NCBI RefSeq assembly: GCF_010614725.1
Contig: NZ_JAAEHL010000002.1
Coordinates: 248,001-312,000 of the forward strand
Direction of reading: 5' to 3'
From: Flavobacterium ajazii
Lineage (GTDB): Bacteria > Bacteroidota > Bacteroidia > Flavobacteriales > Flavobacteriaceae
DNA length: 64,000 bases
A model generated the notes under the pieces. It saw only the letters and a program-made list of their open reading frames with translations. It made no database searches and had not been told where the DNA came from. Shown one piece after another: positions 1 to 64,000 of the stretch (within the stretch, counting starts at the first letter, position 1; each line of letters begins with the position of its first letter). A program made the position numbers and the translations under genes.

Positions 1-126
1 TTGAAAGAATCAGATCCTTCAATCAAAAAAGGGCAGCTTTTAACCCTCAAAGGAAGAGTTGTTGGATATGATGACTTAATGGGAGAATTAAAACTGGACC
101 AGTGTTCGGTAGTAAATAATAATTAA
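1..126 (+). CDS. C-terminal end of an OB-fold (tRNA_anti-like) protein, partial
   Basis: Frame 1 is open from the window edge to a TAA at 124-126, giving the last 41 residues of a protein that starts outside the window. The visible part (KKGQLLTLKGRVVGY, then ELKLDQCSVV) resembles the end of the Bacteroidota tRNA_anti-like OB-fold family, in which a GQ-V-L-KG strand and a final LDQCS strand are typical. The function of that family is not established; members are usually small exported proteins. The stop lies 10 nt before the next start codon, so it is probably the upstream member of the operon running to 3265. Assignment rests on a short fragment. Confidence 0.6.
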   Translation: MKESDPSIKKGQLLTLKGRVVGYDDLMGELKLDQCSVVNNN

Positions 127-136
127 TAAAATTAAA

Positions 137-1000
137 ATGAGGAATTTTTCAGGCTTTTTGCTTCTGTTTTTTTTAACAACAAATCTATTTGCCCAGGATG
201 ATTTACTGAATCAGCTGGATAGTGTAACATCTAACGAAAAACAAATTGAAATAGCGGCTTTCAAAGGATTGCAGATTGCCAATATGCAGTCTACAAAATT
301 GCCTGCGAAGGGAGAATGGTACATGCTTGTTTCACATCGTTTTGGCGACTTGTCCGAAGGATTTAATAATTTCTTTGGTTTAGATAATGCCCTGACAAAG
401 TTTGGTGGAATCTATGGTGTAACAAACTGGCTGAGCTTTGGAGCTACGAGACATACATACAATAAAATTTACGAAATAACAGCCAAATATAAAATGGCCA
501 ATCAGGAAGTAAACGGATTTCCTGTGACTATTGTAGGATACAATACGATGGATATCAACAGTGCACTGGAAAAAGAGCTGTATCCTAATATAAGATTTTC
601 GGATCGTTTAGCTTTTACAACTCAATTATTAGTTTCCAGAAAAGTCAGCGAAAAATTTTCTGTCGAATTAGGTCTTATTAATGTCTATAAAAACTTATAT
701 GACGATGCGCTTGAACAGCAAAACGTATTTTCGGCAGCAGGAGGATTACGCTACAAGATTGCCAAAAGAATGAGTGTTAACCTTGAATATGCTGCCCGCG
801 TGATTACAGAAGAAAAGGATATAGACCCGTATCATAATCCGCTTACGGTTGGTTTGGATATTGAAACCGGCGGACATGTTTTTCAGCTTGTATTCTCCAA
901 CAGCCAGCCTATGAATGATGTCGCAGTATTTTCGACCGCTTCAGGGGACTGGACGAAAGGGAAAATTTATTTTGGTTTTAACATGTACAGATCCTTTTAA
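137..1000 (+). CDS. DUF5777 family outer-membrane beta-barrel protein
   Basis: 287 residues with a signal peptide (about residues 1-19, ending LFAQ) followed by alternating hydrophobic beta-strand-like segments and a terminal Phe (MYRSF), as expected for an outer-membrane barrel. The pattern SHRFGDLSEGFNNFFGLDNA near residue 66 is typical of DUF5777. The molecular role of this family is unknown; in Bacteroidota it is often found beside YceI and cytochrome genes, which is also the case here. It sits 10 nt after the OB-fold protein and 37 nt before the cytochrome c lipoprotein, all on the same strand. I infer an outer-membrane component of an exported redox or small-molecule system. Confidence 0.8.
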   Translation: MRNFSGFLLLFFLTTNLFAQDDLLNQLDSVTSNEKQIEIAAFKGLQIANMQSTKLPAKGEWYMLVSHRFGDLSEGFNNFFGLDNALTKFGGIYGVTNWLSFGATRHTYNKIYEITAKYKMANQEVNGFPVTIVGYNTMDINSALEKELYPNIRFSDRLAFTTQLLVSRKVSEKFSVELGLINVYKNLYDDALEQQNVFSAAGGLRYKIAKRMSVNLEYAARVITEEKDIDPYHNPLTVGLDIETGGHVFQLVFSNSQPMNDVAVFSTASGDWTKGKIYFGFNMYRSF

Positions 1001-1037
1001 AAGTAACAACTATTTAAGTTAAAAATATTATTTCCAT

Positions 1038-1388
1038 ATGAAAAAGAGTATCCTAATCATACTATTTACCTCTGCAGCATTTTTAGTTTCCTGCACGCCC
1101 CGAACTTACGAAGATATTTCAGAAACAGAGATAAGTACTTCGCCAACTTATACGGCGAATATTGAAGCTGTAATACAAGCAAATTGTGTAGGCTGTCATT
1201 CTGATGGCGGACAATTTCCAACTTTAGAAACCTACGATCAGGTAAAAGATGCTACTCAAAATGGCGATTTAATCTGCAGAATTGATCAGACCCAGTCTTG
1301 CGGGAGCGTAATGCCCAGATCGGGACCTATGCCAAGAGCAACTATTGACATGATTATACTTTGGCAAAAAGAAGGATATAAAAATTAA
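1038..1388 (+). CDS. monohaem c-type cytochrome lipoprotein
   Basis: 116 residues. An N-terminal hydrophobic segment ends in a lipobox (FLVSC), so Cys19 is the probable lipidated residue. A single haem c motif CVGCH occupies residues 50-54, and Met92 or Met98 (VMPRSGPMPR) could be the distal axial ligand. The fold between resembles the small cytochrome domains found in Bacteroidota lipoproteins. It would be anchored to the outer membrane and shuttle electrons in the periplasm or at the surface; the partner is not known. It lies between the DUF5777 barrel and YceI, 11 nt before the latter, within one apparent operon. Confidence 0.85.
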   Translation: MKKSILIILFTSAAFLVSCTPRTYEDISETEISTSPTYTANIEAVIQANCVGCHSDGGQFPTLETYDQVKDATQNGDLICRIDQTQSCGSVMPRSGPMPRATIDMIILWQKEGYKN

Positions 1389-1399
1389 AACTATATAAC

Positions 1400-1945
1400 A
1401 TGAAAGAAATACTAATATCAACATTGTTTTTATTGGCGGGAAACGCAGTTTTTTCGCAAAAGATGATTACCCGAACCGGGGAAGTAAAATTTGAGGCTTC
1501 AATGCCGGCTTTTGAAGAAGTAGCAGCAACAAACAAAACAACTTCGTGTATTCTTGAAAAAAGCACAGGTGACTTTGTGGCTTTGACGCTAATAAAATCA
1601 TTCAAATTTAAAGCTCCTCTGATGGAAGAACATTTTAATGAAAATTATATGGAATCTTCTCAATTTCCAAAAGCCACTTTTAAAGGGAAGATTTTAAATT
1701 TTGATGACAAAAAATTATCAGCTTCAAAAACAGCTTATGATCTGGAAGGCGATTTAACCATACACGGTGTTACCAAAAAGATAAAAACTAAGGTTAATCT
1801 TGCCTTAAGCGGAGCAAAAATTTTGGCATCAAGTGCAATTTCAATAAAACCTCAGGATTACAAAATTGAAATACCAGGTTTAGTAAAAGGAAAAATTGCA
1901 GAAAATGTAAAAGTCGCTATGAATTTTGTTCTTGAAGCTAATTAA
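1400..1945 (+). CDS. YceI family exported protein
   Basis: 181 residues with a signal peptide (cleavage after about residue 19, VFSQ). The body has the YceI lipocalin-like pattern: TRTGEVKFEAS at the start, SFKFKAPLMEEHFNENYMES in the middle (the characteristic F-n-nYmes motif) and GDLTIHGVTKKI later, then SISIKPQDYKIEIP near the end. Family members bind long isoprenoid chains such as polyprenols or quinones in a hydrophobic barrel. The location next to a haem c lipoprotein is compatible with binding a quinone-type cofactor, but that is inference. 17 nt separate it from the ankyrin gene downstream. Confidence 0.88.
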   Translation: MKEILISTLFLLAGNAVFSQKMITRTGEVKFEASMPAFEEVAATNKTTSCILEKSTGDFVALTLIKSFKFKAPLMEEHFNENYMESSQFPKATFKGKILNFDDKKLSASKTAYDLEGDLTIHGVTKKIKTKVNLALSGAKILASSAISIKPQDYKIEIPGLVKGKIAENVKVAMNFVLEAN

Positions 1946-1962
1946 TCAAAAACTATTTTATC

Positions 1963-2478
1963 ATGAAAAAATTAGTATTGCTTATAATGTTGTTATGTCT
2001 TTCTATTGCTGAAGCACAAAACAAAACGGTTTTTGATATTGCCCGAACCGGAACTTTAGCAGAGATCCAGACCCTGAACAAATCAAATCCGGATTTAATC
2101 AATTCCCTTAACGAAAGCAAAACAAGCCCTTTAATTCTGGCCTGTTACAGAGGAAATACTGAAGTCGCCAAATTCCTGATAGAAAATGTAAAAGACATTA
2201 ACTACAACTCTGATATGGGAACAGCGCTGATGGCTGCAACTTATAAAAATCACCCACAATTAGTAAAATTATTACTCGAAAAAAAAGCCAATCCAAATGC
2301 AACTGATGTCAACGGAACCACAGCATTGTCACTTGCAGTACAATTCAAAAATGATCAGTTAGTCAAATTGCTTTTAGACTATAAAGCAGATAAAACCATT
2401 AAAGATAACAAAGGAAAAACAGCATTTGAATATGCTGTTTTTTCTCAAAATGAAGAAATAATCAACCTTTTAAAATAA
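1963..2478 (+). CDS. exported ankyrin-repeat protein
   Basis: 171 residues beginning with a signal peptide (about residues 1-19, ending AEAQ). The rest is made of about four ankyrin repeats; clear repeat cores are TSPLILACYRGNTEVAKFLI, then GTALMAATYKNHPQLVKLLL, GTTALSLAVQFKNDQLVKLL and KTAFEYAVFSQNEEIINLL. Ankyrin repeats mediate protein-protein contacts. In other bacteria periplasmic ankyrin proteins accompany redox enzymes such as catalase or cytochromes; here it lies between YceI and the DOMON protein. Seven nt separate it from the downstream gene, so co-transcription is very likely. Confidence 0.87.
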   Translation: MKKLVLLIMLLCLSIAEAQNKTVFDIARTGTLAEIQTLNKSNPDLINSLNESKTSPLILACYRGNTEVAKFLIENVKDINYNSDMGTALMAATYKNHPQLVKLLLEKKANPNATDVNGTTALSLAVQFKNDQLVKLLLDYKADKTIKDNKGKTAFEYAVFSQNEEIINLLK

Positions 2479-2485
2479 GTCCATT

Positions 2486-3265
2486 ATGAAAAAAATTACT
2501 CTTTTAGGAATTTTAGCAATTAGCTTAAGCGGTTTCGCTCAGCAAAAAACTACCGGAGATGTTACTTTGTCAACCAATATGACTGCCAATTTAACCTTAA
2601 ACAACACTACATCGAAAGCTACTCTCAAACTTACCGGGCCTTCAGACAGATGGTTTGCATTACAGTTCGGTGCTTTTGGATCGGGTGGCGGAATGGAATC
2701 CGGAGAAGATTTAGTATATACCAATGCTACAACATTAATTGATGCAAGTCAAAACGGAGTCGGTTCTGCACCAGGTACAGATGCCTCACAAAGCTGGACA
2801 GTAACCTCAAATACGGTAACTTCGGGAATCAGGACTATAATAGCAGAACGAAATCTATCAACTGGAGATGCCAACGATTATACCTTTAATTATGCTAACA
2901 CTACTATTGATTTTGCCTGGGCCAGAAGAAGTAATGCAGGTTATGCAATGAACAACCACGGAGGTGCAAATCGCGGATATAATGTTAGTGTACCTCTATC
3001 TGCTTCATTAGGAGTAGATGATTTTGGTCTGAAAGCTTCTGCTATTTATCCGAATCCATCAAACGGAAATTTTACTATTGAAACCAAAACAGGTTTAGAT
3101 CAAATAAATGTATACTCTTTGATTGGAACATTGATTGAAACTATTGAAGTAAAAGATAAATCTAACACTGTTGAAGTATCCCTGAAAAATTTGCAATCAG
3201 GAGTTTACCTAATAGAATTACAAAACGATCAGGAAAAAACCTGGAAAAAAATAGTTCTTAATTAA
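2486..3265 (+). CDS. DOMON-like protein with T9SS sorting domain (candidate surface b-type cytochrome)
   Basis: 259 residues: signal peptide (1-19, ends GFAQ), a DOMON-like domain (about 22-170) and a C-terminal type IX secretion sorting domain (about 183-259; YPNPSNGNFTIE at its start and GVYLIELQ before the end). DOMON features include WFALQFGAFG followed by GMESGEDLVY (Met70), and NNHGGANRG (His158). In cytochrome-type DOMON domains a Met and a His at these places ligate haem b, so haem binding is plausible but not shown; the domain can also bind sugars. The protein should be exported by T9SS to the cell surface. It is the last gene of the 137-3265 cassette. Assignment of the sorting domain is firm, of DOMON moderate. 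Confidence 0.78.
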   Translation: MKKITLLGILAISLSGFAQQKTTGDVTLSTNMTANLTLNNTTSKATLKLTGPSDRWFALQFGAFGSGGGMESGEDLVYTNATTLIDASQNGVGSAPGTDASQSWTVTSNTVTSGIRTIIAERNLSTGDANDYTFNYANTTIDFAWARRSNAGYAMNNHGGANRGYNVSVPLSASLGVDDFGLKASAIYPNPSNGNFTIETKTGLDQINVYSLIGTLIETIEVKDKSNTVEVSLKNLQSGVYLIELQNDQEKTWKKIVLN

Positions 3266-3295
3266 TTATTCTCTTCTTAGTAGTTTTAATAAAAA

Positions 3296-3322
3296 AGAGG
3301 TTAGAAAAAAATTCTAACCTCT
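3296..3322 (-). terminator. hairpin terminator for the 3377-4933 gene
   Basis: Perfect 11-bp inverted repeat (AGAGGTTAGAA / TTCTAACCTCT) with a 5-nt loop. Read on the minus strand it is followed by a T-run (complement of the A-run at 3290-3296). On the plus strand the downstream side is A-rich, so it suits the minus-strand gene and not the plus-strand operon. Confidence 0.8.
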
Positions 3323-3376
3323 CCAAAAAAAAATAAAAAAACCAAGTTATTAACTAATTAAAAAGTTAAATACTGT

Positions 3377-4933
3377 CTATCTGAAAATGAACTTTCCGGT
3401 TTTAACCTCTGCATTGTCTGATATAATTTTATAAAAATAAACCCCTTTTGAATAATTTGAAGGGATATTCCAATTTACAACCTGATTTGGAGTAACACGC
3501 CCTTTAAAAACAGATTTTGTATCTGGTAAGCTTTCGGAATAAACAATAATTTCTATATCTTTCTCTGTAGAAAAAGTAGTTGAGAAGTTTATTGATTCTG
3601 ATGTTGGGTTTGGGTATACTGTCAGGTCTGAATCAATATTTTCCGTAAAAGATGTTTTATTTGCAGAGCTTTGAATTATTGGAGCTGTAATTATATTACT
3701 GTAAGAAGACTTATTTCCTGAAATAACTCTTCTGTAATATTTAATAGTTAAATAACTCTGAATTGGTCCTCTATAATTTTGCTCACTCCCTGGCATCATA
3801 CTTGGTCCTTCGATTTCACCATCGGGAAGTTCAAGATAGGAATAATATTCATATCTAAAAGTCCCTGTACCTCCTGTTGGCAAACTTCCAATAATGTCAT
3901 TCCCCGACAAAGTAATTGTATTATTTTGAATAGGCTGAGCAGGATAAATTGTCACAATGTTACTACGCGAAATTTGATTCCCCGATCTAACTTCTCTATA
4001 AATAAATCCTTCAGAATTTCCTAAATTTTCCATAAATTGGTAAACACCATCTGGTATACTCCAATCTTTAGTAGTATACCCCATCCATTGCCAGCCTTCT
4101 CCCTCTAAAATATAAGCATACCAGCTATAAGTAAATGAACCTATTCCGCCCGTAGGAGTACTTCCTTGTATTTCTGAGCCTGACAAAGTAATTGTATTAT
4201 TCTCTATTGGTGTATTAGGCAATATCGTAACTGTCACTTCATTACTTGTATCAGTAAGTGTACCAAATAACGATGTAACAATTCTTCTATATGATATTGT
4301 CGAAACTGAAAGATTTGTAGGTTGAAAAGTGACACCTGTTGCTCCTGGTATATTAGTCCATGCCCCCCCACTTCCAATCTTTTGCTGCCATGCATACGTA
4401 TATAATCCATTTCCACCGTTTGGAGTTGGTCCGTTTATCGAACCTACAGAATCCCCTTCGTAAACTGTCTGATTTCCTATAATATAGTTACTTGTTATTA
4501 ACGGAACTATTTTTACGATTACAGTTGTTCCTAAAATAGGACTATTATCTATTGGAGAAAATTGTGCATATATAGAACCAGTACCTGAAGGAAAATGACT
4601 GGATTTTAGTTCAATCGTACATTGTCTACTCACAGATGCTGATATAGCATTTTGACCAAATAAAATAGACACATGTTGTATATTTGTACTACTATTTAAT
4701 TTGCTATAAACAGATAACGTTCCGCCTTTTATTAGTGCAAAGCCGGGATTATTGATCCTTAAATCAAAAGTTACAGAAACAGTTCCACCCTCAGCGATTT
4801 GAATTGGTGAACCACTTGCAATTGCGCTGCCATTTGTGTATTTCAAATTGGATATTGAAATCATTTCGGTTTGAGAATAGCCAGAAATCGCAAACAGTCC
4901 TACAAAAAATAATATTAGTAATTTTATTTTCAT
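3377..4933 (-). CDS. secreted T9SS-sorted protein with three Ig-like or SprB-like repeats
   Basis: 518 residues with a signal peptide (about 1-20, ending GYSQ). The middle contains three related modules of roughly 90 residues starting near 155, 240 and 335; each has the pattern NNTITLSG-x-IxGSxPTGGxGxFxYxW or a close variant (NYIIGNQ...NGPTPNGGNGLYTYAW in the first). Such modules occur in large Bacteroidota adhesins and gliding proteins of the SprB type. The last 75 or so residues are a type A T9SS sorting domain (TVYPNPTSESINFS; GVYFYKIIS; final FIFR). I infer a cell-surface adhesin or matrix protein; no catalytic domain is visible. It is transcribed alone. Confidence 0.8.
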   Translation of the reverse strand: MKIKLLILFFVGLFAISGYSQTEMISISNLKYTNGSAIASGSPIQIAEGGTVSVTFDLRINNPGFALIKGGTLSVYSKLNSSTNIQHVSILFGQNAISASVSRQCTIELKSSHFPSGTGSIYAQFSPIDNSPILGTTVIVKIVPLITSNYIIGNQTVYEGDSVGSINGPTPNGGNGLYTYAWQQKIGSGGAWTNIPGATGVTFQPTNLSVSTISYRRIVTSLFGTLTDTSNEVTVTILPNTPIENNTITLSGSEIQGSTPTGGIGSFTYSWYAYILEGEGWQWMGYTTKDWSIPDGVYQFMENLGNSEGFIYREVRSGNQISRSNIVTIYPAQPIQNNTITLSGNDIIGSLPTGGTGTFRYEYYSYLELPDGEIEGPSMMPGSEQNYRGPIQSYLTIKYYRRVISGNKSSYSNIITAPIIQSSANKTSFTENIDSDLTVYPNPTSESINFSTTFSTEKDIEIIVYSESLPDTKSVFKGRVTPNQVVNWNIPSNYSKGVYFYKIISDNAEVKTGKFIFR

Positions 4934-5080
4934 AATTATGATTGATTATTTAACATGAAAAATATATTTTCATCTGGTTCAAAATTTTATTTTAGATTTC
5001 TGTTTATCAAACTAAAACTTAAAACAAAACTTATAATAAAATAAATTTATTTGTATTAAAATGAATTGAAGATTAAAAAA

Positions 5081-5110
5081 TAACCACGAATTTTTTATAA
5101 TTCGTGGTTA
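5081..5110 (-). terminator. terminator after the hmuR-hmuY transcript
   Basis: 12-bp perfect inverted repeat (TAACCACGAATT / AATTCGTGGTTA) with a 6-nt loop. On the minus strand it is followed by a T-run (complement of AAAAAA at 5075-5080). It starts 10 nt after the hmuY-like stop codon. Confidence 0.85.
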
Positions 5111-5119
5111 TTTATATTC

Positions 5120-5743
5120 TTAGAATGTTGTAGTACTATTTGCCTGGTATGCGAAATTGAAAGTATAGTATCTTGCTGCATCTGTAGCTGCAGGTGTAGC
5201 TGGTGCACCTTGGTAGTAGCTTAAAAATTCTACTTTTGCATATTTACCATCATGGGTTTTTATAACAAATACTTTTCCAGCTTTTGCAGAAATAATATGT
5301 GTAATAGAATTATAATCATACCATGTATTATCTCCTGATGTAGGAAACGCATAGGTCGAAGCTCCATCCTGAGCAAATGTAGCTACAGCCGGAAATGTAG
5401 TAACCCCTGCAAATGTTCCTGACACGATACTTACAGCTCCTGTTCCTGTTCTTTCTGGCTCGTCAGTGATTCCAATTTTAGCTCCCCCGTTAACAATAAT
5501 AGCAGTACCACGAAAAGCGATATCCCATTTATCTGTAGTAACAATTTTATTTTCAGCAAAACTGAATTTTGTAAATTCTCCACTTGCTGCTGTCCCTCGA
5601 TCACCTCCTGTTTGTGGGGCATAAAGATCTGAAACTTTTGTTGTTACTACTTCCGGAATCGTATTATCCTTATCATCACTGCTGCATGATGCTGTAAAAA
5701 TAAATAATGCTAAAAGCGAAAGTTTTAAGAATTTTGTTTTCAT
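5120..5743 (-). CDS. hmuY: HmuY-like haem-binding lipoprotein
   Basis: 207 residues. The signal segment ends in a lipobox (FTASC, Cys20). The body shows the HmuY family pattern: KWDIAFRGTAIIVNGG near residue 73, GDNTWYDYN near 137 and GKVFVIKTHDGKYAKVEFLS near 155, followed by YYTFNFAYQ at the C-terminus. HmuY proteins sit on the outer membrane, capture haem and hand it to the TonB receptor HmuR. The gene lies 29 nt downstream of an HmuR-like receptor on the same strand and ends at a strong terminator, so the pair forms one transcript. Some members bind ligands other than haem; the axial residues cannot be assigned with confidence from sequence alone. Confidence 0.85.
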   Translation of the reverse strand: MKTKFLKLSLLALFIFTASCSSDDKDNTIPEVVTTKVSDLYAPQTGGDRGTAASGEFTKFSFAENKIVTTDKWDIAFRGTAIIVNGGAKIGITDEPERTGTGAVSIVSGTFAGVTTFPAVATFAQDGASTYAFPTSGDNTWYDYNSITHIISAKAGKVFVIKTHDGKYAKVEFLSYYQGAPATPAATDAARYYTFNFAYQANSTTTF

Positions 5744-5772
5744 TGTGTAAAAAGTGTTTAAATAAATATTAA

Positions 5773-7839
5773 TTAAAAGTTATATTGAATTCGTGCAAAA
5801 AATTGTCTTCCGGCAAGGCTCGGAATCTGTCCCGGATCTGTATAATCAAATAAATTATTAGCCCCAGCCTGAAGCATTAATTTATCAGCTACAGTTTTTG
5901 AAATTGATAAATTGGTTAAAAAGTAGTCATTTACAAATTTGTCGTATTTATCCAGAATGCTGTTTCCATTGGTATCAAACATTCCGTACTTACTTTTATA
6001 AAAAACACGTAAGTTGATATCGGTTTTTATATTCGGAATCGAGTACAAAACTTTAATATTAGCTGTATGTTTTGATCTGTTATAAATTCCAAAATAATCT
6101 GATTTATTAATTTTAAAAGTTTGTAGTTCTGAATTACGGACATATTGGTAATCTTCAAAATTGTCAACAACATCTTTATTTTTAGCAATTAAATATTGGT
6201 ATCCTAACGATAAAGAGAACTCTTTGGTAAAACTATACGTTGAATTATACTCAATACCGTAGGTGAAAATTTTATCGAAATTAGAATAACTAAAAATATT
6301 CTGACCGTTTGTTTTTTGAGCCACAACCTGAGTATCAATCAAATTGCTAATTGAATTATAAAAAGCATTGATATCCATTCTTAGCTTATTTCTTTTATAA
6401 TAAGTTCCAAAATTGAAATTAACAGAACTTTCTGCCTCTAATGGTTTGTCAAAACTAATTCCTGCTACTCTGGATAAAAGCTGTCCCTGCTCTTCAAACT
6501 GATCCAGACGGGCTTCGGCAACATTATACCCTAAAACGGTGTAACCAACAGAAGGATTAGTAAAATCGAAATACAACTGACGGAAATCCGGTGCTTTATA
6601 GCCATACCCAACCGAAGATTTTAAAGATAAATTATTATTAATTTTATAATTTACAGCTAGCTTAGGACTTAACTGCGATGCATAAACACTATGATTATCA
6701 TACCTGAATCCGGCCAGAATATTCCACTTTTCAGTAGGATTGTAATCATATTGTACAAAAACATACTGCGAATTAAATTTCACATTATCTTTAAAATAGG
6801 TCCTGTCCAGACTTTCATAATTTAACCCTACTCCGGCTGTTAACTTGTCCTTATTTATTGAAACAGTAGTTCTGACCTCGGGTCTGAAAAGCCATTGGTC
6901 GTAATATGTATCTTCATAACGAACATCGTTCTGGTCATTTAAAAACGAATCATTTTTATAATTGGTCGCATAAAATTCATATTCAGAATATACTTTAGGA
7001 GTCCATTTGTGTTCTAATTTGATTTGCGAATTCCATTCGTTTTCCTTTGCTTCGCCACTATATGTTTCAGATCCAATCACAGCTGCATTATCTGCTTTTT
7101 GATTAAAAAAACGATTACTTACGATTAGTTTCAGATTTTCAGAAAAATCATAATATAATTTTGGCTGAATTGTAGTATTATAGTATCCTTCTACATTTTT
7201 CAGCACTGAACTTTCGTTCAAATCAAATCCATCTGTTGAATAATAGTTAGCAAACAAATTAGCTGCAAATTTTTTCTTCTTCCAAAGCAAATTAGCATTG
7301 GCATCACTGGTATTAAATGTTGCATATCTATAAGAAAGACCACCTGCCAACATATCTTTCGTAGGTCTTTTTGTAATTACATTAATAACTCCACCCATTG
7401 CTTCAGAACCATATAAAGCTGATGATGCACCTTTTACAATTTCAATTCTCTCAATATTTCCAACAGAAATCCTGGACAAATCCAAAACTCCTGAACTTCT
7501 TCCTACAAGTGGCAAACCATCAATCAAAATCATAGTATAGGCTGCATCCAGACCCTGCATCTGAATCCCCTCAAAACCACTTTCATCGGGAACCAGAATA
7601 ATTCCCGTTTGTTCATTTAGGATTTCGTTTAATCTCGTAACACCTGTTTTTATAATTGCCTCAGATGTAATAATTGTCATGGGCAGTGGTAATGATGAAA
7701 GTACTCTTTCGGTTCTTGTCGCCGTAGTAACCATTACTTCCGGCAATTGATTTGCAGCTGTACTATCCTTTGGCTTTTCCTGAGCAACAGAAATTTGACA
7801 AAAAACAAACAGAGCAAAAAGGGTAATTTTAATTTTCAT
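5773..7839 (-). CDS. hmuR: HmuR-like TonB-dependent receptor
   Basis: 688 residues: signal peptide (about 1-19, ending SVAQ), then directly a TonB box region and plug domain (PEVMVTTATRTERVLSSLP; LIDGLPLVGR; IERIEIVKGASSALYGSEAM; GGVINVITKRP, residues about 33-160) and a 22-strand type barrel ending in a terminal Phe (FFARIQYNF). It lacks the N-terminal carboxypeptidase-like domain of SusC proteins, as expected for iron, haem or cobalamin receptors. Transport needs TonB-ExbBD, which is not in this window. The downstream HmuY-like lipoprotein supports haem uptake. A -7 box lies upstream, close to the promoter of the divergently transcribed DUF6607 gene. Confidence 0.87.
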   Translation of the reverse strand: MKIKITLFALFVFCQISVAQEKPKDSTAANQLPEVMVTTATRTERVLSSLPLPMTIITSEAIIKTGVTRLNEILNEQTGIILVPDESGFEGIQMQGLDAAYTMILIDGLPLVGRSSGVLDLSRISVGNIERIEIVKGASSALYGSEAMGGVINVITKRPTKDMLAGGLSYRYATFNTSDANANLLWKKKKFAANLFANYYSTDGFDLNESSVLKNVEGYYNTTIQPKLYYDFSENLKLIVSNRFFNQKADNAAVIGSETYSGEAKENEWNSQIKLEHKWTPKVYSEYEFYATNYKNDSFLNDQNDVRYEDTYYDQWLFRPEVRTTVSINKDKLTAGVGLNYESLDRTYFKDNVKFNSQYVFVQYDYNPTEKWNILAGFRYDNHSVYASQLSPKLAVNYKINNNLSLKSSVGYGYKAPDFRQLYFDFTNPSVGYTVLGYNVAEARLDQFEEQGQLLSRVAGISFDKPLEAESSVNFNFGTYYKRNKLRMDINAFYNSISNLIDTQVVAQKTNGQNIFSYSNFDKIFTYGIEYNSTYSFTKEFSLSLGYQYLIAKNKDVVDNFEDYQYVRNSELQTFKINKSDYFGIYNRSKHTANIKVLYSIPNIKTDINLRVFYKSKYGMFDTNGNSILDKYDKFVNDYFLTNLSISKTVADKLMLQAGANNLFDYTDPGQIPSLAGRQFFARIQYNF

Positions 7840-7866
7840 TATTTTTATTCAGTCTTAATAACTCTG

Positions 7867-7874
7867 CAAATATA
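7867..7874 (-). promoter_or_regulatory. -7 promoter element of the hmuR-hmuY transcript
   Basis: On the minus strand the sequence is TATATTTG, a perfect TAnnTTTG match, 27 nt upstream of the receptor start codon. No good -33 TTG at 19-nt spacing. A plus-strand -7 box lies only 32 bp away at 7907. Confidence 0.6.
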
Positions 7875-7906
7875 TAATTATTTTTATTTATTCTAAATAA
7901 AGTTTC

Positions 7907-7914
7907 TATATTTG
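7907..7914 (+). promoter_or_regulatory. -7 promoter element of the DUF6607 gene
   Basis: TATATTTG, a perfect TAnnTTTG match, 32 nt before the ATG at 7947. Together with the minus-strand box at 7867-7874 it gives a compact divergent promoter region (7840-7946) in which an iron or haem regulator could act on both transcripts; no Fur-type palindrome is evident to me. Confidence 0.6.
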
Positions 7915-7946
7915 CAAAAAAAATTAAAACCTATAATAATATAGTT

Positions 7947-8849
7947 ATGATTACAAAAAGCCTTTATTTTTCAGCCATCATGGCTTTAACTTTTGGTTCA
8001 GGTTTCAGCCAGGACAAAAAACAACAGGACATAAAATCCATCAAATCCATGTGTGGCTGTTATGAAGTAAAATTTAACTTCACAGAAACATTTTCTTACC
8101 CAAAAGATTCTCTTAGCTACAAACCATCTGAAACCAAACATGAGTCGGCTTTGGAATGGGTAGAATTGGTAGAAGATACTCCAAATAAAATCTCAATGCA
8201 GCATTTATTGATTGTAAGCGATGATATGATTATTAAACACTGGAGACAGGACTGGTTATACGAAAACACAGATTTATATTTATTTGACAAAAACACTTCA
8301 TGGAAATATAAAAAACTGGATAAAAAAGCAGTAAAAGGACAATGGACTCAAAAAGTATATCAGGTAGACGACAGTCCTAGATACGAGGGAACTGCAACCT
8401 GGGTTCATGTAGACGGTCAGGATTACTGGGCAAATGTAACTGATGCCCCGCTGCCAAGAAGAGAGCATACAAAACGTAACGATTATAATGTTTTAAAAAG
8501 AAGAAACATTCACGAAATCACTTCAACAGGCTGGAATCATGAGCAAGACAATCAAAAGCTTGTGAGAGATGACAGCGGAAAAGATGTCCTGTTAGCTGAA
8601 GAAAAAGGTATGGACGTTTACACTAAAGTTGCAGACAGTAAATGTCTTGCAGGTCAAAAATGGTGGAAGGAAAATAATGCGCTTTGGAAAAATGTGCGTG
8701 ACAAATGGCAGACACTTTTTGAAAGACATAAAGACTTAAACTTAGAAGCTAAAGTAGACAAAAAATCACTTTATTCTCTTTTGTTTGATTTGAAACCAAA
8801 CGCAACAAAAGCAGAAACTGATGTAATTATCGACAAGTTTGTAAAATAA
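7947..8849 (+). CDS. DUF6607 family exported protein, linked to haem uptake
   Basis: 300 residues with a signal peptide (about 1-21, ending GFSQ). The mature part starts KSIKSMCGCYEVKFNF, then HWRQDWLYEN near residue 98, VKGQWTQKVYQVDDSPRYEG near 130 and PLPRREHTKRNDYNVLKR near 168, matching DUF6607. The family's biochemical role is unknown. Its gene is regularly found next to HmuY or TonB receptor genes in Flavobacteriia, and here it is divergent from hmuR with face-to-face promoters, so participation in haem acquisition or processing is a reasonable inference. The conserved CGC and several conserved His and Trp residues could serve ligand binding. It ends at a bidirectional terminator. Confidence 0.8.
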   Translation: MITKSLYFSAIMALTFGSGFSQDKKQQDIKSIKSMCGCYEVKFNFTETFSYPKDSLSYKPSETKHESALEWVELVEDTPNKISMQHLLIVSDDMIIKHWRQDWLYENTDLYLFDKNTSWKYKKLDKKAVKGQWTQKVYQVDDSPRYEGTATWVHVDGQDYWANVTDAPLPRREHTKRNDYNVLKRRNIHEITSTGWNHEQDNQKLVRDDSGKDVLLAEEKGMDVYTKVADSKCLAGQKWWKENNALWKNVRDKWQTLFERHKDLNLEAKVDKKSLYSLLFDLKPNATKAETDVIIDKFVK

Positions 8850-8871
8850 ATTGTTTTGTGTTAGTTGTTTA

Positions 8872-8904
8872 AAAAGCCGGTAAACTTAGAGTTTACCGGC
8901 TTTT
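8872..8904. terminator. bidirectional terminator between convergent genes
   Basis: Inverted repeat AAAAGCCGGTAAAC / GTTTACCGGCTTTT with a 5-nt loop (TTAGA). T-runs follow on both strands (8901-8907 on plus; complement of 8871-8875 on minus), serving the DUF6607 gene and the 8910-9626 gene. Confidence 0.9.
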
Positions 8905-8909
8905 TTTAT

Positions 8910-9626
8910 TTATTGTGCACATTCAGAATAAGTGATCACATGCTTTGTTAAATCTGTCCATTTTGGATCTGCAGAAGATTCTGCAATTAATTTCTCACAG
9001 CTTTTCCACAAAGGCAAAAACTCCTTTTTATAGTCTTTTTTCTTAAGCAAAAATGCAGGCTCATTCTTTTTTGCCACATAGAAAGATTTAATATCTCCCC
9101 CAACAAATTTTACTCCTCCTACTCCTAATGAAGCTGTTTTTTTTGCATAAGGATCACAATAAATTCTAAATTCTTTACTAAAAGAAGGATTCAGAAGCTG
9201 CATTAATAATTTTGTATTTTTCTTTTTAATCTTAACATCTGTAGTTTCAAAATAAGCATAACCATCATTTAAATGAGTCTCATTTAGCTTATCATCATTC
9301 CACTTTTTAAAATCTGATGCAAAATTTATTTTTTTTCCTAGATTATCAAGTCCACTTGGCGGTAAATACATGAATTTTATATCTTCCGGTTTCAGTTTAT
9401 GCTTTTTTCCTGATCCGTCTTGCAGTTTTATAAATTCGATTAAACCCTCATCTCTGTCAATATCTTTGATTGTCCCGTTTATTTCAGTACCGTCTGCCAA
9501 AGTTATATAAGCTGTCTTATTGTGCGAAAAACCATAAGAAGGTGCAACTAATTCCTGTGCACTAACTGAAATTGTACCAAACGCAAATAAAAGCGTTAGA
9601 AATTTAAAAGTTTGTTTTTTAATCAT
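8910..9626 (-). CDS. exported protein of unknown function
   Basis: 238 residues with a signal peptide (about 1-23, ending SVSAQ). I do not recognise the family. Residues 38-90 (TAYITLADGTEINGTIKDID, then LKPEDIKFMYLPP) look like a small beta-barrel that begins with an LADG-x-x-x-G-x-I turn, a pattern also seen in other Bacteroidota exported proteins with RNA-binding-like or PRC-like folds. The remainder is basic and Lys-rich (VKIKKKNTKLL; KKKDYKKEFLPLWKSC) and holds three cysteines, two near the C-terminus. It is transcribed alone, ends close to the shared terminator and starts after a gene-free 229 bp region. Confidence 0.6.
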   Translation of the reverse strand: MIKKQTFKFLTLLFAFGTISVSAQELVAPSYGFSHNKTAYITLADGTEINGTIKDIDRDEGLIEFIKLQDGSGKKHKLKPEDIKFMYLPPSGLDNLGKKINFASDFKKWNDDKLNETHLNDGYAYFETTDVKIKKKNTKLLMQLLNPSFSKEFRIYCDPYAKKTASLGVGGVKFVGGDIKSFYVAKKNEPAFLLKKKDYKKEFLPLWKSCEKLIAESSADPKWTDLTKHVITYSECAQ

Positions 9627-9854
9627 TGATATTAATTTAAATTACGCTTACTCTTACGATTTTCAGCTTACTCGATATTGTCAATTATTTACTTGAAATT
9701 GAATATTAACAAGGAAATTTAAACCAAATTTTCTTATTGTAAACATAGGGATAAAAAGCATATTTACAAATCAAAAAATATTTTTTTAGCAGAAAATTAA
9801 TCCTAAAATACAAACCTCCCAAACACAAAAAAACTTCTTTTTTAACAGATAAAA

Positions 9855-9894
9855 AAAAGAGCCAAATAGCTTTTTACAGTTATTTGGCTCTTTT
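9855..9894 (-). terminator. terminator of argS
   Basis: 14-bp inverted repeat (AAAAGAGCCAAATA / TATTTGGCTCTTTT) with a 12-nt loop. An A-run at 9851-9858 gives a T-run on the minus strand; it begins 21 nt after the argS stop codon. The rest of 9627-9850 shows no gene. Confidence 0.85.
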
Positions 9895-9915
9895 AAATTT
9901 AATTTTTATAAAGTT

Positions 9916-11694
9916 TTACATTCTCTCCGGAACCTCAATTCCTAATAATGAAAATGCTGATTTGATAACCTCAGCAACTTTTTGTGAAAGCTGTACCCTG
10001 AAGATTTTTTTAGTCAAATCTGCTTCACCCAAAATGTGAACCGATTGGTAGAATGAGTTGTATTCTTTTACCAGATCATAGGTGTAATTTGCAATTAAAG
10101 CAGGACTATGATTTTGAGCTGCGTTCTGAATTACCTCAGGGAAAAGTTCAATTTGTTTTACCAGTTCTTTTTCTTTTTCATGCAATTCTTCAATGGCTGT
10201 TTTCACAGAGAAATCAAAATCTGCTTTACGGATAATCGACTGGATTCTCGCATACGTATACTGAATAAACGGACCTGTATTTCCTGCAAAATCAACCGAT
10301 TCTTCAGGATTAAACAAAATACGTTTTTTAGGATCTACTTTTAAGATGTAATATTTTAAAGCACCAAGACCGATTGTCTGATATAATTTGGCTTTTTCTT
10401 CAGCAGAATAACTGTCTAATTTCCCCAAGTCTTCAGCAATTTGTTTAGCTGTAGCCGTCATATCATTCATCAAATCATCAGCATCTACAACTGTTCCTTC
10501 ACGGCTTTTCATTTTTCCGGATGGCAAATCAACCATTCCGTATGATAAATGATATAAGCTTGAAGCCCAATCAAAGCCTAACTTTTTAAGAATTAGAAAT
10601 AATACTTTGAAATGATAATCCTGCTCGTTACCTACAGTGTAAACCATTCCGCCAACGTCAGGCATATCTTTTACACGCTGAATCGCAGTTCCGATATCCT
10701 GAGTCATATAAACTGCAGTCCCGTCAGAACGCAGAACAATTTTACGATCAAGTCCTTCATCAGTCAGATCAATCCAGACTGAACCATCAGGATCTTTTTC
10801 AAAAACCCCTCTGTCAAGTCCAACCTGCACAACATCTTTTCCTAATAAATAGGTATTGCTTTCATAATAATATTTATCAAAATCAACTCCAAGGTTCGTG
10901 TAAGTTGTCGCAAAACCGTCATACACCCATTGGTTCATCATTTTCCAAAGTGTAATTACTTTTTCATCTCCTGCTTCCCATTTTTTCAGCATTTCCTGCG
11001 CTTCAATAATGATTGGCGCTTGTTTTTTGGCTTCTTCTTCAGTTTTGCCGGTTTCTATTAATAGGTTAATTTCTGTTTTATAAGCTTTATCAAACTCTAC
11101 ATAATATTTACCAACTAATTTATCGCCTTTTAAACCGGAAGTCTGAGGAGTTTCACCGTTCCCGAATTTCTCCCAGGCCAGCATCGATTTACAGATATGG
11201 ATTCCACGGTCGTTGATAATTTGTGTTTTATATACTTTTTTACCGGAAGCCTTCAAAATTTCAGCTACAGAATAACCCAATAAATTATTACGAACGTGAC
11301 CTAAGTGTAAAGGTTTATTAGTATTAGGAGAAGAATATTCTACCATTACAGCTTTATCTTCCGGATTTGGAGTTACATAACCAAACTTGTCACTGTCTTT
11401 TATCCCATTAAAGAAATTCAGATAATAACGATCAGAAATCACAATATTCAGGAAACCCGAAACAACATTAAAGCGGGCTACTTCTGTAACATTTTCAACC
11501 AGATAGGTTCCTATTTTATTTCCTAATTCGGCAGGATTGCTTTTAATCACTTTCAATAAAGGAAAAATTACCATTGTTATATCTCCTTCAAACTCTTTTC
11601 GGGTAGCCTGAAATTCGATTTTATCCACAGTAACATCAAATAATGCCTGAATGGCGCTTTGTATAGAAGGTGTAAGAATTTGTGATAATGACAT
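9916..11694 (-). CDS. argS: arginyl-tRNA synthetase
   Basis: 592 residues, the usual length. It charges tRNA-Arg with arginine in the cytoplasm. The N-terminal additional domain of class Ia ArgRS spans about residues 1-110; the HIGH motif appears as HLGH near residue 130 (SSPNTNKPLHLGHVRNN); the KMSKS region appears as GKMKSREG near residue 400; the DALR anticodon-binding domain lies at the C-terminus, ending FSLLGIEVPERM. The start ATG follows a -7 box by 21 nt. It is a single-gene transcript between its own promoter and terminator. Nothing unusual. Confidence 0.97.
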   Translation of the reverse strand: MSLSQILTPSIQSAIQALFDVTVDKIEFQATRKEFEGDITMVIFPLLKVIKSNPAELGNKIGTYLVENVTEVARFNVVSGFLNIVISDRYYLNFFNGIKDSDKFGYVTPNPEDKAVMVEYSSPNTNKPLHLGHVRNNLLGYSVAEILKASGKKVYKTQIINDRGIHICKSMLAWEKFGNGETPQTSGLKGDKLVGKYYVEFDKAYKTEINLLIETGKTEEEAKKQAPIIIEAQEMLKKWEAGDEKVITLWKMMNQWVYDGFATTYTNLGVDFDKYYYESNTYLLGKDVVQVGLDRGVFEKDPDGSVWIDLTDEGLDRKIVLRSDGTAVYMTQDIGTAIQRVKDMPDVGGMVYTVGNEQDYHFKVLFLILKKLGFDWASSLYHLSYGMVDLPSGKMKSREGTVVDADDLMNDMTATAKQIAEDLGKLDSYSAEEKAKLYQTIGLGALKYYILKVDPKKRILFNPEESVDFAGNTGPFIQYTYARIQSIIRKADFDFSVKTAIEELHEKEKELVKQIELFPEVIQNAAQNHSPALIANYTYDLVKEYNSFYQSVHILGEADLTKKIFRVQLSQKVAEVIKSAFSLLGIEVPERM

Positions 11695-11715
11695 GTAAAC
11701 TTATTTTAAAGTGAG

Positions 11716-11723
11716 CAAATATA
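11716..11723 (-). promoter_or_regulatory. -7 promoter element of argS
   Basis: Minus-strand TATATTTG, perfect TAnnTTTG, 21 nt upstream of the argS ATG. Confidence 0.6.
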
Positions 11724-11980
11724 CTGCTTATTCATCAATTAGAGAAAACGAAAAACATATTAAATAATGACTGACAATTCGAAATTCTCAAAATCACACC
11801 TGCTTTAATTGTTAAAATTATCAAAAAACCAAAACGTTAATCTCCTACGAAACAACACATCTGAAAAAAAATATTTTTTTACTGTTAATTTTTTGTAACA
11901 AATCGCAGGCAAAAAGGTCTTATTAAAAAAATTGAAACACAATCATCATCAATCAAATCAAAATAATCAATTATCAAATT

Positions 11981-14374
11981 ATGAAATTAAAATTCTTTCT
12001 GTTCGCATTACTGGGGGTAATTGCAACAGCGAATGCCCAAAATTCGGGAACGGTTTCGGGAAAAATTATTGAAAAATCGAATAACTCACCCATTTCTTAT
12101 GCTACAGTTTCAATTAAAGAAAACGGAAAAGTAATTTCAGGTGTAAACACAGACGACAACGGGGATTTTACAATTAAAAACCTGGCTTTAAAAAGTTACA
12201 CAATCGAGATTCAATATATTGGTTTCAGAAAATATATTGGGTCTGTAATTTTAAGCGAAAACAAAAAATCGGCTACAGTAAATGTTTCCCTTGAAGAAGA
12301 AGCAACACAACTGAAAGGCGTGAATGTTGTAGCGGAACGTTCTACTATTGAACAAAAAACCGACCGCAAAGTAATTAATGTTGGTAAAGACTTAACTACT
12401 GCGGGTGCTTCAGCATCTGATATCATGAATAACATTCCATCCGTAAATGTAGATCAGGACGGAAAACTTTCGCTGCGCGGAAACGATAATGTACGTGTAT
12501 TAATTGACGGAAGACCAACAAATCTTGATCCGGCACAATTGCTAAAACAAATTCCGTCTACGTCTATCAAAAAAATTGAACTGATTACAAATCCAAGTGC
12601 AAAATACAATCCGGAAGGAATGTCGGGAATCATCAATATTGTATTGCACAAAAATGCTAATACAGGTTTTAACGGAACTTACAGCGGTGGAATTACCTTT
12701 GGACAAACTGCAAAATACAATCAGTCTTTAGACCTAAATTACAAAACCGGAAAAGTAAATTTCTTTGGAAATGCAGGTAATAATTTTGGAACTCATTTTA
12801 ACGACGGGTTTATCACAAAAACTGACAAAACCATTATTCAGAATTTAGACATTACCAATGAAGACGATTCCTATTTATACAAAGTCGGAATGGATTATCT
12901 AATCAATGACCACAACACTTTGTCTTTTTATACCACTCAAAACAAAGCTACAGGCCTTGGTTATGTGAACACTGATATTGACTACATTAATTCACCTGAT
13001 AACATTGTAAATATGTACCAAAAATCAAAATATCAGGGACCAAACAAAACCGGAACTTATAATTTTGCTTACAAACATATCTTCAAAAAAGAAGGACACA
13101 CTTTAGATTTTGAAGGAAACTATAGCGACACTGAAGAAACTCAGAATGCGACTTTTGACACAGAAACTACAAAAACTGATAACACATCCAGCAGTGTTGT
13201 GTACAATGATTTTATAAATGACGAAAGAAAGCTGACCACTTTGAATGTTGACTATGTAAATCCGTTAAACGAAAAAACCACTTTTGAAGCAGGTGCAGAA
13301 GCCAGAATAACCAGAACCGATAATAACTATACAACAGATAATTCTTTGGTTACTGATAAAGTTTCTTATTATACTTATGATACTGATATCTATTCTGCTT
13401 ATATAACTTTTGGTCAAAAATTCACTAAATTCAATTATCAGTTAGGAGTACGCTTTGAAAGCTATAAAGTTGTCGCTAACCTAAATTCAGGTCAGGATAA
13501 ATTTGACGATGATTATATTACCTTATATCCATCTGCTTATTTAACGTATAATTTAAATGAGAAAAACATTTTGCAGCTAAGTTACAGCCGTCGTGTAGAC
13601 CGCCCAAGTTTAGAACAGACAAAACCTTTCCGTGAGTTTTCAACACCGTTAGTCACTTCAGTAGGAAATTCTGATCTGAGACCTCAGTTTACTAATTCTA
13701 TTGAAGCAAATTATACAAAGACAATGGAGAAAGGAAGCTTTACAACTGGTGTGTTTTTCAGAAGTATCAATGACCAAATAAGCAGAACTTTAAGTCCTGA
13801 TCCGAGTAATCCGGGTTACAAACAAATTTTAAGCTTCACAAATTACGATCATAATACTGCTTATGGGTTTGAAGTTTCATTAAACTATAAATTAACTAAA
13901 TGGTGGGATATTCAGCCTTCTATTGATTTTTCAAGCATTAAACAACAAGGAGTTGTGTTTAAAGATGCTAATTCACCAGAGGAGCGTAACGTAACAACTT
14001 CTGCATTTAACGCCCGAATGAATTCTAACTTTAAAACCTCAAAACGCTTAAGCTTTTTATTATTTGGTTTTTACAGAGGGCCAGTTGAAGATGTACAGCA
14101 GGAAAGAAAACAAATGTACAAAATGGACATTGGTTCACGCTATACTTTGTTAGACAGCAAAATGAATATAAGTTTACGTTTTAATGACGTTTTCAATACC
14201 ATGAAATATGCGTTTGATACCGATTATCCTTACCCACAATCAGGACAATTTACATGGGAAAGCCAAACCGTTTATTTAGGTTTAACCTATAATTTTGGTG
14301 GAGGTAAAATCAAAAATTTACAGCGTAAACAAAGAGAAGACAACACCAATAAAGGTGGCGGCGGAATGTTTTAA
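11981..14374 (+). CDS. TonB-dependent outer-membrane receptor, CarboxypepD_reg and OMP_b-brl_3 type
   Basis: 797 residues: signal peptide (about 1-19, ending ANAQ); a carboxypeptidase-regulatory-like domain (about 22-105; GTVSGKIIEKSNNSPISYAT); a plug-like domain (about 115-225; DIMNNIPSVNVDQDGKLSLRG; VLIDGRPTNLDP; IKKIELITNPSAKYNPEGMS); then a large barrel of the OMP_b-brl_3 family ending near LGLTYNFGGG. A basic, Gly-rich tail (KIKNLQRKQREDNTNKGGGG) follows. Substrate is not identifiable: there is no SusD partner. Proteins of this type occur in many copies in Flavobacterium. The 286-bp region upstream shows no perfect -7 box. Its transcript ends at the terminator shared with cutC. Confidence 0.87.
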   Translation: MKLKFFLFALLGVIATANAQNSGTVSGKIIEKSNNSPISYATVSIKENGKVISGVNTDDNGDFTIKNLALKSYTIEIQYIGFRKYIGSVILSENKKSATVNVSLEEEATQLKGVNVVAERSTIEQKTDRKVINVGKDLTTAGASASDIMNNIPSVNVDQDGKLSLRGNDNVRVLIDGRPTNLDPAQLLKQIPSTSIKKIELITNPSAKYNPEGMSGIINIVLHKNANTGFNGTYSGGITFGQTAKYNQSLDLNYKTGKVNFFGNAGNNFGTHFNDGFITKTDKTIIQNLDITNEDDSYLYKVGMDYLINDHNTLSFYTTQNKATGLGYVNTDIDYINSPDNIVNMYQKSKYQGPNKTGTYNFAYKHIFKKEGHTLDFEGNYSDTEETQNATFDTETTKTDNTSSSVVYNDFINDERKLTTLNVDYVNPLNEKTTFEAGAEARITRTDNNYTTDNSLVTDKVSYYTYDTDIYSAYITFGQKFTKFNYQLGVRFESYKVVANLNSGQDKFDDDYITLYPSAYLTYNLNEKNILQLSYSRRVDRPSLEQTKPFREFSTPLVTSVGNSDLRPQFTNSIEANYTKTMEKGSFTTGVFFRSINDQISRTLSPDPSNPGYKQILSFTNYDHNTAYGFEVSLNYKLTKWWDIQPSIDFSSIKQQGVVFKDANSPEERNVTTSAFNARMNSNFKTSKRLSFLLFGFYRGPVEDVQQERKQMYKMDIGSRYTLLDSKMNISLRFNDVFNTMKYAFDTDYPYPQSGQFTWESQTVYLGLTYNFGGGKIKNLQRKQREDNTNKGGGGMF

Positions 14375-14420
14375 TCCTTTCTTACTTAAATCAGTTTAAT
14401 TTTAATAAACACTTGTAGAG

Positions 14421-14455
14421 AAAAGTCCTGAAGTTTGCCAGCTTCAGGACTTTTT
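14421..14455. terminator. bidirectional terminator shared with the end of cutC
   Basis: Stem AGTCCTGAAG (14424-14433) / CTTCAGGACT (14442-14451), 8-nt loop, T-run at 14451-14455 on plus and A-run at 14421-14424 on the other side. The cutC stop codon (14444-14446) lies inside the right arm. Confidence 0.88.
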
Positions 14456-15130
14456 ATTTTGTAAATGAATCAATAATGACTTTATTTCATCTGGACTGGC
14501 TATTATAGAATCATCTGTAATAGCAGAAGAATGATAAAATGAAGGCTCTAATTTTTGTTTTAATAAATGAATATTTGAGGATCTCAAACCGCCTCCTGGC
14601 ATGATTACAATTCTGCCTTTTGCCTGTTCCTGAATTTTTTCTATTACCAAAATTCCTTCTACAACATTTTTTTCCTGTCCGGATGTCAAAATTGTTTTGA
14701 AACCACAATCAATTACATCTTCAAGAGATTCCTGGACATTTTTAACAACATCAAAAGCACGATGAAAAGTACAAGGGCATGAACCTGCTAAATTGACCAG
14801 CTCCTTATTTCGAATTTTATCTACACTGCCATCAGAATTTAAAATCCCAAAAACAAACCCATCAATTCCTAATTTGGTAAATTTTTGAATATCTTCTTTC
14901 ATTTGAACAAAATCTTCATTTGAATAGACAAAATCTCCACCTCTGGGTCTAATAATTACGTGCATCTTAATGGTTAACTTCTCCTTGACTTTTTCTGCCA
15001 GAATATAGTTTGGTGTCGTTCCTCCAAGCTCCATGTTTTCGCATAATTCTATGCGGTCAGCCCCATTTTCTTCAGCAATGACAGCAGATTCATAATTAAA
15101 ACAGGCTATTTCTAATTGATTTTTCTTCAT
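14444..15130 (-). CDS. cutC: CutC family protein (copper homeostasis)
   Basis: 228 residues, a TIM-barrel of the CutC family. Diagnostic segments: LEIACFNYESAVIAEENGADRIELCENMELGG at the N-terminus (residues 6-37 region), MHVIIRPRGGDFVYSNEDF near 57, FGILNSDGSVD near 98, CTFHRAFDVV near 121 and IMPGGGLRSSNI near 176. The family is named for copper tolerance in E. coli, but the enzymatic role is uncertain and a cytoplasmic location is expected. The last codons overlap the terminator hairpin shared with the upstream convergent receptor gene. It lies 104 nt downstream of the fabH-like gene, separated from it by a terminator. Confidence 0.92.
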   Translation of the reverse strand: MKKNQLEIACFNYESAVIAEENGADRIELCENMELGGTTPNYILAEKVKEKLTIKMHVIIRPRGGDFVYSNEDFVQMKEDIQKFTKLGIDGFVFGILNSDGSVDKIRNKELVNLAGSCPCTFHRAFDVVKNVQESLEDVIDCGFKTILTSGQEKNVVEGILVIEKIQEQAKGRIVIMPGGGLRSSNIHLLKQKLEPSFYHSSAITDDSIIASPDEIKSLLIHLQNKKS

Positions 15131-15185
15131 GATTAAGTACTAAAAAAGATTTTGACAGCAGTCGGTTTGATATTGGGTATAAAAA

Positions 15186-15210
15186 AACCTACTCTAAAAA
15201 CGAGCAGGTT
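15186..15210 (-). terminator. terminator of the fabH-like gene
   Basis: 9-bp stem (AACCTACTC / GAGCAGGTT, one pair being G-U on the minus-strand transcript) with a 7-nt loop, followed on the minus strand by a T-run (complement of 15181-15187). Confidence 0.75.
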
Positions 15211-15234
15211 TAAATTTATTAGATTGGTTATTAA

Positions 15235-16242
15235 TTACCATTTTATAATAGCACTTGCCCAGGTAAATCCACTTCCGAAAGCAGCTAAAACAACTGTATC
15301 ACCGGACTTAATTTTTCCTTGTTCCCAGGCTTCTGTCAATGCGATTGGAATTGATGCTGCAGTTGTATTTCCGTACTTCTGAACATTGTTATGCACCTGA
15401 TCATCTGTCAATTTGAATTTATTCTGAATGAATTGGGAGATTCTCAAATTTGCCTGATGCGGAATCAGCATATCAATATCCGAAACCTGTAAGCCATTTG
15501 CTTCTAAACCTTCATTGATAACTTCTGCAAAACGAACAACTGCATTTTTAAATACAAATTGTCCATTCATATATGGGTAGTAACTTTCGTCATTAGGATC
15601 ATTATCAGCAATAATATCGGTTACCCAACGCGCTCCCATCCCCGGTGCCTGCAAAGCCAGTTCTTCGGCATGCTGGCCTTCTGAATGCAAATGAGTTGAT
15701 AAAATTCCTTTGGTCAAATCTTCTTCACGGCTTAAAACTGCCGCTCCTGCCCCATCTCCAAAAATTACAGAAACTCCGCGTCCACGTGTGGTCATATCTA
15801 ATCCTGTTGAATGTACTTCTGAACCAATAACCAAAATATTTTTATACATTCCGGTTTTAATATATTGATCCGCAACAGATAATGCGTACACAAAACCGGA
15901 ACATTGATTTCTGACATCCAAAGCTCCAACAGTTCTTAATCCTAAATCACGCTGAACTAAAACTCCAGGTCCTGGAAAATAATAATCAGGGCTCAGTGTA
16001 GCAAAAACTACAAAATCAATATCTTCTTTGGCAATACCAGAACGTTCTATTGCAATTTTAGCTGCTTTTACCCCCATTGAAGTTGTGGTATCCTCTCCAC
16101 GAATGATATGTCTGCGCTCCTGAATCCCTGTTCGCTCCTGAATCCACTCATCATTGGTATCCATAATCTTAGACAAATCATCATTTGTCACCACATTTGA
16201 AGGAACGTAAAATCCTAATCCCGCTATTCTTGAATGATACAT
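15235..16242 (-). CDS. fabH: 3-oxoacyl-ACP synthase III family protein (KAS III)
   Basis: 335 residues from ATG 16242. KAS III condenses acetyl-CoA or another acyl-CoA with malonyl-ACP to start fatty-acid synthesis. The catalytic triad is present: Cys114 (RNQCSGFVYA), His in IPHQANLRI and Asn in KYGNTTAAS; the C-terminus GSGFTWASAIIKW is typical. An in-frame TTG 33 nt upstream (16275) would add 11 residues, but it is part of the TAnnTTTG promoter box at 16273-16280 and so cannot be translated from that promoter. Flavobacteria often carry a second fabH elsewhere, so this copy may supply a special acyl chain. It has its own promoter and terminator. Confidence 0.92.
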   Translation of the reverse strand: MYHSRIAGLGFYVPSNVVTNDDLSKIMDTNDEWIQERTGIQERRHIIRGEDTTTSMGVKAAKIAIERSGIAKEDIDFVVFATLSPDYYFPGPGVLVQRDLGLRTVGALDVRNQCSGFVYALSVADQYIKTGMYKNILVIGSEVHSTGLDMTTRGRGVSVIFGDGAGAAVLSREEDLTKGILSTHLHSEGQHAEELALQAPGMGARWVTDIIADNDPNDESYYPYMNGQFVFKNAVVRFAEVINEGLEANGLQVSDIDMLIPHQANLRISQFIQNKFKLTDDQVHNNVQKYGNTTAASIPIALTEAWEQGKIKSGDTVVLAAFGSGFTWASAIIKW

Positions 16243-16272
16243 ACTTTTATTATTTGTTAAAAATTTGGACTG

Positions 16273-16280
16273 CAAATTTA
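16273..16280 (-). promoter_or_regulatory. -7 promoter element of the fabH-like gene
   Basis: Minus-strand TAAATTTG, perfect TAnnTTTG, 30 nt upstream of the ATG at 16242. Its last three bases are the TTG of a spurious upstream start. Confidence 0.65.
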
Positions 16281-16498
16281 AGTATACTTTAAAACATTAA
16301 TGTACAAATTACTACTTTTTTCGTAATTAACAATTCTATTTTGTTTTTAAAATTATCACAGCTTCTTTGATTGTTTAAAAAAAATGCTTTTGTTTAATAA
16401 ATCTAAAAAACACAACGAAAACAATAAAAATGTAACATAATTACAATACTTTAGTCTAACTAAATACATCTGCAATTTTTAACATAAAAATTTAAATT

Positions 16499-18907
16499 AT
16501 GAAATTAAAAGTTACACTGCTTTTATTTTTAAGCTTGGGGTTTGCTTTTGCACAAGAAAACCTCACGTATCAGAAACCATCAAAATCAATTTTGGATTTA
16601 GCTGATTATGAAAGAGCTCCTACAGTATCAATGGATACAAAAAAAGAGTACATGCTTTTATCCTACAGAAGCACATATAAAACCTTAGACGATCTAAATC
16701 AGGAAGAACTTCGTTTGTGAGGTTTAAGAATTAATCCTGTAACAAATATTTCGAGTACGGTAACGTATGTCAATAATTTCAAAATACGAAAAATAAGTGA
16801 GAAAGAAGAAATACAGGTTTCCGGTTTACCTGAGAATCCTAAAATAAGTAATGCGCTTTGGTCTCCCGATGATAAGAAAATTTTGTTTTCGCACACCACA
16901 AACTCCGGTGTCGAACTTTGGGTATTAGATGTAGCAAGCGCCAAAGCAACTAAGCTTACCGATGCAACTGTAAATGCTAATCTTGGAAATCCGTTTAGCT
17001 GGTTTTTAGACAACGAAACTATTTTGGTAAAAATGCTTCCTAAAAACAGACAGCCTCTGCTTGATTCTAAAAAAGATCTTCCGACAGGTCCGATTATTTC
17101 AAATACTTCAGGAGAAAAATCACAGAACAGAACGTATCCGGATATGCTGAAGAACAAAAATGATGAGGCTAATTTTGAAAACATTATTACCTCTGAATTG
17201 TATAAAGTAAGCCTTAACGGAACTGCTACTTTGTTCAAAAAAGCAGCCATGTATGCCGGAGAACGAATTTCTCCTGATGGAAATTATATTATGGTAACTA
17301 CTATTGAAAAACCTTTTTCTTATGTTGTCCCGTTAAACAGATTTCCGTCTAAAACAATAGTTTATGATAAAGATGGTAAAGAAATAAAAATAGTAAACGA
17401 AGTTCCCTTAAATGAAATAATGCCAAAAGGCTTTATGGCTGTCAGAAAAGGAAAAAGAGAAATGGCATGGCGAAACGATAAACCCGCAACTTTATCCTAT
17501 GTAGTTGCTTTAGACGAAGGAGATCCTGCAAACAAAGTCGCTTTTAGAGATGAAATTTTTCTTTGGGATGCACCATTTACAAACAACACTGTTGCATTAA
17601 CAAAAACGCCTCAAAGATTCAGTAGCATTACCTGGGGAAATGACAATATAGCAATTGTTACTGATGAGTGGTACGATACAAGAAATACCAAAACGTATCT
17701 GATAAACCCTTCTAATCCGGCTCAGGAGCCCAAAGTAATTTCAGATAGAAATTCTCAGGACATCTATTCTGATCCAGGAACTTTTGAAACCAGAAAAAAC
17801 CAATACAATAAATATGTGCTGGCAATTGAAAACGATAATGCATATAGAATTGGCGAAGGTTTTACTAAAGAAGGACAATTTCCTTTTATTGATGCTTTTA
17901 ATCTAAAAACATTAAAAACTAATCGTCTTTATACTTCTTCTTATAAAGATAAAAAAGAAGATATATTAGAAATTGAGGATTTTAAAACCGGGAAAATTTT
18001 GGTGCAGATTCAGTCAAAAAATGATTACCCGAATTATTATTTCAGAAATATAAAAAAACAAAACGGCCTGAATCCGATTACCGCTTTTAAAAATCCGTTT
18101 GAAAGTATTAAAAATGTCAGTAAAGAAGTAATTAAATACAAACGAAAAGACGGAGTTGAATTATCCGGAACTTTGTATCTTCCAGCTGGATATGACAAAG
18201 TAAAAAAGGAAAAACTGCCATTATTAATCTGGGCTTATCCGGCAGAATACAAAGACAAAAATAGTGCGGGACAAACAAGCCAGAACCCAAATGAATTTAC
18301 TTTTCCATATTATGGTTCGTTTGTATATTGGGTAACAAAAGGATATGTTATTCTGGATGATGCTGCTTTTCCTATAATTGGAGAAGGCACAACAGAACCA
18401 AACGATAATTTTATCACACAATTGGTTGATAATGCTGAGGCCGCAATAAATGCGGTTGATGCTTTGGGATATATTGACCGCAAAAAAGTTGCAGTAGGCG
18501 GACATTCTTATGGTGCTTTTATGACAGCTAATCTATTGACTCATTCCAATCTTTTTGCCTGTGGAATTGCGCGAAGCGGTGCTTACAACAGAACTTTGAC
18601 ACCTTTTGGTTTTCAGTCTGAGCAGCGTAATTATTGGGAAGTTCCTTCTGTGTACAACACTATGTCTCCTTTTATGAATGCTGACAAAATGAAAACCCCA
18701 ATTTTATTAGTTCACGGAGAAGCCGATAACAATCCGGGAACTTTCACTTTACAAACAGAACGTTATTTCCAGGCATTAAAAGGATTAGGCGCTCCGGCAA
18801 GAATGGTGATCTTGCCTAAAGAATCCCACGGCTATGTTGCTAAAGAAAACATCCTGCACTTGCTTTGGGAACAGGATCAGTTCTTAGAAAAACATTTAAA
18901 AAACTAA
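16499..18907 (+). pseudogene. S9 family (prolyl oligopeptidase) exported peptidase, interrupted by one in-frame TGA
   Basis: An 802-codon frame runs from ATG 16499 to the stop at 18905-18907 but contains TGA at 16718-16720 (codon 74). Before it: signal peptide (MKLKVTLLLFLSLGFAFAQ) and NQEELRL; after it in the same frame: GLRINPVTNISSTVTYV. Homologues I know read RLxGLRINP, so GGA to TGA is a likely single change. The rest is intact: beta-propeller segments (ALWSPDDKKILF; RISPDGNYIMV) and an alpha/beta hydrolase domain with nucleophile Ser in GGHSYGAF (near codon 670), Asp in HGEADNNPG and His in KESHGYV. The family cleaves peptides in the periplasm. It may be a recent pseudogene, a sequencing error, or be translated from an internal start lacking the signal. 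Confidence 0.8.
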
Positions 18908-18933
18908 TTAAAATCCATTTAGTTTATACATCA

Positions 18934-18965
18934 AAAAGCCCCTGAAAACATTTTCAGGGGCTTTT
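18934..18965. terminator. bidirectional terminator between S9 and M61 peptidase genes
   Basis: 15-bp stem AAAAGCCCCTGAAAA / TTTTCAGGGGCTTTT with a 2-nt centre. T-rich on both exits, between convergent genes ending at 18907 and 18980. Confidence 0.9.
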
Positions 18966-18979
18966 AACTTTTACTTTGA

Positions 18980-20833
18980 TTAACCTTTTAACCAGGCATT
19001 TTTAAGTTTTTCTTTTGAAGGATCAGTTGCTTTAAAAGTTTCTGCTTCTTCATAAGGGAATTTCACTGTTCCTTTAATTGTTTGTTCAGCACCTGTTCTT
19101 CTTATCTTAACTGTTATTGGATCGTTTTCTTTCCAGTTTTCGCTTTCACCTATCAGTTCATAAATATTATCTAATGAATATGCTTTATTGTTGATAGCCA
19201 AAATAACATCTCCAGGTTTTAGATTCAAATTAGTAAAAAAAGGATTCAACTCTACATCCGGACGAACGCTTATTTCTTTTGTTTTCGGGTCAACTCCTAT
19301 ATAAGGAACCTGACCTTTTATAAAAATAGAACCCGCTTTTTTCTCAGATGCTTTTGAAACACCTACTTTTGCTAAATACTCATCATAAGGAATCGGAGTT
19401 GTTCCGGCAACATATTTTTTCAGGAATTCACCCACTTCTGGATAGGTTAATTTTGTGATTTTATCAAAAAGTTCTTCGTCATTAAATGGTTTTTCAACAC
19501 CATATTCGCTAGATAATTTCTGCATTAAATCAAGAATTCCCCTCTCTCCGTTACTCTTTTCCCTGATGATAATATCGACGCACATCCCGATCAAAGCTCC
19601 TTTTTCATATACATTTAAGTATTGGTCTTTATACGGCTGCTCTAAAACATTTTTACTCATCACAGTAAAAGACATCGTATCATCTAAACCTTTTGCATGT
19701 TCAATTTTATCGGCAATACGAGTGTAAAATTCCGCTTCATCGATTAGCCCCTGATTGATCTGGAAAAGGTTGGCAAAATATTCGGTTACACCTTCATACA
19801 TCCATAAATGCTCAGACATTTTTGGCGCATTATAATCAAAAAACTGAATTTCTTTTGAGTGAATTGTCAATGGAGTCACAATATGGAAAAACTCGTGAGA
19901 AACCACATCTTTCATAGTTTCCACCAGTTTCTCTTTTGGCATAGATTCCGGCAAAACTACTGTCGTAACTGTCGGGTGTTCTAATGCTCCAAAGCCATGA
20001 GCATCATCTTTGGCCAGACTTGATAAATACACTAAAACAGTATATTTTTTGGTTGCATTTACTTTTCCCAAAAAGTTTTTTTGAGCCGTCATCATCGTTT
20101 TCATCTCAGGCGAGATGCTTTCTGCAGTAAATTTACCTGTCGGAGAATAAACTGCAATCAGAATATCCATTCCGTTAACATTGAATGTTGTATAATCAGG
20201 TTTAGAATACATTATTGGATTTTCAACCAAAACAGCATAACGAGGTGTTGTAAAAACATCTGTTGTATTACTTGCATCTTCATCTGTCATTGAGGTAGCT
20301 CCCCAAAGAGTTTCTGGATGCGTAATTGTAACTTTATACGGAATATCTAATTTATCCTGAAAATATCCAACAAAACCATGGGTATTAACTAAGAAATTTA
20401 TACCTGCATTGATATTAGTTCCGGCTGGCGAAAACACATCATCATTACCAAAGCCGGTTCCTTTTTCTGTATCAAAAGTATCACCTACTAAATAAGTTAC
20501 CGTTTTTAATTTTTTAGCATCAGAAATAGACCAGGAATTATCATCAAGTCTTTTAACTGTTAATGCATTTCCTTTTGCATCAAAAGCTTTAAAATCATCT
20601 GAATATTTTCCGTAATTATCTGTAGAATAAGTTCCCGGAACAGTTTTAGGAATACTGTAAATTATCTCATCCGTTTTAATCTCTGGTGCCGTAACCGTTA
20701 CCAAAACTTTATCATCTTTTACGTCTACAAGATTAATGTTAACAGCAACATTATTTTTTGCAGCGCCAGTTGTTCCCGTTTTACAGCTCCAGAGTGTAAC
20801 AGCCAGGGCTAACGTGTAAATTATTTTTCTCAT
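18980..20833 (-). CDS. M61 family metallopeptidase lipoprotein with PDZ domain
   Basis: 617 residues. The N-terminus (MRKIIYTLALAVTLWSCKTG) has a lipobox-like LWSC, Cys17, so it is probably a lipoprotein. Residues about 30-200 form the N-terminal beta domain of M61 peptidases; the zinc site is HEFFH (in DVVSHEFFHIVTPL) with the downstream Glu in WMYEGVTEYFANLF; a PDZ domain occupies about 500-595 (GVDPKTKEISVRPDVELN; LKPGDVILAINNKAY). M61 includes glycyl aminopeptidases; substrate here is unknown. It is located in the cell envelope and convergent with the interrupted S9 peptidase gene, which is also envelope-located. Confidence 0.9.
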   Translation of the reverse strand: MRKIIYTLALAVTLWSCKTGTTGAAKNNVAVNINLVDVKDDKVLVTVTAPEIKTDEIIYSIPKTVPGTYSTDNYGKYSDDFKAFDAKGNALTVKRLDDNSWSISDAKKLKTVTYLVGDTFDTEKGTGFGNDDVFSPAGTNINAGINFLVNTHGFVGYFQDKLDIPYKVTITHPETLWGATSMTDEDASNTTDVFTTPRYAVLVENPIMYSKPDYTTFNVNGMDILIAVYSPTGKFTAESISPEMKTMMTAQKNFLGKVNATKKYTVLVYLSSLAKDDAHGFGALEHPTVTTVVLPESMPKEKLVETMKDVVSHEFFHIVTPLTIHSKEIQFFDYNAPKMSEHLWMYEGVTEYFANLFQINQGLIDEAEFYTRIADKIEHAKGLDDTMSFTVMSKNVLEQPYKDQYLNVYEKGALIGMCVDIIIREKSNGERGILDLMQKLSSEYGVEKPFNDEELFDKITKLTYPEVGEFLKKYVAGTTPIPYDEYLAKVGVSKASEKKAGSIFIKGQVPYIGVDPKTKEISVRPDVELNPFFTNLNLKPGDVILAINNKAYSLDNIYELIGESENWKENDPITVKIRRTGAEQTIKGTVKFPYEEAETFKATDPSKEKLKNAWLKG

Positions 20834-20907
20834 TTATTTCAGCGTTTAATTTTTTTGTATAAGTCTTGAAAAATGCAAAACTGTTACAGTTAAAAATAGA
20901 AATAAAA

Positions 20908-20930
20908 AAACTCCTGAATTGCAGGAGTTT
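20908..20930 (-). terminator. terminator of the DUF2805 gene
   Basis: 9-bp stem AAACTCCTG / CAGGAGTTT, 5-nt loop, T-run on the minus strand from the A-run at 20904-20910. It begins 4 nt after the stop codon at 20935. Confidence 0.85.
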
Positions 20931-20934
20931 TTCA

Positions 20935-21213
20935 TTAGTCAAATTTATTTTTTATATAATATTTTCCATCCAAATCTTCATCAAAATCGTCTATTTTTAT
21001 CGGTTTGGGTTTGGGCTTATTTGCAATTGCCTTCTTTTTCCACATCTCAAATTTTTCAAGAGGCATTTTACTTTTCATTATTTCCAGAACTTCTTTTTCT
21101 GACAATCCAAATTCTTTTTTTATAATCTCAAATGGATTTTTTTCTTCTAATGCCAGGGAAACTAGCTTTTCAGTTTGCTCCCAATTCAACTCTTTGCGGT
21201 TACTCTTTTTCAT
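20935..21213 (-). CDS. DUF2805 (TIGR03643) family small protein
   Basis: 92 residues, no signal peptide. The segment LALEEKNPFEIIKKEFGLSE then KEVLEIMKSKMPLEKFEMWKK (residues 16-59) is the DUF2805 core, a short helical domain that looks like a helix-turn-helix. The tail is basic then acidic (KPKPKPIKIDDFDED). Function is unknown; DNA binding is possible but not shown. A -7 box precedes the ATG by 16 nt and a terminator follows the stop directly, so it is a monocistronic gene. Confidence 0.8.
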   Translation of the reverse strand: MKKSNRKELNWEQTEKLVSLALEEKNPFEIIKKEFGLSEKEVLEIMKSKMPLEKFEMWKKKAIANKPKPKPIKIDDFDEDLDGKYYIKNKFD

Positions 21214-21229
21214 CTCGTGAAAATTAATT

Positions 21230-21237
21230 CAAAAATA
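21230..21237 (-). promoter_or_regulatory. -7 promoter element of the DUF2805 gene
   Basis: Minus-strand TATTTTTG, perfect TAnnTTTG, 16 nt upstream of the ATG, implying a very short leader. Confidence 0.55.
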
Positions 21238-21469
21238 GAGGGTTAATGATTAATAGATTGATTTTCAATTTCAGTATCAATATTAATAAAAAAAATAATT
21301 AGTTGATCAGATTGAGTGTGATTTTTTTACTGATTTCAGTGTTTTTTTACAGTATATGAATTTTAATATATCTAAGTTATATTTTTTTCATTTTATCATT
21401 TATTCTTAAACTACATATGCATTTTTTTTTAGCTCTATACAGAATTTAGATTTTTATAAACTTCAAAAA
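21238..21469. other. gene-free AT-rich interval
   Basis: Between the DUF2805 promoter and the aquaporin terminator. Very AT-rich with several T-runs; no reading frame, tRNA or convincing repeat is visible. Confidence 0.6.
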
Positions 21470-21503
21470 AAAGAGAAAACCAGTATCTTTTGATTTTCTC
21501 TTT
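21470..21503 (-). terminator. terminator of the aquaporin transcript
   Basis: 10-bp stem AAAGAGAAAA / TTTTCTCTTT with a 14-nt loop; T-run on the minus strand from the A-run at 21465-21472. Weak stem (A-T rich), 22 nt after the stop codon. Confidence 0.65.
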
Positions 21504-21525
21504 CTAATCTTAAAAAATAAAAATG

Positions 21526-22233
21526 TTATTCTGTTTCATGATTTTGTAATACTGTCTTGTAAATAAACCCGGCAACAATGGCTCCTAAAATCGGTGCTAC
21601 CCAAAACAGCCAAACCTGAGACAATGGTTCTCCACCTGTAAAAACAGCCTGCGATAAAGATCTTGCAGGATTTACAGAAGTATTTGTAATCGGAATACTT
21701 ATCAAATGGATTAAGGTTAATGCTAATCCGATTGCAATTCCTGCAAATTTTCCGTTAGCAAATTTATCTGTCGCACCTAATATCACCAACAAAAAGAACA
21801 GTGTCAGTACAAACTCAGCGATAAACGCAGACTGAACAGAATAACCATCCGGTGAAAATGCTCCAAATCCATTCGAAGCAAAAGCACCTGCTCTAGTATT
21901 ATCTATAACATTTCCGGCTTTTCCCGACCAGATAATAAATAACGTTCCTGCCGCAGCCAGAGCCCCTATACATTGTGCAATGATATACGGAATCAAATCT
22001 TTTATCGAAAATCTTCCTCCGGCCCATAAACCAAAAGATACAGCCGGGTTAAAATGTCCTCCTGAAATATGCCCTACAGCATATGCCATCGTTAATACCG
22101 TCAAACCAAATGCTAATGAAACACCTGCAAATCCAATTCCCAATTCAGGAATTCCGGCTGCAAAAAGAGCACTTCCGCATCCTCCAAAAACAAGCCAATA
22201 AGTTCCGAAAAACTCTGCAAATAATTTTTTCAT
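21526..22233 (-). CDS. aqpZ: aquaporin Z-type water channel
   Basis: 235 residues with six hydrophobic membrane segments and both aquaporin NPA motifs: [11 protein letters not shown] near residue 59 and [13 protein letters not shown] near 185. The aromatic/Arg constriction is indicated by the Arg directly after the second NPA, which favours water over glycerol. Inner-membrane location. It lies 30 nt downstream of a DoxX-family gene on the same strand; the two are probably co-transcribed and end at the weak hairpin at 21470. Typical length for AqpZ. Confidence 0.93.
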
Positions 22234-22263
22234 AATAAATAATTTTAATTAAATGGTTAATAG

Positions 22264-22620
22264 TTAAAGGGTATATTGGTATGCCCATAAAATCAACAAA
22301 AGCTGTAATGGCATACGTAACAATAAAATCCATTTTGGCAAACCAAAACTTGCTTTTCTATTTTGATACATGTAAATATTTGCAGGGAACACGACAATCA
22401 GAACAGCTATGATTCCCCATGCAGCAAAATGTTTCGAAAACGGAAAAGTCAGGAGGAAGCCTAAAATTACTTCGGCAGCTCCACTTAAAATATTTAATAA
22501 TTTGGGATTCGGAAAATAAGGTGGAATGATTTTAAAATACACTTCCGGCACTCTGAAATGATTAATTCCGGCAACGATATAAAGAAAAGCCATTAAATAC
22601 AAATGCCAGGGTAAATTCAT
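22264..22620 (-). CDS. DoxX family small membrane protein
   Basis: 118 residues with four predicted membrane helices (YLMAFLYIVAGINHF; LLNILSGAAEVILGFLLTF; WGIIAVLIVVFPANIYMY; RMPLQLLLILWAYQY). The AGINHFxxPxxY motif at residues 18-28 and the GAAEVxxG motif in helix 2 are typical of the DoxX-like family. The family includes a subunit of an archaeal quinol oxidase, but bacterial members are mostly uncharacterised. It is directly upstream of the aquaporin gene. No perfect -7 box is seen in the 76 bp before it. Confidence 0.85.
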   Translation of the reverse strand: MNLPWHLYLMAFLYIVAGINHFRVPEVYFKIIPPYFPNPKLLNILSGAAEVILGFLLTFPFSKHFAAWGIIAVLIVVFPANIYMYQNRKASFGLPKWILLLRMPLQLLLILWAYQYTL

Positions 22621-22696
22621 GATAATCAGAGTTTAACACGAATTTAAGGATTTTTTAAAAACCACTGTCTGAAAGTATGATTTTTTTTACAAACAT

Positions 22697-23599
22697 TTAC
22701 AAATGATTATCTTTCCTGAAACTAATATTCATTATAATAATTGCCAAAATAATAAGTACAATACCAACCCATTGCAATAAAATCACTTTTTCGTTTAATA
22801 AAACAAAAGCCATGGTTACTGAAACCGGAAGTTCAAGTGCAGAGACAATACTTCCTAAACCAATTCCGGTTAACGGAAAACCAGCATTCATAAGGATTGG
22901 CGGGATAATCGTTCCAAAAAGAGAGAGAACAATTCCCCATTTCAGGAAAATTGAAAAATTAAAAGGCGCATTTTGTGTTGCCAAAGCAAAAGAAAAAACA
23001 ATAACAGCACCGCCCAAAAGCATATACAAACTACGTTGTGCCGAAGAAATGCCTACAGCAACACGATTTGCCGTAAACATAGTTGTAGTAAATGATGCTG
23101 CGGCCAGAATTCCCCAACAAATTCCTCTCCAGTCTAATTCGATATCATTATTTATAATATTAGTCGCCAGTACCGTTCCGCCAAGAACAATAAAAACCGC
23201 AATTATTTTTTGTAGTGATGGTATTTTTTTTTCTAAAATCATTTCAAGTAAAACTCCCATCCAGACAGTCTGCATCAACAAAACGATACCAATAGAAACC
23301 GGGATATATTTTACAGCCAAATAATAAAACAAACTGGTCATACCCATAGAAGTTCCTGCAAACATTAAATTAAAAATGTTTTTAGTTGTAGCTTTCACCA
23401 CATTATCTTTATGTTTTACTTTTTGAAAAGCATTAATCAATAACAACCCCAAAATACCCAATATAAATTGAGAGGTAGTAACTTCGGCAGTGGTAAAACC
23501 CTGATCATAAGCGATTTTTACAAAAGTAGCCAGCATACCATAACTAGTAGCGCCCAAAGCAACCAGAAAAACCCCTTTCAATACATTTTTTTGAGACAT
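22697..23599 (-). CDS. EamA/DMT family transporter
   Basis: 300 residues with ten predicted membrane helices in two five-helix EamA repeats (first about 8-147, second about 155-292). The end of the second repeat reads GSIVSALELPVSVTMAFVLL then LQWVGIVLIILAIIIM, characteristic of drug/metabolite transporters that export amino acids or other small molecules. Substrate cannot be predicted. The C-terminus is short and charged (FRKDNHL). A -7 box lies 27 nt upstream of the ATG. Transcribed alone. Confidence 0.9.
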   Translation of the reverse strand: MSQKNVLKGVFLVALGATSYGMLATFVKIAYDQGFTTAEVTTSQFILGILGLLLINAFQKVKHKDNVVKATTKNIFNLMFAGTSMGMTSLFYYLAVKYIPVSIGIVLLMQTVWMGVLLEMILEKKIPSLQKIIAVFIVLGGTVLATNIINNDIELDWRGICWGILAAASFTTTMFTANRVAVGISSAQRSLYMLLGGAVIVFSFALATQNAPFNFSIFLKWGIVLSLFGTIIPPILMNAGFPLTGIGLGSIVSALELPVSVTMAFVLLNEKVILLQWVGIVLIILAIIIMNISFRKDNHL

Positions 23600-23626
23600 T
23601 AATTTTATTTTAAAAATTTAAGCCTG

Positions 23627-23634
23627 CAAAGATA
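23627..23634 (-). promoter_or_regulatory. -7 promoter element of the EamA gene
   Basis: Minus-strand TATCTTTG, perfect TAnnTTTG, 27 nt upstream of the ATG at 23599. Confidence 0.55.
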
Positions 23635-23779
23635 ACACTTAGTTTTTTGCTGATTATTTTAAAAACAGAAATAGCAAAACTTTAACTTCAGAATGCTTTA
23701 ATATTAATTTCTGAAAAATTAAACCTCCAATCCTCTCCATTTAAAAAATTTCTTTATTTTGCACCAAAATCTAAAAACA

Positions 23780-24499
23780 ATGAAAAAATTAATTATTGCA
23801 TTTATTGCAATTGCCTTAGTAACTGTTTCATGTGATAAAAAAGAAACCACAGACGGTTTACACCTTACAGGAAATGTAAAAGGGTTAAAAGAAGGAACAT
23901 TATACATCCAGAGATTTGCAGACACTTCTTTGGTAGCTATAGACAGCATTAAAATAAACGGTAACTCAGCTTTTGACACCAATATAAAACTTGAATCCCC
24001 GGAAATGCTTTATTTATTTCTGGATCGTGGCGTAACCAACTCATTAGATAATAATATTATGTTTTTTGCTGAGCCAGGAAATATAAATATAGAAGCAAAC
24101 CTTGATAATTTTATAAATGGAGCCAAAATTTCGGGTTCAAAAAATCAGGAACTTTATGAAGAATACCAAAAAGTAAACTCTCGTTTTAAAGATGAAAGCC
24201 TTAATTTGATCGAAGCAAAATTCAAAGCTTTAAAAAGACAGGATCAAAAAGCAATTGACAGCATTACTGCAAAGGGCGAATCAAATACAAAGAGAAAATA
24301 TTTATTTGCCACGAATTTTGCTATCAACAATAAAGATCATGAAATTGCTCCATATATCGCCTTGGCAGAAATATATGATATCAATATCAAATTTTTGGAT
24401 ACTATCCAAAAATCTATGACGCCTAAAGTAGCAAAATCGTTCTATGGTAAAAAACTTACCAAGTATGTAAACGACATCAAAAAAGAAGAAAAGAAATAA
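23780..24499 (+). CDS. DUF4369 domain lipoprotein
   Basis: 239 residues from ATG 23780. A signal segment ends in a lipobox-like VTVSC (Cys17 after MKKLIIAFIAIALVTVSC). Residues about 25-115 form the DUF4369 domain (LHLTGNVKGLKEGTLYIQRF), common as the N-terminal part of Bacteroidota thioredoxin-like lipoproteins. Here the thioredoxin domain is missing and replaced by a helical, Lys-rich tail (about 120-239). Function unknown; envelope location expected. An in-frame TTG at 23759 would add 7 residues but sits in a TATTTTG promoter-like stretch, so I prefer the ATG. Ends at a good terminator. Confidence 0.85.
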   Translation: MKKLIIAFIAIALVTVSCDKKETTDGLHLTGNVKGLKEGTLYIQRFADTSLVAIDSIKINGNSAFDTNIKLESPEMLYLFLDRGVTNSLDNNIMFFAEPGNINIEANLDNFINGAKISGSKNQELYEEYQKVNSRFKDESLNLIEAKFKALKRQDQKAIDSITAKGESNTKRKYLFATNFAINNKDHEIAPYIALAEIYDINIKFLDTIQKSMTPKVAKSFYGKKLTKYVNDIKKEEKK

Positions 24500-24520
24500 T
24501 TCGATATTTTAAATCAAACT

Positions 24521-24546
24521 AAAGGCCTGAAACAATTCAGGCCTTT
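24521..24546 (+). terminator. terminator of the DUF4369 gene
   Basis: 11-bp perfect stem AAAGGCCTGAA / TTCAGGCCTTT with a 4-nt loop, then a T-rich stretch; 21 nt after the stop codon. Confidence 0.88.
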
Positions 24547-24600
24547 GTTATTTCAGAGAATTTCAGAAAGATAAACTTCCCTTTAATTGTTATATAAAAA

Positions 24601-24629
24601 AATCCTGCAAGTATAAAACTTACAGGATT
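24601..24629 (-). terminator. terminator of the first tRNA-Gln gene
   Basis: 12-bp stem AATCCTGCAAGT / ACTTACAGGATT (one non-Watson-Crick pair), 5-nt loop, T-run on the minus strand from the A-run ending at 24600. It lies 13 nt after the tRNA 3' end. Confidence 0.8.
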
Positions 24630-24642
24630 CCTTATTTACTTG

Positions 24643-24713
24643 TTGGTCTACTAGGACTCGAACCTAGAAAGACGGCACCAAAAACCGTAGTGTTACCATT
24701 ACACCATAGACCA
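24643..24713 (-). tRNA. tRNA-Gln (anticodon TTG), copy 1
   Basis: Minus-strand cloverleaf of 71 nt: acceptor TGGTCTA / TAGACCA, D-arm with GGTGTAATGGTAACAC, anticodon arm ACGGT-TTTTGGT-GCCGT with anticodon TTG, T-arm CTAGG-TTCGAGT-CCTAG. The CCA end is not encoded. It has its own consensus promoter and its own terminator. A copy with an identical body is found 181 bp away (24824-24894). Confidence 0.95.
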
Positions 24714-24733
24714 GCAATGCTGTTAAGCGGGTG

Positions 24734-24763
24734 CAAAATTAAAACTTTATTTAATTTATACAA
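24734..24763 (-). promoter_or_regulatory. consensus promoter of tRNA-Gln copy 1
   Basis: On the minus strand: TTG (24763-24761), exactly 19 nt, then TAATTTTG (24741-24734), followed by CACCCG. This is the full TTG-N19-TAnnTTTG consensus. The leader to the mature tRNA is 20 nt. Confidence 0.85.
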
Positions 24764-24792
24764 ATTTTTAAAGAAACTTTTTTTTGCAATAA

Positions 24793-24820
24793 AAAAGCCT
24801 CTCATTTCTGAGAGGCTTTT
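24793..24820 (-). terminator. terminator of the second tRNA-Gln gene
   Basis: 12-bp perfect stem AAAAGCCTCTCA / TGAGAGGCTTTT with a 4-nt loop; T-run on the minus strand. It lies 3 nt after the tRNA 3' end. Confidence 0.9.
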
Positions 24821-24823
24821 CTG

Positions 24824-24894
24824 TTGGTCTACTAGGACTCGAACCTAGAAAGACGGCACCAAAAACCGTAGTGTTACCATTACACCATAGACCA
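24824..24894 (-). tRNA. tRNA-Gln (anticodon TTG), copy 2
   Basis: Same 71-nt sequence and cloverleaf as the copy at 24643-24713 as far as I can see by eye, anticodon TTG. The flanking terminator differs in sequence from that of copy 1, while the promoter and leader are similar. Confidence 0.95.
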
Positions 24895-24914
24895 GCAGTG
24901 CTGTTAAGCGAGTG

Positions 24915-24944
24915 CAAATTTAAGCCTTTATTTAGTTTATACAA
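24915..24944 (-). promoter_or_regulatory. consensus promoter of tRNA-Gln copy 2
   Basis: On the minus strand: TTG (24944-24942), 19 nt, TAAATTTG (24922-24915), followed by CACTCG; leader 20 nt. Confidence 0.85.
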
Positions 24945-25139
24945 ATTTTTTAGTCAAAAAAAATCATTCTTTTATTTTTTTAAAACATAAAACCCTACCA
25001 AAATATCAAAACCATCTCAAAAACAGCATATTAATTCCATCAAATACTTTTGCAGAATTTTTTGTTAATGCTCGTTTCTTTACACAAAAAAACATTTTCT
25101 TTGTAAGATAGAAAACATTCAAAATTTTAACACCAAAAT

Positions 25140-28100
25140 ATGGCACAATTCAATTTCAATAAATGGAATACAATTATTGGTTGGTTTGCATTTGCAATCG
25201 CTTTAATTACTTACACACTAACTGTTGAACCCACCATGAGTTTCTGGGATTGCGGTGAATATATTGCTACCGCAGCCAAACTTGAAGTTGGCCATCCACC
25301 CGGAGCACCTTTATTCCAAATGATGGGAGCATTCTTTGCCATGTTTGCAATCGACAACCAACATGTGGCATTAATGGTAAATATGATGTCTGTTTTTTCT
25401 AGTGCTTTTACAATTTTATTCATGTTTTGGTCTTCATCTATGATTTTGAAAAAAATTATAGGTCGTTTTACCGAAATCAATCAGAATAATTCAATTGTAA
25501 TTTTAGGAAGTTCTTTCGTTGGTGCTTTAGCCTATACTTTTTCAGACAGTTTTTGGTTTAACGCTGTCGAAGCTGAGGTTTATGCTATGGCTTCTTTATT
25601 AATCGCATTGCTTTTCTGGCTTGGTTTACGCTGGGAACAAGATATGGACAAACCAAAAGGAAACAAATGGTTATTGATTATTTCTCTTGTTGTTGGTCTT
25701 TCATTCGGAGTTCACTTTATGGCCCTGTTAACTATTCCTTCAATAGGTTTTTTATACTACTTTAAGCATTACGAAAAAGTCACCATTAAAAACTTTATTA
25801 TAGCCAATATCGTTGTTATTGGAATTTTGTTATTCATTTTCAAATTACTTCTTCCGTTAACAATGGCTTTCTTTGGAAAAACAGAAATTTTCATGGTTAA
25901 CAGCATGGGACTGCCTTTTAATTCAGGAACCATTTTCGTCGCTTTGCTTTTTGTTGCCTTCTTTTATTTTGGATTAAAATTCACTAAGCAAAAAGGACTG
26001 ATTTTCTACAACACCATTATTCTTTGTATTTTATTCATATTGATTGGTTTTTCTACATGGATGATGTTACCTGTACGTGCAAACGCTAATACAGTTATTA
26101 ACGAAAATAAACCATCAGACGCTACAGAGGTTTTAGCTTATTACAATCGTGAACAATATGGAGTAAATCCATTGTTTTATGGTCCTCAATACACAGAAGT
26201 TTTCGCAGGATTAGACGCAAAAACCCCTTACCTGGACAAAAAACCAAACTACGAGAGAGATTACAAAACAGGTAAATATATCATTACCAATAATTATAAA
26301 AACGCAGATCAAAATTCTGATGATAATCAGAAAACGATTCTACCTAGAATGTGGAGTACTGAAAATGGACATATACAGAATTATATCAACTTCACAAATC
26401 CTCCTCAATTCAAAATAAACCCAAATTATCCTTATGAAGAAGATTTGGCAAAATACGGAATTGATGCAGAACAGTTAAACGAAGAAGAGTACAACAAAGC
26501 TATTGCTCAATTACGCAATGAAGTTGAAAAAACTGTTCACGAATTCAGACAGGCTTATGCTCAAAAACAAATCGATAACGAAGGATATGTGAAATTCCTG
26601 AGAAGTTATGGAGATTATTTAATTATCGAAAAACCATCGACTGTTGACAATTTCAGTTTTATGTTTGAATACCAATTTGGATACATGTACTGGAGATATC
26701 TGATGTGGAACTTTGTTGGAAGACAAAGCGATGTTCAGGGAAAATACGACAACTTAGACGGTAACTGGATAAGCGGAATCAAAGCTGCTGATTCGCTACA
26801 TTTAGGTTCTCAAGATAATTTACCCGCAGATGTCCTAAACAATAAAGGTCGAAATGTTTATTATTTCCTTCCTTTTATTTTAGGCTTAATCGGATTAATG
26901 TATCATGCAAGTAAAGACCTTAAAAGTTTTTATGTGCTTTTAACACTGTTTTTATTTACCGGAATTGCGCTTAAAATTTATCTAAACGAAAGACCTTTCG
27001 AACCCCGTGAACGAGATTATGCCTTAGTAGGTTCGTTTTACGTTTTTGCCATCTGGATAGGATTTGGAGTTTATTCGTTATATGAAACGATTCAGAATTA
27101 TCTTGCTCCAAAAATTGCAGGACCGGTTATTATTGCTGCAAGCTTATTGGCTGCTCCTGTTTTAATGGCTTCTCAAAACTGGGATGACCATGACAGATCA
27201 AACAGATACACTGCTGTTGCAATGGCAAAAGCTTACCTCAGTTCTTGCGACAAAAATGCTATTTTGTTTACCATTGGAGACAATGATACGTTCCCGTTAT
27301 GGTATGCACAAGAAATCGAAGGTATCCGTACAGACGTAAAAATTGTCAACACAAGTCTTTTCATGACCGATTGGTATATTGATCAGATGAAAGCCAAAGC
27401 TTATGAATCAGATCCGCTCCCAATATCATTTACACATGATGAATTTGTTGGAGATAAATTAGACTATGTAGCTCATATCCCAAAAGTTGAAACACGCTGG
27501 AATATTAATGATTTCATCAGTTTTATCAAAAACCCAAAATCAACTGTTCCTTTGCAAAACGGGCAAATAATCCATTTTTTCCCAACTAATAAAATCAGAA
27601 TTCCGATTAATAAAAATGTAATTATCAAAAACAAAGTAGTTAACCCAAAATACAACGATTCTATTGTTCCTTACATGGATATAGACATCAAAGGAAGTGC
27701 TATTTACAAAAATCGCTTAATGATGCTGGATATTTTAGCAAATAACAATTGGAAAAGACCAATCTATTTCAGCGGAGGTGCTTTTGATGATGAAGATTAT
27801 TTATGGCTTAAAGACTATTTACAGCTTGACGGAATGGTATATAAATTAGTTCCAATTAAAAACGTTCCTTCAAAAGATGGAGGACCAATGGACATGGGAC
27901 AAATTGATGCAGATAAAATGTACAATATCGTAACCAAATGGGATTGGGGGAATAGTGAAAGCGATAAAATCTATCACGATCCTGAAACTAGAAGAAACAG
28001 TATCACTTATCGTACAAACCTTTCCCGTTTAATGAATCAGCTTATCGCTGAAGGCAAAATAGAGAAAGCAAAAAACATAATCAGTCTGGCCATGACAAAA

Positions 28101-28421
28101 ATGCCATTGGACAAATTTGGATATTATTCATTAGTAGAGCCTTTTACAGACGGCTATTACAAAGTTGGCGAAAAAGAAAAAGCACATGACTTACTTAATA
28201 AACTGGTTCAGAAATACAAAGAGAACCTAAATTATTACGCTACCCTAAGTCCATCAGACCAATCTGATTTAGCTATTGATATTATAACAGATATTGAACG
28301 CTACAGAAGCCTGCTTCAGGTTATGAAAACAAACAAAGACATGGCTTTTTACAACAATCATAAAAAGACTTTCAACACCTATGTAAATGTTTTCGAACGT
28401 TTTGGAAGAGAAAAAGAATAG
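25140..28421 (+). CDS. DUF2723 / GT117-type multi-pass membrane protein (protein O-mannosyltransferase-like)
   Basis: 1093 residues, large for a single membrane enzyme. The N-terminal half holds about ten membrane helices with the DUF2723 signature TMSFWDCGEYIATAAKLEVG near residue 36 and GHPPGAPLFQMMG following; more helices lie around 570-690. DUF2723 proteins form GT117 and are related to TMEM260, an O-mannosyltransferase; the early acidic loop (DCGE) corresponds to the catalytic Asp region of GT-C enzymes. The C-terminal 400 residues are soluble with TPR-like helices. Flavobacteria O-glycosylate exported proteins, so a role in protein glycosylation is plausible, but not proven. ATG 25140; monocistronic. 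Confidence 0.85.
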   Translation: MAQFNFNKWNTIIGWFAFAIALITYTLTVEPTMSFWDCGEYIATAAKLEVGHPPGAPLFQMMGAFFAMFAIDNQHVALMVNMMSVFSSAFTILFMFWSSSMILKKIIGRFTEINQNNSIVILGSSFVGALAYTFSDSFWFNAVEAEVYAMASLLIALLFWLGLRWEQDMDKPKGNKWLLIISLVVGLSFGVHFMALLTIPSIGFLYYFKHYEKVTIKNFIIANIVVIGILLFIFKLLLPLTMAFFGKTEIFMVNSMGLPFNSGTIFVALLFVAFFYFGLKFTKQKGLIFYNTIILCILFILIGFSTWMMLPVRANANTVINENKPSDATEVLAYYNREQYGVNPLFYGPQYTEVFAGLDAKTPYLDKKPNYERDYKTGKYIITNNYKNADQNSDDNQKTILPRMWSTENGHIQNYINFTNPPQFKINPNYPYEEDLAKYGIDAEQLNEEEYNKAIAQLRNEVEKTVHEFRQAYAQKQIDNEGYVKFLRSYGDYLIIEKPSTVDNFSFMFEYQFGYMYWRYLMWNFVGRQSDVQGKYDNLDGNWISGIKAADSLHLGSQDNLPADVLNNKGRNVYYFLPFILGLIGLMYHASKDLKSFYVLLTLFLFTGIALKIYLNERPFEPRERDYALVGSFYVFAIWIGFGVYSLYETIQNYLAPKIAGPVIIAASLLAAPVLMASQNWDDHDRSNRYTAVAMAKAYLSSCDKNAILFTIGDNDTFPLWYAQEIEGIRTDVKIVNTSLFMTDWYIDQMKAKAYESDPLPISFTHDEFVGDKLDYVAHIPKVETRWNINDFISFIKNPKSTVPLQNGQIIHFFPTNKIRIPINKNVIIKNKVVNPKYNDSIVPYMDIDIKGSAIYKNRLMMLDILANNNWKRPIYFSGGAFDDEDYLWLKDYLQLDGMVYKLVPIKNVPSKDGGPMDMGQIDADKMYNIVTKWDWGNSESDKIYHDPETRRNSITYRTNLSRLMNQLIAEGKIEKAKNIISLAMTKMPLDKFGYYSLVEPFTDGYYKVGEKEKAHDLLNKLVQKYKENLNYYATLSPSDQSDLAIDIITDIERYRSLLQVMKTNKDMAFYNNHKKTFNTYVNVFERFGREKE

Positions 28422-28450
28422 TATAATATACAAAAAATATACTAATTAAA

Positions 28451-28487
28451 AAAATGCGGTGCTGTTAGCTAAATAGCACTGCATTTT
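28451..28487 (+). terminator. terminator of the DUF2723 gene
   Basis: 13-bp stem AAAATGCGGTGCT / AGCACTGCATTTT (one G-U pair) with an 11-nt loop and a T-run; 29 nt after the stop codon. Confidence 0.85.
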
Positions 28488-28518
28488 TTAATTTTACATA
28501 TCTCTAAATTGTTTCAAA

Positions 28519-29157
28519 ATGAGCTTTTATTGGGTCAAAACAAATTCATTCATAAAAAGGGTATTTTCTAAATATTGTTGGGATATTCCAAACAAGGAAA
28601 AGAAAATATACCTAACCTTTGATGATGGGCCAACTCCTGAGGTTACTGACTGGGTTTTATCTGAATTGAAGAAATTCGATGCAAAAGCTACTTTTTTCTG
28701 CATTGGAAAAAACATCAATGCCAATACATCTTTATTTGAAAAATTAATCACTGAAGGGCATTCTATAGGCAATCACACTATGAATCATTTAAACGGATGG
28801 AAAAGCCAGACAAATGATTATATCGAGAATGTAAAAAACTGCGCAGCCATTTTGGCAAACGAGAAAAGATTAAAAGGATTATTATTTCGTCCTCCTTACG
28901 GAAAAATCAAAAAAGCACAATCTAAAATCTTACGAAGTTTAGGTTATAAAATAGTGATGTGGGATGTTTTGAGTGCAGATTTTGATCAGAGCATCTCTCC
29001 TCAAAAATGTCTCGAAAACGTAACAAAAAATGTAAAATCAGGAAGTGTGATTGTTTTTCATGACAGCATAAAAGCATCGCAAAATTTAAAATTTGCACTA
29101 CCTAAAACATTAAGTTTTCTAAAGGAAAATGGTTTTGTATTTGATGTAGTCCACTAA
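28519..29157 (+). CDS. polysaccharide deacetylase family protein (NodB homology)
   Basis: 212 residues, no signal peptide evident. The NodB domain covers nearly the whole protein: motif 1 YLTFDDGPTPEVT near residue 31 (catalytic Asp and metal Asp), motif 2 HSIGNHTMNH near 80 (H-x3-H metal ligands), motif 3 LFRPPYGK near 118, motif 4 MWDVLSADFD near 145 and motif 5 VIVFHDS near 170. Members remove N-acetyl groups from peptidoglycan or chitin-like sugars. All metal and catalytic residues seem intact. Its stop is 17 bp from the stop of a convergent thioredoxin-like gene with no hairpin between them. Confidence 0.93.
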   Translation: MSFYWVKTNSFIKRVFSKYCWDIPNKEKKIYLTFDDGPTPEVTDWVLSELKKFDAKATFFCIGKNINANTSLFEKLITEGHSIGNHTMNHLNGWKSQTNDYIENVKNCAAILANEKRLKGLLFRPPYGKIKKAQSKILRSLGYKIVMWDVLSADFDQSISPQKCLENVTKNVKSGSVIVFHDSIKASQNLKFALPKTLSFLKENGFVFDVVH

Positions 29158-29174
29158 AAACATCCTTGGCAAAG

Positions 29175-29477
29175 TTATGAGCCGAACTGTTCCTGAACAA
29201 TTCCAATAATTGTGTTGGCATCCAGCTCACCGGACTGTCTCCAGATCATTTGTCCTTCTTTATAAATCATCAGCGTTGGAAGCCCTTTAATTCTTAAAGC
29301 TTCTGCTAATTCCTGATTTTTATCTACATCAATTTTAATCACCTTGGCTTTATCACCAAGCGCTGCTGCAACATCCTTAATAACAGGGTGCATTAAAACG
29401 GATGATTCGTTCCAGTCTGTGTAAAAGTCTATCAACACAGGTACCTGAGCGTTTATAAGTTCTCCAAATTTTGACAT
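29175..29477 (-). CDS. thioredoxin-fold protein lacking the CxxC active site
   Basis: 100 residues, single thioredoxin domain. The strand VPVLIDFYTDWNESSVLMHPV corresponds to the active-site region of thioredoxin, but where WCGPC is expected it has WNESS, so both redox cysteines are absent; there is no Cys in the whole protein. The cis-proline loop GLPTLMIYKEGQ is kept, as is the KVIKIDVDKN core strand. It cannot act as a dithiol oxidoreductase; a binding or chaperone role is more likely. I recall related Flavobacterium proteins with the same substitution, so this is probably a conserved variant and not damage. A -7 box lies 51 nt upstream. Confidence 0.85.
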   Translation of the reverse strand: MSKFGELINAQVPVLIDFYTDWNESSVLMHPVIKDVAAALGDKAKVIKIDVDKNQELAEALRIKGLPTLMIYKEGQMIWRQSGELDANTIIGIVQEQFGS

Positions 29478-29528
29478 AAAACCAAAAATTTAAATTTTTA
29501 AATCTGCTAAAAAAGAGATTCTATTATA

Positions 29529-29536
29529 CAAATGTA
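29529..29536 (-). promoter_or_regulatory. -7 promoter element of the thioredoxin-like gene
   Basis: Minus-strand TACATTTG, perfect TAnnTTTG, 51 nt upstream of the ATG at 29477. Confidence 0.5.
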
Positions 29537-29550
29537 GCATTTTTACCGAA

Positions 29551-30786
29551 TTAAGCCACACTGTTACCTTTTTTTAGTTCGATAACTGTGATTTCAGGCA
29601 TAATTCCAACCCGTCCAGGATAGGCATGAAAACCAAATCCTCTGTTCACATAAACATACCTGCCCACATTTTCATACAACCCAGCCCACTGCTTATAAAT
29701 ATATTGTGCAAGACTCCATTTAAAATACCCTGGAATTTCTATACCAAACTGCATTCCGTGTGTATGTCCGGACAATGTTAAGTGAAAATTTTTAGGATGT
29801 TCTTTAATCTCATATTCCCAATGACTTGGATCATGGCTCATCAAAATCTTAAAATCCTCCTCAGCTACATTTTGCGAAGCTTTATTTAAATCTCCTGCTT
29901 TCTTGAAGTTTTTCCCCCAGTTTTCTACTCCGATTAAAGCAATTTTATCATTCCCTTTTTGAATATAAATATGCTCGTTGAGCAACAACTTAAACCCAAT
30001 TTGATGATACAGGTTTTTAATTCCCTGAAAGTTTTCGTCTTTTTCTTTCTCAGATGGCCAGCTCACATATTCACCATAATCATGATTTCCCAAGACCGAA
30101 AATTTACCGTATTTATATTCTTTTATCCTGTTGAAGGTATCCAGCCACGGATGCATTTCTTTTGCATGTGTATTGACAATATCTCCGGTAAACAAAATCA
30201 TATCCGACTCCTGATCATTTATCAAATCTATAGCGTAATTTATTTTTTCAGGGTTATCAAAACTCCCACTGTGTACATCAGAAATCTGAGTTATTTTAAA
30301 CCCGTCAAAAGCATCCGGCAAATCAGGAAAAAAGATGGTTTGTTTTATCACTTTAAAATTATACTTTCCTTCGAAAATTCCGTAAATCAGGGATAAAAAA
30401 GGAACGGCAGCCAATCCTAAAGCCAGTTGACTGATAAACTTCCTTCTGTCAGGCATCATTTCCTTCCTTGGAGCATTGTACATACAATAATTTAAAATGC
30501 TGACTCCAATTCTAAAAATATCTTCACCAAACATTACCAAAGTAAGCACAATTTTTGGCACATAAACCATCAACATCAAACCCATTGTAAACATGGTATA
30601 TTTGGTTTGTCCAACTGAACGGTCGAATTGTGTAAAAGAATATATAATAAAAGCCAAAAGCAGTACACTTATAACCTGATAAGCAATTAAAGCCCATCTT
30701 AATTTAATCAAAGTACGGAAGGCCTGGTAAGAATAGAACTCAATAAATAAAAAAAGAGCACAGAGAATTACAAAACGAAGAATCAT
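29551..30786 (-). CDS. membrane-anchored metallophosphoesterase
   Basis: 411 residues. Residues 1-145 carry about four membrane helices (RFVILCALFLFIEFYSYQAF; ALIAYQVISVLLLAFIIYSF; MFTMGLMLMVYVPKIVLTLV; LALGLAAVPFLSLIYGIFEG). The calcineurin-like phosphoesterase domain follows (about 160-400) with the metal-binding motifs DVHSG, FTGDIVN, LGNHDYG, LMSHDP and SGHTHGMQ. This is the YaeI/YkuE-like arrangement; members hydrolyse phosphoesters such as UDP-sugar lipids. The substrate here is unknown, probably membrane-bound. Transcribed alone. Confidence 0.9.
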   Translation of the reverse strand: MILRFVILCALFLFIEFYSYQAFRTLIKLRWALIAYQVISVLLLAFIIYSFTQFDRSVGQTKYTMFTMGLMLMVYVPKIVLTLVMFGEDIFRIGVSILNYCMYNAPRKEMMPDRRKFISQLALGLAAVPFLSLIYGIFEGKYNFKVIKQTIFFPDLPDAFDGFKITQISDVHSGSFDNPEKINYAIDLINDQESDMILFTGDIVNTHAKEMHPWLDTFNRIKEYKYGKFSVLGNHDYGEYVSWPSEKEKDENFQGIKNLYHQIGFKLLLNEHIYIQKGNDKIALIGVENWGKNFKKAGDLNKASQNVAEEDFKILMSHDPSHWEYEIKEHPKNFHLTLSGHTHGMQFGIEIPGYFKWSLAQYIYKQWAGLYENVGRYVYVNRGFGFHAYPGRVGIMPEITVIELKKGNSVA

Positions 30787-30868
30787 TATTTACAGTTTTA
30801 AACAAAGTAACAAAGAATGAAAATTTTATCACTTTCTATTATCAAAAATTTAACTCAACAAACCACAA

Positions 30869-30896
30869 AAAGCTGATGAATTACTCCATCAGCTTT
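30869..30896 (-). terminator. terminator of the small Lys-rich gene 1
   Basis: 10-bp stem AAAGCTGATG / CATCAGCTTT with an 8-nt loop; moderate T-run (TTTTG) on the minus strand. The core AAAGCTGA...TCAGCTTT recurs in the terminator of the paralogous gene at 33361-33390. Confidence 0.75.
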
Positions 30897-30933
30897 CGCT
30901 ACAAATTTTTTAAAACCTTTTTATAATCCACAG

Positions 30934-30957
30934 CAAAGTTTGTTGAACAAACCTTTG
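30934..30957 (-). other. hairpin directly after the small Lys-rich gene 1
   Basis: CAAAGTTTGTT / AACAAACCTTTG with a 1-nt centre and one bulge. It lies 4 nt after the stop codon at 30962, before the terminator at 30869, so the 3' UTR has two hairpins. Confidence 0.5.
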
Positions 30958-30961
30958 AAGT

Positions 30962-31156
30962 TTATTTTTGAACTTTTGCAGCTTCAGGCTTAGCCACATC
31001 TGTTTCTGCTTTTGTTTTTGCTTTTTTATGCCTTTTTTTGTCGTGTTTGACCGTTTTAACTTCTTTTGAAGTTGTTGCCTGAACAGGAGTTGTCTGAGCA
31101 TTTACCATTACAGTTGTTCCTAAAAGAAATACCGTTAACATTACTAACTTTTTCAT
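30962..31156 (-). CDS. small exported Lys-rich protein 1, paralogue of the 33465-33671 product
   Basis: 64 residues from ATG 31156: signal peptide (MKKLVMLTVFLLGTTVMVNA) and a mature part of about 44 residues that is highly basic and low in complexity (KEVKTVKHDKKRHKKAKTKA). I know no function. It is clearly related to the product of 33465-33671: same length class, the LLGTT/VLGTS then MVNA/MVQA signal end, TKEVK or SKEVK and HxKKxHKKxK-type runs. Both lie at the flanks of the same two-component system and share promoter architecture (direct-repeat box, -7 element). A longer in-frame start at TTG 31213 overlaps the promoter and is rejected. I infer a cationic periplasmic effector of the two-component system. 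Confidence 0.75.
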   Translation of the reverse strand: MKKLVMLTVFLLGTTVMVNAQTTPVQATTSKEVKTVKHDKKRHKKAKTKAETDVAKPEAAKVQK

Positions 31157-31198
31157 AATTGTAGTTTTTTTTATTTGTATTACTTCATTTATTTGATT

Positions 31199-31206
31199 CA
31201 AAGATA
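31199..31206 (-). promoter_or_regulatory. -7 promoter element of small Lys-rich gene 1
   Basis: Minus-strand TATCTTTG, perfect TAnnTTTG, 42 nt before the ATG, the same distance as in the paralogue. A TTG lies 17 nt upstream of it between the two direct repeats. Confidence 0.65.
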
Positions 31207-31215
31207 GAATCACTA

Positions 31216-31234
31216 AATGAAGACAAAATGAAGA
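31216..31234 (-). promoter_or_regulatory. direct-repeat box, candidate response-regulator site 1
   Basis: AATGAAGA (31216-31223), CAA, AATGAAGA (31227-31234): 11-bp period, on the minus strand TCTTCATT-N3-TCTTCATT. It ends 9 bp from the -7 box and 60 bp from the ATG. The same arrangement occurs at 33731-33749. An 11-bp tandem repeat over the -35 region is what OmpR/PhoB-type regulators usually bind. Confidence 0.6.
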
Positions 31235-31279
31235 TTAACCTTCTCTGAAAAAATTAACTTTTAGTTATATTTTCATTTT

Positions 31280-32599
31280 TTACAAAAACAGCAAAGTAAA
31301 CTTTGTCCCTTCATTTACAACAGAAGAAACTTTAATTTCGATGTGATGAAAGACCGCTATACTTTTGGCTATAGCCAATCCTAAACCCTGCCCTTCCTGA
31401 TCAGAACTCACTCTTGCAAAACGATTAAAGATTTGTTCGGTCTGAGATTCGCTTAATCCAATACCGGAATCTGCAATTGAAATAAAATATTGATTCTGTA
31501 AAAAACCATCTGAAACTATAATTTTACCATCAGACTTGTTATATTTTACAGCATTTGTAATCAGGTTATAAATCAGGATATGAATTAATGTTTTATTTCC
31601 TGTAAAGACAAAATCATGATTTAATTTATTAAAAAAATGAATTCCCTTATCATCAATACGGTCCTGAAGATCTTCCTGCAGTTCACTTATCATTTCCTGA
31701 AAATTAATCCTTTCATTTGACTCGTATTGATTATTTTCAATTCTTGAAATCAACAATAAATTATTTATGATTTTCTTCAGCATATCCAAGGTTTTCAAAG
31801 AGCCTGCAATTTTATCAATTGCATTATCATCTAAAGATTCATTCTGCAATAAATTTTCAAGTTTATTTTTGAGCAATGCGATTGGGGTAAGAAGTTCGTG
31901 TGAAACATTCGAAATAAACTGTTTTTCCTTTTTAAAAACTTCAGCAATTCGGTCCATCATTTGATTCAGAACAAAATCCAGTTCCCTAAAATCTCTCGAA
32001 GCTGCTTTGATCGGAGTATGATCAAATGTTTCTGGTTCGTTTACCCGCCTGATTTTCGTATCGATAATTTTATAAAATGGTTTTAAAAGATATTCTATAT
32101 AAAAAGTATCAGCCAAAAAAGTAATAAAGAGAATCACCACAAAAACTATTATGATGAAAAGTTTAATTACAAAAGTTAAATCGTTAACCTCACTCAAACT
32201 GCTACCAATTTCAAGCTGATAACCTTCGCCTTCATAGGTAAAATGATGCTGAAGAATTCTGTATTCATTTACTTCTCCTTCAACTTTCCGATACTCATTA
32301 CTGAAAGTTGTTTTTTTCTGACGGGGTTTTACAGAAACACGGGAAAGAACTAAAAACTCACTGTGTAGTGTTGAAAATTGCGAATACGTTTCTGTTGAAT
32401 CTCCTTCATCTTCAATAAAATCATTTATTTCCTGCTGATTTAAATGTTCAATGAATTTTTTCTTTTTTTCTACAAGTCCATTATTAATATGCCGATATAC
32501 AACATTTTCTACCAAAATAGGCAGCATCAGCCATAAAATCAAAATGACCAGCAATCTTGTCAGTGCATTAAAAATGGCTAATTGATGTTTTATTTTCAT
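31280..32599 (-). CDS. sensor histidine kinase of the two-component system
   Basis: 439 residues from ATG 32599 (a TTG at 32608 in frame is less likely). Helix 1 (about 10-31), a periplasmic sensor of roughly 115 residues, helix 2 (about 145-165), then a HAMP-like linker. The H-box FISNVSHELLTPIALLKNKL lies near residue 230, the N-box HILIYNLITNAVKYN near 345, G1 DSGIGLS near 383, and G2 GQGLGLAIAK near 405. It autophosphorylates on the His in SHELLTP and passes the phosphate to the response regulator encoded just upstream (10 nt gap). The signal sensed is unknown; neighbouring small basic exported proteins suggest an envelope-related cue. Confidence 0.93.
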   Translation of the reverse strand: MKIKHQLAIFNALTRLLVILILWLMLPILVENVVYRHINNGLVEKKKKFIEHLNQQEINDFIEDEGDSTETYSQFSTLHSEFLVLSRVSVKPRQKKTTFSNEYRKVEGEVNEYRILQHHFTYEGEGYQLEIGSSLSEVNDLTFVIKLFIIIVFVVILFITFLADTFYIEYLLKPFYKIIDTKIRRVNEPETFDHTPIKAASRDFRELDFVLNQMMDRIAEVFKKEKQFISNVSHELLTPIALLKNKLENLLQNESLDDNAIDKIAGSLKTLDMLKKIINNLLLISRIENNQYESNERINFQEMISELQEDLQDRIDDKGIHFFNKLNHDFVFTGNKTLIHILIYNLITNAVKYNKSDGKIIVSDGFLQNQYFISIADSGIGLSESQTEQIFNRFARVSSDQEGQGLGLAIAKSIAVFHHIEIKVSSVVNEGTKFTLLFL

Positions 32600-32609
32600 A
32601 AAAATCAAT

Positions 32610-33284
32610 TTATTCGTTTATACGATAACCAACATTCCGAACAGTTTCAAACCAATCTATCGCTGCATGTTTATCTAATTTCTTTCTGAGATTTCGGACA
32701 TGGACATCAATAAAATTAGAATCTGAATTTACTTCCAAAATATCTCCCCAAATATGCTCAGTCAATTGAAGACGTGTAATGACCCGATTTTTATTTAGAA
32801 CTAAATATTGAAAAATATCAAACTCTTTTTTCGTCAAGTTAATCGGATTATCATTAAAACTCACTTTATAATCCTGAAGCTGTAAAACAAAACCATTAAT
32901 AGTAAGATTATTCAAAGTAAATCCGTGGATTCTTCTAATTACAGCAAACAATCTTGCACTAAGTTCTGTCAACGCAAAAGGTTTTGTCAAATAATCATCA
33001 GCACCTAAATGCAAACCATTAATTCTGTCGTCCAGTTCTCCTCTTGCTGTTAAAACAATAACTGCCATTTTTGATTTTGTTTTTCTAATGGTCTGCAGCA
33101 CTTCAAAACCATCACCATCCGGAAGCCCTAAATCAAGCAGCATAGCATCATAATCATTACTATTGAATTCTTCCAAAGCATCGCTGCAAGTATGCGCAAT
33201 CTTACAGATGTACCCCACATTACACAAAAATTCATAAACTTCTACGGCAAGTTCCCGATTATCTTCTACAATCAAAACATTCAT
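32610..33284 (-). CDS. OmpR/PhoB-family response regulator
   Basis: 224 residues. Receiver domain (1-118) with acidic pocket VEDN, phospho-acceptor Asp51 in LLDLGLPDGDG, conserved Thr/Lys in VLTARGE and DYLTKPFAL. C-terminal winged-helix DNA-binding domain (about 128-222) with LTKKEFDIFQYLVLNKNRV and DVHVRNLRKKLD then TVRNVGYRI. It is followed by the kinase gene on the same strand. Its likely targets are the two flanking small Lys-rich genes, which carry identical 11-bp-period direct repeats in their promoters. No such repeat is found upstream of this gene itself. Confidence 0.95.
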   Translation of the reverse strand: MNVLIVEDNRELAVEVYEFLCNVGYICKIAHTCSDALEEFNSNDYDAMLLDLGLPDGDGFEVLQTIRKTKSKMAVIVLTARGELDDRINGLHLGADDYLTKPFALTELSARLFAVIRRIHGFTLNNLTINGFVLQLQDYKVSFNDNPINLTKKEFDIFQYLVLNKNRVITRLQLTEHIWGDILEVNSDSNFIDVHVRNLRKKLDKHAAIDWFETVRNVGYRINE

Positions 33285-33360
33285 CTACAATGTGTTTAAA
33301 TTCTATTAAAATTAATCATTTACAAAAACCCAAATAATACATTATTAAAACATTAACGCA

Positions 33361-33390
33361 AAAAGCTGACAAATTTCTTTATCAGCTTTT
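33361..33390 (-). terminator. terminator of the small Lys-rich gene 2
   Basis: Stem AAAAGCTGACAAA / TTTATCAGCTTTT (one G-U pair on the minus-strand transcript), 4-nt loop and T-run. It resembles the terminator of the paralogous gene at 30869. Confidence 0.8.
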
Positions 33391-33420
33391 ATCACCTGCA
33401 TTTTTATAATTACTCTCCCT

Positions 33421-33454
33421 GTTTTGTTTCCTCTCAATCATTTAAAAACAAAAC
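33421..33454 (-). other. A/T-type hairpin in the 3' UTR of small Lys-rich gene 2
   Basis: GTTTTGTTT (33421-33429) / AAACAAAAC (33446-33454), 16-nt loop, between the stop codon at 33465 and the terminator. Parallel to the extra hairpin after the paralogous gene, though the sequences differ. Confidence 0.4.
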
Positions 33455-33464
33455 AAAAACAATA

Positions 33465-33671
33465 TTATTTTTTCATTTCAGCTTTTGGAGTTTCTGTTTT
33501 TGAAACTTCATTTTTTACTGATTTTGTTTTTTTATCAGCTTTATGTTTTTTAGGATGTTTTGTTGCTTTTACTTCTTTCGTTGGAGTTTCTTTTCCTGTT
33601 TTCGCCGGAAATGCCTGAACCATTGCACTTGTTCCTAAAACTGCTACTAATAACATTAATAAATTTCTCAT
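33465..33671 (-). CDS. small exported Lys-rich protein 2, paralogue of the 30962-31156 product
   Basis: 68 residues: signal peptide (MRNLLMLLVAVLGTSAMVQA) and a basic, Pro/Lys/Thr-rich mature part (TKEVKATKHPKKHKADKKTK; ends PKAEMKK). No family recognised. Similar in layout and sequence to the 64-residue product of 30962-31156 on the other side of the two-component system. The ATG follows a -7 box by 42 nt and a direct-repeat box by 60 bp, exactly as in the paralogue. Likely role: cationic envelope protein induced by the two-component system; this is inference. The downstream hairpins define a 75-nt 3' UTR. Confidence 0.75.
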   Translation of the reverse strand: MRNLLMLLVAVLGTSAMVQAFPAKTGKETPTKEVKATKHPKKHKADKKTKSVKNEVSKTETPKAEMKK

Positions 33672-33713
33672 GATTTCTAAGTTTTTAAATTAATAACCTT
33701 TTATATTATACCT

Positions 33714-33721
33714 CAAAATTA
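33714..33721 (-). promoter_or_regulatory. -7 promoter element of small Lys-rich gene 2
   Basis: Minus-strand TAATTTTG, perfect TAnnTTTG, 42 nt before the ATG, same distance as in the paralogue at 31199. Confidence 0.65.
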
Positions 33722-33730
33722 TATTGACAA

Positions 33731-33749
33731 AATGAAGAAAAAATGAAGA
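33731..33749 (-). promoter_or_regulatory. direct-repeat box, candidate response-regulator site 2
   Basis: AATGAAGA (33731-33738), AAA, AATGAAGA (33742-33749): 11-bp period, 9 bp from the -7 box and 60 bp from the ATG, identical geometry to 31216-31234. Confidence 0.6.
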
Positions 33750-33860
33750 AGTTCTACATAATGAATAATTTAACTAGACATTAACTATTAGGATAATTTT
33801 CAAAAAGCAAATCGTTTTTTAAAACCCAATTGTTTATTTTTACAGACTAATATTTTTTAT

Positions 33861-36698
33861 ATGTCTACTCAAAAACGCCTTTTTCTTCTAGATGCTTATG
33901 CATTAATTTTTCGTGGTTATTATGCCTTCATTAAAAACCCGAGAATCAACTCAAAAGGAATGGATACATCTGCAATTATGGGTTTTATGAACTCACTTTT
34001 AGATGTTATTAAAAGAGAAAAACCAGATCATTTGGCTGTTGCTTTTGATAAAGGCGGAAGTCATGTAAGAACAGAAATGTTTGTTGAATATAAAGCCAAT
34101 CGTGATGCAACACCTGAGGCTATTAAAATTGCAGTTCCTTATATTCAGGAGTTATTACGCGCAATGCATATTCCAATTATTGAAGTCGAAGGATGTGAAG
34201 CCGATGACTTAATTGGAACTATTGCAAAACAAGCCGAAAAACAGAATTATAAAGTTTATATGGTAACTCCTGATAAGGATTTTGCTCAATTGGTTTCTGA
34301 AAATATTTTTATGTATAAGCCTGCCCGTATGGGTAACGGAATCGAAATTTGGGGAATTCCAGAAGTTTTAGCAAAATTTGAAATTGAAAGACCGGAACAG
34401 GTAATTGATTTTCTTGGAATGATGGGTGATGCTGTCGATAATATCCCCGGACTGCCTGGTGTGGGCGAAGTAACAGCTAAAAAATTCCTTAAAGAATTTG
34501 GCACTATGGAAAACCTTTTAGAAAATACACATTTGCTAAAAGGAAAAATGAAAGAAAATATCGAAGCTAATAAAGAAAAAGGTATTTTATCTAAAAAACT
34601 GGCTGCAATTATTACAGATTGTGACGTTACCTTTAATGAAGATGACTACGAACTTTCTCGTCCGGATATTGAAAAAACCGATGCTATTTTTCAGGAATTA
34701 GAATTTAGAAGAATGGCAGAACAGTTTGATAATTTGTTTAAAACAGACGGAACTCAAACCGCTCCTGCTCCATCCGACGCTAAATTATATAAAAAATCAC
34801 AGCCTAAAAATGAAGACCAGTTTGATCTTTTTGGAAGTACTTCTGCAGAAGATGATTTAGATACTGCAAGAACTTCATTCTACAATACTTTAGAAAATAC
34901 TGAACATTCGTATCAAACCATACAGGGTGATTTAGGAATTAAATTGCTTTTACAGAATCTGCAAAAACAGACTTCTGTTTGTTTTGATACTGAAACAACT
35001 GGAATTGATGCTTTACATGCTGAATTGGTTGGAATGTCGTTTTCTTACGAAAAAGGAAAAGCTTTTTATATTCCGTTTCCGGAAAATCAGGAAGAAGCAA
35101 AAACTTTGATTGAGAAATTTGTTCCGTTTTTCGAAAATGAAAACATTGAAAAAATAGGACAGAATTTAAAATACGATTTAAAAATCCTTTCTAATTATGG
35201 CGTTACGGTAAAAGGAAAACTTTTTGATACGATGATTGCGCATTATCTGATCAATCCGGATATGCGCCATAATATGGATATTTTGGCTGAAACGTATTTA
35301 AAATATTCTCCAAAATCAATTGAAACTTTAATTGGAAAAAAAGGAAAAAATCAGCTTTCTATGCGAGATGTTCCTTTAGAAGACATCAAAGAATATGCAG
35401 CCGAAGATGCTGATATTACACTTCAATTAAAAGAAATCTTTACAACCGAATTAGATAAAACTGAAACTAAAAAATTGTTTGACGAGATAGAGATTCCGTT
35501 AGTAAGCGTTTTGGCTGACATGGAAACAGAAGGAATTCGTCTGGACGTTGATTTCTTAAAAGAAATGTCTAAAGAAATAGATGTTGAAATCAAATCTTTA
35601 GAACAAAAAATTTACGAAACTGCAGGAGAGAAATTTAATCTTGCTTCTCCAAAACAGTTAGGAGATATTTTATTCGATAAACTTAAAATTGGCGGAGCTA
35701 AACAAAAGAAAACCAAGACAGGTCAATATGCGACCGGAGAAGAAGTTTTGACGTATTTAGCAAACGACAACCCCATTGTAAAAGACATCTTAGACTGGCG
35801 TCAAATGGTAAAATTACAAAGTACTTATATTTTGGCTTTACCTGAACAGGTTGACAAAAAAACACAGCGTGTTCACACCGACTATATGCAGACTGTTGCC
35901 GCAACAGGGCGTTTGAGTTCTAATAACCCAAACTTACAGAATATTCCAATTCGTACCGAAAGAGGCCGTCAGATTCGTAAAGCTTTCGTTGCACGCGATG
36001 AAAATTACACCTTAATCTCTGCCGATTACTCTCAAATTGAGTTGCGAATTATTGCAGCTTTAAGCGGTGAAGAAAATATGATTAAAGCTTTCCAAAACGG
36101 AGAAGATATCCACAGAGCTACCGCTGCAAAAGTATTTGATGTAGCATTAGATGAAGTCTCCCGCGAGCAAAGAAGCAACGCTAAAACTGTAAACTTCGGA
36201 ATTATCTACGGTGTTTCTGCTTTTGGATTAAGTAATCAGACTTCGTTATCAAGAAGCGAAAGTGCTGCTTTAATTGAAGCCTATTACAAAACCTATCCCC
36301 GATTAAAATCATACATTCAGGAACAAGTAGAATTTGCCCGCGAAAATGGCTATGTTCAAACAATCTTAGGCCGTCGCCGTTATTTAAAAGACATTAACTC
36401 TGCAAATGCAGTCGTAAGAAGTGCCGCTGAACGAAATGCTGTAAATGCTCCAATTCAGGGAAGTGCAGCCGATGTTATTAAAATTGCAATGATCAATATC
36501 CATAAAAAACTTCGTGACGAAAACTGGAAATCTAAAATGCTGCTTCAGGTACATGATGAGCTTGTATTTGACGTGCATAACGACGAATTAGAAAAGATTC
36601 AACCTATGATCAAACACGAAATGGAAAATGCTTTTAAAATGACTGTTCCGCTAGAAGTTGAATTAGGTTTAGGCAAAAACTGGCTGGAAGCACATTAA
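33861..36698 (+). CDS. polA: DNA polymerase I
   Basis: 945 residues, full length. The 5'-nuclease domain (about 1-295; LLDAYALIFRGYYAF; ADDLIGTIA; DNIPGLPGVGEVTA), the 3'-5' exonuclease (about 340-540) with all motifs present (FDTETTG; GQNLKYDLKIL; YAAEDADIT), and the polymerase domain with motif A SADYSQIELRIIAALSGEE, motif B RSNAKTVNFGIIYG and motif C LQVHDELVF. It fills gaps and removes primers in replication and repair. Proofreading is intact, unlike in some bacteria. Monocistronic, ends at a bidirectional terminator. Confidence 0.97.
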   Translation: MSTQKRLFLLDAYALIFRGYYAFIKNPRINSKGMDTSAIMGFMNSLLDVIKREKPDHLAVAFDKGGSHVRTEMFVEYKANRDATPEAIKIAVPYIQELLRAMHIPIIEVEGCEADDLIGTIAKQAEKQNYKVYMVTPDKDFAQLVSENIFMYKPARMGNGIEIWGIPEVLAKFEIERPEQVIDFLGMMGDAVDNIPGLPGVGEVTAKKFLKEFGTMENLLENTHLLKGKMKENIEANKEKGILSKKLAAIITDCDVTFNEDDYELSRPDIEKTDAIFQELEFRRMAEQFDNLFKTDGTQTAPAPSDAKLYKKSQPKNEDQFDLFGSTSAEDDLDTARTSFYNTLENTEHSYQTIQGDLGIKLLLQNLQKQTSVCFDTETTGIDALHAELVGMSFSYEKGKAFYIPFPENQEEAKTLIEKFVPFFENENIEKIGQNLKYDLKILSNYGVTVKGKLFDTMIAHYLINPDMRHNMDILAETYLKYSPKSIETLIGKKGKNQLSMRDVPLEDIKEYAAEDADITLQLKEIFTTELDKTETKKLFDEIEIPLVSVLADMETEGIRLDVDFLKEMSKEIDVEIKSLEQKIYETAGEKFNLASPKQLGDILFDKLKIGGAKQKKTKTGQYATGEEVLTYLANDNPIVKDILDWRQMVKLQSTYILALPEQVDKKTQRVHTDYMQTVAATGRLSSNNPNLQNIPIRTERGRQIRKAFVARDENYTLISADYSQIELRIIAALSGEENMIKAFQNGEDIHRATAAKVFDVALDEVSREQRSNAKTVNFGIIYGVSAFGLSNQTSLSRSESAALIEAYYKTYPRLKSYIQEQVEFARENGYVQTILGRRRYLKDINSANAVVRSAAERNAVNAPIQGSAADVIKIAMINIHKKLRDENWKSKMLLQVHDELVFDVHNDELEKIQPMIKHEMENAFKMTVPLEVELGLGKNWLEAH

Positions 36699-36743
36699 TC
36701 ACAAAACACTCTTATTTCCTTAATAAAGAAAACACTCTTTTAT

Positions 36744-36775
36744 AAAAAAATCCATTCGAATCGAATGGATTTTTT
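36744..36775. terminator. bidirectional terminator after polA
   Basis: Near-perfect palindrome: A-run, TCCATTCGA / TCGAATGGA around a single central base, T-run at 36770-36777. It serves polA and the convergent DUF5362 gene ending at 36784. Confidence 0.9.
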
Positions 36776-36783
36776 TTCATATT

Positions 36784-37242
36784 TTATCTTGCAAATAGAG
36801 CTCCTAATACCGCAAAAACTAATATTAATCCATACAATATCATAATTGACAAAGTAAAGATTCCAATAAATTTATAGTGTGATTTTAGGTATTCAAAAGA
36901 ATTAGTTAACGCCTCTGAATCATTTTCTCTAAAAGCTCTTTTTGCATTTACCGCAAACTTATTTAAATAATAAACCGGAAAAAAATAAATAGCAGCTATA
37001 ACAAAATAAAAAACTCCCATCATTACTCCAAAAGAACCTCCCATTACTCCCATTCCCGGAACAGAACTTCCGAGTGTAGAAAAAATCGCCCCTGCAAAAA
37101 GAGCAATTAAAACTATAAGACCAATTCCAATATAACCAAGAATTGATAAAAAGTATGCCCATTTAGCCGTTTCTTTTAAAAAGTCTTTTGCAGATTCATC
37201 GAGATGCAGCTCAAATTTTTCAAATACTGAAGTTTCTTCCAT
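36784..37242 (-). CDS. DUF5362 family membrane protein
   Basis: 152 residues with four predicted helices in two pairs: FLSILGYIGIGLIVLIALFA (about 32-52), then the glycine-rich stretch GSSVPGMGVMGGSFGVMMG leading into FYFVIAAIYFFPVYYLNKF (about 78-97), and FIGIFTLSIMILYGLILVFA (about 125-145). A conserved basic stretch NAKRAFRENDSEALTNSFEY links helices 3 and 4; the pattern matches DUF5362. Function unknown; inner membrane. A -7 box lies 28 nt upstream. It is convergent with polA. Confidence 0.8.
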   Translation of the reverse strand: MEETSVFEKFELHLDESAKDFLKETAKWAYFLSILGYIGIGLIVLIALFAGAIFSTLGSSVPGMGVMGGSFGVMMGVFYFVIAAIYFFPVYYLNKFAVNAKRAFRENDSEALTNSFEYLKSHYKFIGIFTLSIMILYGLILVFAVLGALFAR

Positions 37243-37270
37243 TTTAAATATTTTTTAGTTAGGTGAGCAA

Positions 37271-37278
37271 CAAACATA
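37271..37278 (-). promoter_or_regulatory. -7 promoter element of the DUF5362 gene
   Basis: Minus-strand TATGTTTG, perfect TAnnTTTG, 28 nt upstream of the ATG at 37242. Confidence 0.55.
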
Positions 37279-37363
37279 AGAAAAATATTGTTTAAAAAAC
37301 TGTGTCTGAAATTTCAAAAAATCAATTCAAATTCCAATTTAAGATCCGAATTTTGAGCAAAAA

Positions 37364-37393
37364 AAAAACCACCACATTTCTGTGATGGTTTTT
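37364..37393 (-). terminator. terminator of tRNA-Thr copy 1
   Basis: 13-bp stem AAAAACCACCACA / TGTGATGGTTTTT (one wobble pair), 4-nt loop TTTC, T-run on the minus strand. It abuts the tRNA 3' end (37395) and is nearly identical to the terminator at 37545-37570. Confidence 0.9.
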
Positions 37394-37394
37394 G

Positions 37395-37468
37395 AGCCGA
37401 TAGAGGGACTCGAACCCACGACCTGCTGATTACAAATCAGCTGCTCTAGCCAGCTGAGCTACATCGGC
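37395..37468 (-). tRNA. tRNA-Thr (anticodon TGT), copy 1
   Basis: Minus-strand cloverleaf of 74 nt: acceptor GCCGATG / TATCGGC, D-arm GCTCAGCTGGCTAGAGC, anticodon arm GCTGA-TTTGTAA-TCAGC with anticodon TGT, T-arm GTGGG-TTCGAGT-CCCTC region. CCA is not encoded. A copy that looks identical lies at 37577-37650, 182 bp away. Confidence 0.95.
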
Positions 37469-37482
37469 CTATTTTACGGGTG

Positions 37483-37512
37483 CAAAGATAAAATTGTTTT
37501 TTATATTTCCAA
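37483..37512 (-). promoter_or_regulatory. consensus promoter of tRNA-Thr copy 1
   Basis: Minus strand: TTG (37512-37510), 19 nt, TATCTTTG (37490-37483), then CACCCG; leader 14 nt. Confidence 0.85.
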
Positions 37513-37544
37513 AATAAATTTGACACCTCTCTCTATAATTTAAA

Positions 37545-37570
37545 AAACCACCACATTTCTGTGATGGTTT
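37545..37570 (-). terminator. terminator of tRNA-Thr copy 2
   Basis: 11-bp stem AAACCACCACA / TGTGATGGTTT, loop TTTC, T-run on the minus strand; near duplicate of 37364-37393. Confidence 0.88.
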
Positions 37571-37576
37571 CCGTTG

Positions 37577-37650
37577 AGCCGATAGAGGGACTCGAACCCA
37601 CGACCTGCTGATTACAAATCAGCTGCTCTAGCCAGCTGAGCTACATCGGC
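37577..37650 (-). tRNA. tRNA-Thr (anticodon TGT), copy 2
   Basis: Same 74-nt cloverleaf as copy 1, anticodon TGT. The repeat includes the terminator (near identical) and part of the promoter region (CACCCG after the -7 box), consistent with a tandem duplication of the whole unit. Confidence 0.95.
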
Positions 37651-37663
37651 CTCATTACGGGTG

Positions 37664-37693
37664 CAAATATAAAGCGGTTTTTGGTTTTGCCAA
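37664..37693 (-). promoter_or_regulatory. consensus promoter of tRNA-Thr copy 2
   Basis: Minus strand: TTG (37693-37691), 19 nt, TATATTTG (37671-37664), then CACCCG; leader 13 nt. Confidence 0.85.
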
Positions 37694-37726
37694 AATAAAT
37701 CTGCACTTTTTTATACTTTTTTTTGC

Positions 37727-37993
37727 TTATAATGCGTTGATTTTTTCAATCAATTGATTAGCAGCTTGTTCTAATTCAATGTTGATTTGTTTGAAGTGTG
37801 CTTTTTTATTTTCAACGTTTTTAGCGTTCACTTTTGTAATCAAAGTATCAAAAGCATTGATAGCTTCATCAACTAAAGCATTCGTTTCCGGAGTAGGATT
37901 TCCTGTTGTAGACATCTCAAACAAATAAACTGCCTCAATAATATCTCCTAATACAAAATTGATGTCTTTCTTTAAATTTTTAACGTTTGCCAT
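37727..37993 (-). CDS. small helical protein of unknown function
   Basis: 88 residues from ATG 37993 (MANVKNLKKDINFVLGDIIE). Predicted almost entirely helical with a heptad-like distribution (LVDEAINAFDTLITKVNAKN; IELEQAANQLIEKINAL), no signal peptide and no Cys. I do not recognise a named family, but the protein looks conserved and cytoplasmic. A TTG at 38023 in frame would add ten residues; it is part of the -7 box at 38021-38028, so the ATG is the real start. It lies 57 nt downstream of manA but has its own promoter. Confidence 0.75.
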   Translation of the reverse strand: MANVKNLKKDINFVLGDIIEAVYLFEMSTTGNPTPETNALVDEAINAFDTLITKVNAKNVENKKAHFKQINIELEQAANQLIEKINAL

Positions 37994-38020
37994 TTTTATT
38001 ATAATTTTAATTTGCGTTTG

Positions 38021-38028
38021 CAAAAATA
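38021..38028 (-). promoter_or_regulatory. -7 promoter element of the 37727-37993 gene
   Basis: Minus-strand TATTTTTG, perfect TAnnTTTG, 27 nt upstream of the ATG; sits in the gap after manA. Confidence 0.55.
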
Positions 38029-38050
38029 CGCATAATCTTTAGAATATATG

Positions 38051-39019
38051 TTAAGAAATGTAAATTTCTAAAATTGAAGCATTTCCATTCAAAACAAATG
38101 CTTTCATCTCCGCAGGAACTAAAACAGTATCCCCTTTTTTATACGATTGCTTAAATCCATCGTATTCAATTTCAAAACTTCCTTCAATACACATATAAAC
38201 CGTAAACGTCTCGCCTGATTTTGAAACTTCAACTTTATTTTCTAATGGAATAAAATTGGTCGTAAAATAAGGACAGTCTACAACAACATTTGATGTATTA
38301 GTTTTTGTCTCGTATTTTTTCTGCGTATCTACTTTATTATAATTTATAGCATCTAATGCCAAATCTACATGCAGTTCTCTTGTATTTCCCTCAGCATCTT
38401 TACGGTCAAAATCATATAAACGATACGTTATATCTGATGTCTGCTGAATCTCAGCTACAACCAATCCCGCGCCTATTGCATGAACTGTTCCGGTTTCTAA
38501 AAAGAAAACATCTCCTGATTTTGCTTTAACATCATCCAAGATAGAAACTAAAGTCTTATCATTTAAATGTTTCAAATATTCTTCTTTACTTGAATTTTCT
38601 TTAAAACCAACAATAATCCTTGCATCAGCATCTGCCTGCATGATGTACCACATTTCAGTTTTACCAAATGAATTATGTCTTTCTTTGGCCAGTTTATCAT
38701 TTGGATGCACCTGAATCGAAAGATCTTCACGAGCATCTAAATATTTAAAAAGTAAAGGAAATTGTTTCCCAAAACGTTCGTAAACTCTAGTCCCAAGAAT
38801 TTCATTCGGAATTTCATCAATAAGTTCCATTAATGTTTTCCCTTTCAAATCACCATTCGCTACAATACTCACATCGCCTTCTACAGTAGACAGTTCCCAA
38901 CTCTCACCGGTAATTTTTGAAACAATTGGTTTATTTAGAATTGTTTTTAGTTTTTCTCCTCCCCAGATTCTTTCTTTTAAAATCGGTTCAAATTGCAAAG
39001 GGTATAATTTTGATTTCAT
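38051..39019 (-). CDS. manA: mannose-6-phosphate isomerase, class I
   Basis: 322 residues, the short Bacillus/Bacteroidota type. Converts fructose-6-phosphate and mannose-6-phosphate; the product feeds GDP-mannose and GDP-fucose synthesis, relevant for the polysaccharide locus at 54.9-64 kb. Zinc-site segments are present: LSIQVHPNDKLA (Gln, His) near residue 96, GKTEMWYI (Glu) near 113 and LETGTVHAIGAG (His) near 170; the catalytic Arg lies in DITYRLYDFDR. Last gene of an apparent idi-queD-bcp-manA run (60 nt after bcp). Cytoplasmic. Confidence 0.93.
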   Translation of the reverse strand: MKSKLYPLQFEPILKERIWGGEKLKTILNKPIVSKITGESWELSTVEGDVSIVANGDLKGKTLMELIDEIPNEILGTRVYERFGKQFPLLFKYLDAREDLSIQVHPNDKLAKERHNSFGKTEMWYIMQADADARIIVGFKENSSKEEYLKHLNDKTLVSILDDVKAKSGDVFFLETGTVHAIGAGLVVAEIQQTSDITYRLYDFDRKDAEGNTRELHVDLALDAINYNKVDTQKKYETKTNTSNVVVDCPYFTTNFIPLENKVEVSKSGETFTVYMCIEGSFEIEYDGFKQSYKKGDTVLVPAEMKAFVLNGNASILEIYIS

Positions 39020-39079
39020 GTTTTTTTTGAGGCTAATATCTTTATTAATTCAATATATATCTAATACTATTTTTAAATT

Positions 39080-39538
39080 TTATAATACTAATTCCTTAAT
39101 TGTTTCCAATGCTTTCGGAATATGACTAGCAGCATTCATACTGTCAAAAATCAGAATTACAACACCGTTTCTGTCGATAACATAAGTTACTCTTCCAGGC
39201 AAAAGTCCAAACAAATTATTTCGGACTCCAAAAAGATGTCTAAGCCTCTTATCCTGATCTGACAATAAGATAAAAGGCAGTTCATGTTTTTTGGCAAACT
39301 TATGATGTGATTTTACACTATCACTGCTGATTCCAATTACTTCAGCTCCTAAATCTTTAAAATCTTCATATTGATCCCTAAAACTACAGGCTTCAGTAGT
39401 ACATCCAGGCGTATTATCTTTTGGGTAAAAATAAATCACGAGTGGCTTTCGACCTAAAACATTCTTGCTTTCGAAAACTTCTCCGTGACTATCTTTGGCA
39501 GTAAAATTCGGAACTATATCTCCTATTTTTAGTGACAT
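39080..39538 (-). CDS. bcp: thioredoxin-dependent peroxiredoxin, BCP/PrxQ type
   Basis: 152 residues. Peroxidatic Cys and resolving Cys are in PGCTTEACSFRDQYEDF (C-x4-C spacing of PrxQ, residues about 45-51); the preceding YFYPKDNTPG and the later GVRNNLFGLLPGRVTYVIDR are typical. It reduces H2O2 and organic hydroperoxides with thioredoxin. No signal peptide, so cytoplasmic. It starts 3 nt after queD, so the genes are surely co-transcribed. Confidence 0.94.
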   Translation of the reverse strand: MSLKIGDIVPNFTAKDSHGEVFESKNVLGRKPLVIYFYPKDNTPGCTTEACSFRDQYEDFKDLGAEVIGISSDSVKSHHKFAKKHELPFILLSDQDKRLRHLFGVRNNLFGLLPGRVTYVIDRNGVVILIFDSMNAASHIPKALETIKELVL

Positions 39539-39541
39539 TCT

Positions 39542-39952
39542 TTATTCTCCTTTATAAGTTACAAAATTGCGATCCGTTTCATTCAAAACAACTTCTAAAT
39601 CAAAATCGGTCTGAATTCTTTTTCTAATTTTATTCCATATCACAACAGCAATATTTTCTGCAGTTGGATTCAAATCCTGAAATTCCGGTACATCCAGATT
39701 CAGGTTTTTGTGATCAAACGGAAGTTCTACTTCTTCACGTATAATATCCGCCAATACTTTCACATCTAAAACAAAACCGGTTTCCGGGTCAATTTTTCCT
39801 GTAACACTTACTGTTAAACCATAATTATGACCGTGAAAATTAGGATTATTGCATTTTCCAAAAACAGCATCGTTTTTTTCAAATGTCCAGTCTTTCCTGT
39901 ACAATCGATGTGCAGCATTAAAATGCGCTTTTCTTGATATGGTTACTTTCAT
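39542..39952 (-). CDS. queD: 6-carboxytetrahydropterin synthase / PTPS family
   Basis: 136 residues. Zinc ligands: His in FNAAHRL and the two His in NFHGHNYGL; catalytic Cys in GKCNNPNFHG; further signature DHKNLN near residue 86 and NPTAENIAVVIW near 104. The enzyme makes 6-carboxy-tetrahydropterin from dihydroneopterin triphosphate in queuosine synthesis; some homologues make 6-pyruvoyl-tetrahydropterin instead. No queC or queE gene is in the window, so the exact branch cannot be told. Lies 19 nt after idi and 3 nt before bcp. Confidence 0.9.
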   Translation of the reverse strand: MKVTISRKAHFNAAHRLYRKDWTFEKNDAVFGKCNNPNFHGHNYGLTVSVTGKIDPETGFVLDVKVLADIIREEVELPFDHKNLNLDVPEFQDLNPTAENIAVVIWNKIRKRIQTDFDLEVVLNETDRNFVTYKGE

Positions 39953-39971
39953 CAGGTTGTGGTTGGTATCG

Positions 39972-40499
39972 TTAAATTTTATGGTCTTCTAAATAATGAT
40001 AAAATTCATCAAAAATTATTTTAAACCAAACGGTATAAATTTCGGGCTGTTTTTCAATATCTTCTCTTATATCTTCAATTTTCATCCATTTCCAATCCTC
40101 TACCTCATCTAAATTAATAGCCGGTTTATCATTATAATACCCTATCATCACATGATCGAGTTCATGCTCTGTTAAACCATTATCAAAAGGCGCTTTGTAT
40201 ATAAAATGAAACAATTCCTTCAATTCTGTCCTAAAACCCATTTCTTCAAACAATCGTCTGCTTCCTGCTTCTGTATTGGACTCCCCTTCACGCTGATGAC
40301 TGCAACAGGTATTGGTCCAGAGTAAAGGCGAATGATATTTTTGGTGAGCACGCTGCTGCAGCATTATTTCATTTTTATTATTTAAAATAAAAACCGAAAA
40401 AGCGCGATGTAAAACTGCTTTTTCGTGTGCTTCTAATTTTGGCATTAAACCAATTTGCTCGTCATTTTGATTAACTAGTATTACGTTTTCTTCTGTCAT
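39972..40499 (-). CDS. idi: isopentenyl-diphosphate delta-isomerase, type 1
   Basis: 175 residues, Nudix fold. Catalytic Cys in LLWTNTCCSHQREGE (near residue 68), Nudix-type metal segment AGSRRLFEEMGF and catalytic Glu in TEHELDHVMIGYY (near 115). It interconverts IPP and DMAPP in isoprenoid synthesis, which also supplies undecaprenyl phosphate for the polysaccharide locus. First gene of the run idi-queD-bcp-manA, with a -7 box 17 nt upstream of its ATG. Confidence 0.93.
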   Translation of the reverse strand: MTEENVILVNQNDEQIGLMPKLEAHEKAVLHRAFSVFILNNKNEIMLQQRAHQKYHSPLLWTNTCCSHQREGESNTEAGSRRLFEEMGFRTELKELFHFIYKAPFDNGLTEHELDHVMIGYYNDKPAINLDEVEDWKWMKIEDIREDIEKQPEIYTVWFKIIFDEFYHYLEDHKI

Positions 40500-40516
40500 A
40501 AGGCGTGTTGATGTAA

Positions 40517-40524
40517 CAAAAATA
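40517..40524 (-). promoter_or_regulatory. -7 promoter element of the idi-queD-bcp run
   Basis: Minus-strand TATTTTTG, perfect TAnnTTTG, 17 nt upstream of the idi ATG. Confidence 0.55.
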
Positions 40525-40760
40525 CGAAAAAAGAAATGGCTTGAAAATCTCAGAAAAGATTATGAAAAGTTTAACTAAGCTCCGAATCGCCTTATTTTAC
40601 TGAAATACAACATACTGAATTTACTAAATACTCAAAATTCCTTTAAAATAAAGACATAAAAACTGCATCATCTTGTTTTTCGTAAATAAACAAAAAGTTA
40701 AAACATACTTAAACATATCTGAATTACCATTTAAAGGTATTTTTACACAAAATCTCATTG

Positions 40761-40768
40761 TAACTTTG
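40761..40768 (+). promoter_or_regulatory. -7 promoter element of msrB-msrA
   Basis: TAACTTTG, perfect TAnnTTTG, 24 nt before the ATG at 40793. It excludes the longer frame beginning at 40673. Confidence 0.6.
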
Positions 40769-40792
40769 GAACACAGACTAATACATCAAAAT

Positions 40793-41353
40793 ATGAAAAT
40801 AAAAAACATAATTCTTAACTTCTGCTTTATTTTACCTCTTTTTATTTTGCAGGCATGTGGACAAAACACAAAAAAACAACCCGCAAGTAATACCACTCGA
40901 GAGAACACGATAAACAAACCCGGAAACCCTTATTATTCAAACACAGACACTACAAAACTTAAAGTGAGTGATGCCGAATGGAAAAAAGTTTTACCTGAAG
41001 ATGTATATGCAGTAATGCGTGAAGCTGACACCGAAAGACCCTTTACCGGAAAATACTGGAATACTGATGAAAAGGGAACTTATTATTGCGCTTCGTGCGG
41101 AAATAAACTTTTCAAATCTACTGCTAAATTCTCCAGTAGCTGCGGGTGGCCAAGTTTCTTTGAACAGGAGAACAAAAAAAGCATCATATTTAAGGAAGAT
41201 AATTCAATTGGAATGGAGCGAATCGAAACATTATGCGGACGCTGCGGTGGTCATTTAGGCCATATATTTGACGATGGTCCGGAACCTACCGGAAAGCGTT
41301 ACTGCATGAATTCAATCGCTCTTGATTTTATCCCTGAAAACAAACAAAAATGA
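40793..41353 (+). CDS. msrB: exported methionine-R-sulfoxide reductase lipoprotein
   Basis: 186 residues from ATG 40793. Signal segment ends in a lipobox (FILQAC, Cys21), so the enzyme is anchored in the envelope. The MsrB domain (about 57-182) has both zinc pairs (YYCASCGNKL; CGRCGGHLGH) and the catalytic Cys in RYCMNSIAL; the substrate segment SSSCGWPSFF is intact. It reduces Met-R-sulfoxide in exported proteins. The stop overlaps the msrA start (ATGA at 41350-41353). A longer in-frame start at 40673 precedes the -7 box and is rejected. Confidence 0.95.
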   Translation: MKIKNIILNFCFILPLFILQACGQNTKKQPASNTTRENTINKPGNPYYSNTDTTKLKVSDAEWKKVLPEDVYAVMREADTERPFTGKYWNTDEKGTYYCASCGNKLFKSTAKFSSSCGWPSFFEQENKKSIIFKEDNSIGMERIETLCGRCGGHLGHIFDDGPEPTGKRYCMNSIALDFIPENKQK

Positions 41354-41964
41354 CTATGAAAAATATATTTTTAATCTGTTTTTTCTCCTTATTTCTAAGC
41401 GGATTTTCTCAAAAAAAAGAATCTAATTTCGAAACTATCACGCTTGGCGGAGGATGCTATTGGTGTGTCGAAGCTGTTTACGAAAACTTAGAAGGAGTAA
41501 AATCTGTAGTTTCAGGATTCTCTGGGGGAACGGTAGCAGATCCTACTTATGAAGAAGTCTATACAGGAACTACTGGTCACGCAGAAGTAGTACAGATAAC
41601 ATACGATAAAAGCATCACCAATATCAACGAAATTTTCAAAGTTTTCTTTACGGTTCACGATCCTACTACCCTAAACCGTCAGGGCGCTGATGTTGGGACT
41701 CAATACAGGTCTGTAATTTTCTATAAAAATGAAGAACAAAAAAAAGCAGCCCAAAGTATCATTGCCGATCTAAACAAGGCAAAGGTCTACAATAACCCAA
41801 TCGTAACCAAAGTAGAACCTTTTACAAAATTTTATAAGGCCGAAAATTACCACCAGAATTATTATGCAAACAACAAAAACCAGCCCTATTGCAAAATGGT
41901 AATTCAGCCTAAAATCGAAAAGTTTGAAAAAGTTTTTAAAGACAAATTAAAAAAGAAATCTTAA
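41350..41964 (+). CDS. msrA: exported methionine-S-sulfoxide reductase
   Basis: 204 residues. Signal peptide (MTMKNIFLICFFSLFLSGFSQ) then the MsrA domain: catalytic GGCYWCVEAVYENLEGV (GCYWC instead of the commoner GCFWC) near residue 35, VSGFSGG, HAEVVQITYD, FTVHDPTTLNRQGADVGTQY and a C-terminal YHQNYYANN. It overlaps msrB by 4 nt, so both stereoisomers of oxidised Met are repaired in the envelope. ATG at 41350 or 41356 are both possible. Confidence 0.95.
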   Translation: MTMKNIFLICFFSLFLSGFSQKKESNFETITLGGGCYWCVEAVYENLEGVKSVVSGFSGGTVADPTYEEVYTGTTGHAEVVQITYDKSITNINEIFKVFFTVHDPTTLNRQGADVGTQYRSVIFYKNEEQKKAAQSIIADLNKAKVYNNPIVTKVEPFTKFYKAENYHQNYYANNKNQPYCKMVIQPKIEKFEKVFKDKLKKKS

Positions 41965-41990
41965 AAAAAACTATCTCTTATTCCAAATCA

Positions 41991-42022
41991 AAAAGCCTGC
42001 ATCAATTATGACACAGGCTTTT
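41991..42022. terminator. bidirectional terminator between msrA and the PL7-like gene
   Basis: Stem AAAAGCCTG / CAGGCTTTT with a 14-nt loop, T-runs on both exits, 27 nt after the msrA stop and 23 nt from the stop of the convergent gene. Confidence 0.85.
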
Positions 42023-42044
42023 CTATTTTATAAGACAGTTCTTC

Positions 42045-42854
42045 TTAGTGAGTTACGTCCAGAGAGTAAAATTTAACATTAGCAAATGCTCCAGTTTCAT
42101 CTCCCTGAAGATTACATCCCACAGTAAAATAATTATCAAATGAATTCCATAATTTATAATCGCCGCCAGAGTATACTTTTTTCTCACCGTTTACACTAAC
42201 CTCCATTTTTCCATCAGAAATTTCAACCTGGAAAGTAAATTTATCAAAATCTACTTTGTTTTTAAATGTATAACCATCATCATCAATCCAAGAGTCTTCT
42301 TTTAACACATCTATTCCGGTGATAGATGGGTCAGCCAATCTTTTTGATCTCAATTTCACATATCCATTATCCCAAAAAACTTTAAGGATTGACGGAGCAG
42401 ATTTATCTTTTGCACCTATCTGGTTAACCTGATCTTCTTTTAACCTTCCTCCAATCTGAGCAAATATAACACGTGGATATTGATCGTTCTTTTTAGAAAT
42501 ATCTCCCATTTTAATAGAAGCCTTAAGTTTAGCTCCTTGCTTAAAAGACCAGCTTGCATCACCTCCAAATGAGTTTTGCTCTTTTAAATCTGTTTTATTA
42601 AAAGATCTTTTAGATTTAATAGACGGGTAAACATAAAAAACTAATGACCTATCTGTTAAATCATTAAACATAAATTTAGTGATTTCTACATTCTCAGAAT
42701 AATCCAAAAGCTTTGGTGCTTTATATGTTGTTACTGAACCTTCAGGAATTGTTAATTTCCATAAAGTCAAATCTATTTTTGGTGCTTTTTGAGCATGAAT
42801 TATAAAAGTAGTACTTGCGAATAATAATAAAAGATAAGTTCTAATTTTTTTCAT
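42045..42854 (-). CDS. PL7-like (alginate lyase family) exported protein with altered catalytic motifs
   Basis: 269 residues: signal peptide (about 1-21, ending IIHAQ) and one PL7-type jelly-roll domain (IDLTLWKLTIPEG at its start). PL7 alginate lyases have three signatures: R-T/S-E-L/V-R, QIH and YFKAG-x-Y-N-Q. Here I align KTDLKEQ (both Arg are Lys), QIGGRL (catalytic His is Gly) and YFTVGCNLQ (catalytic Tyr lost). So classical beta-elimination is unlikely; it may be a carbohydrate-binding pseudo-enzyme, a diverged enzyme, or a different family with the same fold. It is transcribed alone; a 641-bp gene-free region lies upstream. No alginate-utilisation genes are near. Confidence 0.75.
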   Translation of the reverse strand: MKKIRTYLLLLFASTTFIIHAQKAPKIDLTLWKLTIPEGSVTTYKAPKLLDYSENVEITKFMFNDLTDRSLVFYVYPSIKSKRSFNKTDLKEQNSFGGDASWSFKQGAKLKASIKMGDISKKNDQYPRVIFAQIGGRLKEDQVNQIGAKDKSAPSILKVFWDNGYVKLRSKRLADPSITGIDVLKEDSWIDDDGYTFKNKVDFDKFTFQVEISDGKMEVSVNGEKKVYSGGDYKLWNSFDNYFTVGCNLQGDETGAFANVKFYSLDVTH

Positions 42855-43495
42855 TTTTTTGCTGTTTTTGGATTAAATAATTTTGTAAAAGTCAATTTTT
42901 AAGAAAACTTGCAAGCAAAAAATATTCCAAAAAATAACTTCAGAAGTTTTTTTTAGGCAAATTTTAAATTGCAGGAATAACTTTGTAATCGATTGCATAA
43001 AAGTAGATTTTTTTTTTAATTTCCTTATATTTTTTTTATTATTTTTTTTTATTTCTCAAAAAAACATACAAAAAAATCCACTTTTATGATTATGAATTAA
43101 AATTAAATAGCCTTCGTTAAGAAAAAAAAAGCAGAAATAGCAAATCTTTGAAGATTATATAAAATAGAGAATCATAATTTCCAAAAATTAACATTGTTAT
43201 TTTTCTCAGAAACAAATAATTACCAAGTAATTACACACAAAAATATTTTGAAGCCAAAATATCTCTAACCATAAAGAAGAAAACTGATAAAAACAAAAAT
43301 GTAACAAATGTAAATTTTAACTTCCTTAAGCACATAAAAAATTGACATTAATTACATTGAACTGAAGTTATAATCTAAAAACAATTTATCAAAAAAACAG
43401 ATAACTACTCCTAAATTAACATATGACTTATGAGTACAAAATTCTTTTTCTAATACTGCCTGAATATATTGGAGCAAAAAAGTTTATTCCAAAAA
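42855..43495. other. gene-free AT-rich interval, 641 bp
   Basis: Upstream of the PL7-like gene and downstream of the COG2509 gene, both on the minus strand. I see no coding frame with family resemblance. The interval holds long T-runs (43012-43055), a small inverted repeat at 43217-43233 and a lone plus-strand TAACTTTG at 42978-42985 with nothing obvious downstream. Could contain the long 5' region of the PL7-like gene. Confidence 0.55.
43217..43233. repeat. inverted repeat TAATTAC-CAA-GTAATTA
   Basis: 7-bp perfect palindrome with a 3-bp spacer inside the gene-free interval 42855-43495. The shape would suit a dimeric regulator, but it is AT-rich and such repeats arise by chance. Confidence 0.35.
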
Positions 43496-45055
43496 TTACT
43501 TCAAAGATTCCGCAATCATTAAAGCACATTTTTCACCATCAATTGCAGCAGAAATAATTCCACCTGCATAACCCGCACCTTCACCGCAAGGATACAGTCC
43601 TTTTATTTGTAAATGCTCCAAAGTCAAAGGATCTCTCGGAATCCTGACAGGTGATGAAGTACGGCTTTCAGGCGCATGCAAAATCGCCTCGTTAGTCAAA
43701 TAACCACGCATTGATTTTCCGAACTCCTGAAAACCCTGACGCATAATCTGAGTTAAAAACCCAGGAAAAACCTGCCCTAATTCAACCGAAGTGGTTCCGG
43801 GTACATACGAAGTTTTCGGAATATCTGCTGAAACTTTGCTTTTAGTAAAATCAATCATTCGCTGGGCCGGAACTTTTTGGGTTTTTCCTGCCAAATGCCA
43901 TGCTTTTTGTTCGATACTTTTCTGAAATTCCATTCCAGCCAAAGCCCCAAATTTTGCAAAAGGTTTAAAATCCTCTAATTTTAATTCGACAACAATTCCG
44001 GAATTTGCTGTTGACTGATCCCTTTTTGAAGGTGACCAGCCATTTGTAACCACTTCTCCCGGACTTGTCGCACATGGTGCAATAACACCTCCCGGGCACA
44101 TACAAAACGAATACATCCCGCGGCCGTTAATTTGTTTTACAATTGAATATGGCGCTGGTGGCAAATGTTCTCCACGGAAATCACAGCTGTATTGAATACT
44201 GTCAATTAATTCCTGTGAATGTTCTGCACGAACTCCCAAAGCAAAAGGTTTTGCTTCTATAAAAATCTCCTTTTTATCTAATAATTCGAAAATATCACGA
44301 GCTGAATGTCCTGTTGCCAGAATCAGTTTATTAGCATGAATTTTATCTCCATTCTGTGTCACGATTCCTTCAACTTCATTATTCTTTATCAAAATATCAG
44401 TTACACGGGTTTCAAACAAAACCCGACCGCCAAATTCAATTATTTTTTCACGAATATCTTCAATAATTTTTGGCAATTTATTAGTTCCTATATGAGGATG
44501 CGCTTCAACCAAAATAGCTGATGAAGCTCCAAAAGCTACCAAAAGTTCTAAAATTCGTGTTACATCACCTCGTTTTTTAGAACGTGTGTATAACTTTCCA
44601 TCTGAATACGTCCCGGCTCCCCCTTCTCCAAAACAATAATTTGAATCTTCGTTTACGATGTGTTCACGATTGATAGCTTTTAAGTCCCGACGACGTCCTC
44701 TAACGTCTTTTCCACGTTCCAGTACAATAGGCTTCAAACCTAACTCAATTAATTGCAATGCCGCAAAAAGTCCAGCCGGACCTGCACCAACCACAATAAC
44801 TTCCTGGGCACTGGAAACATCTTTATATATAGGAAGCTCAAGTTTTGTTTCCTGAAAAGACTCACCTTTCAAATAAATAAAAACTTTTAAATTGATTTTA
44901 ATCGCTTTCTGACGTGCATCAATAGAGCGTTTTAAAATCGAAACATGCTGAATTTCCTGAGCAGAAACTTTGATTTGCTTAGACAAATAGTCTTTTAGCA
45001 ATGATTCGTTTGCAGCAATTTCCGGTGTTACCTGAAGTAAAAGTTCTCTTGGCAT
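43496..45055 (-). CDS. FAD-dependent oxidoreductase, COG2509 type
   Basis: 519 residues. N-terminal RNA-binding-like domain (about 1-80), then a FAD-binding Rossmann motif VVGAGPAGLFAALQLIELG near residue 88, ERGKDVRGRRRD, FGEGGAGTYSDGKLYTRS, and LATGHSARDIFELL near 250; the C-terminal part has YPCGEGAGYAGGIISAAIDG. This is the widespread uncharacterised FAD-dependent dehydrogenase family. Cofactor binding seems intact; substrate unknown; cytoplasmic. A -7 box lies 47 nt upstream of the ATG. Monocistronic. Confidence 0.9.
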   Translation of the reverse strand: MPRELLLQVTPEIAANESLLKDYLSKQIKVSAQEIQHVSILKRSIDARQKAIKINLKVFIYLKGESFQETKLELPIYKDVSSAQEVIVVGAGPAGLFAALQLIELGLKPIVLERGKDVRGRRRDLKAINREHIVNEDSNYCFGEGGAGTYSDGKLYTRSKKRGDVTRILELLVAFGASSAILVEAHPHIGTNKLPKIIEDIREKIIEFGGRVLFETRVTDILIKNNEVEGIVTQNGDKIHANKLILATGHSARDIFELLDKKEIFIEAKPFALGVRAEHSQELIDSIQYSCDFRGEHLPPAPYSIVKQINGRGMYSFCMCPGGVIAPCATSPGEVVTNGWSPSKRDQSTANSGIVVELKLEDFKPFAKFGALAGMEFQKSIEQKAWHLAGKTQKVPAQRMIDFTKSKVSADIPKTSYVPGTTSVELGQVFPGFLTQIMRQGFQEFGKSMRGYLTNEAILHAPESRTSSPVRIPRDPLTLEHLQIKGLYPCGEGAGYAGGIISAAIDGEKCALMIAESLK

Positions 45056-45102
45056 TATATCGTATTTATTCTATTAGCTTTTCTTTCTATGAAAAGAACA
45101 TG

Positions 45103-45110
45103 CAAAAGTA
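45103..45110 (-). promoter_or_regulatory. -7 promoter element of the COG2509 gene
   Basis: Minus-strand TACTTTTG, perfect TAnnTTTG, 47 nt upstream of the ATG at 45055. Confidence 0.5.
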
Positions 45111-45141
45111 GTGTTTTGAAACGAAATTAAAAGAGACTTTG

Positions 45142-45149
45142 TACCTTTG
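45142..45149 (+). promoter_or_regulatory. -7 promoter element of the 45190 gene
   Basis: TACCTTTG, perfect TAnnTTTG, 40 nt before the ATG; it lies in the first unit of the tandem repeat at 45143-45180, and the later units give two near matches (AACCTTTG). Confidence 0.5.
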
Positions 45150-45180
45150 TTACTTAACCTTTGTTACTTAACCTTTGTAT
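45143..45180 (+). repeat. 14-bp tandem repeat in a promoter
   Basis: ACCTTTGTTACTTA at 45143-45156 and again exactly at 45157-45170, then a third partial unit ACCTTTGTAT at 45171-45180. The repeat contains the CCTTTG of the -7 element, so the promoter core is present in up to three registers 14 bp apart. Confidence 0.85.
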
Positions 45181-45189
45181 TTATAAATA

Positions 45190-45432
45190 ATGTCCAGAAA
45201 AATAAAACTGATTTGGGATTTCCGTGGTCCGGCTTCTGCAAAAACAGCCGAACATCATGAAATACACCTGAAAGAATATATAGCAATCGAAAAATTACCT
45301 TTAAATATTACCGGATTTAAAATCATAAACGATATGCATGCCACAGCTTTTATGGTGGTTACAGATAAAAATATGATTCAGGTAAGAGATGCTTTGAAAC
45401 CGCATCGCGGGGAAGTTTATATCGAAAGTTAA
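45190..45432 (+). CDS. small conserved protein of unknown function
   Basis: 80 residues, no signal peptide: begins MSRKIKLIWDFRGPASAKTA, contains HHEIHLKEYIA and ends HRGEVYIES. It has several conserved-looking His (HHEIH; MHATAF; KPHRG), which could bind metal, but I know no function. The ATG is preceded by the tandem-repeat promoter. It is convergent with recQ, with a hairpin between. The sequence looks like a Flavobacteriia-conserved small protein. Confidence 0.75.
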   Translation: MSRKIKLIWDFRGPASAKTAEHHEIHLKEYIAIEKLPLNITGFKIINDMHATAFMVVTDKNMIQVRDALKPHRGEVYIES

Positions 45433-45438
45433 AAGTCC

Positions 45439-45484
45439 TAAAGTCGAAAGTTTTATATATCTGACTTTAAGACTTTCGACTTTA
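45439..45484. terminator. hairpin between the 45190 gene and recQ
   Basis: 13-bp stem TAAAGTCGAAAGT / ACTTTCGACTTTA with a 20-nt loop; ATA-rich flanks and no long T-run. Sequence words GACTTTAAGAC and ACTTTAAGAC recur inside and next to it (45463-45495), typical of short palindromic repeats scattered in flavobacterial intergenes. Confidence 0.6.
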
Positions 45485-45495
45485 TAACTTTAAGA

Positions 45496-47691
45496 CTAAT
45501 TAGCTACTTCACTAATAAATTTGATACGCATTAAACGTAATTCATCTATATCATAATCTCCATCGAATTCTTTAAGTGCATCTTCGATTTTATCGGATTC
45601 TGATTCCATGAAATAATCGTGGATTTCTTCCTGCTGATCATCATCAAGCATATCATCTATCCAATACTTGATATTTAATTTCGTTCCGGAATATACGATT
45701 TGTTCCATCTCCTTAATTAAGGCATCCATTGTTAAACCTTTTGCAGAAGCAATATCTTTTAATGACAATTTTCTATCAATATTCTGAATGATGTACAATT
45801 TATTGGCAGAATTTACACCGGTAGATTTTACAACTAAATCGTCCGGGCGAATGATATCATTGTCCTCAACATAACGACTAATTAATGTTACAAAATCCCC
45901 TCCATATTTCTTTGCTTTTCCTTCTCCAACACCGTGAATATTATACAATTCCGTTAACGAAATCGGATACTTCAAAGCCATATCTTCAAGAGATGGATCC
46001 TGAAAAACTACAAATGGAGGAACCCCAAGCTTTTTAGCCACTTTTTTACGAAGTTCACGCAGCATTCCCATTAAAACTTCGTCTGCAGTTCCTGATGATT
46101 TTGAACCTGTTACTACTGTTTCATCATCAGATTCACTATATTCATGATCTTCAGACATCAGAAACGAAACTGGTTTTTTAATAAAGTCCAAACCTGCTTT
46201 TGTAATTTTTATCACACCGTATGTTTCGATGTCTTTTGACAAATAGCCTGACACCAAAACCTGTCTTAATAAAGCCATCCAATATTTTTCATCATGATCT
46301 GAACCTGAACCAAAATAAGACTGTGTATCTGTTTTATGTGCTTTAATAACTGCATTAATACGCCCAATTAAGGTAAACACAATTTCCTTTGACTTATAAA
46401 TATGTTTTGTGTCGCGAACAATTTCGAGCAATTTAACGACCTGATCCTGAGCTTCGATTTTATTTTTAGGATTACGTACATTATCATCCATATCTGCGCC
46501 TTCGCCATTTTCACCGTCAAATTCTTCTCCGAAATAATGAAGAAGGAATTTTCTGCGCGACATTGAGGTTTCAGCATAAGCCACAACTTCCTGTAAAAGT
46601 GCAAAACCAATTTCCTGTTCAGCAACAGGTTTCCCTGACATAAATTTCTCCAGCTTTTCTACATCTTTATAAGAGTAATATGCTAAACAATGTCCTTCAC
46701 CACCATCACGTCCTGCGCGACCGGTTTCCTGATAATAACTTTCCAGCGATTTTGGAATATCATGATGAATTACAAAACGAACGTCTGGCTTATCAATTCC
46801 CATCCCGAAAGCGATTGTAGCAACTACAACATCTACATCTTCCATCAAAAACATATCCTGATGTTTCGCACGGGTTTTCGCATCTAAACCTGCGTGGTAA
46901 GGAACAGCACTGATTCCGTTAACCTGTAATACTTCTGTAATCGACTCTACTTTTTTGCGGCTCAGACAGTAAATAATTCCTGACTTGCCTTTATGCTGTT
47001 TGATAAATCGAATAATGTCCGACTCAACATTTTTTGTTTTTGTACGAACTTCATAGTAAAGATTTGGTCTATTGAAAGATGCCTTAAAAGTATTAGCATC
47101 AGACATATCCAGATTCTTCAAAATATCTTCCTGAACTTTAGGTGTTGCAGTTGCAGTAAGCCCTATAATAGGCACTTTACCTAATTGCTTAATAATACTC
47201 CTAAGATTTCTGTACTCCGGCCTAAAATCATGTCCCCATTCAGAAATACAGTGCGCTTCATCAATAGCCACAAAAGAAATTGGCACGCTTTGCAAAAAAG
47301 CAACATATTCTTCTTTTGTTAAAGATTCGGGAGCAACATACAAAAGTTTTGTTAAACCAGAGGTAATATCCTTTTTGACCTGAGCAATTTCAGTTTTGGT
47401 GAGGGAAGAATTGAGTACATGTGCAATTCCGTTTTCTGAAGAGAGACTTCGAATCGCATCAACCTGATTCTTCATCAAAGCAATCAAAGGAGAAACAACA
47501 ATAGCAGTTCCGTCCTTAATTAAAGCGGGCAATTGATAACAAAGAGACTTTCCACCGCCCGTAGGCATAATTACGAAAGTATTCTTCTCATCTAAAATAC
47601 TCGTAATGACTTGCTCCTGCAAGCCTTTAAATTGGCTAAAGCCGAAATACTTCTTTAATTCTTTATGTATTTCAATTTCGTTTGAACTCAT
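45496..47691 (-). CDS. recQ: ATP-dependent DNA helicase RecQ
   Basis: 731 residues, a long RecQ. Helicase core: Walker A VIMPTGGGKSLCYQLPAL near residue 40, DEAH box DEAHCISEWGHDFRPEYR near 140, motif VI QETGRAGRDGGEG near 325. RecQ-Ct zinc/winged-helix region about 345-520 (some Zn Cys are not obvious), HRDC domain about 545-620 (FVVFQDPSLEDMALKYP), and an acidic C-terminal extension (DYDIDELRLMRIKF). It unwinds DNA 3'-5' in RecF-pathway recombination and replication-fork repair. Divergent from kdsD. Long acidic linker (YSESDDETVV) is common in Bacteroidota RecQ. Confidence 0.95.
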   Translation of the reverse strand: MSSNEIEIHKELKKYFGFSQFKGLQEQVITSILDEKNTFVIMPTGGGKSLCYQLPALIKDGTAIVVSPLIALMKNQVDAIRSLSSENGIAHVLNSSLTKTEIAQVKKDITSGLTKLLYVAPESLTKEEYVAFLQSVPISFVAIDEAHCISEWGHDFRPEYRNLRSIIKQLGKVPIIGLTATATPKVQEDILKNLDMSDANTFKASFNRPNLYYEVRTKTKNVESDIIRFIKQHKGKSGIIYCLSRKKVESITEVLQVNGISAVPYHAGLDAKTRAKHQDMFLMEDVDVVVATIAFGMGIDKPDVRFVIHHDIPKSLESYYQETGRAGRDGGEGHCLAYYSYKDVEKLEKFMSGKPVAEQEIGFALLQEVVAYAETSMSRRKFLLHYFGEEFDGENGEGADMDDNVRNPKNKIEAQDQVVKLLEIVRDTKHIYKSKEIVFTLIGRINAVIKAHKTDTQSYFGSGSDHDEKYWMALLRQVLVSGYLSKDIETYGVIKITKAGLDFIKKPVSFLMSEDHEYSESDDETVVTGSKSSGTADEVLMGMLRELRKKVAKKLGVPPFVVFQDPSLEDMALKYPISLTELYNIHGVGEGKAKKYGGDFVTLISRYVEDNDIIRPDDLVVKSTGVNSANKLYIIQNIDRKLSLKDIASAKGLTMDALIKEMEQIVYSGTKLNIKYWIDDMLDDDQQEEIHDYFMESESDKIEDALKEFDGDYDIDELRLMRIKFISEVAN

Positions 47692-47716
47692 TCTTTATAT
47701 TAATGGATATTTTGTA

Positions 47717-47724
47717 TAAATTTG
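47717..47724 (+). promoter_or_regulatory. -7 promoter element of kdsD-tatC
   Basis: TAAATTTG, perfect TAnnTTTG. Its last three bases are the TTG of a frame that would extend kdsD by 19 residues; the likely start is 47779. Confidence 0.55.
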
Positions 47725-47778
47725 CAACACATAAAGATACAAATTTCTTTCACACTCACAAATTTTAACTTTCCTGTT

Positions 47779-48744
47779 TTGATTACAAAAGAAAATATTT
47801 TAGCTATCGCAAAAAAAACAATATTATCTGAAAGTGAAGCAATTACAAAGCTCATTGATTTCCTTGACGAAAATTTTTACGAAGCTGTACAACGCATTTA
47901 CGAAACAAAAGGCAGATTAATTGTTACGGGAATTGGAAAAAGTGCCATCATTGCGCAAAAAATGGTTGCCACGTTCAATTCCACAGGAACACCTTCAATG
48001 TTTCTTCATGCTTCTGAAGCAATTCACGGTGATTTAGGAATGATTCAAAACGAGGACATTATCATTTGCATTTCAAAAAGCGGCAACAGTCCTGAAATCA
48101 AAGCTTTAGTTCCTTTATTAAAACGTTTTGGAAATACTTTAATCGGAATGACAGGAAATATTACTTCGTTTTTAGCCAAAGGTTCAGACTATGTCCTGAA
48201 TACAACGGTTGAAATCGAAGCGTGTCCGATAAACCTTGCCCCAACCAACAGTACTACAGCACAATTAGTTATGGGAGATGCCCTGGCTGTTTGTTTAATG
48301 GAAATGCGTGACTTTAAACCTGAAGATTTTGCGGTTTATCATCCAGGCGGTGCTTTAGGAAAAAAATTATTACTTCGTGTAAAAGACATGATCGAACATT
48401 CATTAAAACCTACAGTAAGCCCGGACACCTCTGTTAAAAAAGTAATTTTCGAAATTTCCGAAAAAAGACTGGGAGTTACAGCAGTAGTTGAAAACGACAA
48501 AATTGTGGGAATCATTACCGACGGAGATATACGAAGAATGCTCAACGACCGTGATACTATTGCCGATTTAACTGCAAAAGATATTATGAGCAAAAATCCG
48601 AAACTGGTTTCACCTGAAACGATGGCGGTTGATGCATTAAATATCTTAGAAGACTTCTCTATAACTCAGCTAATTGTTGCTGACAATGGAGAATACAAAG
48701 GAGTTTTACATTTACATGACATTTTAAAAGAAGGAATAGTATAA
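47779..48744 (+). CDS. kdsD: KpsF/GutQ-type arabinose-5-phosphate isomerase
   Basis: 321 residues starting at TTG 47779 (MITKENILAIAKKTI). SIS domain (about 15-180; GRLIVTGIGKSAIIAQKMVATF; ASEAIHGDLGMI; CISKSGNSPEI; EIEACPINLAPTNSTTAQ) and two CBS domains (about 205-320; MIEHSLKPTVSPDTSVKK; DIMSKNPKLVSPETMAVDAL). It makes arabinose-5-phosphate from ribulose-5-phosphate for KDO and LPS core. No ATG is present in this region; the TTG at 47722 belongs to the -7 box, so I choose 47779. The stop overlaps the tatC start by one base (TAATG). Confidence 0.9.
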   Translation: MITKENILAIAKKTILSESEAITKLIDFLDENFYEAVQRIYETKGRLIVTGIGKSAIIAQKMVATFNSTGTPSMFLHASEAIHGDLGMIQNEDIIICISKSGNSPEIKALVPLLKRFGNTLIGMTGNITSFLAKGSDYVLNTTVEIEACPINLAPTNSTTAQLVMGDALAVCLMEMRDFKPEDFAVYHPGGALGKKLLLRVKDMIEHSLKPTVSPDTSVKKVIFEISEKRLGVTAVVENDKIVGIITDGDIRRMLNDRDTIADLTAKDIMSKNPKLVSPETMAVDALNILEDFSITQLIVADNGEYKGVLHLHDILKEGIV

Positions 48745-49550
48745 TGGCAAAGAAAAACCTTGGCGAGATGTCATTTTTAGACCATCTTGAAGAATTAAGA
48801 TGGCTTTTAGTAAGAAGTACAATTGCTATTCTTGTAATGGCTTTTATCACTTATTTTTTTAGTGATTATTTATTTGATGAAATAATTTTAGGACCAACAA
48901 GACCTAGCTTTTTTACTTATGTATGGTTTTGCGATTTATCTCACCAATTAGGGTTTGCAGACAGCATATGTATTACTGAACTGAATTTCATTATTCAAAA
49001 TACTGAAATGGAAGGGCAGGTAAATATTTTTGTATGGATGTGTATTTTGGTAGGTTTCATTTTAGGTTTTCCTTATATCTTATGGGAACTTTGGAAATTT
49101 ATAAGTCCGGCTTTATATGAGAAAGAAAGAAAAAATGCTAAAATCTTTATTTTCACTTCTTCTCTACTTTTCTTTTTAGGAGTTATATTTGGATATTATG
49201 TAGTTATTCCAATGTCTGTGAATTTCGTTGCCACTTTCTCTGTAAGTGATGTTGTAAAAAACCAATTTACACTTGACTCTTATATGGGAATGGTAAAAAC
49301 CAGTGTTCTCGCAAGCGGCTTATTCTTTGAACTGCCTATTATCATTTATTTTTTAACTAAATTAGGATTAGTAACCCCGGTTTTTTTAAGAAAATATTGG
49401 AAGTACGCCGTTATAATTATTTTAATTGTTGCTGCAATCGTAACGCCCCCGGATGTTGTGAGTCAGACTATTGTAGCAATACCAATGCTGATTATATATG
49501 AAGTAAGCATCCTAATTTCGAAAATAGTTTATAAAAACAAAACAACATAA
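48744..49550 (+). CDS. tatC: Sec-independent protein translocase subunit TatC
   Basis: 268 residues with six membrane segments. Signature MSFLDHLEELRWLLVRS at residues 9-25, cytoplasmic loop, and RKNAKIFIFTSSLLFFLGVIFG near 131; later PIIIYFLTKLGLVTPVFLRKYWKYA and IVTPPDVVSQTIVAIPMLIIYE at the C-terminus. It binds twin-arginine signal peptides. tatA is not in the window. Slightly longer than E. coli TatC because of an insert in the first periplasmic loop (GPTRPSFFTYVWFCDLSHQLG). Coupled to kdsD by a TAATG overlap. Confidence 0.95.
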   Translation: MAKKNLGEMSFLDHLEELRWLLVRSTIAILVMAFITYFFSDYLFDEIILGPTRPSFFTYVWFCDLSHQLGFADSICITELNFIIQNTEMEGQVNIFVWMCILVGFILGFPYILWELWKFISPALYEKERKNAKIFIFTSSLLFFLGVIFGYYVVIPMSVNFVATFSVSDVVKNQFTLDSYMGMVKTSVLASGLFFELPIIIYFLTKLGLVTPVFLRKYWKYAVIIILIVAAIVTPPDVVSQTIVAIPMLIIYEVSILISKIVYKNKTT

Positions 49551-49552
49551 AA

Positions 49553-49903
49553 ATGTCAGATATTGTTCAGGAATTCAACGAATATCGTTCTAAAATGAAC
49601 GAAAAATTACTCGCTGACAACAACAAGATTGTAAAGCGAATTTTCAATCTTGACACCAATGCTTATGCAGAAGGCGCTCTTGATGTAAAAACAAAAGAAC
49701 TTCTAGGTTTGGTCGCATCAACTGTTTTAAGATGTGATGATTGCGTAAAGTATCACTTAGAAACCAGCTATAAAGAAGGAGTAACTAAAGAAGAAATGAT
49801 GGAAGCAATGGGAATCGCAACTCTGGTTGGAGGAACGATTGTTATCCCTCATTTAAGAAGAGCTTACGAATTTTGGGAAGCTCTTGAAGAAACTGGGAAA
49901 TAA
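49553..49903 (+). CDS. carboxymuconolactone decarboxylase / AhpD-like protein
   Basis: 116 residues. The AhpD-type redox motif CDDCVKYHLETSYKEGVTKEE (CxxC-x3-H, residues about 61-68) is intact, preceded by KELLGLVASTVLR and followed by MGIATLVGGTIVIPHLRRA. Such proteins are small helical alkylhydroperoxide reductase-like or decarboxylase-like enzymes; the CxxCx3H motif supports a thiol reductase role. It starts 3 nt after tatC, so it belongs to the kdsD-tatC transcript. Confidence 0.9.
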   Translation: MSDIVQEFNEYRSKMNEKLLADNNKIVKRIFNLDTNAYAEGALDVKTKELLGLVASTVLRCDDCVKYHLETSYKEGVTKEEMMEAMGIATLVGGTIVIPHLRRAYEFWEALEETGK

Positions 49904-50119
49904 TTAGAAAATGTGTCAATTTGACAATTATATAATTTTTTGAGATGCTCTAAATTATTTAATTATAAAAACGCAAATTCTAATTTTTGAAAACGCAATA
50001 ATTTGTTAATTGATTCATCGGATTGATTATTTTACATTTATTTTGCCTTTTAAACAAATTATAAAATTGATTTTGAGTTAGCTTACAATTATCTCATTTT
50101 CAAAATATCTAATTAAGAA

Positions 50120-50860
50120 ATGAAGCTAAGAGCCGATAATTTAATAAAAACATATAAAGGACGCAGTGTTGTAAAAGGAATTTCTGTTGAAGTTAATCAG
50201 GGAGAAATCGTTGGACTTTTGGGTCCAAATGGTGCCGGAAAAACAACTTCTTTTTACATGATTGTAGGATTGGTAAAACCAAATCAGGGAAATATTTATC
50301 TTGATGATTTAAATATCACTGATTATCCAATGTACAAACGCGCTCAGCAAGGAATTGGTTATTTGGCGCAGGAAGCATCTGTTTTTAGAAAATTAAGCAT
50401 TGAAGACAATATTTTAAGTGTTTTACAATTGACCAAACTTTCAAAAGAAGCTCAAATTGCCAAAATGGAAAGTTTAATTGAAGAATTCAGCTTAGAACAT
50501 ATTCGTACTAACCGAGGCGATTTACTTTCCGGAGGAGAACGCCGTCGTACCGAAATTGCACGTGCTTTAGCAACCGATCCAAAGTTTATTTTATTGGATG
50601 AGCCTTTTGCAGGAGTCGACCCGGTTGCCGTTGAAGATATTCAGCGAATTGTAGCACAGTTAAAAAATAAAAATATCGGTATCTTAATTACTGATCACAA
50701 CGTTCAGGAGACTTTAGCGATTACTGATAAAACATATCTGATGTTCGAAGGAGGAATTCTGAAAGCAGGAGTACCAGAAGAATTGGTCGAAGATGAAATG
50801 GTTCGACGAGTTTATCTTGGGCAAAATTTCGAGCTTCGTAAAAAGAAACTTGAATTTTAA
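50120..50860 (+). CDS. lptB: LPS export ABC transporter ATP-binding protein LptB
   Basis: 246 residues. Walker A GLLGPNGAGKTTSFYMIVG near residue 36, Q-loop YLAQEASVFRKLS, ABC signature LLSGGERRRTEIARALA near 140, Walker B FILLDEPFAGVDPVAVEDI and the switch His in LITDHNVQETL. The YLAQEASVFRKL and FAGVDPVAV segments are specific for LptB. It powers lipopolysaccharide transport with LptFG. The start ATG is 216 nt after the AhpD-like gene; the gap holds no gene, only a short palindrome (TGTCAA-T-TTGACA at 49914). Confidence 0.94.
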   Translation: MKLRADNLIKTYKGRSVVKGISVEVNQGEIVGLLGPNGAGKTTSFYMIVGLVKPNQGNIYLDDLNITDYPMYKRAQQGIGYLAQEASVFRKLSIEDNILSVLQLTKLSKEAQIAKMESLIEEFSLEHIRTNRGDLLSGGERRRTEIARALATDPKFILLDEPFAGVDPVAVEDIQRIVAQLKNKNIGILITDHNVQETLAITDKTYLMFEGGILKAGVPEELVEDEMVRRVYLGQNFELRKKKLEF

Positions 50861-50873
50861 TAAATTATCTGTG

Positions 50874-50911
50874 AATGGTAAAAAGTGAAATATAAATTAC
50901 TTTTTACCATT
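50874..50911 (+). terminator. terminator of lptB
   Basis: 13-bp stem AATGGTAAAAAGT / ACTTTTTACCATT with a 12-nt loop and a T-run (50910-50918); 13 nt after the stop codon. Repeated TTTTAC/ACATTTTAC words follow up to the convergent gene at 50948. Confidence 0.85.
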
Positions 50912-50947
50912 TTTTTTCTCACATCTCACATTTTACTTTTTCACATT

Positions 50948-51793
50948 TTACTCCACTGTAATAAACTGCAACTGTTCAAAATCACCATTGTAAATATTCA
51001 CATCAACACGATGTTTGATTCCTGGCAGAGTAGCTTTTTCTGTAAACTGCCAAAATAGCCAGTCCTCATCAATTTTTTCTCTGTAAAAATTATAGTTGGC
51101 TATCCAAAACAAGTAATCACTGAATTCTTCTTCAAGAAAATCGTCATAATAGCGCTCTCCAGTATAAATAATTGGGCGAACTCCATAATGCTTTTCAACC
51201 TTGTTCAGCCATCTTTTCAATCCTTTTTTCAAACTATCCAAAGGCTGGTTTTTAGGTAGTTTTTCAATATCCAAAACAGGAGGCAAATCACCTTTTTGCA
51301 GTTTCACCGTTTTAATAAAAAGGTTAGCCTGTTCTATTGAATTTTCGTTAGGACGGTAATAATGATAAGCACCTCGCATAATTTTATGCTCTTTGGCACC
51401 TGACCAGTTTTTTTTAAATTTACTATCTACCCAGTTATTTCCGGCAGTCGCACGAATAAAAACAAACTGCACAGGATATTTTTCTTCTAAAAGTTCTATT
51501 TCGTCCCAGTCTATTTTTCCCTGAAATTCAGAAACATCAATTCCGATTACTTTCCCTTTATGTTTTTCTAAAACCTGAATATTCCGAACATCCGAAAGAT
51601 GTTTATCTACTTCATCTTCTCCTAAAGATTTATCCGATTTAAAACCGAGATAATACGATAATCCATCGCGATAATGATAAACTACACTTACAAAAAGCAT
51701 TACAAAAAAACAAAAAATGATAAACCGCAAAGCTCTGCTAAAAATTGATCTTTTAGGTTTTGCCTTTCGGGAATAGGAAGTTCTTCTTGCCAT
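50948..51793 (-). CDS. membrane-anchored GH25 lysozyme-like protein
   Basis: 281 residues. Basic N-terminus, one membrane helix (about 21-43; LRFIIFCFFVMLFVSVVYHY), then a GH25 domain (about 80-275): GIDVSEFQGKIDW, FVFIRATAGNNWVDS, GAYHYYRPN, and the catalytic acid pair in LPPVLDIEK. Family members cleave beta-1,4 bonds of peptidoglycan. The single N-terminal helix places it in the inner membrane facing the periplasm. It lies 10 nt downstream of pssA on the same strand, co-transcription likely. Confidence 0.92.
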   Translation of the reverse strand: MARRTSYSRKAKPKRSIFSRALRFIIFCFFVMLFVSVVYHYRDGLSYYLGFKSDKSLGEDEVDKHLSDVRNIQVLEKHKGKVIGIDVSEFQGKIDWDEIELLEEKYPVQFVFIRATAGNNWVDSKFKKNWSGAKEHKIMRGAYHYYRPNENSIEQANLFIKTVKLQKGDLPPVLDIEKLPKNQPLDSLKKGLKRWLNKVEKHYGVRPIIYTGERYYDDFLEEEFSDYLFWIANYNFYREKIDEDWLFWQFTEKATLPGIKHRVDVNIYNGDFEQLQFITVE

Positions 51794-51803
51794 TCGAATA
51801 AAA

Positions 51804-52520
51804 CTACTTTTTCAGAAACTTATTATTTATGACTGATAACAATACATAAAAAATGATGATTACAGGAAGTGCACAAAATTGAAGCAGAAAAAGTAAAACA
51901 AGAGAGATTGTTAAAAATACAATTTGCAGCACATTATCTTTAAAAGTAAACTTCTTAATTTTTAAAGCAAACAACGGAATTTCTGCATTCAAAATATAGG
52001 CACTGCACAAAACAATTGCAAAAAGAACCCAATGATTCGTCAAAATTTCGAATAGCATGAATGAATCTGAGTACTCAATTACTAAAGGTAGACTTAAAAT
52101 AAAAAGTGCATTAGCAGGCGTTGGTAAACCGATAAAAGAATCTGTCTGACGCGTATCAATATTAAAATTAGCCAATCGGTAACAAGAGCCCAAAGTAACA
52201 ATAAATCCTAAAAACGGAATAAAAGCAGATCCGATTACTTCATGCGGATTTGCACTTTTCACAAACAAACTGTACATAACATAACCCGGTACAACTCCAC
52301 TGGTTACCATATCTGCCAAAGAATCCAATTGTAATCCCAATGGACTGGAAACTTTAAACAATCTTGCAAAAAAACCATCAAAAAAATCAAAAAATATCCC
52401 TAAACAAACCATGTAAAAAGCCACTTCATAGTCTTGTTCAGAAACAAAAACAACAGCAATACAGCCACAGAAAAGATTGATTAATGTAATTAGATTAGGA
52501 ATATGTTTTTTAATGTTCAT
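51804..52520 (-). CDS. pssA: CDP-diacylglycerol-serine O-phosphatidyltransferase
   Basis: 238 residues with about seven membrane helices. The CDP-alcohol phosphotransferase motif D-G-x2-A-R-x8-G-x3-D-x3-D is present as FDGFFARLFKVSSPLGLQLD then SLAD (about residues 47-70). It makes phosphatidylserine, the precursor of phosphatidylethanolamine. Terminal part NKFLKK. It starts the pssA-GH25 transcript; a -7 box lies 27 nt upstream. Confidence 0.92.
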   Translation of the reverse strand: MNIKKHIPNLITLINLFCGCIAVVFVSEQDYEVAFYMVCLGIFFDFFDGFFARLFKVSSPLGLQLDSLADMVTSGVVPGYVMYSLFVKSANPHEVIGSAFIPFLGFIVTLGSCYRLANFNIDTRQTDSFIGLPTPANALFILSLPLVIEYSDSFMLFEILTNHWVLFAIVLCSAYILNAEIPLFALKIKKFTFKDNVLQIVFLTISLVLLFLLQFCALPVIIIFYVLLSVINNKFLKK

Positions 52521-52547
52521 CTTTTATAATTTTGCAGATAGAAAGAG

Positions 52548-52555
52548 CAAATTTA
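52548..52555 (-). promoter_or_regulatory. -7 promoter element of pssA
   Basis: Minus-strand TAAATTTG, perfect TAnnTTTG, 27 nt upstream of the pssA ATG. Confidence 0.55.
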
Positions 52556-52686
52556 GCATAATAAGTCCATCTTATATGCGTTTTTAATAGAGTTTTTTAT
52601 CCTTTAGCAAACTTTTACATTATTTATGAAAAGGAAGAAATAAGCTCAGTAAAAAATTATATTTTTGGTAAAAATTTAAACAAGCT

Positions 52687-52694
52687 TAGGTTTG
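52687..52694 (+). promoter_or_regulatory. -7 promoter element of the PorV/PorQ-family gene
   Basis: TAGGTTTG, perfect TAnnTTTG, 14 nt before the TTG start at 52709, implying a leader of only a few nucleotides. Confidence 0.5.
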
Positions 52695-52708
52695 AAAAAA
52701 TAAATACA

Positions 52709-53776
52709 TTGAAAAAAATCCTGGCATTTTTATTATTTTGGAATTGCATTTCAAATTATGCGCAAACCGTTCGCAAATATTCGAATGAGTTTATGAATAT
52801 TGGTGTAGATGCTGCAGCTTTGGCGATGTCAAGTGCTGTAGTCGCTTCAACCGATGATGTCAATTCGGTTTACTGGAATCCAGCTGGACTGACAAATCTC
52901 GAGGACCATCAAATTTCGTTAATGCATGCCAATTACTTTGCAAACATTGCACAATATGATTATATCGGCTATGCAAGCCCAATTGATGAAAGAAGTGCCT
53001 GGGGAATTTCAATGATTCGTTTTGGGGTTGATGACATCATGGACACTACCCAATTAATCGACAACCAGGGAAATATTGATTACAACCGTATCAGTCTTTT
53101 TTCTACCGCAGATTATGGTTTTACTTTTTCCTATGCCAGAAGATTGCCTCTTGAAGGATTTCAATATGGCATAAATGCCAAAGTAATTCGACGCATTATT
53201 GGAAAATTTGCTAATTCCTGGGGTTTTGGTTTTGATTTTGGGCTTCAGTTTGAGAAAAACGACTGGAAATTCGGATTGATGTTAAGGGACATTACCACAA
53301 CATACAACATCTGGAATATTGACGAAGACGAGTATCAAAAAATCGCAGACGCTATTCCGGGAGAAAACAATGAATTACCTGAAAGCACTGAGATTACACT
53401 TCCTAAAGCCCAATTGGGTGTTTCAAAAAAGTTTGAATTTCATAATGACACCAGCCTTTTGGTTGCTACAAATTTAAATATGCGTTTTGAACAGACTAAC
53501 GACATTATTTCATCAAAAATGATCAGTATAGATCCTGCTCTCGGACTGGAATTTGGATATACTGATTTAGTCTTTTTAAGAGCCGGTGCAGGTAATTTTC
53601 AAAATGTAACGCAATTAGATAATTCAGAAAAGTTAAATTTTCAGCCTAATATCGGACTAGGATTTAAATACAAAGGAGTTCAGGTAGATTATGCCCTGAC
53701 AGACCTTGGAAATCAAAGTACTGCCATTTATTCCAACATTTTTTCGCTTAAAGTAGATTTAGGCATCTTTAGATAA
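52709..53776 (+). CDS. PorV/PorQ family outer-membrane protein
   Basis: 355 residues starting with TTG at 52709 (MKKILAFLLFWNCISNYAQ as signal peptide). The N-terminal signature FMNIGVDAAALAMSSAVVAS then DVNSVYWNPAGL is typical of the PorV/PorQ family (FadL-like barrels with a hatch); the C-terminus is YSNIFSLKVDLGIF. PorV binds T9SS cargo at the outer membrane and PorQ is linked to export; this 355-residue form without close PorU or PorQ partners may be a paralogue. T9SS cargo genes lie at 2486 and 3377. The DUF4105 gene follows after 24 nt. Confidence 0.87.
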   Translation: MKKILAFLLFWNCISNYAQTVRKYSNEFMNIGVDAAALAMSSAVVASTDDVNSVYWNPAGLTNLEDHQISLMHANYFANIAQYDYIGYASPIDERSAWGISMIRFGVDDIMDTTQLIDNQGNIDYNRISLFSTADYGFTFSYARRLPLEGFQYGINAKVIRRIIGKFANSWGFGFDFGLQFEKNDWKFGLMLRDITTTYNIWNIDEDEYQKIADAIPGENNELPESTEITLPKAQLGVSKKFEFHNDTSLLVATNLNMRFEQTNDIISSKMISIDPALGLEFGYTDLVFLRAGAGNFQNVTQLDNSEKLNFQPNIGLGFKYKGVQVDYALTDLGNQSTAIYSNIFSLKVDLGIFR

Positions 53777-53800
53777 GGATTTATTTAAAAAAACTAAGAC

Positions 53801-54934
53801 ATGAAAAATTCTATCTTTCGAAAAACGACATTGTTATTACTATTCTTAATCAATTTTAGTTTTGGACAAAATCTACCATTATCAAAAGAAGCACATATAA
53901 GTGTTTTAACATGTGGACTTGGTAATGAATCCTATTCTTTCTTTGGCCACACCGCCATTCGTGTTGCAGACCCTGCAAACAACATTGATGTTGTATATAA
54001 TTATGGTGCTTTTGATTTTAGGACTCCCAATTTTATCGCCAAATTTGCAAAAGGTGATTTACAATATTTTGTTATTGCACATTCTTACGCTGATTTTATA
54101 AATGAATACAACTACGAAAAAAGAAGTGTTTATGAACAGGACTTGCTAATTCCACAAGAAGCGAAACAAAAAATTTTTAATAATCTGAACACTACCCTAT
54201 TATCAGAAGAACGTTATTATACTTATAAATTTATTGATAAAAACTGCACGTCTATGGTAGTGGATATCATTAATAAAACATTAAATGAAAAAGTAATTAC
54301 CAAAAAGGGAGACACAGATAAAACGTATAGGAGCATTTTGTTCCCTTACTTTGACGGGCATTTTTATGAAAAACTGGGAACAAGTATTATTTTTGGGACT
54401 AAAGTAGACCAATTAGGAACCAAAATATTCTTGCCGTTTGAACTAAAAAACAGTTTAGAAAAAACGACTTTTCAAAATCATGCTTTTGTGAGTCAAAGCA
54501 AAACCTTATTAAGTTTTGAAAAAGAAACACCAACTTCATGGTGGAATAATGTTTACAGTTACATTATTCTTCTTGGTTTTATTGTTTTGATAAACAAAAA
54601 AATTATTGATAAAATCTATTCATTCATTTTATCCTTAATTGGGATCTTTTTTGTATCGATGGGATTTTATTCTTTCCATCTGGAATTGGCAATGAATTAT
54701 AATGTATTGTTATTTAGCCCTCTTTTACTGTTTTTGATTGTTTTTTCAGCAATGAACAACAAAAGATGGTCTTACAGATTTGCAGTTTTACATCTAATTT
54801 TATTGCTTATTTATACTCTTTTTATAATCAACAAAGCACACTTTTTCATTGTTCTGCCAATGATAATTACAAGTGGGGTTGTTTTGGTTAGAGCTGCAAT
54901 CAGAAACAAAAAAAGAATTCCGATAATTATCTAA
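53801..54934 (+). CDS. DUF4105 protein with C-terminal membrane domain
   Basis: 377 residues: signal peptide (about 1-22, ending FGQN), a DUF4105 domain (about 28-215) and five C-terminal membrane helices (about 248-375). Conserved features: ISVLTCGLGNESYSFFGHTAIRV (the GH... motif) and the Cys in FIDKNCTSMVVDIIN. DUF4105 is an NlpC/P60-like or Lnb-type periplasmic domain of unknown function. The stop is only 8 bp from the stop of the convergent glycosyl-phosphotransferase, with no hairpin. It is co-transcribed with the PorV/PorQ-family gene. Confidence 0.85.
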   Translation: MKNSIFRKTTLLLLFLINFSFGQNLPLSKEAHISVLTCGLGNESYSFFGHTAIRVADPANNIDVVYNYGAFDFRTPNFIAKFAKGDLQYFVIAHSYADFINEYNYEKRSVYEQDLLIPQEAKQKIFNNLNTTLLSEERYYTYKFIDKNCTSMVVDIINKTLNEKVITKKGDTDKTYRSILFPYFDGHFYEKLGTSIIFGTKVDQLGTKIFLPFELKNSLEKTTFQNHAFVSQSKTLLSFEKETPTSWWNNVYSYIILLGFIVLINKKIIDKIYSFILSLIGIFFVSMGFYSFHLELAMNYNVLLFSPLLLFLIVFSAMNNKRWSYRFAVLHLILLLIYTLFIINKAHFFIVLPMIITSGVVLVRAAIRNKKRIPIII

Positions 54935-54942
54935 AGATTACA

Positions 54943-56337
54943 TTACTGTCCTCTGTAGAACAAAACAGTTGTGATGGTTCTGAAAGTTATGCTCAAATCG
55001 AGAAAAACACTTCGATGTTTGATATAGTATAAATCGTATTGAAGTTTTATAAGACTTTCTTCTATAGATTCACCATATGAATAGTTAACCTGAGCCCAGC
55101 CCGTAAGACCTGGTTTTATAACGTGTCGTGTTTCATAGAACGGCATTATATCAGCAATTTCTTTTACAAAAAACGGCCTCTCAGGTCTTGGACCAATAAC
55201 TGCCATATCACCTTTCAAAACATTGATAAACTGCGGCAGCTCATCAATTCTTGTTTTTCGCATTAACTTCCCAAATGGAGTAATTCTTTTATCATTTGAT
55301 GTTGCAAAAACCGCTCCGTTACTTTCAGAATTCTCAGTCATTGTTCTGAACTTGTAAATCTCGAACACTTTGCCATATTTGCCAACTCGTTCCTGTGTAT
55401 AAAACAAAGAGCCTTTATTCCAAAAAATATTCGCTATGAAAATCAAGGGAATAAAAACAGCACAAGCACACAAACCAACAAACGAAAAAACAAGTTCCAA
55501 TACGGTTACTACCAACAAATACAATTTATTATTATTACTTCGGCTAAAAGGGAAAAAACGATAAAAATCCCTTGAAATATACTGAACCGGAATACGCTGC
55601 GTTTTGTTTTCATATACCTGGGTATACTCCCTAATGATATTCCCTGATTCAAGCAAGTGTAATAACTGCTGATATAGATCTGCTGTAATTCCTTTTGTTT
55701 TTTGAGAAGCAATAACAATTTCCGATACATTATTTTTGCTCACAAAAGCAACCAAATCTTTTTTCTCAATTTCTTTTATATAATTCAAAACTGGTTCTTT
55801 TTTATCTAAAAAATCTGAGCTTACAAAGCCTATAATTTTATAATGAGGATCGACATTCTCCAAACCTACAACCAGTTCCTTGACCTGATCTTTGTTGCAA
55901 ATTAAAATTACGTTTTGTGAAAATCGGTGTGTAGCCAAAAAGAAAACATAAAAAAACCTCCAAATCAATAATGATCCAAGAATTGTAAAATAAAAAATGA
56001 GGATTACTAACCTCTGTTTTGGAAGTTCGGGAGACAAAACGGGTGTAAACAAATACACTAAAGCGGTTGTTGTTACAGTTAAAACAACACTCTGAAGAAT
56101 CTGAAACTGATTACTGGCAACCTGAAGATTATACATCTCAAAAATAGCACCAAAACCACTCAGATAGACAATGAATAAAAGTGGCCTGAAATAATTTTCA
56201 TTATTCAAATTAAAGTATGGATAATAAAAAAACTTATCCATTAAATATAGAGCCAATAAAATAAATCCAATATCAAAAAGTCTGAGAAGTAATTTTCTTT
56301 CTGATATTTCAAAATGCATTCTTTTTTTTGTTTGCAT
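54943..56337 (-). CDS. polyprenyl-phosphate sugar-phosphotransferase (WcaJ-like)
   Basis: 464 residues: N-terminal helices (about 15-130), a CoA-binding/Rossmann-like domain (about 140-250) and the C-terminal bacterial sugar transferase domain (about 275-464). The latter has NKGSLFYTQERVGKYGKVFEI then YKFRTM, RKTRIDELPQFINVLKGDM, AVIGPRPERPFFV and KPGLTGWAQVNY. It loads the first sugar-1-phosphate on undecaprenyl phosphate to start surface-polysaccharide repeat-unit synthesis. It has its own -7 box (56371-56378) although it follows the O-antigen ligase gene on the same strand. Confidence 0.92.
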   Translation of the reverse strand: MQTKKRMHFEISERKLLLRLFDIGFILLALYLMDKFFYYPYFNLNNENYFRPLLFIVYLSGFGAIFEMYNLQVASNQFQILQSVVLTVTTTALVYLFTPVLSPELPKQRLVILIFYFTILGSLLIWRFFYVFFLATHRFSQNVILICNKDQVKELVVGLENVDPHYKIIGFVSSDFLDKKEPVLNYIKEIEKKDLVAFVSKNNVSEIVIASQKTKGITADLYQQLLHLLESGNIIREYTQVYENKTQRIPVQYISRDFYRFFPFSRSNNNKLYLLVVTVLELVFSFVGLCACAVFIPLIFIANIFWNKGSLFYTQERVGKYGKVFEIYKFRTMTENSESNGAVFATSNDKRITPFGKLMRKTRIDELPQFINVLKGDMAVIGPRPERPFFVKEIADIMPFYETRHVIKPGLTGWAQVNYSYGESIEESLIKLQYDLYYIKHRSVFLDLSITFRTITTVLFYRGQ

Positions 56338-56370
56338 ATATTTCTATTTTTTAAGGGCTTTAATCTGAAG

Positions 56371-56378
56371 CAAATGTA
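56371..56378 (-). promoter_or_regulatory. -7 promoter element of the WcaJ-like gene
   Basis: Minus-strand TACATTTG, perfect TAnnTTTG, 33 nt upstream of the ATG and 17 nt after the ligase stop; it may give a separate transcript inside the locus. Confidence 0.45.
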
Positions 56379-56394
56379 TTATAAAAAACAGAAA

Positions 56395-57744
56395 TTAATC
56401 GCCTGAAATTTCTGCTTTTTCAGGAATTTTAATCTGTACTAAAAGAAGCGATAATGCATATACAAAAGCTGGAGCAGCTGTTCGCATAGCAGCGTGATTA
56501 ATAGTTAACAGCCAAAAAAGTAAAAAAGAAATAGCCAAAATATTTTGACGATTATTAATAAACAAAAACAAAGGGGTGAAAAACAAAACAAAAAGGGCTA
56601 ACAAACCAAAAGAACCGTGCTCGGCCAACATTCTTGTAATTTCGTTATGAGATGCGGCAAGAATACCTGTTTTTTTTCGTCTTATTTCCTTATTTTTTCC
56701 AACACCAACACCAAAAACAGGATTTTCCCAAAACATTTCTAGTTCTGAGGTAATTAAAGTTTCTCTCCCTGTTAACTTACTTTTCTTTTCTCTTCCTAAA
56801 GCATCCTGATTAGCATATCTTTTATTAATCAAACCTCTTGTTTGCAGGGAACTATAGCCCCATACTCCCAATCCTGCCATAAAGGATAAAATGATAATAA
56901 TTCCTATTTTGGGTTTAGTTTTAAAATTAGCTTGAAAAAACATTATTATCAAGAGAATAAAAATCATCACTATGGCAGTAATTACTCCTCCTCTTGAAAA
57001 GGTAACAATTCCTCGAAATGCGAAAACCATAACAAATCCCGCATTCACTAATTGAATTATTCTACTCTTAGAATTAAAAATTAATAATACGAAAAACACA
57101 AAAATACCTAATCCTAATAATGTGGATACCTGATTAGGGCCAAAACCTCCAGATGTTTCAAAATTAGATTGCGTTCCTGTAACAACATCCTTAACACTAG
57201 GAGTATAGATAAACAGATAAGTAACTACAGAAACTAATGACAAAGCAAAAGCAGTCATTACACTCAAAACACGTTCAAATGTAATTTTTCTTTGAAAACA
57301 ATAAATAGAGCTAATTCCTAAACATACAGGCCCAGAAATATTGAAAGCAATCGCTTTTCTGACGTCTGTTCCAAAATCTAAAGTTTGTGTTGCTAAAATA
57401 ATACCTGGAAGTAATAACAACAGAAAAAACCAATACAAAAAAGCCCTATTTGAAAATCCAGAATAAACCATCCCAAGGAACATAAAAATCATGACCGAAT
57501 ATTTACCAAACTCATTCAAAAGCATTCCATCAGTCATTCTTAAAAGAACCTCAGCACCTACAACATAAGCAGACATAATAAGGACTTCGTTATTCTTATT
57601 CTTGGTTTTAACAATATAATAGACTCCAAAAACAAATATTGCTAATGTATATAGTTTTGAAATAAAAGGCATTACAAAAATTACAGCAGCAATACCTACA
57701 TGAAGCAATAGTAATTGTATATATTTTTTTTCAGTATTATTCAT
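56395..57744 (-). CDS. O-antigen ligase / polymerase family protein
   Basis: 449 residues from ATG 57744 (a TTG at 57750 would add two). Ten to eleven membrane helices and the large periplasmic loop of the Wzy_C family; the loop segment GRETLITSELEMFWENPVFG, then GVGVGKN (about 320-350) and AASHNEITRMLAEHGSFGLL (about 360-380; the conserved H-N pair) are characteristic. It joins O-antigen to lipid A core or polymerises repeat units; which one cannot be told. It overlaps the upstream GT4 gene by 8 nt, so translation is coupled. Confidence 0.88.
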   Translation of the reverse strand: MNNTEKKYIQLLLLHVGIAAVIFVMPFISKLYTLAIFVFGVYYIVKTKNKNNEVLIMSAYVVGAEVLLRMTDGMLLNEFGKYSVMIFMFLGMVYSGFSNRAFLYWFFLLLLLPGIILATQTLDFGTDVRKAIAFNISGPVCLGISSIYCFQRKITFERVLSVMTAFALSLVSVVTYLFIYTPSVKDVVTGTQSNFETSGGFGPNQVSTLLGLGIFVFFVLLIFNSKSRIIQLVNAGFVMVFAFRGIVTFSRGGVITAIVMIFILLIIMFFQANFKTKPKIGIIIILSFMAGLGVWGYSSLQTRGLINKRYANQDALGREKKSKLTGRETLITSELEMFWENPVFGVGVGKNKEIRRKKTGILAASHNEITRMLAEHGSFGLLALFVLFFTPLFLFINNRQNILAISFLLFWLLTINHAAMRTAAPAFVYALSLLLVQIKIPEKAEISGD

Positions 57745-58825
57745 TTTCAATACCTTTTTTTATCCAACTCAAATAATTCATTATAATAGCATTTCCTGAA
57801 AATTCCTCATCAATAGTTTGCTTTAAATTTGATGAAAATTCATTACGCAAGCTAGTTTCTTTAATCAATCTTTCTAAATTAATCGCAAATGAAGAAGGGT
57901 CATTTGAAGAAACTAAAAAACCATTTTCTCCCGAAACAACAACAGAGCCTATCTGACCAACATCTGTAGATACCACTGCCAAACCTTCTCTGCCATATTC
58001 TAACAAAGCAACTGGCAAACCTTCAGAAACTGATGTCAAAATCCCAATTTGGCATTGATTCAAAATTTCATTCACATCAGAACAGGAACCATACAAAAAG
58101 ACTTGTTCCTGCAATTGTTTTTCTACTATTTGAGTTTTAATTTTTTGTGCATAATCATCTTCGAAATCTTTCCCTACCAAATGAAAAGTCCAATCAATCC
58201 CTTTTTCTTTTATTTTTTCGGCAATTAACAAAAGTAGTTCATGATTTTTCTGAGGTCTCAAATTTGCCAGACAAACAATACGCTTTCCCTTTTCTCCATA
58301 AAGAATCGTTTTAGAACTTTTATTGCCAGATTGTTTTAACGGAAAATTTGGCGAATAAATAACTTTTTTTGTCAAAAGAAACTTTTCTGACCAATCTTTT
58401 AAATTTTGATTTACAGAAATTATTCCCTCAAAAAAAAGCGAACTATACCTTAGTATTTTATGAGGACGATCTATCAAAAATTCACTTTTACCATAATGAT
58501 CATGCCAAACAATCTTTATTTTGGGCAAAGTAAATTTCAGTAAAACTGCCAAAAAAAAAGAAGAACTGTGTGCCTGTAAATAATCGATTTTGTTTTCAAC
58601 CAAATACTTTCGTAATTTAAATATCGCTTTGCAGTCAATCCTATTTTTCTTCTTTAGGAAAAGATAACTTACCTTTTCTGGAATCTCATTTTTCAGACTT
58701 CCTTCTTTTCGGGTAGCTACTAAACCAGAAAAATCAATAGTATTTGCTAAAACAATGGCATAATTTAACGCCATTCGCTCAGCACCACCAGCTTCCAGAG
58801 AATCTATTAATTGTACTATTCGCAT
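57737..58825 (-). CDS. glycosyltransferase, GT4 family (1)
   Basis: 362 residues, GT-B fold. N-terminal IVQLIDSLEAGGAERMALNYAIVLA (acceptor-side Gly-rich loop), donor-side RIVCLANLRPQKNHELLLL near residue 186 and the E-x7-E motif SVSEGLPVALLEYGREGLAVV near 268. Its sugar and acceptor are unknown. It overlaps the ligase gene by 8 nt and starts 1 nt after the preceding GT4 stop, so it belongs to the tightly packed locus. Confidence 0.92.
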   Translation of the reverse strand: MRIVQLIDSLEAGGAERMALNYAIVLANTIDFSGLVATRKEGSLKNEIPEKVSYLFLKKKNRIDCKAIFKLRKYLVENKIDYLQAHSSSFFLAVLLKFTLPKIKIVWHDHYGKSEFLIDRPHKILRYSSLFFEGIISVNQNLKDWSEKFLLTKKVIYSPNFPLKQSGNKSSKTILYGEKGKRIVCLANLRPQKNHELLLLIAEKIKEKGIDWTFHLVGKDFEDDYAQKIKTQIVEKQLQEQVFLYGSCSDVNEILNQCQIGILTSVSEGLPVALLEYGREGLAVVSTDVGQIGSVVVSGENGFLVSSNDPSSFAINLERLIKETSLRNEFSSNLKQTIDEEFSGNAIIMNYLSWIKKGIENE

Positions 58826-58826
58826 T

Positions 58827-59942
58827 TTAAATTAGTTTTTGAATAGCCGAATTAAACTTCTCTAATGTATAAGTTTGCGACCAATTTACAGCAGCATATC
58901 GTAATCGCTCAAAATACTTCGGGTTTTCAAAAATATTTTGAATTGTTTTTACATCTGCAATTAAATTCTGTTCTAACAACACCCCTCTTTCTCCTTTTCC
59001 TAACATATACGAAACACAAGATACTGGAGTTGCTAAAGGTACACAGCCCCAAAACATCCCTTCGGCAATTACTTTTGGCCAGCCTTCGCTTTTTGAAGCC
59101 AAAATAACAAAATGACTATTTTGATAGGCTTTTTTTACGGTTACTGCCGATTGATTTCCATGTAAAAAAACAACTTCCTGCAAATTATTTTGTTTAATAA
59201 AATTTTCTAATTTGGCACGTAATTTTCCTTCACCATATAAATCTAAAACAACAGAATAGCCCAAAATACAAAGCTGCTTTACCACCTCAATAGCATATAA
59301 CGGATTTTTACCTTCGACTAATGTTCCTGCAAAGACCATTCGGATATTAGTATCTGTAACTTTCAAATTCTGTAAAGTTTTTTTCTCTGTTTCTGAATAT
59401 GAAGCTGTAAAAAAAGGTAAAATATTTTTTGTCTGATTAGACCATTCCCCATACACTAACACTTGTATATTCTTAGTCAAAAAAGTATTAGACAACAGCC
59501 ATTTTTGTAAACGATATGTCCACGGTTGTGCGCTTTTTGGATCCCAATTTCCGGCATATTTGGCGGTTTTCTTTTTATGTGGAAAAAAAATCTGAACCAA
59601 ACAGCCAATCAAACCAACATTTCCGGGACAACGCAAATGAATGTGATCTGCATTATTCATCGCCCAAAATATCTTCCAAAAGATAATTGGCAGTTTGAGA
59701 ACTGAAATTAAACCATTTTTTATACTTGTAAAATTAAAGTTTGGTACTTTTCGAAAATCAATTTTAGGGTGTAGATAATCCAAATCAATGGAGGTAATGT
59801 CGTTACTTGACAATGGAGCTACAATGATTACCTCATCAATATGTTTTAACCAAATATTCATCTCACGAACATAAGGAGCATAACCAAAATACTGATTCGC
59901 TATCATTTTATGTTCGACATGGGAAATAATAAGGAATTTCAT
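58827..59942 (-). CDS. glycosyltransferase, GT4 family (2)
   Basis: 371 residues, GT-B fold. C-terminal donor-binding half has RMVFAGTLVEGKNPLYAIEV near 206, LDLYGEGKLRAKLENFIK near 240 and the GT4 motif ASKSEGWPKVIAEGMFWGCV near 287. N-terminal half DHIHLRCPGNVGLIG and KKTAKYAGNWDPKSAQPWTY. Specificity unknown. It starts in the TAATG overlap with the preceding GT2 gene (59942). Confidence 0.9.
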   Translation of the reverse strand: MKFLIISHVEHKMIANQYFGYAPYVREMNIWLKHIDEVIIVAPLSSNDITSIDLDYLHPKIDFRKVPNFNFTSIKNGLISVLKLPIIFWKIFWAMNNADHIHLRCPGNVGLIGCLVQIFFPHKKKTAKYAGNWDPKSAQPWTYRLQKWLLSNTFLTKNIQVLVYGEWSNQTKNILPFFTASYSETEKKTLQNLKVTDTNIRMVFAGTLVEGKNPLYAIEVVKQLCILGYSVVLDLYGEGKLRAKLENFIKQNNLQEVVFLHGNQSAVTVKKAYQNSHFVILASKSEGWPKVIAEGMFWGCVPLATPVSCVSYMLGKGERGVLLEQNLIADVKTIQNIFENPKYFERLRYAAVNWSQTYTLEKFNSAIQKLI

Positions 59943-60940
59943 TATAACAACTTGGGTTTATTAAAAATCAAACTCCACCACCCTATTATTCGACCAATCG
60001 TTTCGGTAAAAGCTTCTTTTTTTTGAGAACCGCTTAAGCAGTTCGTAAATCTAATCAAAGTTAGTAAAATAGTAATAGCATGCCACTTGAAGCGGTCTTT
60101 GAATTTTGGTTTTGAATTTTTTACCCTCCACACATACCAACCGTTTCTAACCACCATTTTTCCATATTTATATTGATTAGGCCTTCCAGTTGCAGCATGG
60201 AAATGTCCTAATTTTGCCGAAGTATTTAGATAGAGTTTTCCAATTTTAGAAACTCTTAGTGTAAAATCTGCATCTTCATATAATCCGTAACCTTCAAAAT
60301 AAGTAGAAAATTGTAACATTTCGAATACTGTTTTTTTGAAAGAAGAAACACCTCCCATAAACATCTCTACATCATAAACTTTACCACTTGGAGGTAAAAA
60401 TCCGACACTTCTACCGTGCGAATATAAAGATGGGTATCCTGGAGGACAATCACTATCTAATCTCATTTTTTTTCTAAGAATAAAACGAGAACCATCTTTT
60501 CGTTTCCATCCGTCAAAATAAAACTCATTTATCTTCGGTTCATAATTTTCGCCTGCTTTTTTCCATTTGACTTCATTCGAAATATAACCTCCTACTCCCA
60601 AAGCATCCGGATATAATTGATATGTTCTTATTAAATTAATAAAATAATCCGGCTCTAAAACCGTATCATCATCCAAAAAGCAAATGATTTCAGTAGATGC
60701 TGCAACTTTGCCAATTCCAAAATTACGTTGTTTAGTCAACCCTCGATTTTCATCGGAAACCAAAAAATAATCCAAATTCTGAAATTGATTTTCTCTTAAA
60801 ATCTGTTCTGTCTCCTGATTCGTGGAACCGTCAACAATCATAATCTCATCAGGATATAAAATTTGTCCTTGAACCGATTGCAATAATTTCAGCAAGGGTT
60901 GAGGGCGCATGTAAGTGCAAATGATTAACGAAAATTTCAT
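59942..60940 (-). CDS. glycosyltransferase, GT2 family (1)
   Basis: 332 residues, GT-A fold. Begins MKFSLIICTYMRPQPLLKLLQSV, donor motif DENRGLTKQRNFGIGKVA near 80 and the metal-binding FLDDDTVLEPDYF near 105; then GYGLYEDADFTLRVSKIG (the ED-D acceptor/catalytic motif) near 235. This is a processing GT2 that adds one sugar to a lipid-linked unit. Its start overlaps the exostosin-like gene by 4 nt (60937-60940), and its stop overlaps the next start. Confidence 0.9.
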   Translation of the reverse strand: MKFSLIICTYMRPQPLLKLLQSVQGQILYPDEIMIVDGSTNQETEQILRENQFQNLDYFLVSDENRGLTKQRNFGIGKVAASTEIICFLDDDTVLEPDYFINLIRTYQLYPDALGVGGYISNEVKWKKAGENYEPKINEFYFDGWKRKDGSRFILRKKMRLDSDCPPGYPSLYSHGRSVGFLPPSGKVYDVEMFMGGVSSFKKTVFEMLQFSTYFEGYGLYEDADFTLRVSKIGKLYLNTSAKLGHFHAATGRPNQYKYGKMVVRNGWYVWRVKNSKPKFKDRFKWHAITILLTLIRFTNCLSGSQKKEAFTETIGRIIGWWSLIFNKPKLL

Positions 60941-61965
60941 TTTTTATTTTCTAAAAAAATTGAATAAATCTGTAAAAAGTAAGCTTCTCTTTCCAAATGG
61001 GTTTCCCATAATTTTCGATTGTTTTTTTGCATCTCTTCAAAATTATTTGAACTTATTTTTTGATGAAAATTTATAAATGCTTCAACGATATTCTCTTCTT
61101 TACAAATTAAACAATGTTTTTTCCAGTCGATGTGATCAGCAAACGGCAGCCTAAAATCAGTATCTACAACTATTGGAATTCTCCCCAAAGCCAAGGTTTC
61201 ATAAAAACGTACCGAAAAATTTCCGGCTCCTCGCATACAAAACGTATAAGGATTATGTGCGATATTTTCGAAAAATTCAGTTGTTGTTTTTCGTAAATCA
61301 TCGTCATTTTGCACTCCCGCCCTATAACTAGTTCTATATATAAAATCCGTTTTTATCAAATTACTTTTTTCTAGTTTTTTTAATAATTGAAACCGTTTAA
61401 GACTTGACGGAAAAAATGGTTGATAATCTGTCCTTACTTTAGCTAAAAACCTCTTTGTATTGTATTTAAAATAATTTAAAACTTCTTTTATTCGTTTTTC
61501 TGTTGAATTATTAGCGTGCCCAACAAACCCAATTTGCGGCATCTCTTTTTTCTCAAGCGGGCTAAATTCAGTATTAAGATATTGTAACGGATCGGAAATA
61601 AAAGAAGGAAAAATAAATGTTTTCATTTCTAATTTCGAATCAAATCCTCCGAGGCGAAAAGTATATACATTTGTAGTATTTTTAATGGTTCTACCAAAAT
61701 CTCCCGCACTATATATCCATATCTTTTTGCCAAATTTATTTGCTTCACTAATAAAAGAGAACAACTTCTTTTGATTCCCAGAATTATCATACTTTGCAAT
61801 ATCAATAGGTATGACCGCTATATCGCATTCCTCAATATCAAAAACGATCTGGTATTTGGCTAACAAATTAGCATTAGGCACATACCATAAATCTAACAAT
61901 AATGGAAAAATAAACTTCCTGTTTTCTGGAGTTAGGTAATAAGCATCTGTATAAAGTTTTAACAT
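60937..61965 (-). CDS. exostosin-like glycosyltransferase (GT47 type)
   Basis: 342 residues. The C-terminal half carries the exostosin pattern: NPYTFCMRGAGNFSVRFYET followed by LALGRIPIVVDTDFRLPF (about 235-275), the nucleotide-sugar-binding region in GT47. The N-terminal half includes IAVIPIDIAKYDN and KIWIYSAGDFGR. Eukaryotic GT47 enzymes make heparan or xyloglucan chains; bacterial homologues act in capsule and O-antigen loci, with unknown sugar. Overlaps the GT2 gene by 4 nt. Confidence 0.8.
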   Translation of the reverse strand: MLKLYTDAYYLTPENRKFIFPLLLDLWYVPNANLLAKYQIVFDIEECDIAVIPIDIAKYDNSGNQKKLFSFISEANKFGKKIWIYSAGDFGRTIKNTTNVYTFRLGGFDSKLEMKTFIFPSFISDPLQYLNTEFSPLEKKEMPQIGFVGHANNSTEKRIKEVLNYFKYNTKRFLAKVRTDYQPFFPSSLKRFQLLKKLEKSNLIKTDFIYRTSYRAGVQNDDDLRKTTTEFFENIAHNPYTFCMRGAGNFSVRFYETLALGRIPIVVDTDFRLPFADHIDWKKHCLICKEENIVEAFINFHQKISSNNFEEMQKNNRKLWETHLEREAYFLQIYSIFLENKK

Positions 61966-61989
61966 GTAAGTTCAGATTAACAAGTTTAT

Positions 61990-62937
61990 TTATGAAATGA
62001 ATTTACTATTTCCGATGATTGAAGCGTACTTAGAGAAACTGCTGCTGTACATTTCATCAATTCTGACAAAACAAACAATATCACTTTTAACTATAAAATA
62101 AAAATCCAAAAATGTTTTTAAATGATATTCTTTATTATTGTTATTATTTTCCAAATGATGTGGTACTCCATCAAGAGTTATGTACTCAGTGTTTTCTTTT
62201 ATATAATTTAAAAAAGTTTTACTATCAGATAAAACATATTTTATTAGTCCTGGGTATTTATTACTTATTTCTTTAATTTGACCTAATACTTTTTGGATCA
62301 AATTATTTTTTCTTGATTCATCTAACTTTATTTTGGTTGTATCTTTAAAATCTCCCATTAATGAAGTGAATCTGGTATGAAAAACAAGTCTCTCTATTTT
62401 AGGAAGCTCATCTATCTTTTTTAATAAATAGCTTGATGGTTTGAAAAGTTCCAGATAACTATTTTTCCAAATAGAATTTAACTCTTCCTCATTTTTGCCT
62501 TTGCATAACTTCGAGAGGTAATCAACATTCGAATAAATTAATATTTTTTTTGCTTTAGTTTTTTTTATCAATTCTAAAGGATCAGAATTAAAATCATTTA
62601 TTAAATAAAATATTTTAGTAGAAAAAGGAGTATATTTAATTTCACTTTTTTTTATCCTCCAGTCTATTTGATTAGGAACTAAAAATGATTCTAACTCAAA
62701 CGGATGATTAAACAAAATCTTAAAATCAGAATCAATTAGTTTAGAAGCTTCATAAAAAGAGATTATTCCTTTTAACCTATCAACCAGACCCCCATGTGGG
62801 ACATTACCATCAAAACAGACTATAATTTGTCTTTTTTTATATTTGGAAAAAAATGAAATTCTCCTCATATAATAACCAAATAAAATTAAATGCTTTGATT
62901 TTCGAGATAGGATACTCTTGATTTTTTTAACTAACAT
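61990..62937 (-). CDS. polysaccharide-locus protein, possibly fucosyltransferase-like
   Basis: 315 residues. I do not recognise it firmly. Residues 37-60 (IIVCFDGNVPHGGLVDRLKG) resemble the GLxDRLKG loop of GT-B fucosyltransferase-like proteins (GT11/GT23/NodZ type), VFHTRFTSL near 192 could correspond to their H-x-R motif, and the C-terminal SDIVCFVRIDEMYSSSFSKYASIIG resembles their last conserved block (S-SSFS). The gene is more AT-rich than its neighbours and overlaps the next GT2 by 11 nt, as members of this locus do. Alternative: an unrelated acceptor-modifying enzyme. An adjacent manA (38.0 kb) would be compatible with GDP-sugar use but is no proof. Confidence 0.5.
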   Translation of the reverse strand: MLVKKIKSILSRKSKHLILFGYYMRRISFFSKYKKRQIIVCFDGNVPHGGLVDRLKGIISFYEASKLIDSDFKILFNHPFELESFLVPNQIDWRIKKSEIKYTPFSTKIFYLINDFNSDPLELIKKTKAKKILIYSNVDYLSKLCKGKNEEELNSIWKNSYLELFKPSSYLLKKIDELPKIERLVFHTRFTSLMGDFKDTTKIKLDESRKNNLIQKVLGQIKEISNKYPGLIKYVLSDSKTFLNYIKENTEYITLDGVPHHLENNNNNKEYHLKTFLDFYFIVKSDIVCFVRIDEMYSSSFSKYASIIGNSKFIS

Positions 62938-64000
62938 TTCTAAAGCTTATTTTATTACTCCATTCTACACTACAATTCCATTTTTTTTGGAACATTTTAT
63001 AGAAAGAATACCATTTTACAAATGGCTTATTTTTGACAGATTTTATAAAATAAATCATTTTGTATCTCCGTATTTGACTAGAAAGAAAATGTTTTCTTTT
63101 TAAATACATAATAGTTGGCGAGGGTTTAGGCTGAATAAGATCATCTTCCCATTGTTTTTTTATAGGAATTCTAAAGCCTCCCATTGGAGCTTTCAAATGA
63201 ATAATTTTTAAATCTGGAAAAAAAAGAATATCGTTACCATTATTTCTTAATTGACAACCAAAGTCAGTGTCCTCACCATATCCAAATTCAAGTGCCATGT
63301 CAAAACGAATCTGGGCTAAAACACTTGATTTAACAAAACTATTCCCGGAACCAAAAATACCTGATTGATGTATTTTAGTAAAATGCTGTATTTCATCAGG
63401 TTTTAAATATACCGTTGTAAGTGCTTTTGAACCATATTTAATAGCTTTCTTGAACACATTTTCAATTAAATTTTCATCAAATCGATTATCATCATCATTT
63501 AAAAATACCCACTCACTACTTATTTCTGCTAAGGCTAAGTTTCTGGCATTACAAGCACCTGATTGATGCGTAAAAATATGCTTGATTGCAAAAGGCCATG
63601 ATTCTGTAGTCAAATAATCCAACTCACTTTCACTTCCTTTTTGAGGGTTTTGTTCTACAATAATTACTTTTTTAGGCAAATGGGTTTGTTGAGCTAAGTC
63701 TTTTAAAACATCATACAAATAGCTTTTTCTTCCAATTGTCGGAATAATAACATCAATTGTTCCTTTATCAACCACCGTCATTGACGATTTTACTTCAATC
63801 TTCTCTAAATCGATTTTCAAATTTTTTCTTTTTTTACAGAAAAGAGAAAAAAGCATAGCTAAAACAGGAAACCTACGTTCATAAACCATCAAATTAAACA
63901 ACAATAGAAATACCCACTGCGTTTTATAATGTTGCTTTACAAACTTAAAAACATCAACTACCGTGGCACTTTTGGGTTCAAAAAGGCCACTAGCTTTAAA
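62927..64000 (-). CDS. glycosyltransferase, GT2 family (2), 5' end outside the window
   Basis: The frame is open from the stop at 62927 to the window edge at 64000. The part I can read extends about 32 codons upstream of a TTG at 63904 with sense codons only (SGLFEPKSATVVDVFKFVKQ, then HYKTQWVF), so the TTG at 63904 is not the true start and the gene begins outside. The GT-A domain has VDVIIPTIGRKSYLYDVLKDL, FTHQSGACNARNLALAEISS, WVFLNDDDNRFDENLI (the DxD-like acidic cluster) and GYGEDTDFGCQLR (catalytic ED). Specificity unknown. It overlaps the 61990-62937 gene by 11 nt. Confidence 0.85.
   Translation of the reverse strand, partial: FKASGLFEPKSATVVDVFKFVKQHYKTQWVFLLLFNLMVYERRFPVLAMLFSLFCKKRKNLKIDLEKIEVKSSMTVVDKGTIDVIIPTIGRKSYLYDVLKDLAQQTHLPKKVIIVEQNPQKGSESELDYLTTESWPFAIKHIFTHQSGACNARNLALAEISSEWVFLNDDDNRFDENLIENVFKKAIKYGSKALTTVYLKPDEIQHFTKIHQSGIFGSGNSFVKSSVLAQIRFDMALEFGYGEDTDFGCQLRNNGNDILFFPDLKIIHLKAPMGGFRIPIKKQWEDDLIQPKPSPTIMYLKRKHFLSSQIRRYKMIYFIKSVKNKPFVKWYSFYKMFQKKWNCSVEWSNKISFRNVS

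What the first reader, a model, noticed from the sequence alone, without database searches (positions are those of the whole stretch)
1..3265. Exported cytochrome / YceI / DUF5777 / ankyrin / DOMON cassette, a candidate surface redox system
Six same-strand genes with short gaps: OB-fold end, DUF5777 barrel, monohaem c lipoprotein (CVGCH), YceI (isoprenoid-binding family), exported ankyrin protein and a DOMON-like protein with a T9SS sorting domain. The DOMON domain keeps a Met (70) and a His (158) at positions that ligate haem b in cytochrome-type DOMON domains. I infer that quinone-like carrier, c-haem and b-haem proteins work together in the envelope and on the cell surface. I know no described pathway with this gene set.
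Basis: partly seen in the sequence, partly recalled or inferred. Interest (0 to 1): 0.65.

Follow-up and report, generated by a model that had tools for sequence, protein, structure and literature searches.

The report
Bacteroidota envelope redox operon with barrel
A Flavobacterium operon that pairs an outer-membrane barrel with a small c-type cytochrome, a quinone-binding-type protein and a secreted haem-domain protein belongs to a gene set kept across the Bacteroidota, and it looks like an undescribed way of moving electrons through the cell envelope.

Summary
In detail: six same-strand genes, gaps 7-37 bp. In 102 DUF5777 loci across Bacteroidota, a c-haem lipoprotein lies within 3.5 kb in 86 and YceI in 84, far above the density further out. 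Where the cytochrome is missing, a Rieske or cupredoxin protein usually takes its place; where a 4Fe-4S/NrfD pair is present, YceI is absent. In five genera cytochrome and barrel are one polypeptide. Ankyrin-DOMON is a separable pair that joins this core in many Flavobacteriaceae. The DOMON Met and His are conserved (39/40 and 40/40 rows) and the model matches haem-b DOMON cytochromes. An ECF sigma/FecR/TonB-receptor trio and a conserved promoter-like element lie upstream. I read it as an envelope electron-transfer module: quinone-type carrier, c-haem, outer-membrane barrel, secreted b-haem. Haem content, electron flow, direction and sigma control are inferred, not shown. Nearest known kinds are Cyc2 cytochrome-porins and YceI-cytochrome pairs; each lacks a tested match in a defining feature. 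New variant of a known kind.

The parts
1..126 (+). 3' end of the OB-fold gene (PF12869 tRNA_anti-like, N-terminal membrane anchor by eye); the gene starts 264 bases before the window
   Evidence: OB in 22 of 102 DUF5777 loci
137..1000 (+). DUF5777 outer-membrane beta-barrel, 12 strands in the model
   Evidence: PF19089 6e-80; model pLDDT 77; KdgM Z 18.1, rmsd 2.0 over 166
1038..1388 (+). c-type cytochrome lipoprotein with one haem motif; lipobox Cys at 1092-1094
   Evidence: all 101 cytochrome ORFs near DUF5777 carry CX2-4CH
1185..1199 (+). CVGCH haem-attachment codons
   Evidence: sequence
1400..1945 (+). YceI-family exported lipocalin (isoprenoid/quinone-binding family)
   Evidence: PF04264 4.2e-16; YceI near DUF5777 in 84 of 102 loci
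1963..2478 (+). exported ankyrin-repeat protein
   Evidence: Ank_2 1.3e-26; next to DOMON in 34 of 35 and 25 of 26 loci
2486..3265 (+). DOMON domain plus T9SS type A sorting domain (tail 3044-3256)
   Evidence: DOMON fold, dopamine beta-hydroxylase Z 14.5, cellobiose dehydrogenase cytochrome Z 11.7
2693..2695 (+). Met70 codon, putative haem-b ligand
   Evidence: 39 of 40 rows (one row repeats a genome)
2957..2959 (+). His158 codon, putative haem-b ligand
   Evidence: 40 of 40 rows (one row repeats a genome)

Best explanation
This is an envelope electron-transfer module. Inferred order: a prenyl-quinone-type cofactor carried by YceI in the periplasm exchanges electrons with the lipid-anchored c-haem lipoprotein; the cytochrome works at the periplasmic mouth of the 12-stranded DUF5777 barrel, which lets a small redox partner reach it or lets it pass electrons outward; in this lineage a T9SS-secreted, probably b-haem DOMON protein, made with an exported ankyrin partner, is the surface or extracellular end. 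In Flavobacterium an ECF sigma/FecR/TonB-receptor trio directly upstream probably switches the operon on. Shown: gene content, phylum-wide linkage, carrier substitution, natural cytochrome-barrel fusion, predicted folds, ligand conservation, a conserved promoter-like element. Inferred: haem loading, quinone binding, direction, substrate, sigma control. I favour outward flow (reduction or quenching at the surface) with low confidence on direction.
For: Phylum-wide linkage of c-haem lipoprotein (86 of 102), YceI (84 of 102) and DUF5777 against 0.25 and 0.51 hits per 100 kb further out. One-electron carriers replace one another: 9 of 12 loci with Rieske or cupredoxin lack the cytochrome, against 4 of the other 87; YceI is absent in all 6 loci with the 4Fe-4S protein (5 with NrfD in range), present in 83 of the other 93; Pfam checks of examples. 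Fused cytochrome-DUF5777 in five genera. T9SS-tailed cupredoxin beside the same core in L088 and L093. DOMON fold and Met/His conservation. DOMON and DUF5777 co-occur in genomes: 22 of 27 against 124 of 272. Conserved element upstream of OB.
Against: No haem, quinone or electron transfer is measured. Ankyrin-DOMON lies away from the core in 12 of 26 loci, and 5 of 27 DOMON genomes have no DUF5777 hit. Four of 99 loci have no recognised carrier and 16 of 99 no YceI. One DOMON locus (L258) lacks the ankyrin gene. A single c-haem cannot by itself bridge a membrane, and a 12-stranded barrel is narrow (general knowledge). DOMON is below Pfam's cut-off. L015 has the sigma trio but not the element.
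Confidence: 0.5

Rival explanations
1. Antioxidant system for outer-membrane lipids: a YceI-bound prenyl-quinol quenches lipid peroxyl radicals, and the cytochrome (or Rieske/cupredoxin) re-reduces it, as proposed for BcnA and the cytochrome b561 LcoA in Burkholderia. The barrel only anchors or opens the site at the outer membrane.
For: YceI-cytochrome pairing and the published BcnA-LcoA proposal (PMC9113575, passages); same core genes.
Against: No cytochrome b561 in the window cassette; NrfD/4Fe-4S loci have no YceI; a secreted DOMON or cupredoxin protein and a barrel fused to the cytochrome are not needed for it.
Confidence: 0.2
2. Electron supply to secreted oxidative enzymes, as the cytochrome domains of cellobiose dehydrogenase or Cbp2D do for LPMOs: the DOMON protein or cupredoxin is the extracellular donor.
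For: The DOMON model aligns with cellobiose and pyranose dehydrogenase haem-b domains; Cbp2D joins a YceI-like domain and c-haem domains (PMC8981238, passages).
Against: No LPMO or similar enzyme was recognised next to the window operon; the core occurs widely without DOMON (97 of 102 loci).
Confidence: 0.1
3. Haem capture or traffic: the DOMON protein binds haem as a haemophore next to the HmuY/TonB haem-uptake genes.
For: HmuY (3.1e-13) and a TonB receptor lie 1.9-4.6 kb downstream on the other strand.
Against: HmuY was found within the 10 kb flanks of only 2 of 35 relatives (L010, L012). Replacement of the cytochrome by Rieske or cupredoxin proteins, which carry no haem, argues for electron carriage.
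Confidence: 0.08

Closest known systems
Cyc2 fused cytochrome-porin of iron oxidisers (PMC8406198, passages read)
   Same: One c-haem domain with an outer-membrane barrel; fused N-terminally in five relatives.
BcnA-LcoA: YceI lipocalin with cytochrome b561 (PMC9113575, passages read)
   Same: YceI lipocalin paired with a cytochrome.
   Different: The partner is a c-type lipoprotein, Rieske or cupredoxin protein, not cytochrome b561; plus a barrel and secreted proteins.
Cbp2D of Cellvibrio japonicus (PMC8981238, passages read)
   Same: YceI-like domain and c-haem domains together in an exported system.
   Different: One polypeptide with a carbohydrate-binding module and two c-haem domains; no barrel mentioned in the passages.
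Haem-b DOMON domains of cellobiose and pyranose dehydrogenases and ethylbenzene dehydrogenase gamma
   Same: Fold (Z 11.7, 10.9, 10.5); Met and His conserved.
   Different: Here a small stand-alone T9SS cargo, not the domain or subunit of a dehydrogenase.
Multihaem porin-cytochrome conduits (MtrAB type, recalled)
   Same: Outer-membrane barrel with a c-type cytochrome.
   Different: One haem motif in 91 of 103 cytochrome ORFs, not many.

Membership tests
Cyc2 cytochrome-porin | single c-type haem motif | tested here: met
   CVGCH in the window cytochrome; fused relatives have CX4CH where Cyc2 has CXXCH
Cyc2 cytochrome-porin | cytochrome fused N-terminally to the porin | tested here: not met
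   separate genes in the window; fused only in five distant relatives
Cyc2 cytochrome-porin | 16-stranded barrel | tested here: not met
   12 strands in the DUF5777 model
Cyc2 cytochrome-porin | match to Cyc2 sequence profiles; iron oxidation | not tested
   no Cyc2 profile or sequence was at hand
BcnA-LcoA | YceI lipocalin | tested here: met
   PF04264 4.2e-16
BcnA-LcoA | cytochrome b561 partner | tested here: not met
   none of the window cassette proteins matched it
b-haem DOMON cytochrome | DOMON fold | tested here: met
   Pfam DOMON 28.5 bits is below the cut-off of 32.7
b-haem DOMON cytochrome | Met and His ligands | tested here: met
   conserved in 39 and 40 of 40 rows; the ligand overlay itself could not be read
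b-haem DOMON cytochrome | bound haem b | not testable with these tools
   needs spectra
Multihaem porin-cytochrome conduit (MtrAB type, recalled) | multihaem cytochrome inside the barrel | tested here: not met
   one motif in the window protein; one in 91 of 103 cytochrome ORFs, two in 11, three in 1
T9SS type A cargo | C-terminal sorting domain over the curated cut-off | tested here: met
   PF18962 58.9 bits against 27; TIGR04183 41.3 against 23
T9SS type A cargo | secretion by T9SS | not testable with these tools
   needs a T9SS mutant
FecI-FecR-FecA type surface signalling (upstream trio) | ECF sigma, FecR and TonB receptor side by side | tested here: met
   Sigma70 r2/r4, FecR and Plug over cut-off
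FecI-FecR-FecA type surface signalling (upstream trio) | N-terminal STN signalling domain on the receptor | tested here: inconclusive
   STN only 15.6 bits against 28.4

The most novel reading that the evidence does not exclude
Bacteroidota carry their own class of cytochrome-porin: a 12-stranded barrel (DUF5777) with an exchangeable one-electron partner (c-haem, Rieske or cupredoxin; sometimes fused as one chain), served by a soluble YceI quinone carrier or by an NrfD complex, moving electrons across the outer membrane, and in Flavobacteriaceae ending in a T9SS-secreted b-haem or blue-copper protein, in Flavobacterium under a surface-sensing ECF sigma. It would be a widespread extracellular electron route different in build from Cyc2 and Mtr.
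Probability: 0.35. Interest if true: 0.85.

Novelty: new variant of a known kind. Interest (0 to 1): 0.62.

Why it matters
No paper in the held library contains 'DUF5777' or 'PF19089', so the barrel has no described function that I could find. Linking it to exchangeable electron carriers gives a testable role to a family found in 82 of 198 sampled Bacteroidota genomes. If it moves electrons across the outer membrane, a phylum mostly studied for polysaccharide digestion would have a widespread, unrecognised route for contact with metals, oxidants or other cells, and the secreted DOMON protein would be a T9SS cargo with a redox task.

Tried and rejected
Cyc2 membership was rejected on strand number and gene arrangement; sequence relation was not tested. 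Haem uptake was set aside because HmuY recurs in 2 of 35 relatives and the carrier can be a non-haem protein. PDB sequence searches: DOMON domain profile, three hits up to E 10 that look like chance; full DOMON protein, mostly T9SS tails; DUF5777, none up to E 1. The hairpin after 3265 has its T-run on the minus strand, so it is a terminator candidate for the convergent gene, not for this operon. Sigma-70-type scan: 19 sites against 14.2 expected. Promoter word TANNTTTG: 22 against 26 expected. The second genome match of the promoter-like pattern lies inside an ORF that reads by eye as a recombinase; the short word GGTAGGGTAA occurs twice in the genome against 10 for its reversed control, so shortness alone proves nothing. 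Acidic residues after the lipid Cys (45 of 101 cytochromes) had no control and are not used. The globin-like lipoprotein L007 10905-11495 matched no Pfam family up to E 5; that label rests on my eye. A Flavobacteriaceae-only cytochrome profile did not match the fused proteins significantly (best E 0.1); the phylum-wide one did. Bizionia: adjacent Rieske and cytochrome c genes (by locus number) among targets of an iron regulator (PMC9478572, passages); Riemerella: a YceI gene in an iron-limitation table (PMC5429918, passages); I could not show that either is this operon. Paper searches (listings and starts of abstracts) showed none on this gene set among the rows listed.
Full report
WHAT IS THERE. 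The window begins inside an operon of a Flavobacterium-type genome (nearest named relative of the DOMON gene: F. hydrophilum, 85% identity). The six same-strand genes are real and at the stated places. The first is an OB-fold protein (PF12869, 4.8e-10) that starts 264 bases before the window. Then come DUF5777 (6e-80), a c-haem lipoprotein with CVGCH, YceI (4.2e-16), an exported ankyrin protein (1.3e-26) and a DOMON-like protein with a T9SS tail (tail 6.1e-16; DOMON 1.9e-6, under Pfam's cut-off). The gaps are 10, 37, 11, 17 and 7 bp. The same genome has a second core cluster (YceI, YceI, cytochrome, divergent from OB, DUF5777) without ankyrin or DOMON.

UPSTREAM. Directly upstream, same strand, lie an ECF sigma factor, a FecR protein and a TonB-dependent receptor; the trio is also upstream in 8 of the 35 relatives (L008-L013, L015, L030). 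Between receptor and OB gene, TTTGGTAGGGTAA, 12 bases, then CTGTT is identical in its fixed letters in the 7 loci aligned, while much of the sequence around it drifts. In the own genome the stricter pattern occurs once more, inside an ORF. I read it as the promoter of the neighbouring ECF sigma; this is inference.

A CONSERVED CASSETTE. One search gave 44 loci; nine matched by the T9SS tail alone and were left out, leaving 35 (L008-L042). Of these, 20 have all six genes in the same order and strand, 7 have all six rearranged, 6 have only ankyrin + DOMON, and 2 lie on short contigs. Ankyrin is next to DOMON in 34 of 35; the exception is at a contig end. In a second, unnamed sample a DOMON match was found in 27 of 299 genomes of the family, 24 of 236 genera. 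Of the 27 DOMON genomes 22 have DUF5777, against 124 of the other 272 (taking both calls to have drawn the same 299 genomes; Fisher 4e-4). The five without it are G365, G391, G420, G534 and G553; G391 is the one whose DOMON gene also lacks ankyrin, and the other four are 73-92% complete. So the six genes are two units that keep meeting: a core, and an ankyrin-DOMON pair.

A PHYLUM-WIDE CORE. DUF5777 occurs in 82 of 198 Bacteroidota genomes sampled evenly, 51 of 102 genera, and in 0 of 14 control genomes. I fetched 102 of its 109 places (dropped: one fragment at a contig end and six hits of at most 31.3 bits) and scored neighbours within 3.5 kb with profiles that were refined on these same loci. 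Cytochrome 86, YceI 84, OB 22, Rieske 8, 4Fe-4S protein 6, NrfD 5, ankyrin 5, DOMON 5, cupredoxin 4. Density near against further out, per 100 kb: cytochrome 14.3 against 0.25, YceI 12.9 against 0.51. The nearest cytochrome or YceI is on the DUF5777 strand in 160 of 170 cases, and the gap to the nearest same-strand one is at most 100 bp in 90 of 95 loci (starts are the first possible codons). All 101 cytochrome ORFs carry CX2-4CH and 91 a lipobox-like site; 97 carry a later Met-Pro-type stretch that could hold the second ligand. Of 103 cytochrome ORFs 91 have one haem motif.

EXCHANGEABLE CARRIERS. Three loci cut by contig ends were dropped, leaving 99. A Rieske or cupredoxin protein is present in 12; 9 of these lack the cytochrome, against 4 of the other 87 (Fisher 8e-8). 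The 4Fe-4S protein is present in 6 (5 with NrfD in range), none with YceI; 83 of the other 93 have YceI (7e-6). Pfam confirmed the domain in 5 of 8 Rieske proteins, in the two T9SS-tailed cupredoxins, and in one NrfD/4Fe-4S pair; the cupredoxins of L156 and L167 rest on my profile and on reading the sequence. Relatedness makes the p values descriptive, but the Rieske loci come from five families of the phylum (kinship columns). Four loci have no recognised carrier (L111, L135, L154, L172). What a haem protein, an iron-sulphur protein and a blue-copper protein share is one-electron carriage; this is my main reason to read the core as redox, and it speaks against haem uptake or haem catalysis. 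In L088 and L093 a cupredoxin with a T9SS tail lies between OB and DUF5777: a secreted electron carrier of another kind beside the same core.

FUSION. In the order around G030, five proteins from five genera hold an N-terminal CX4CH domain and DUF5777 in one open frame (L207-L211). The N-terminal parts match a profile of the separate cytochromes, which held none of these proteins, at 6e-10 to 1e-6 (database size set to 100000), though not a profile made from Flavobacteriaceae alone. Three further long frames (G213, G228, G199) were not read. Among the 102 census loci only L108, the same gene as L211, is fused.

STRUCTURE. The DUF5777 model (mean pLDDT 77) has 12 strands and aligns with KdgM (Z 18.1, rmsd 2.0 over 166) and FapF (Z 18.7, rmsd 4.0 over 214). 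The DOMON model (mean pLDDT 79) aligns with the DOMON domain of dopamine beta-hydroxylase (Z 14.5, rmsd 2.7 over 144) and with haem-b domains of cellobiose dehydrogenase (11.7), pyranose dehydrogenase (10.9) and ethylbenzene dehydrogenase (10.5). Met70 is kept in 39 of 40 rows (in the 40th a Met lies close by in a gapped stretch) and His158 in 40 of 40 (L149 repeats L013). One cellobiose dehydrogenase entry is titled an M65H mutant, in line with Met65 as a ligand there (recalled). The overlay of ligands could not be read from the tool.

HOW IT MOST LIKELY WORKS. YceI proteins have been crystallised with isoprenoids including ubiquinone-8, and a Neisseria one was purified with it (PMC9113575, passages); Bacteroidota use menaquinone (recalled). 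The best reading is a chain: quinone-type cofactor on YceI, c-haem lipoprotein, barrel, and in this lineage a secreted b-haem protein. Absence of YceI where NrfD and a 4Fe-4S protein are present, a quinol-handling membrane pair (recalled), fits YceI as the quinone end. The fused form fits the cytochrome at the periplasmic mouth of the barrel, as in Cyc2, where one haem domain and a porin carry out iron oxidation (PMC8406198, passages). Direction, substrate and cofactors remain inferred.

KNOWN OR NEW. It works like, but by the tests here is not a member of, Cyc2 (12 against 16 strands, usually unfused) or BcnA-LcoA (no cytochrome b561). No paper in the held library contains DUF5777 or PF19089, and the rows listed by other searches showed none on this gene set; most subscription journals and preprints are not held. 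I rate it a new variant of a known kind, with a real chance that it is a separate class of cytochrome-porin.

Noticed in passing
L007 7385-10320 (G000 contig C11): Second core cluster in the same genome: YceI, YceI and cytochrome divergent from OB and DUF5777, followed by an unassigned protein and a lipoprotein that looks globin-like by eye; no ankyrin or DOMON.
   Followed up: partly
window 5120-7839, minus strand: HmuY-like lipoprotein and TonB-dependent receptor, a likely haem-uptake pair, next to but not conserved with the operon.
   Followed up: partly
L109, L112, L113, L162, L163, L165: DUF5777 with a CX2-4CH lipoprotein beside a 4Fe-4S protein and NrfD (NrfD out of range in L112's count): an unassigned quinol-type complex linked to an outer-membrane barrel.
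   Followed up: partly
L034, L035, L039, L040, L041, L042: Longer DOMON proteins (513-718 aa) with Ig-like repeats (by eye) between the DOMON domain and the sorting tail.
   Followed up: no
L085 8891-10498: Protein with six Lipoprotein_15 repeats next to the cytochrome-OB-YceI-DUF5777 cluster; a profile hit of the same kind lies near L130.
   Followed up: no
L014 (record CALPUN020000085.1): A contig labelled Bifidobacterium breve MAG carries a Flavobacterium-like ankyrin-DOMON pair (70% identity), probably a binning error in the public record.
   Followed up: no
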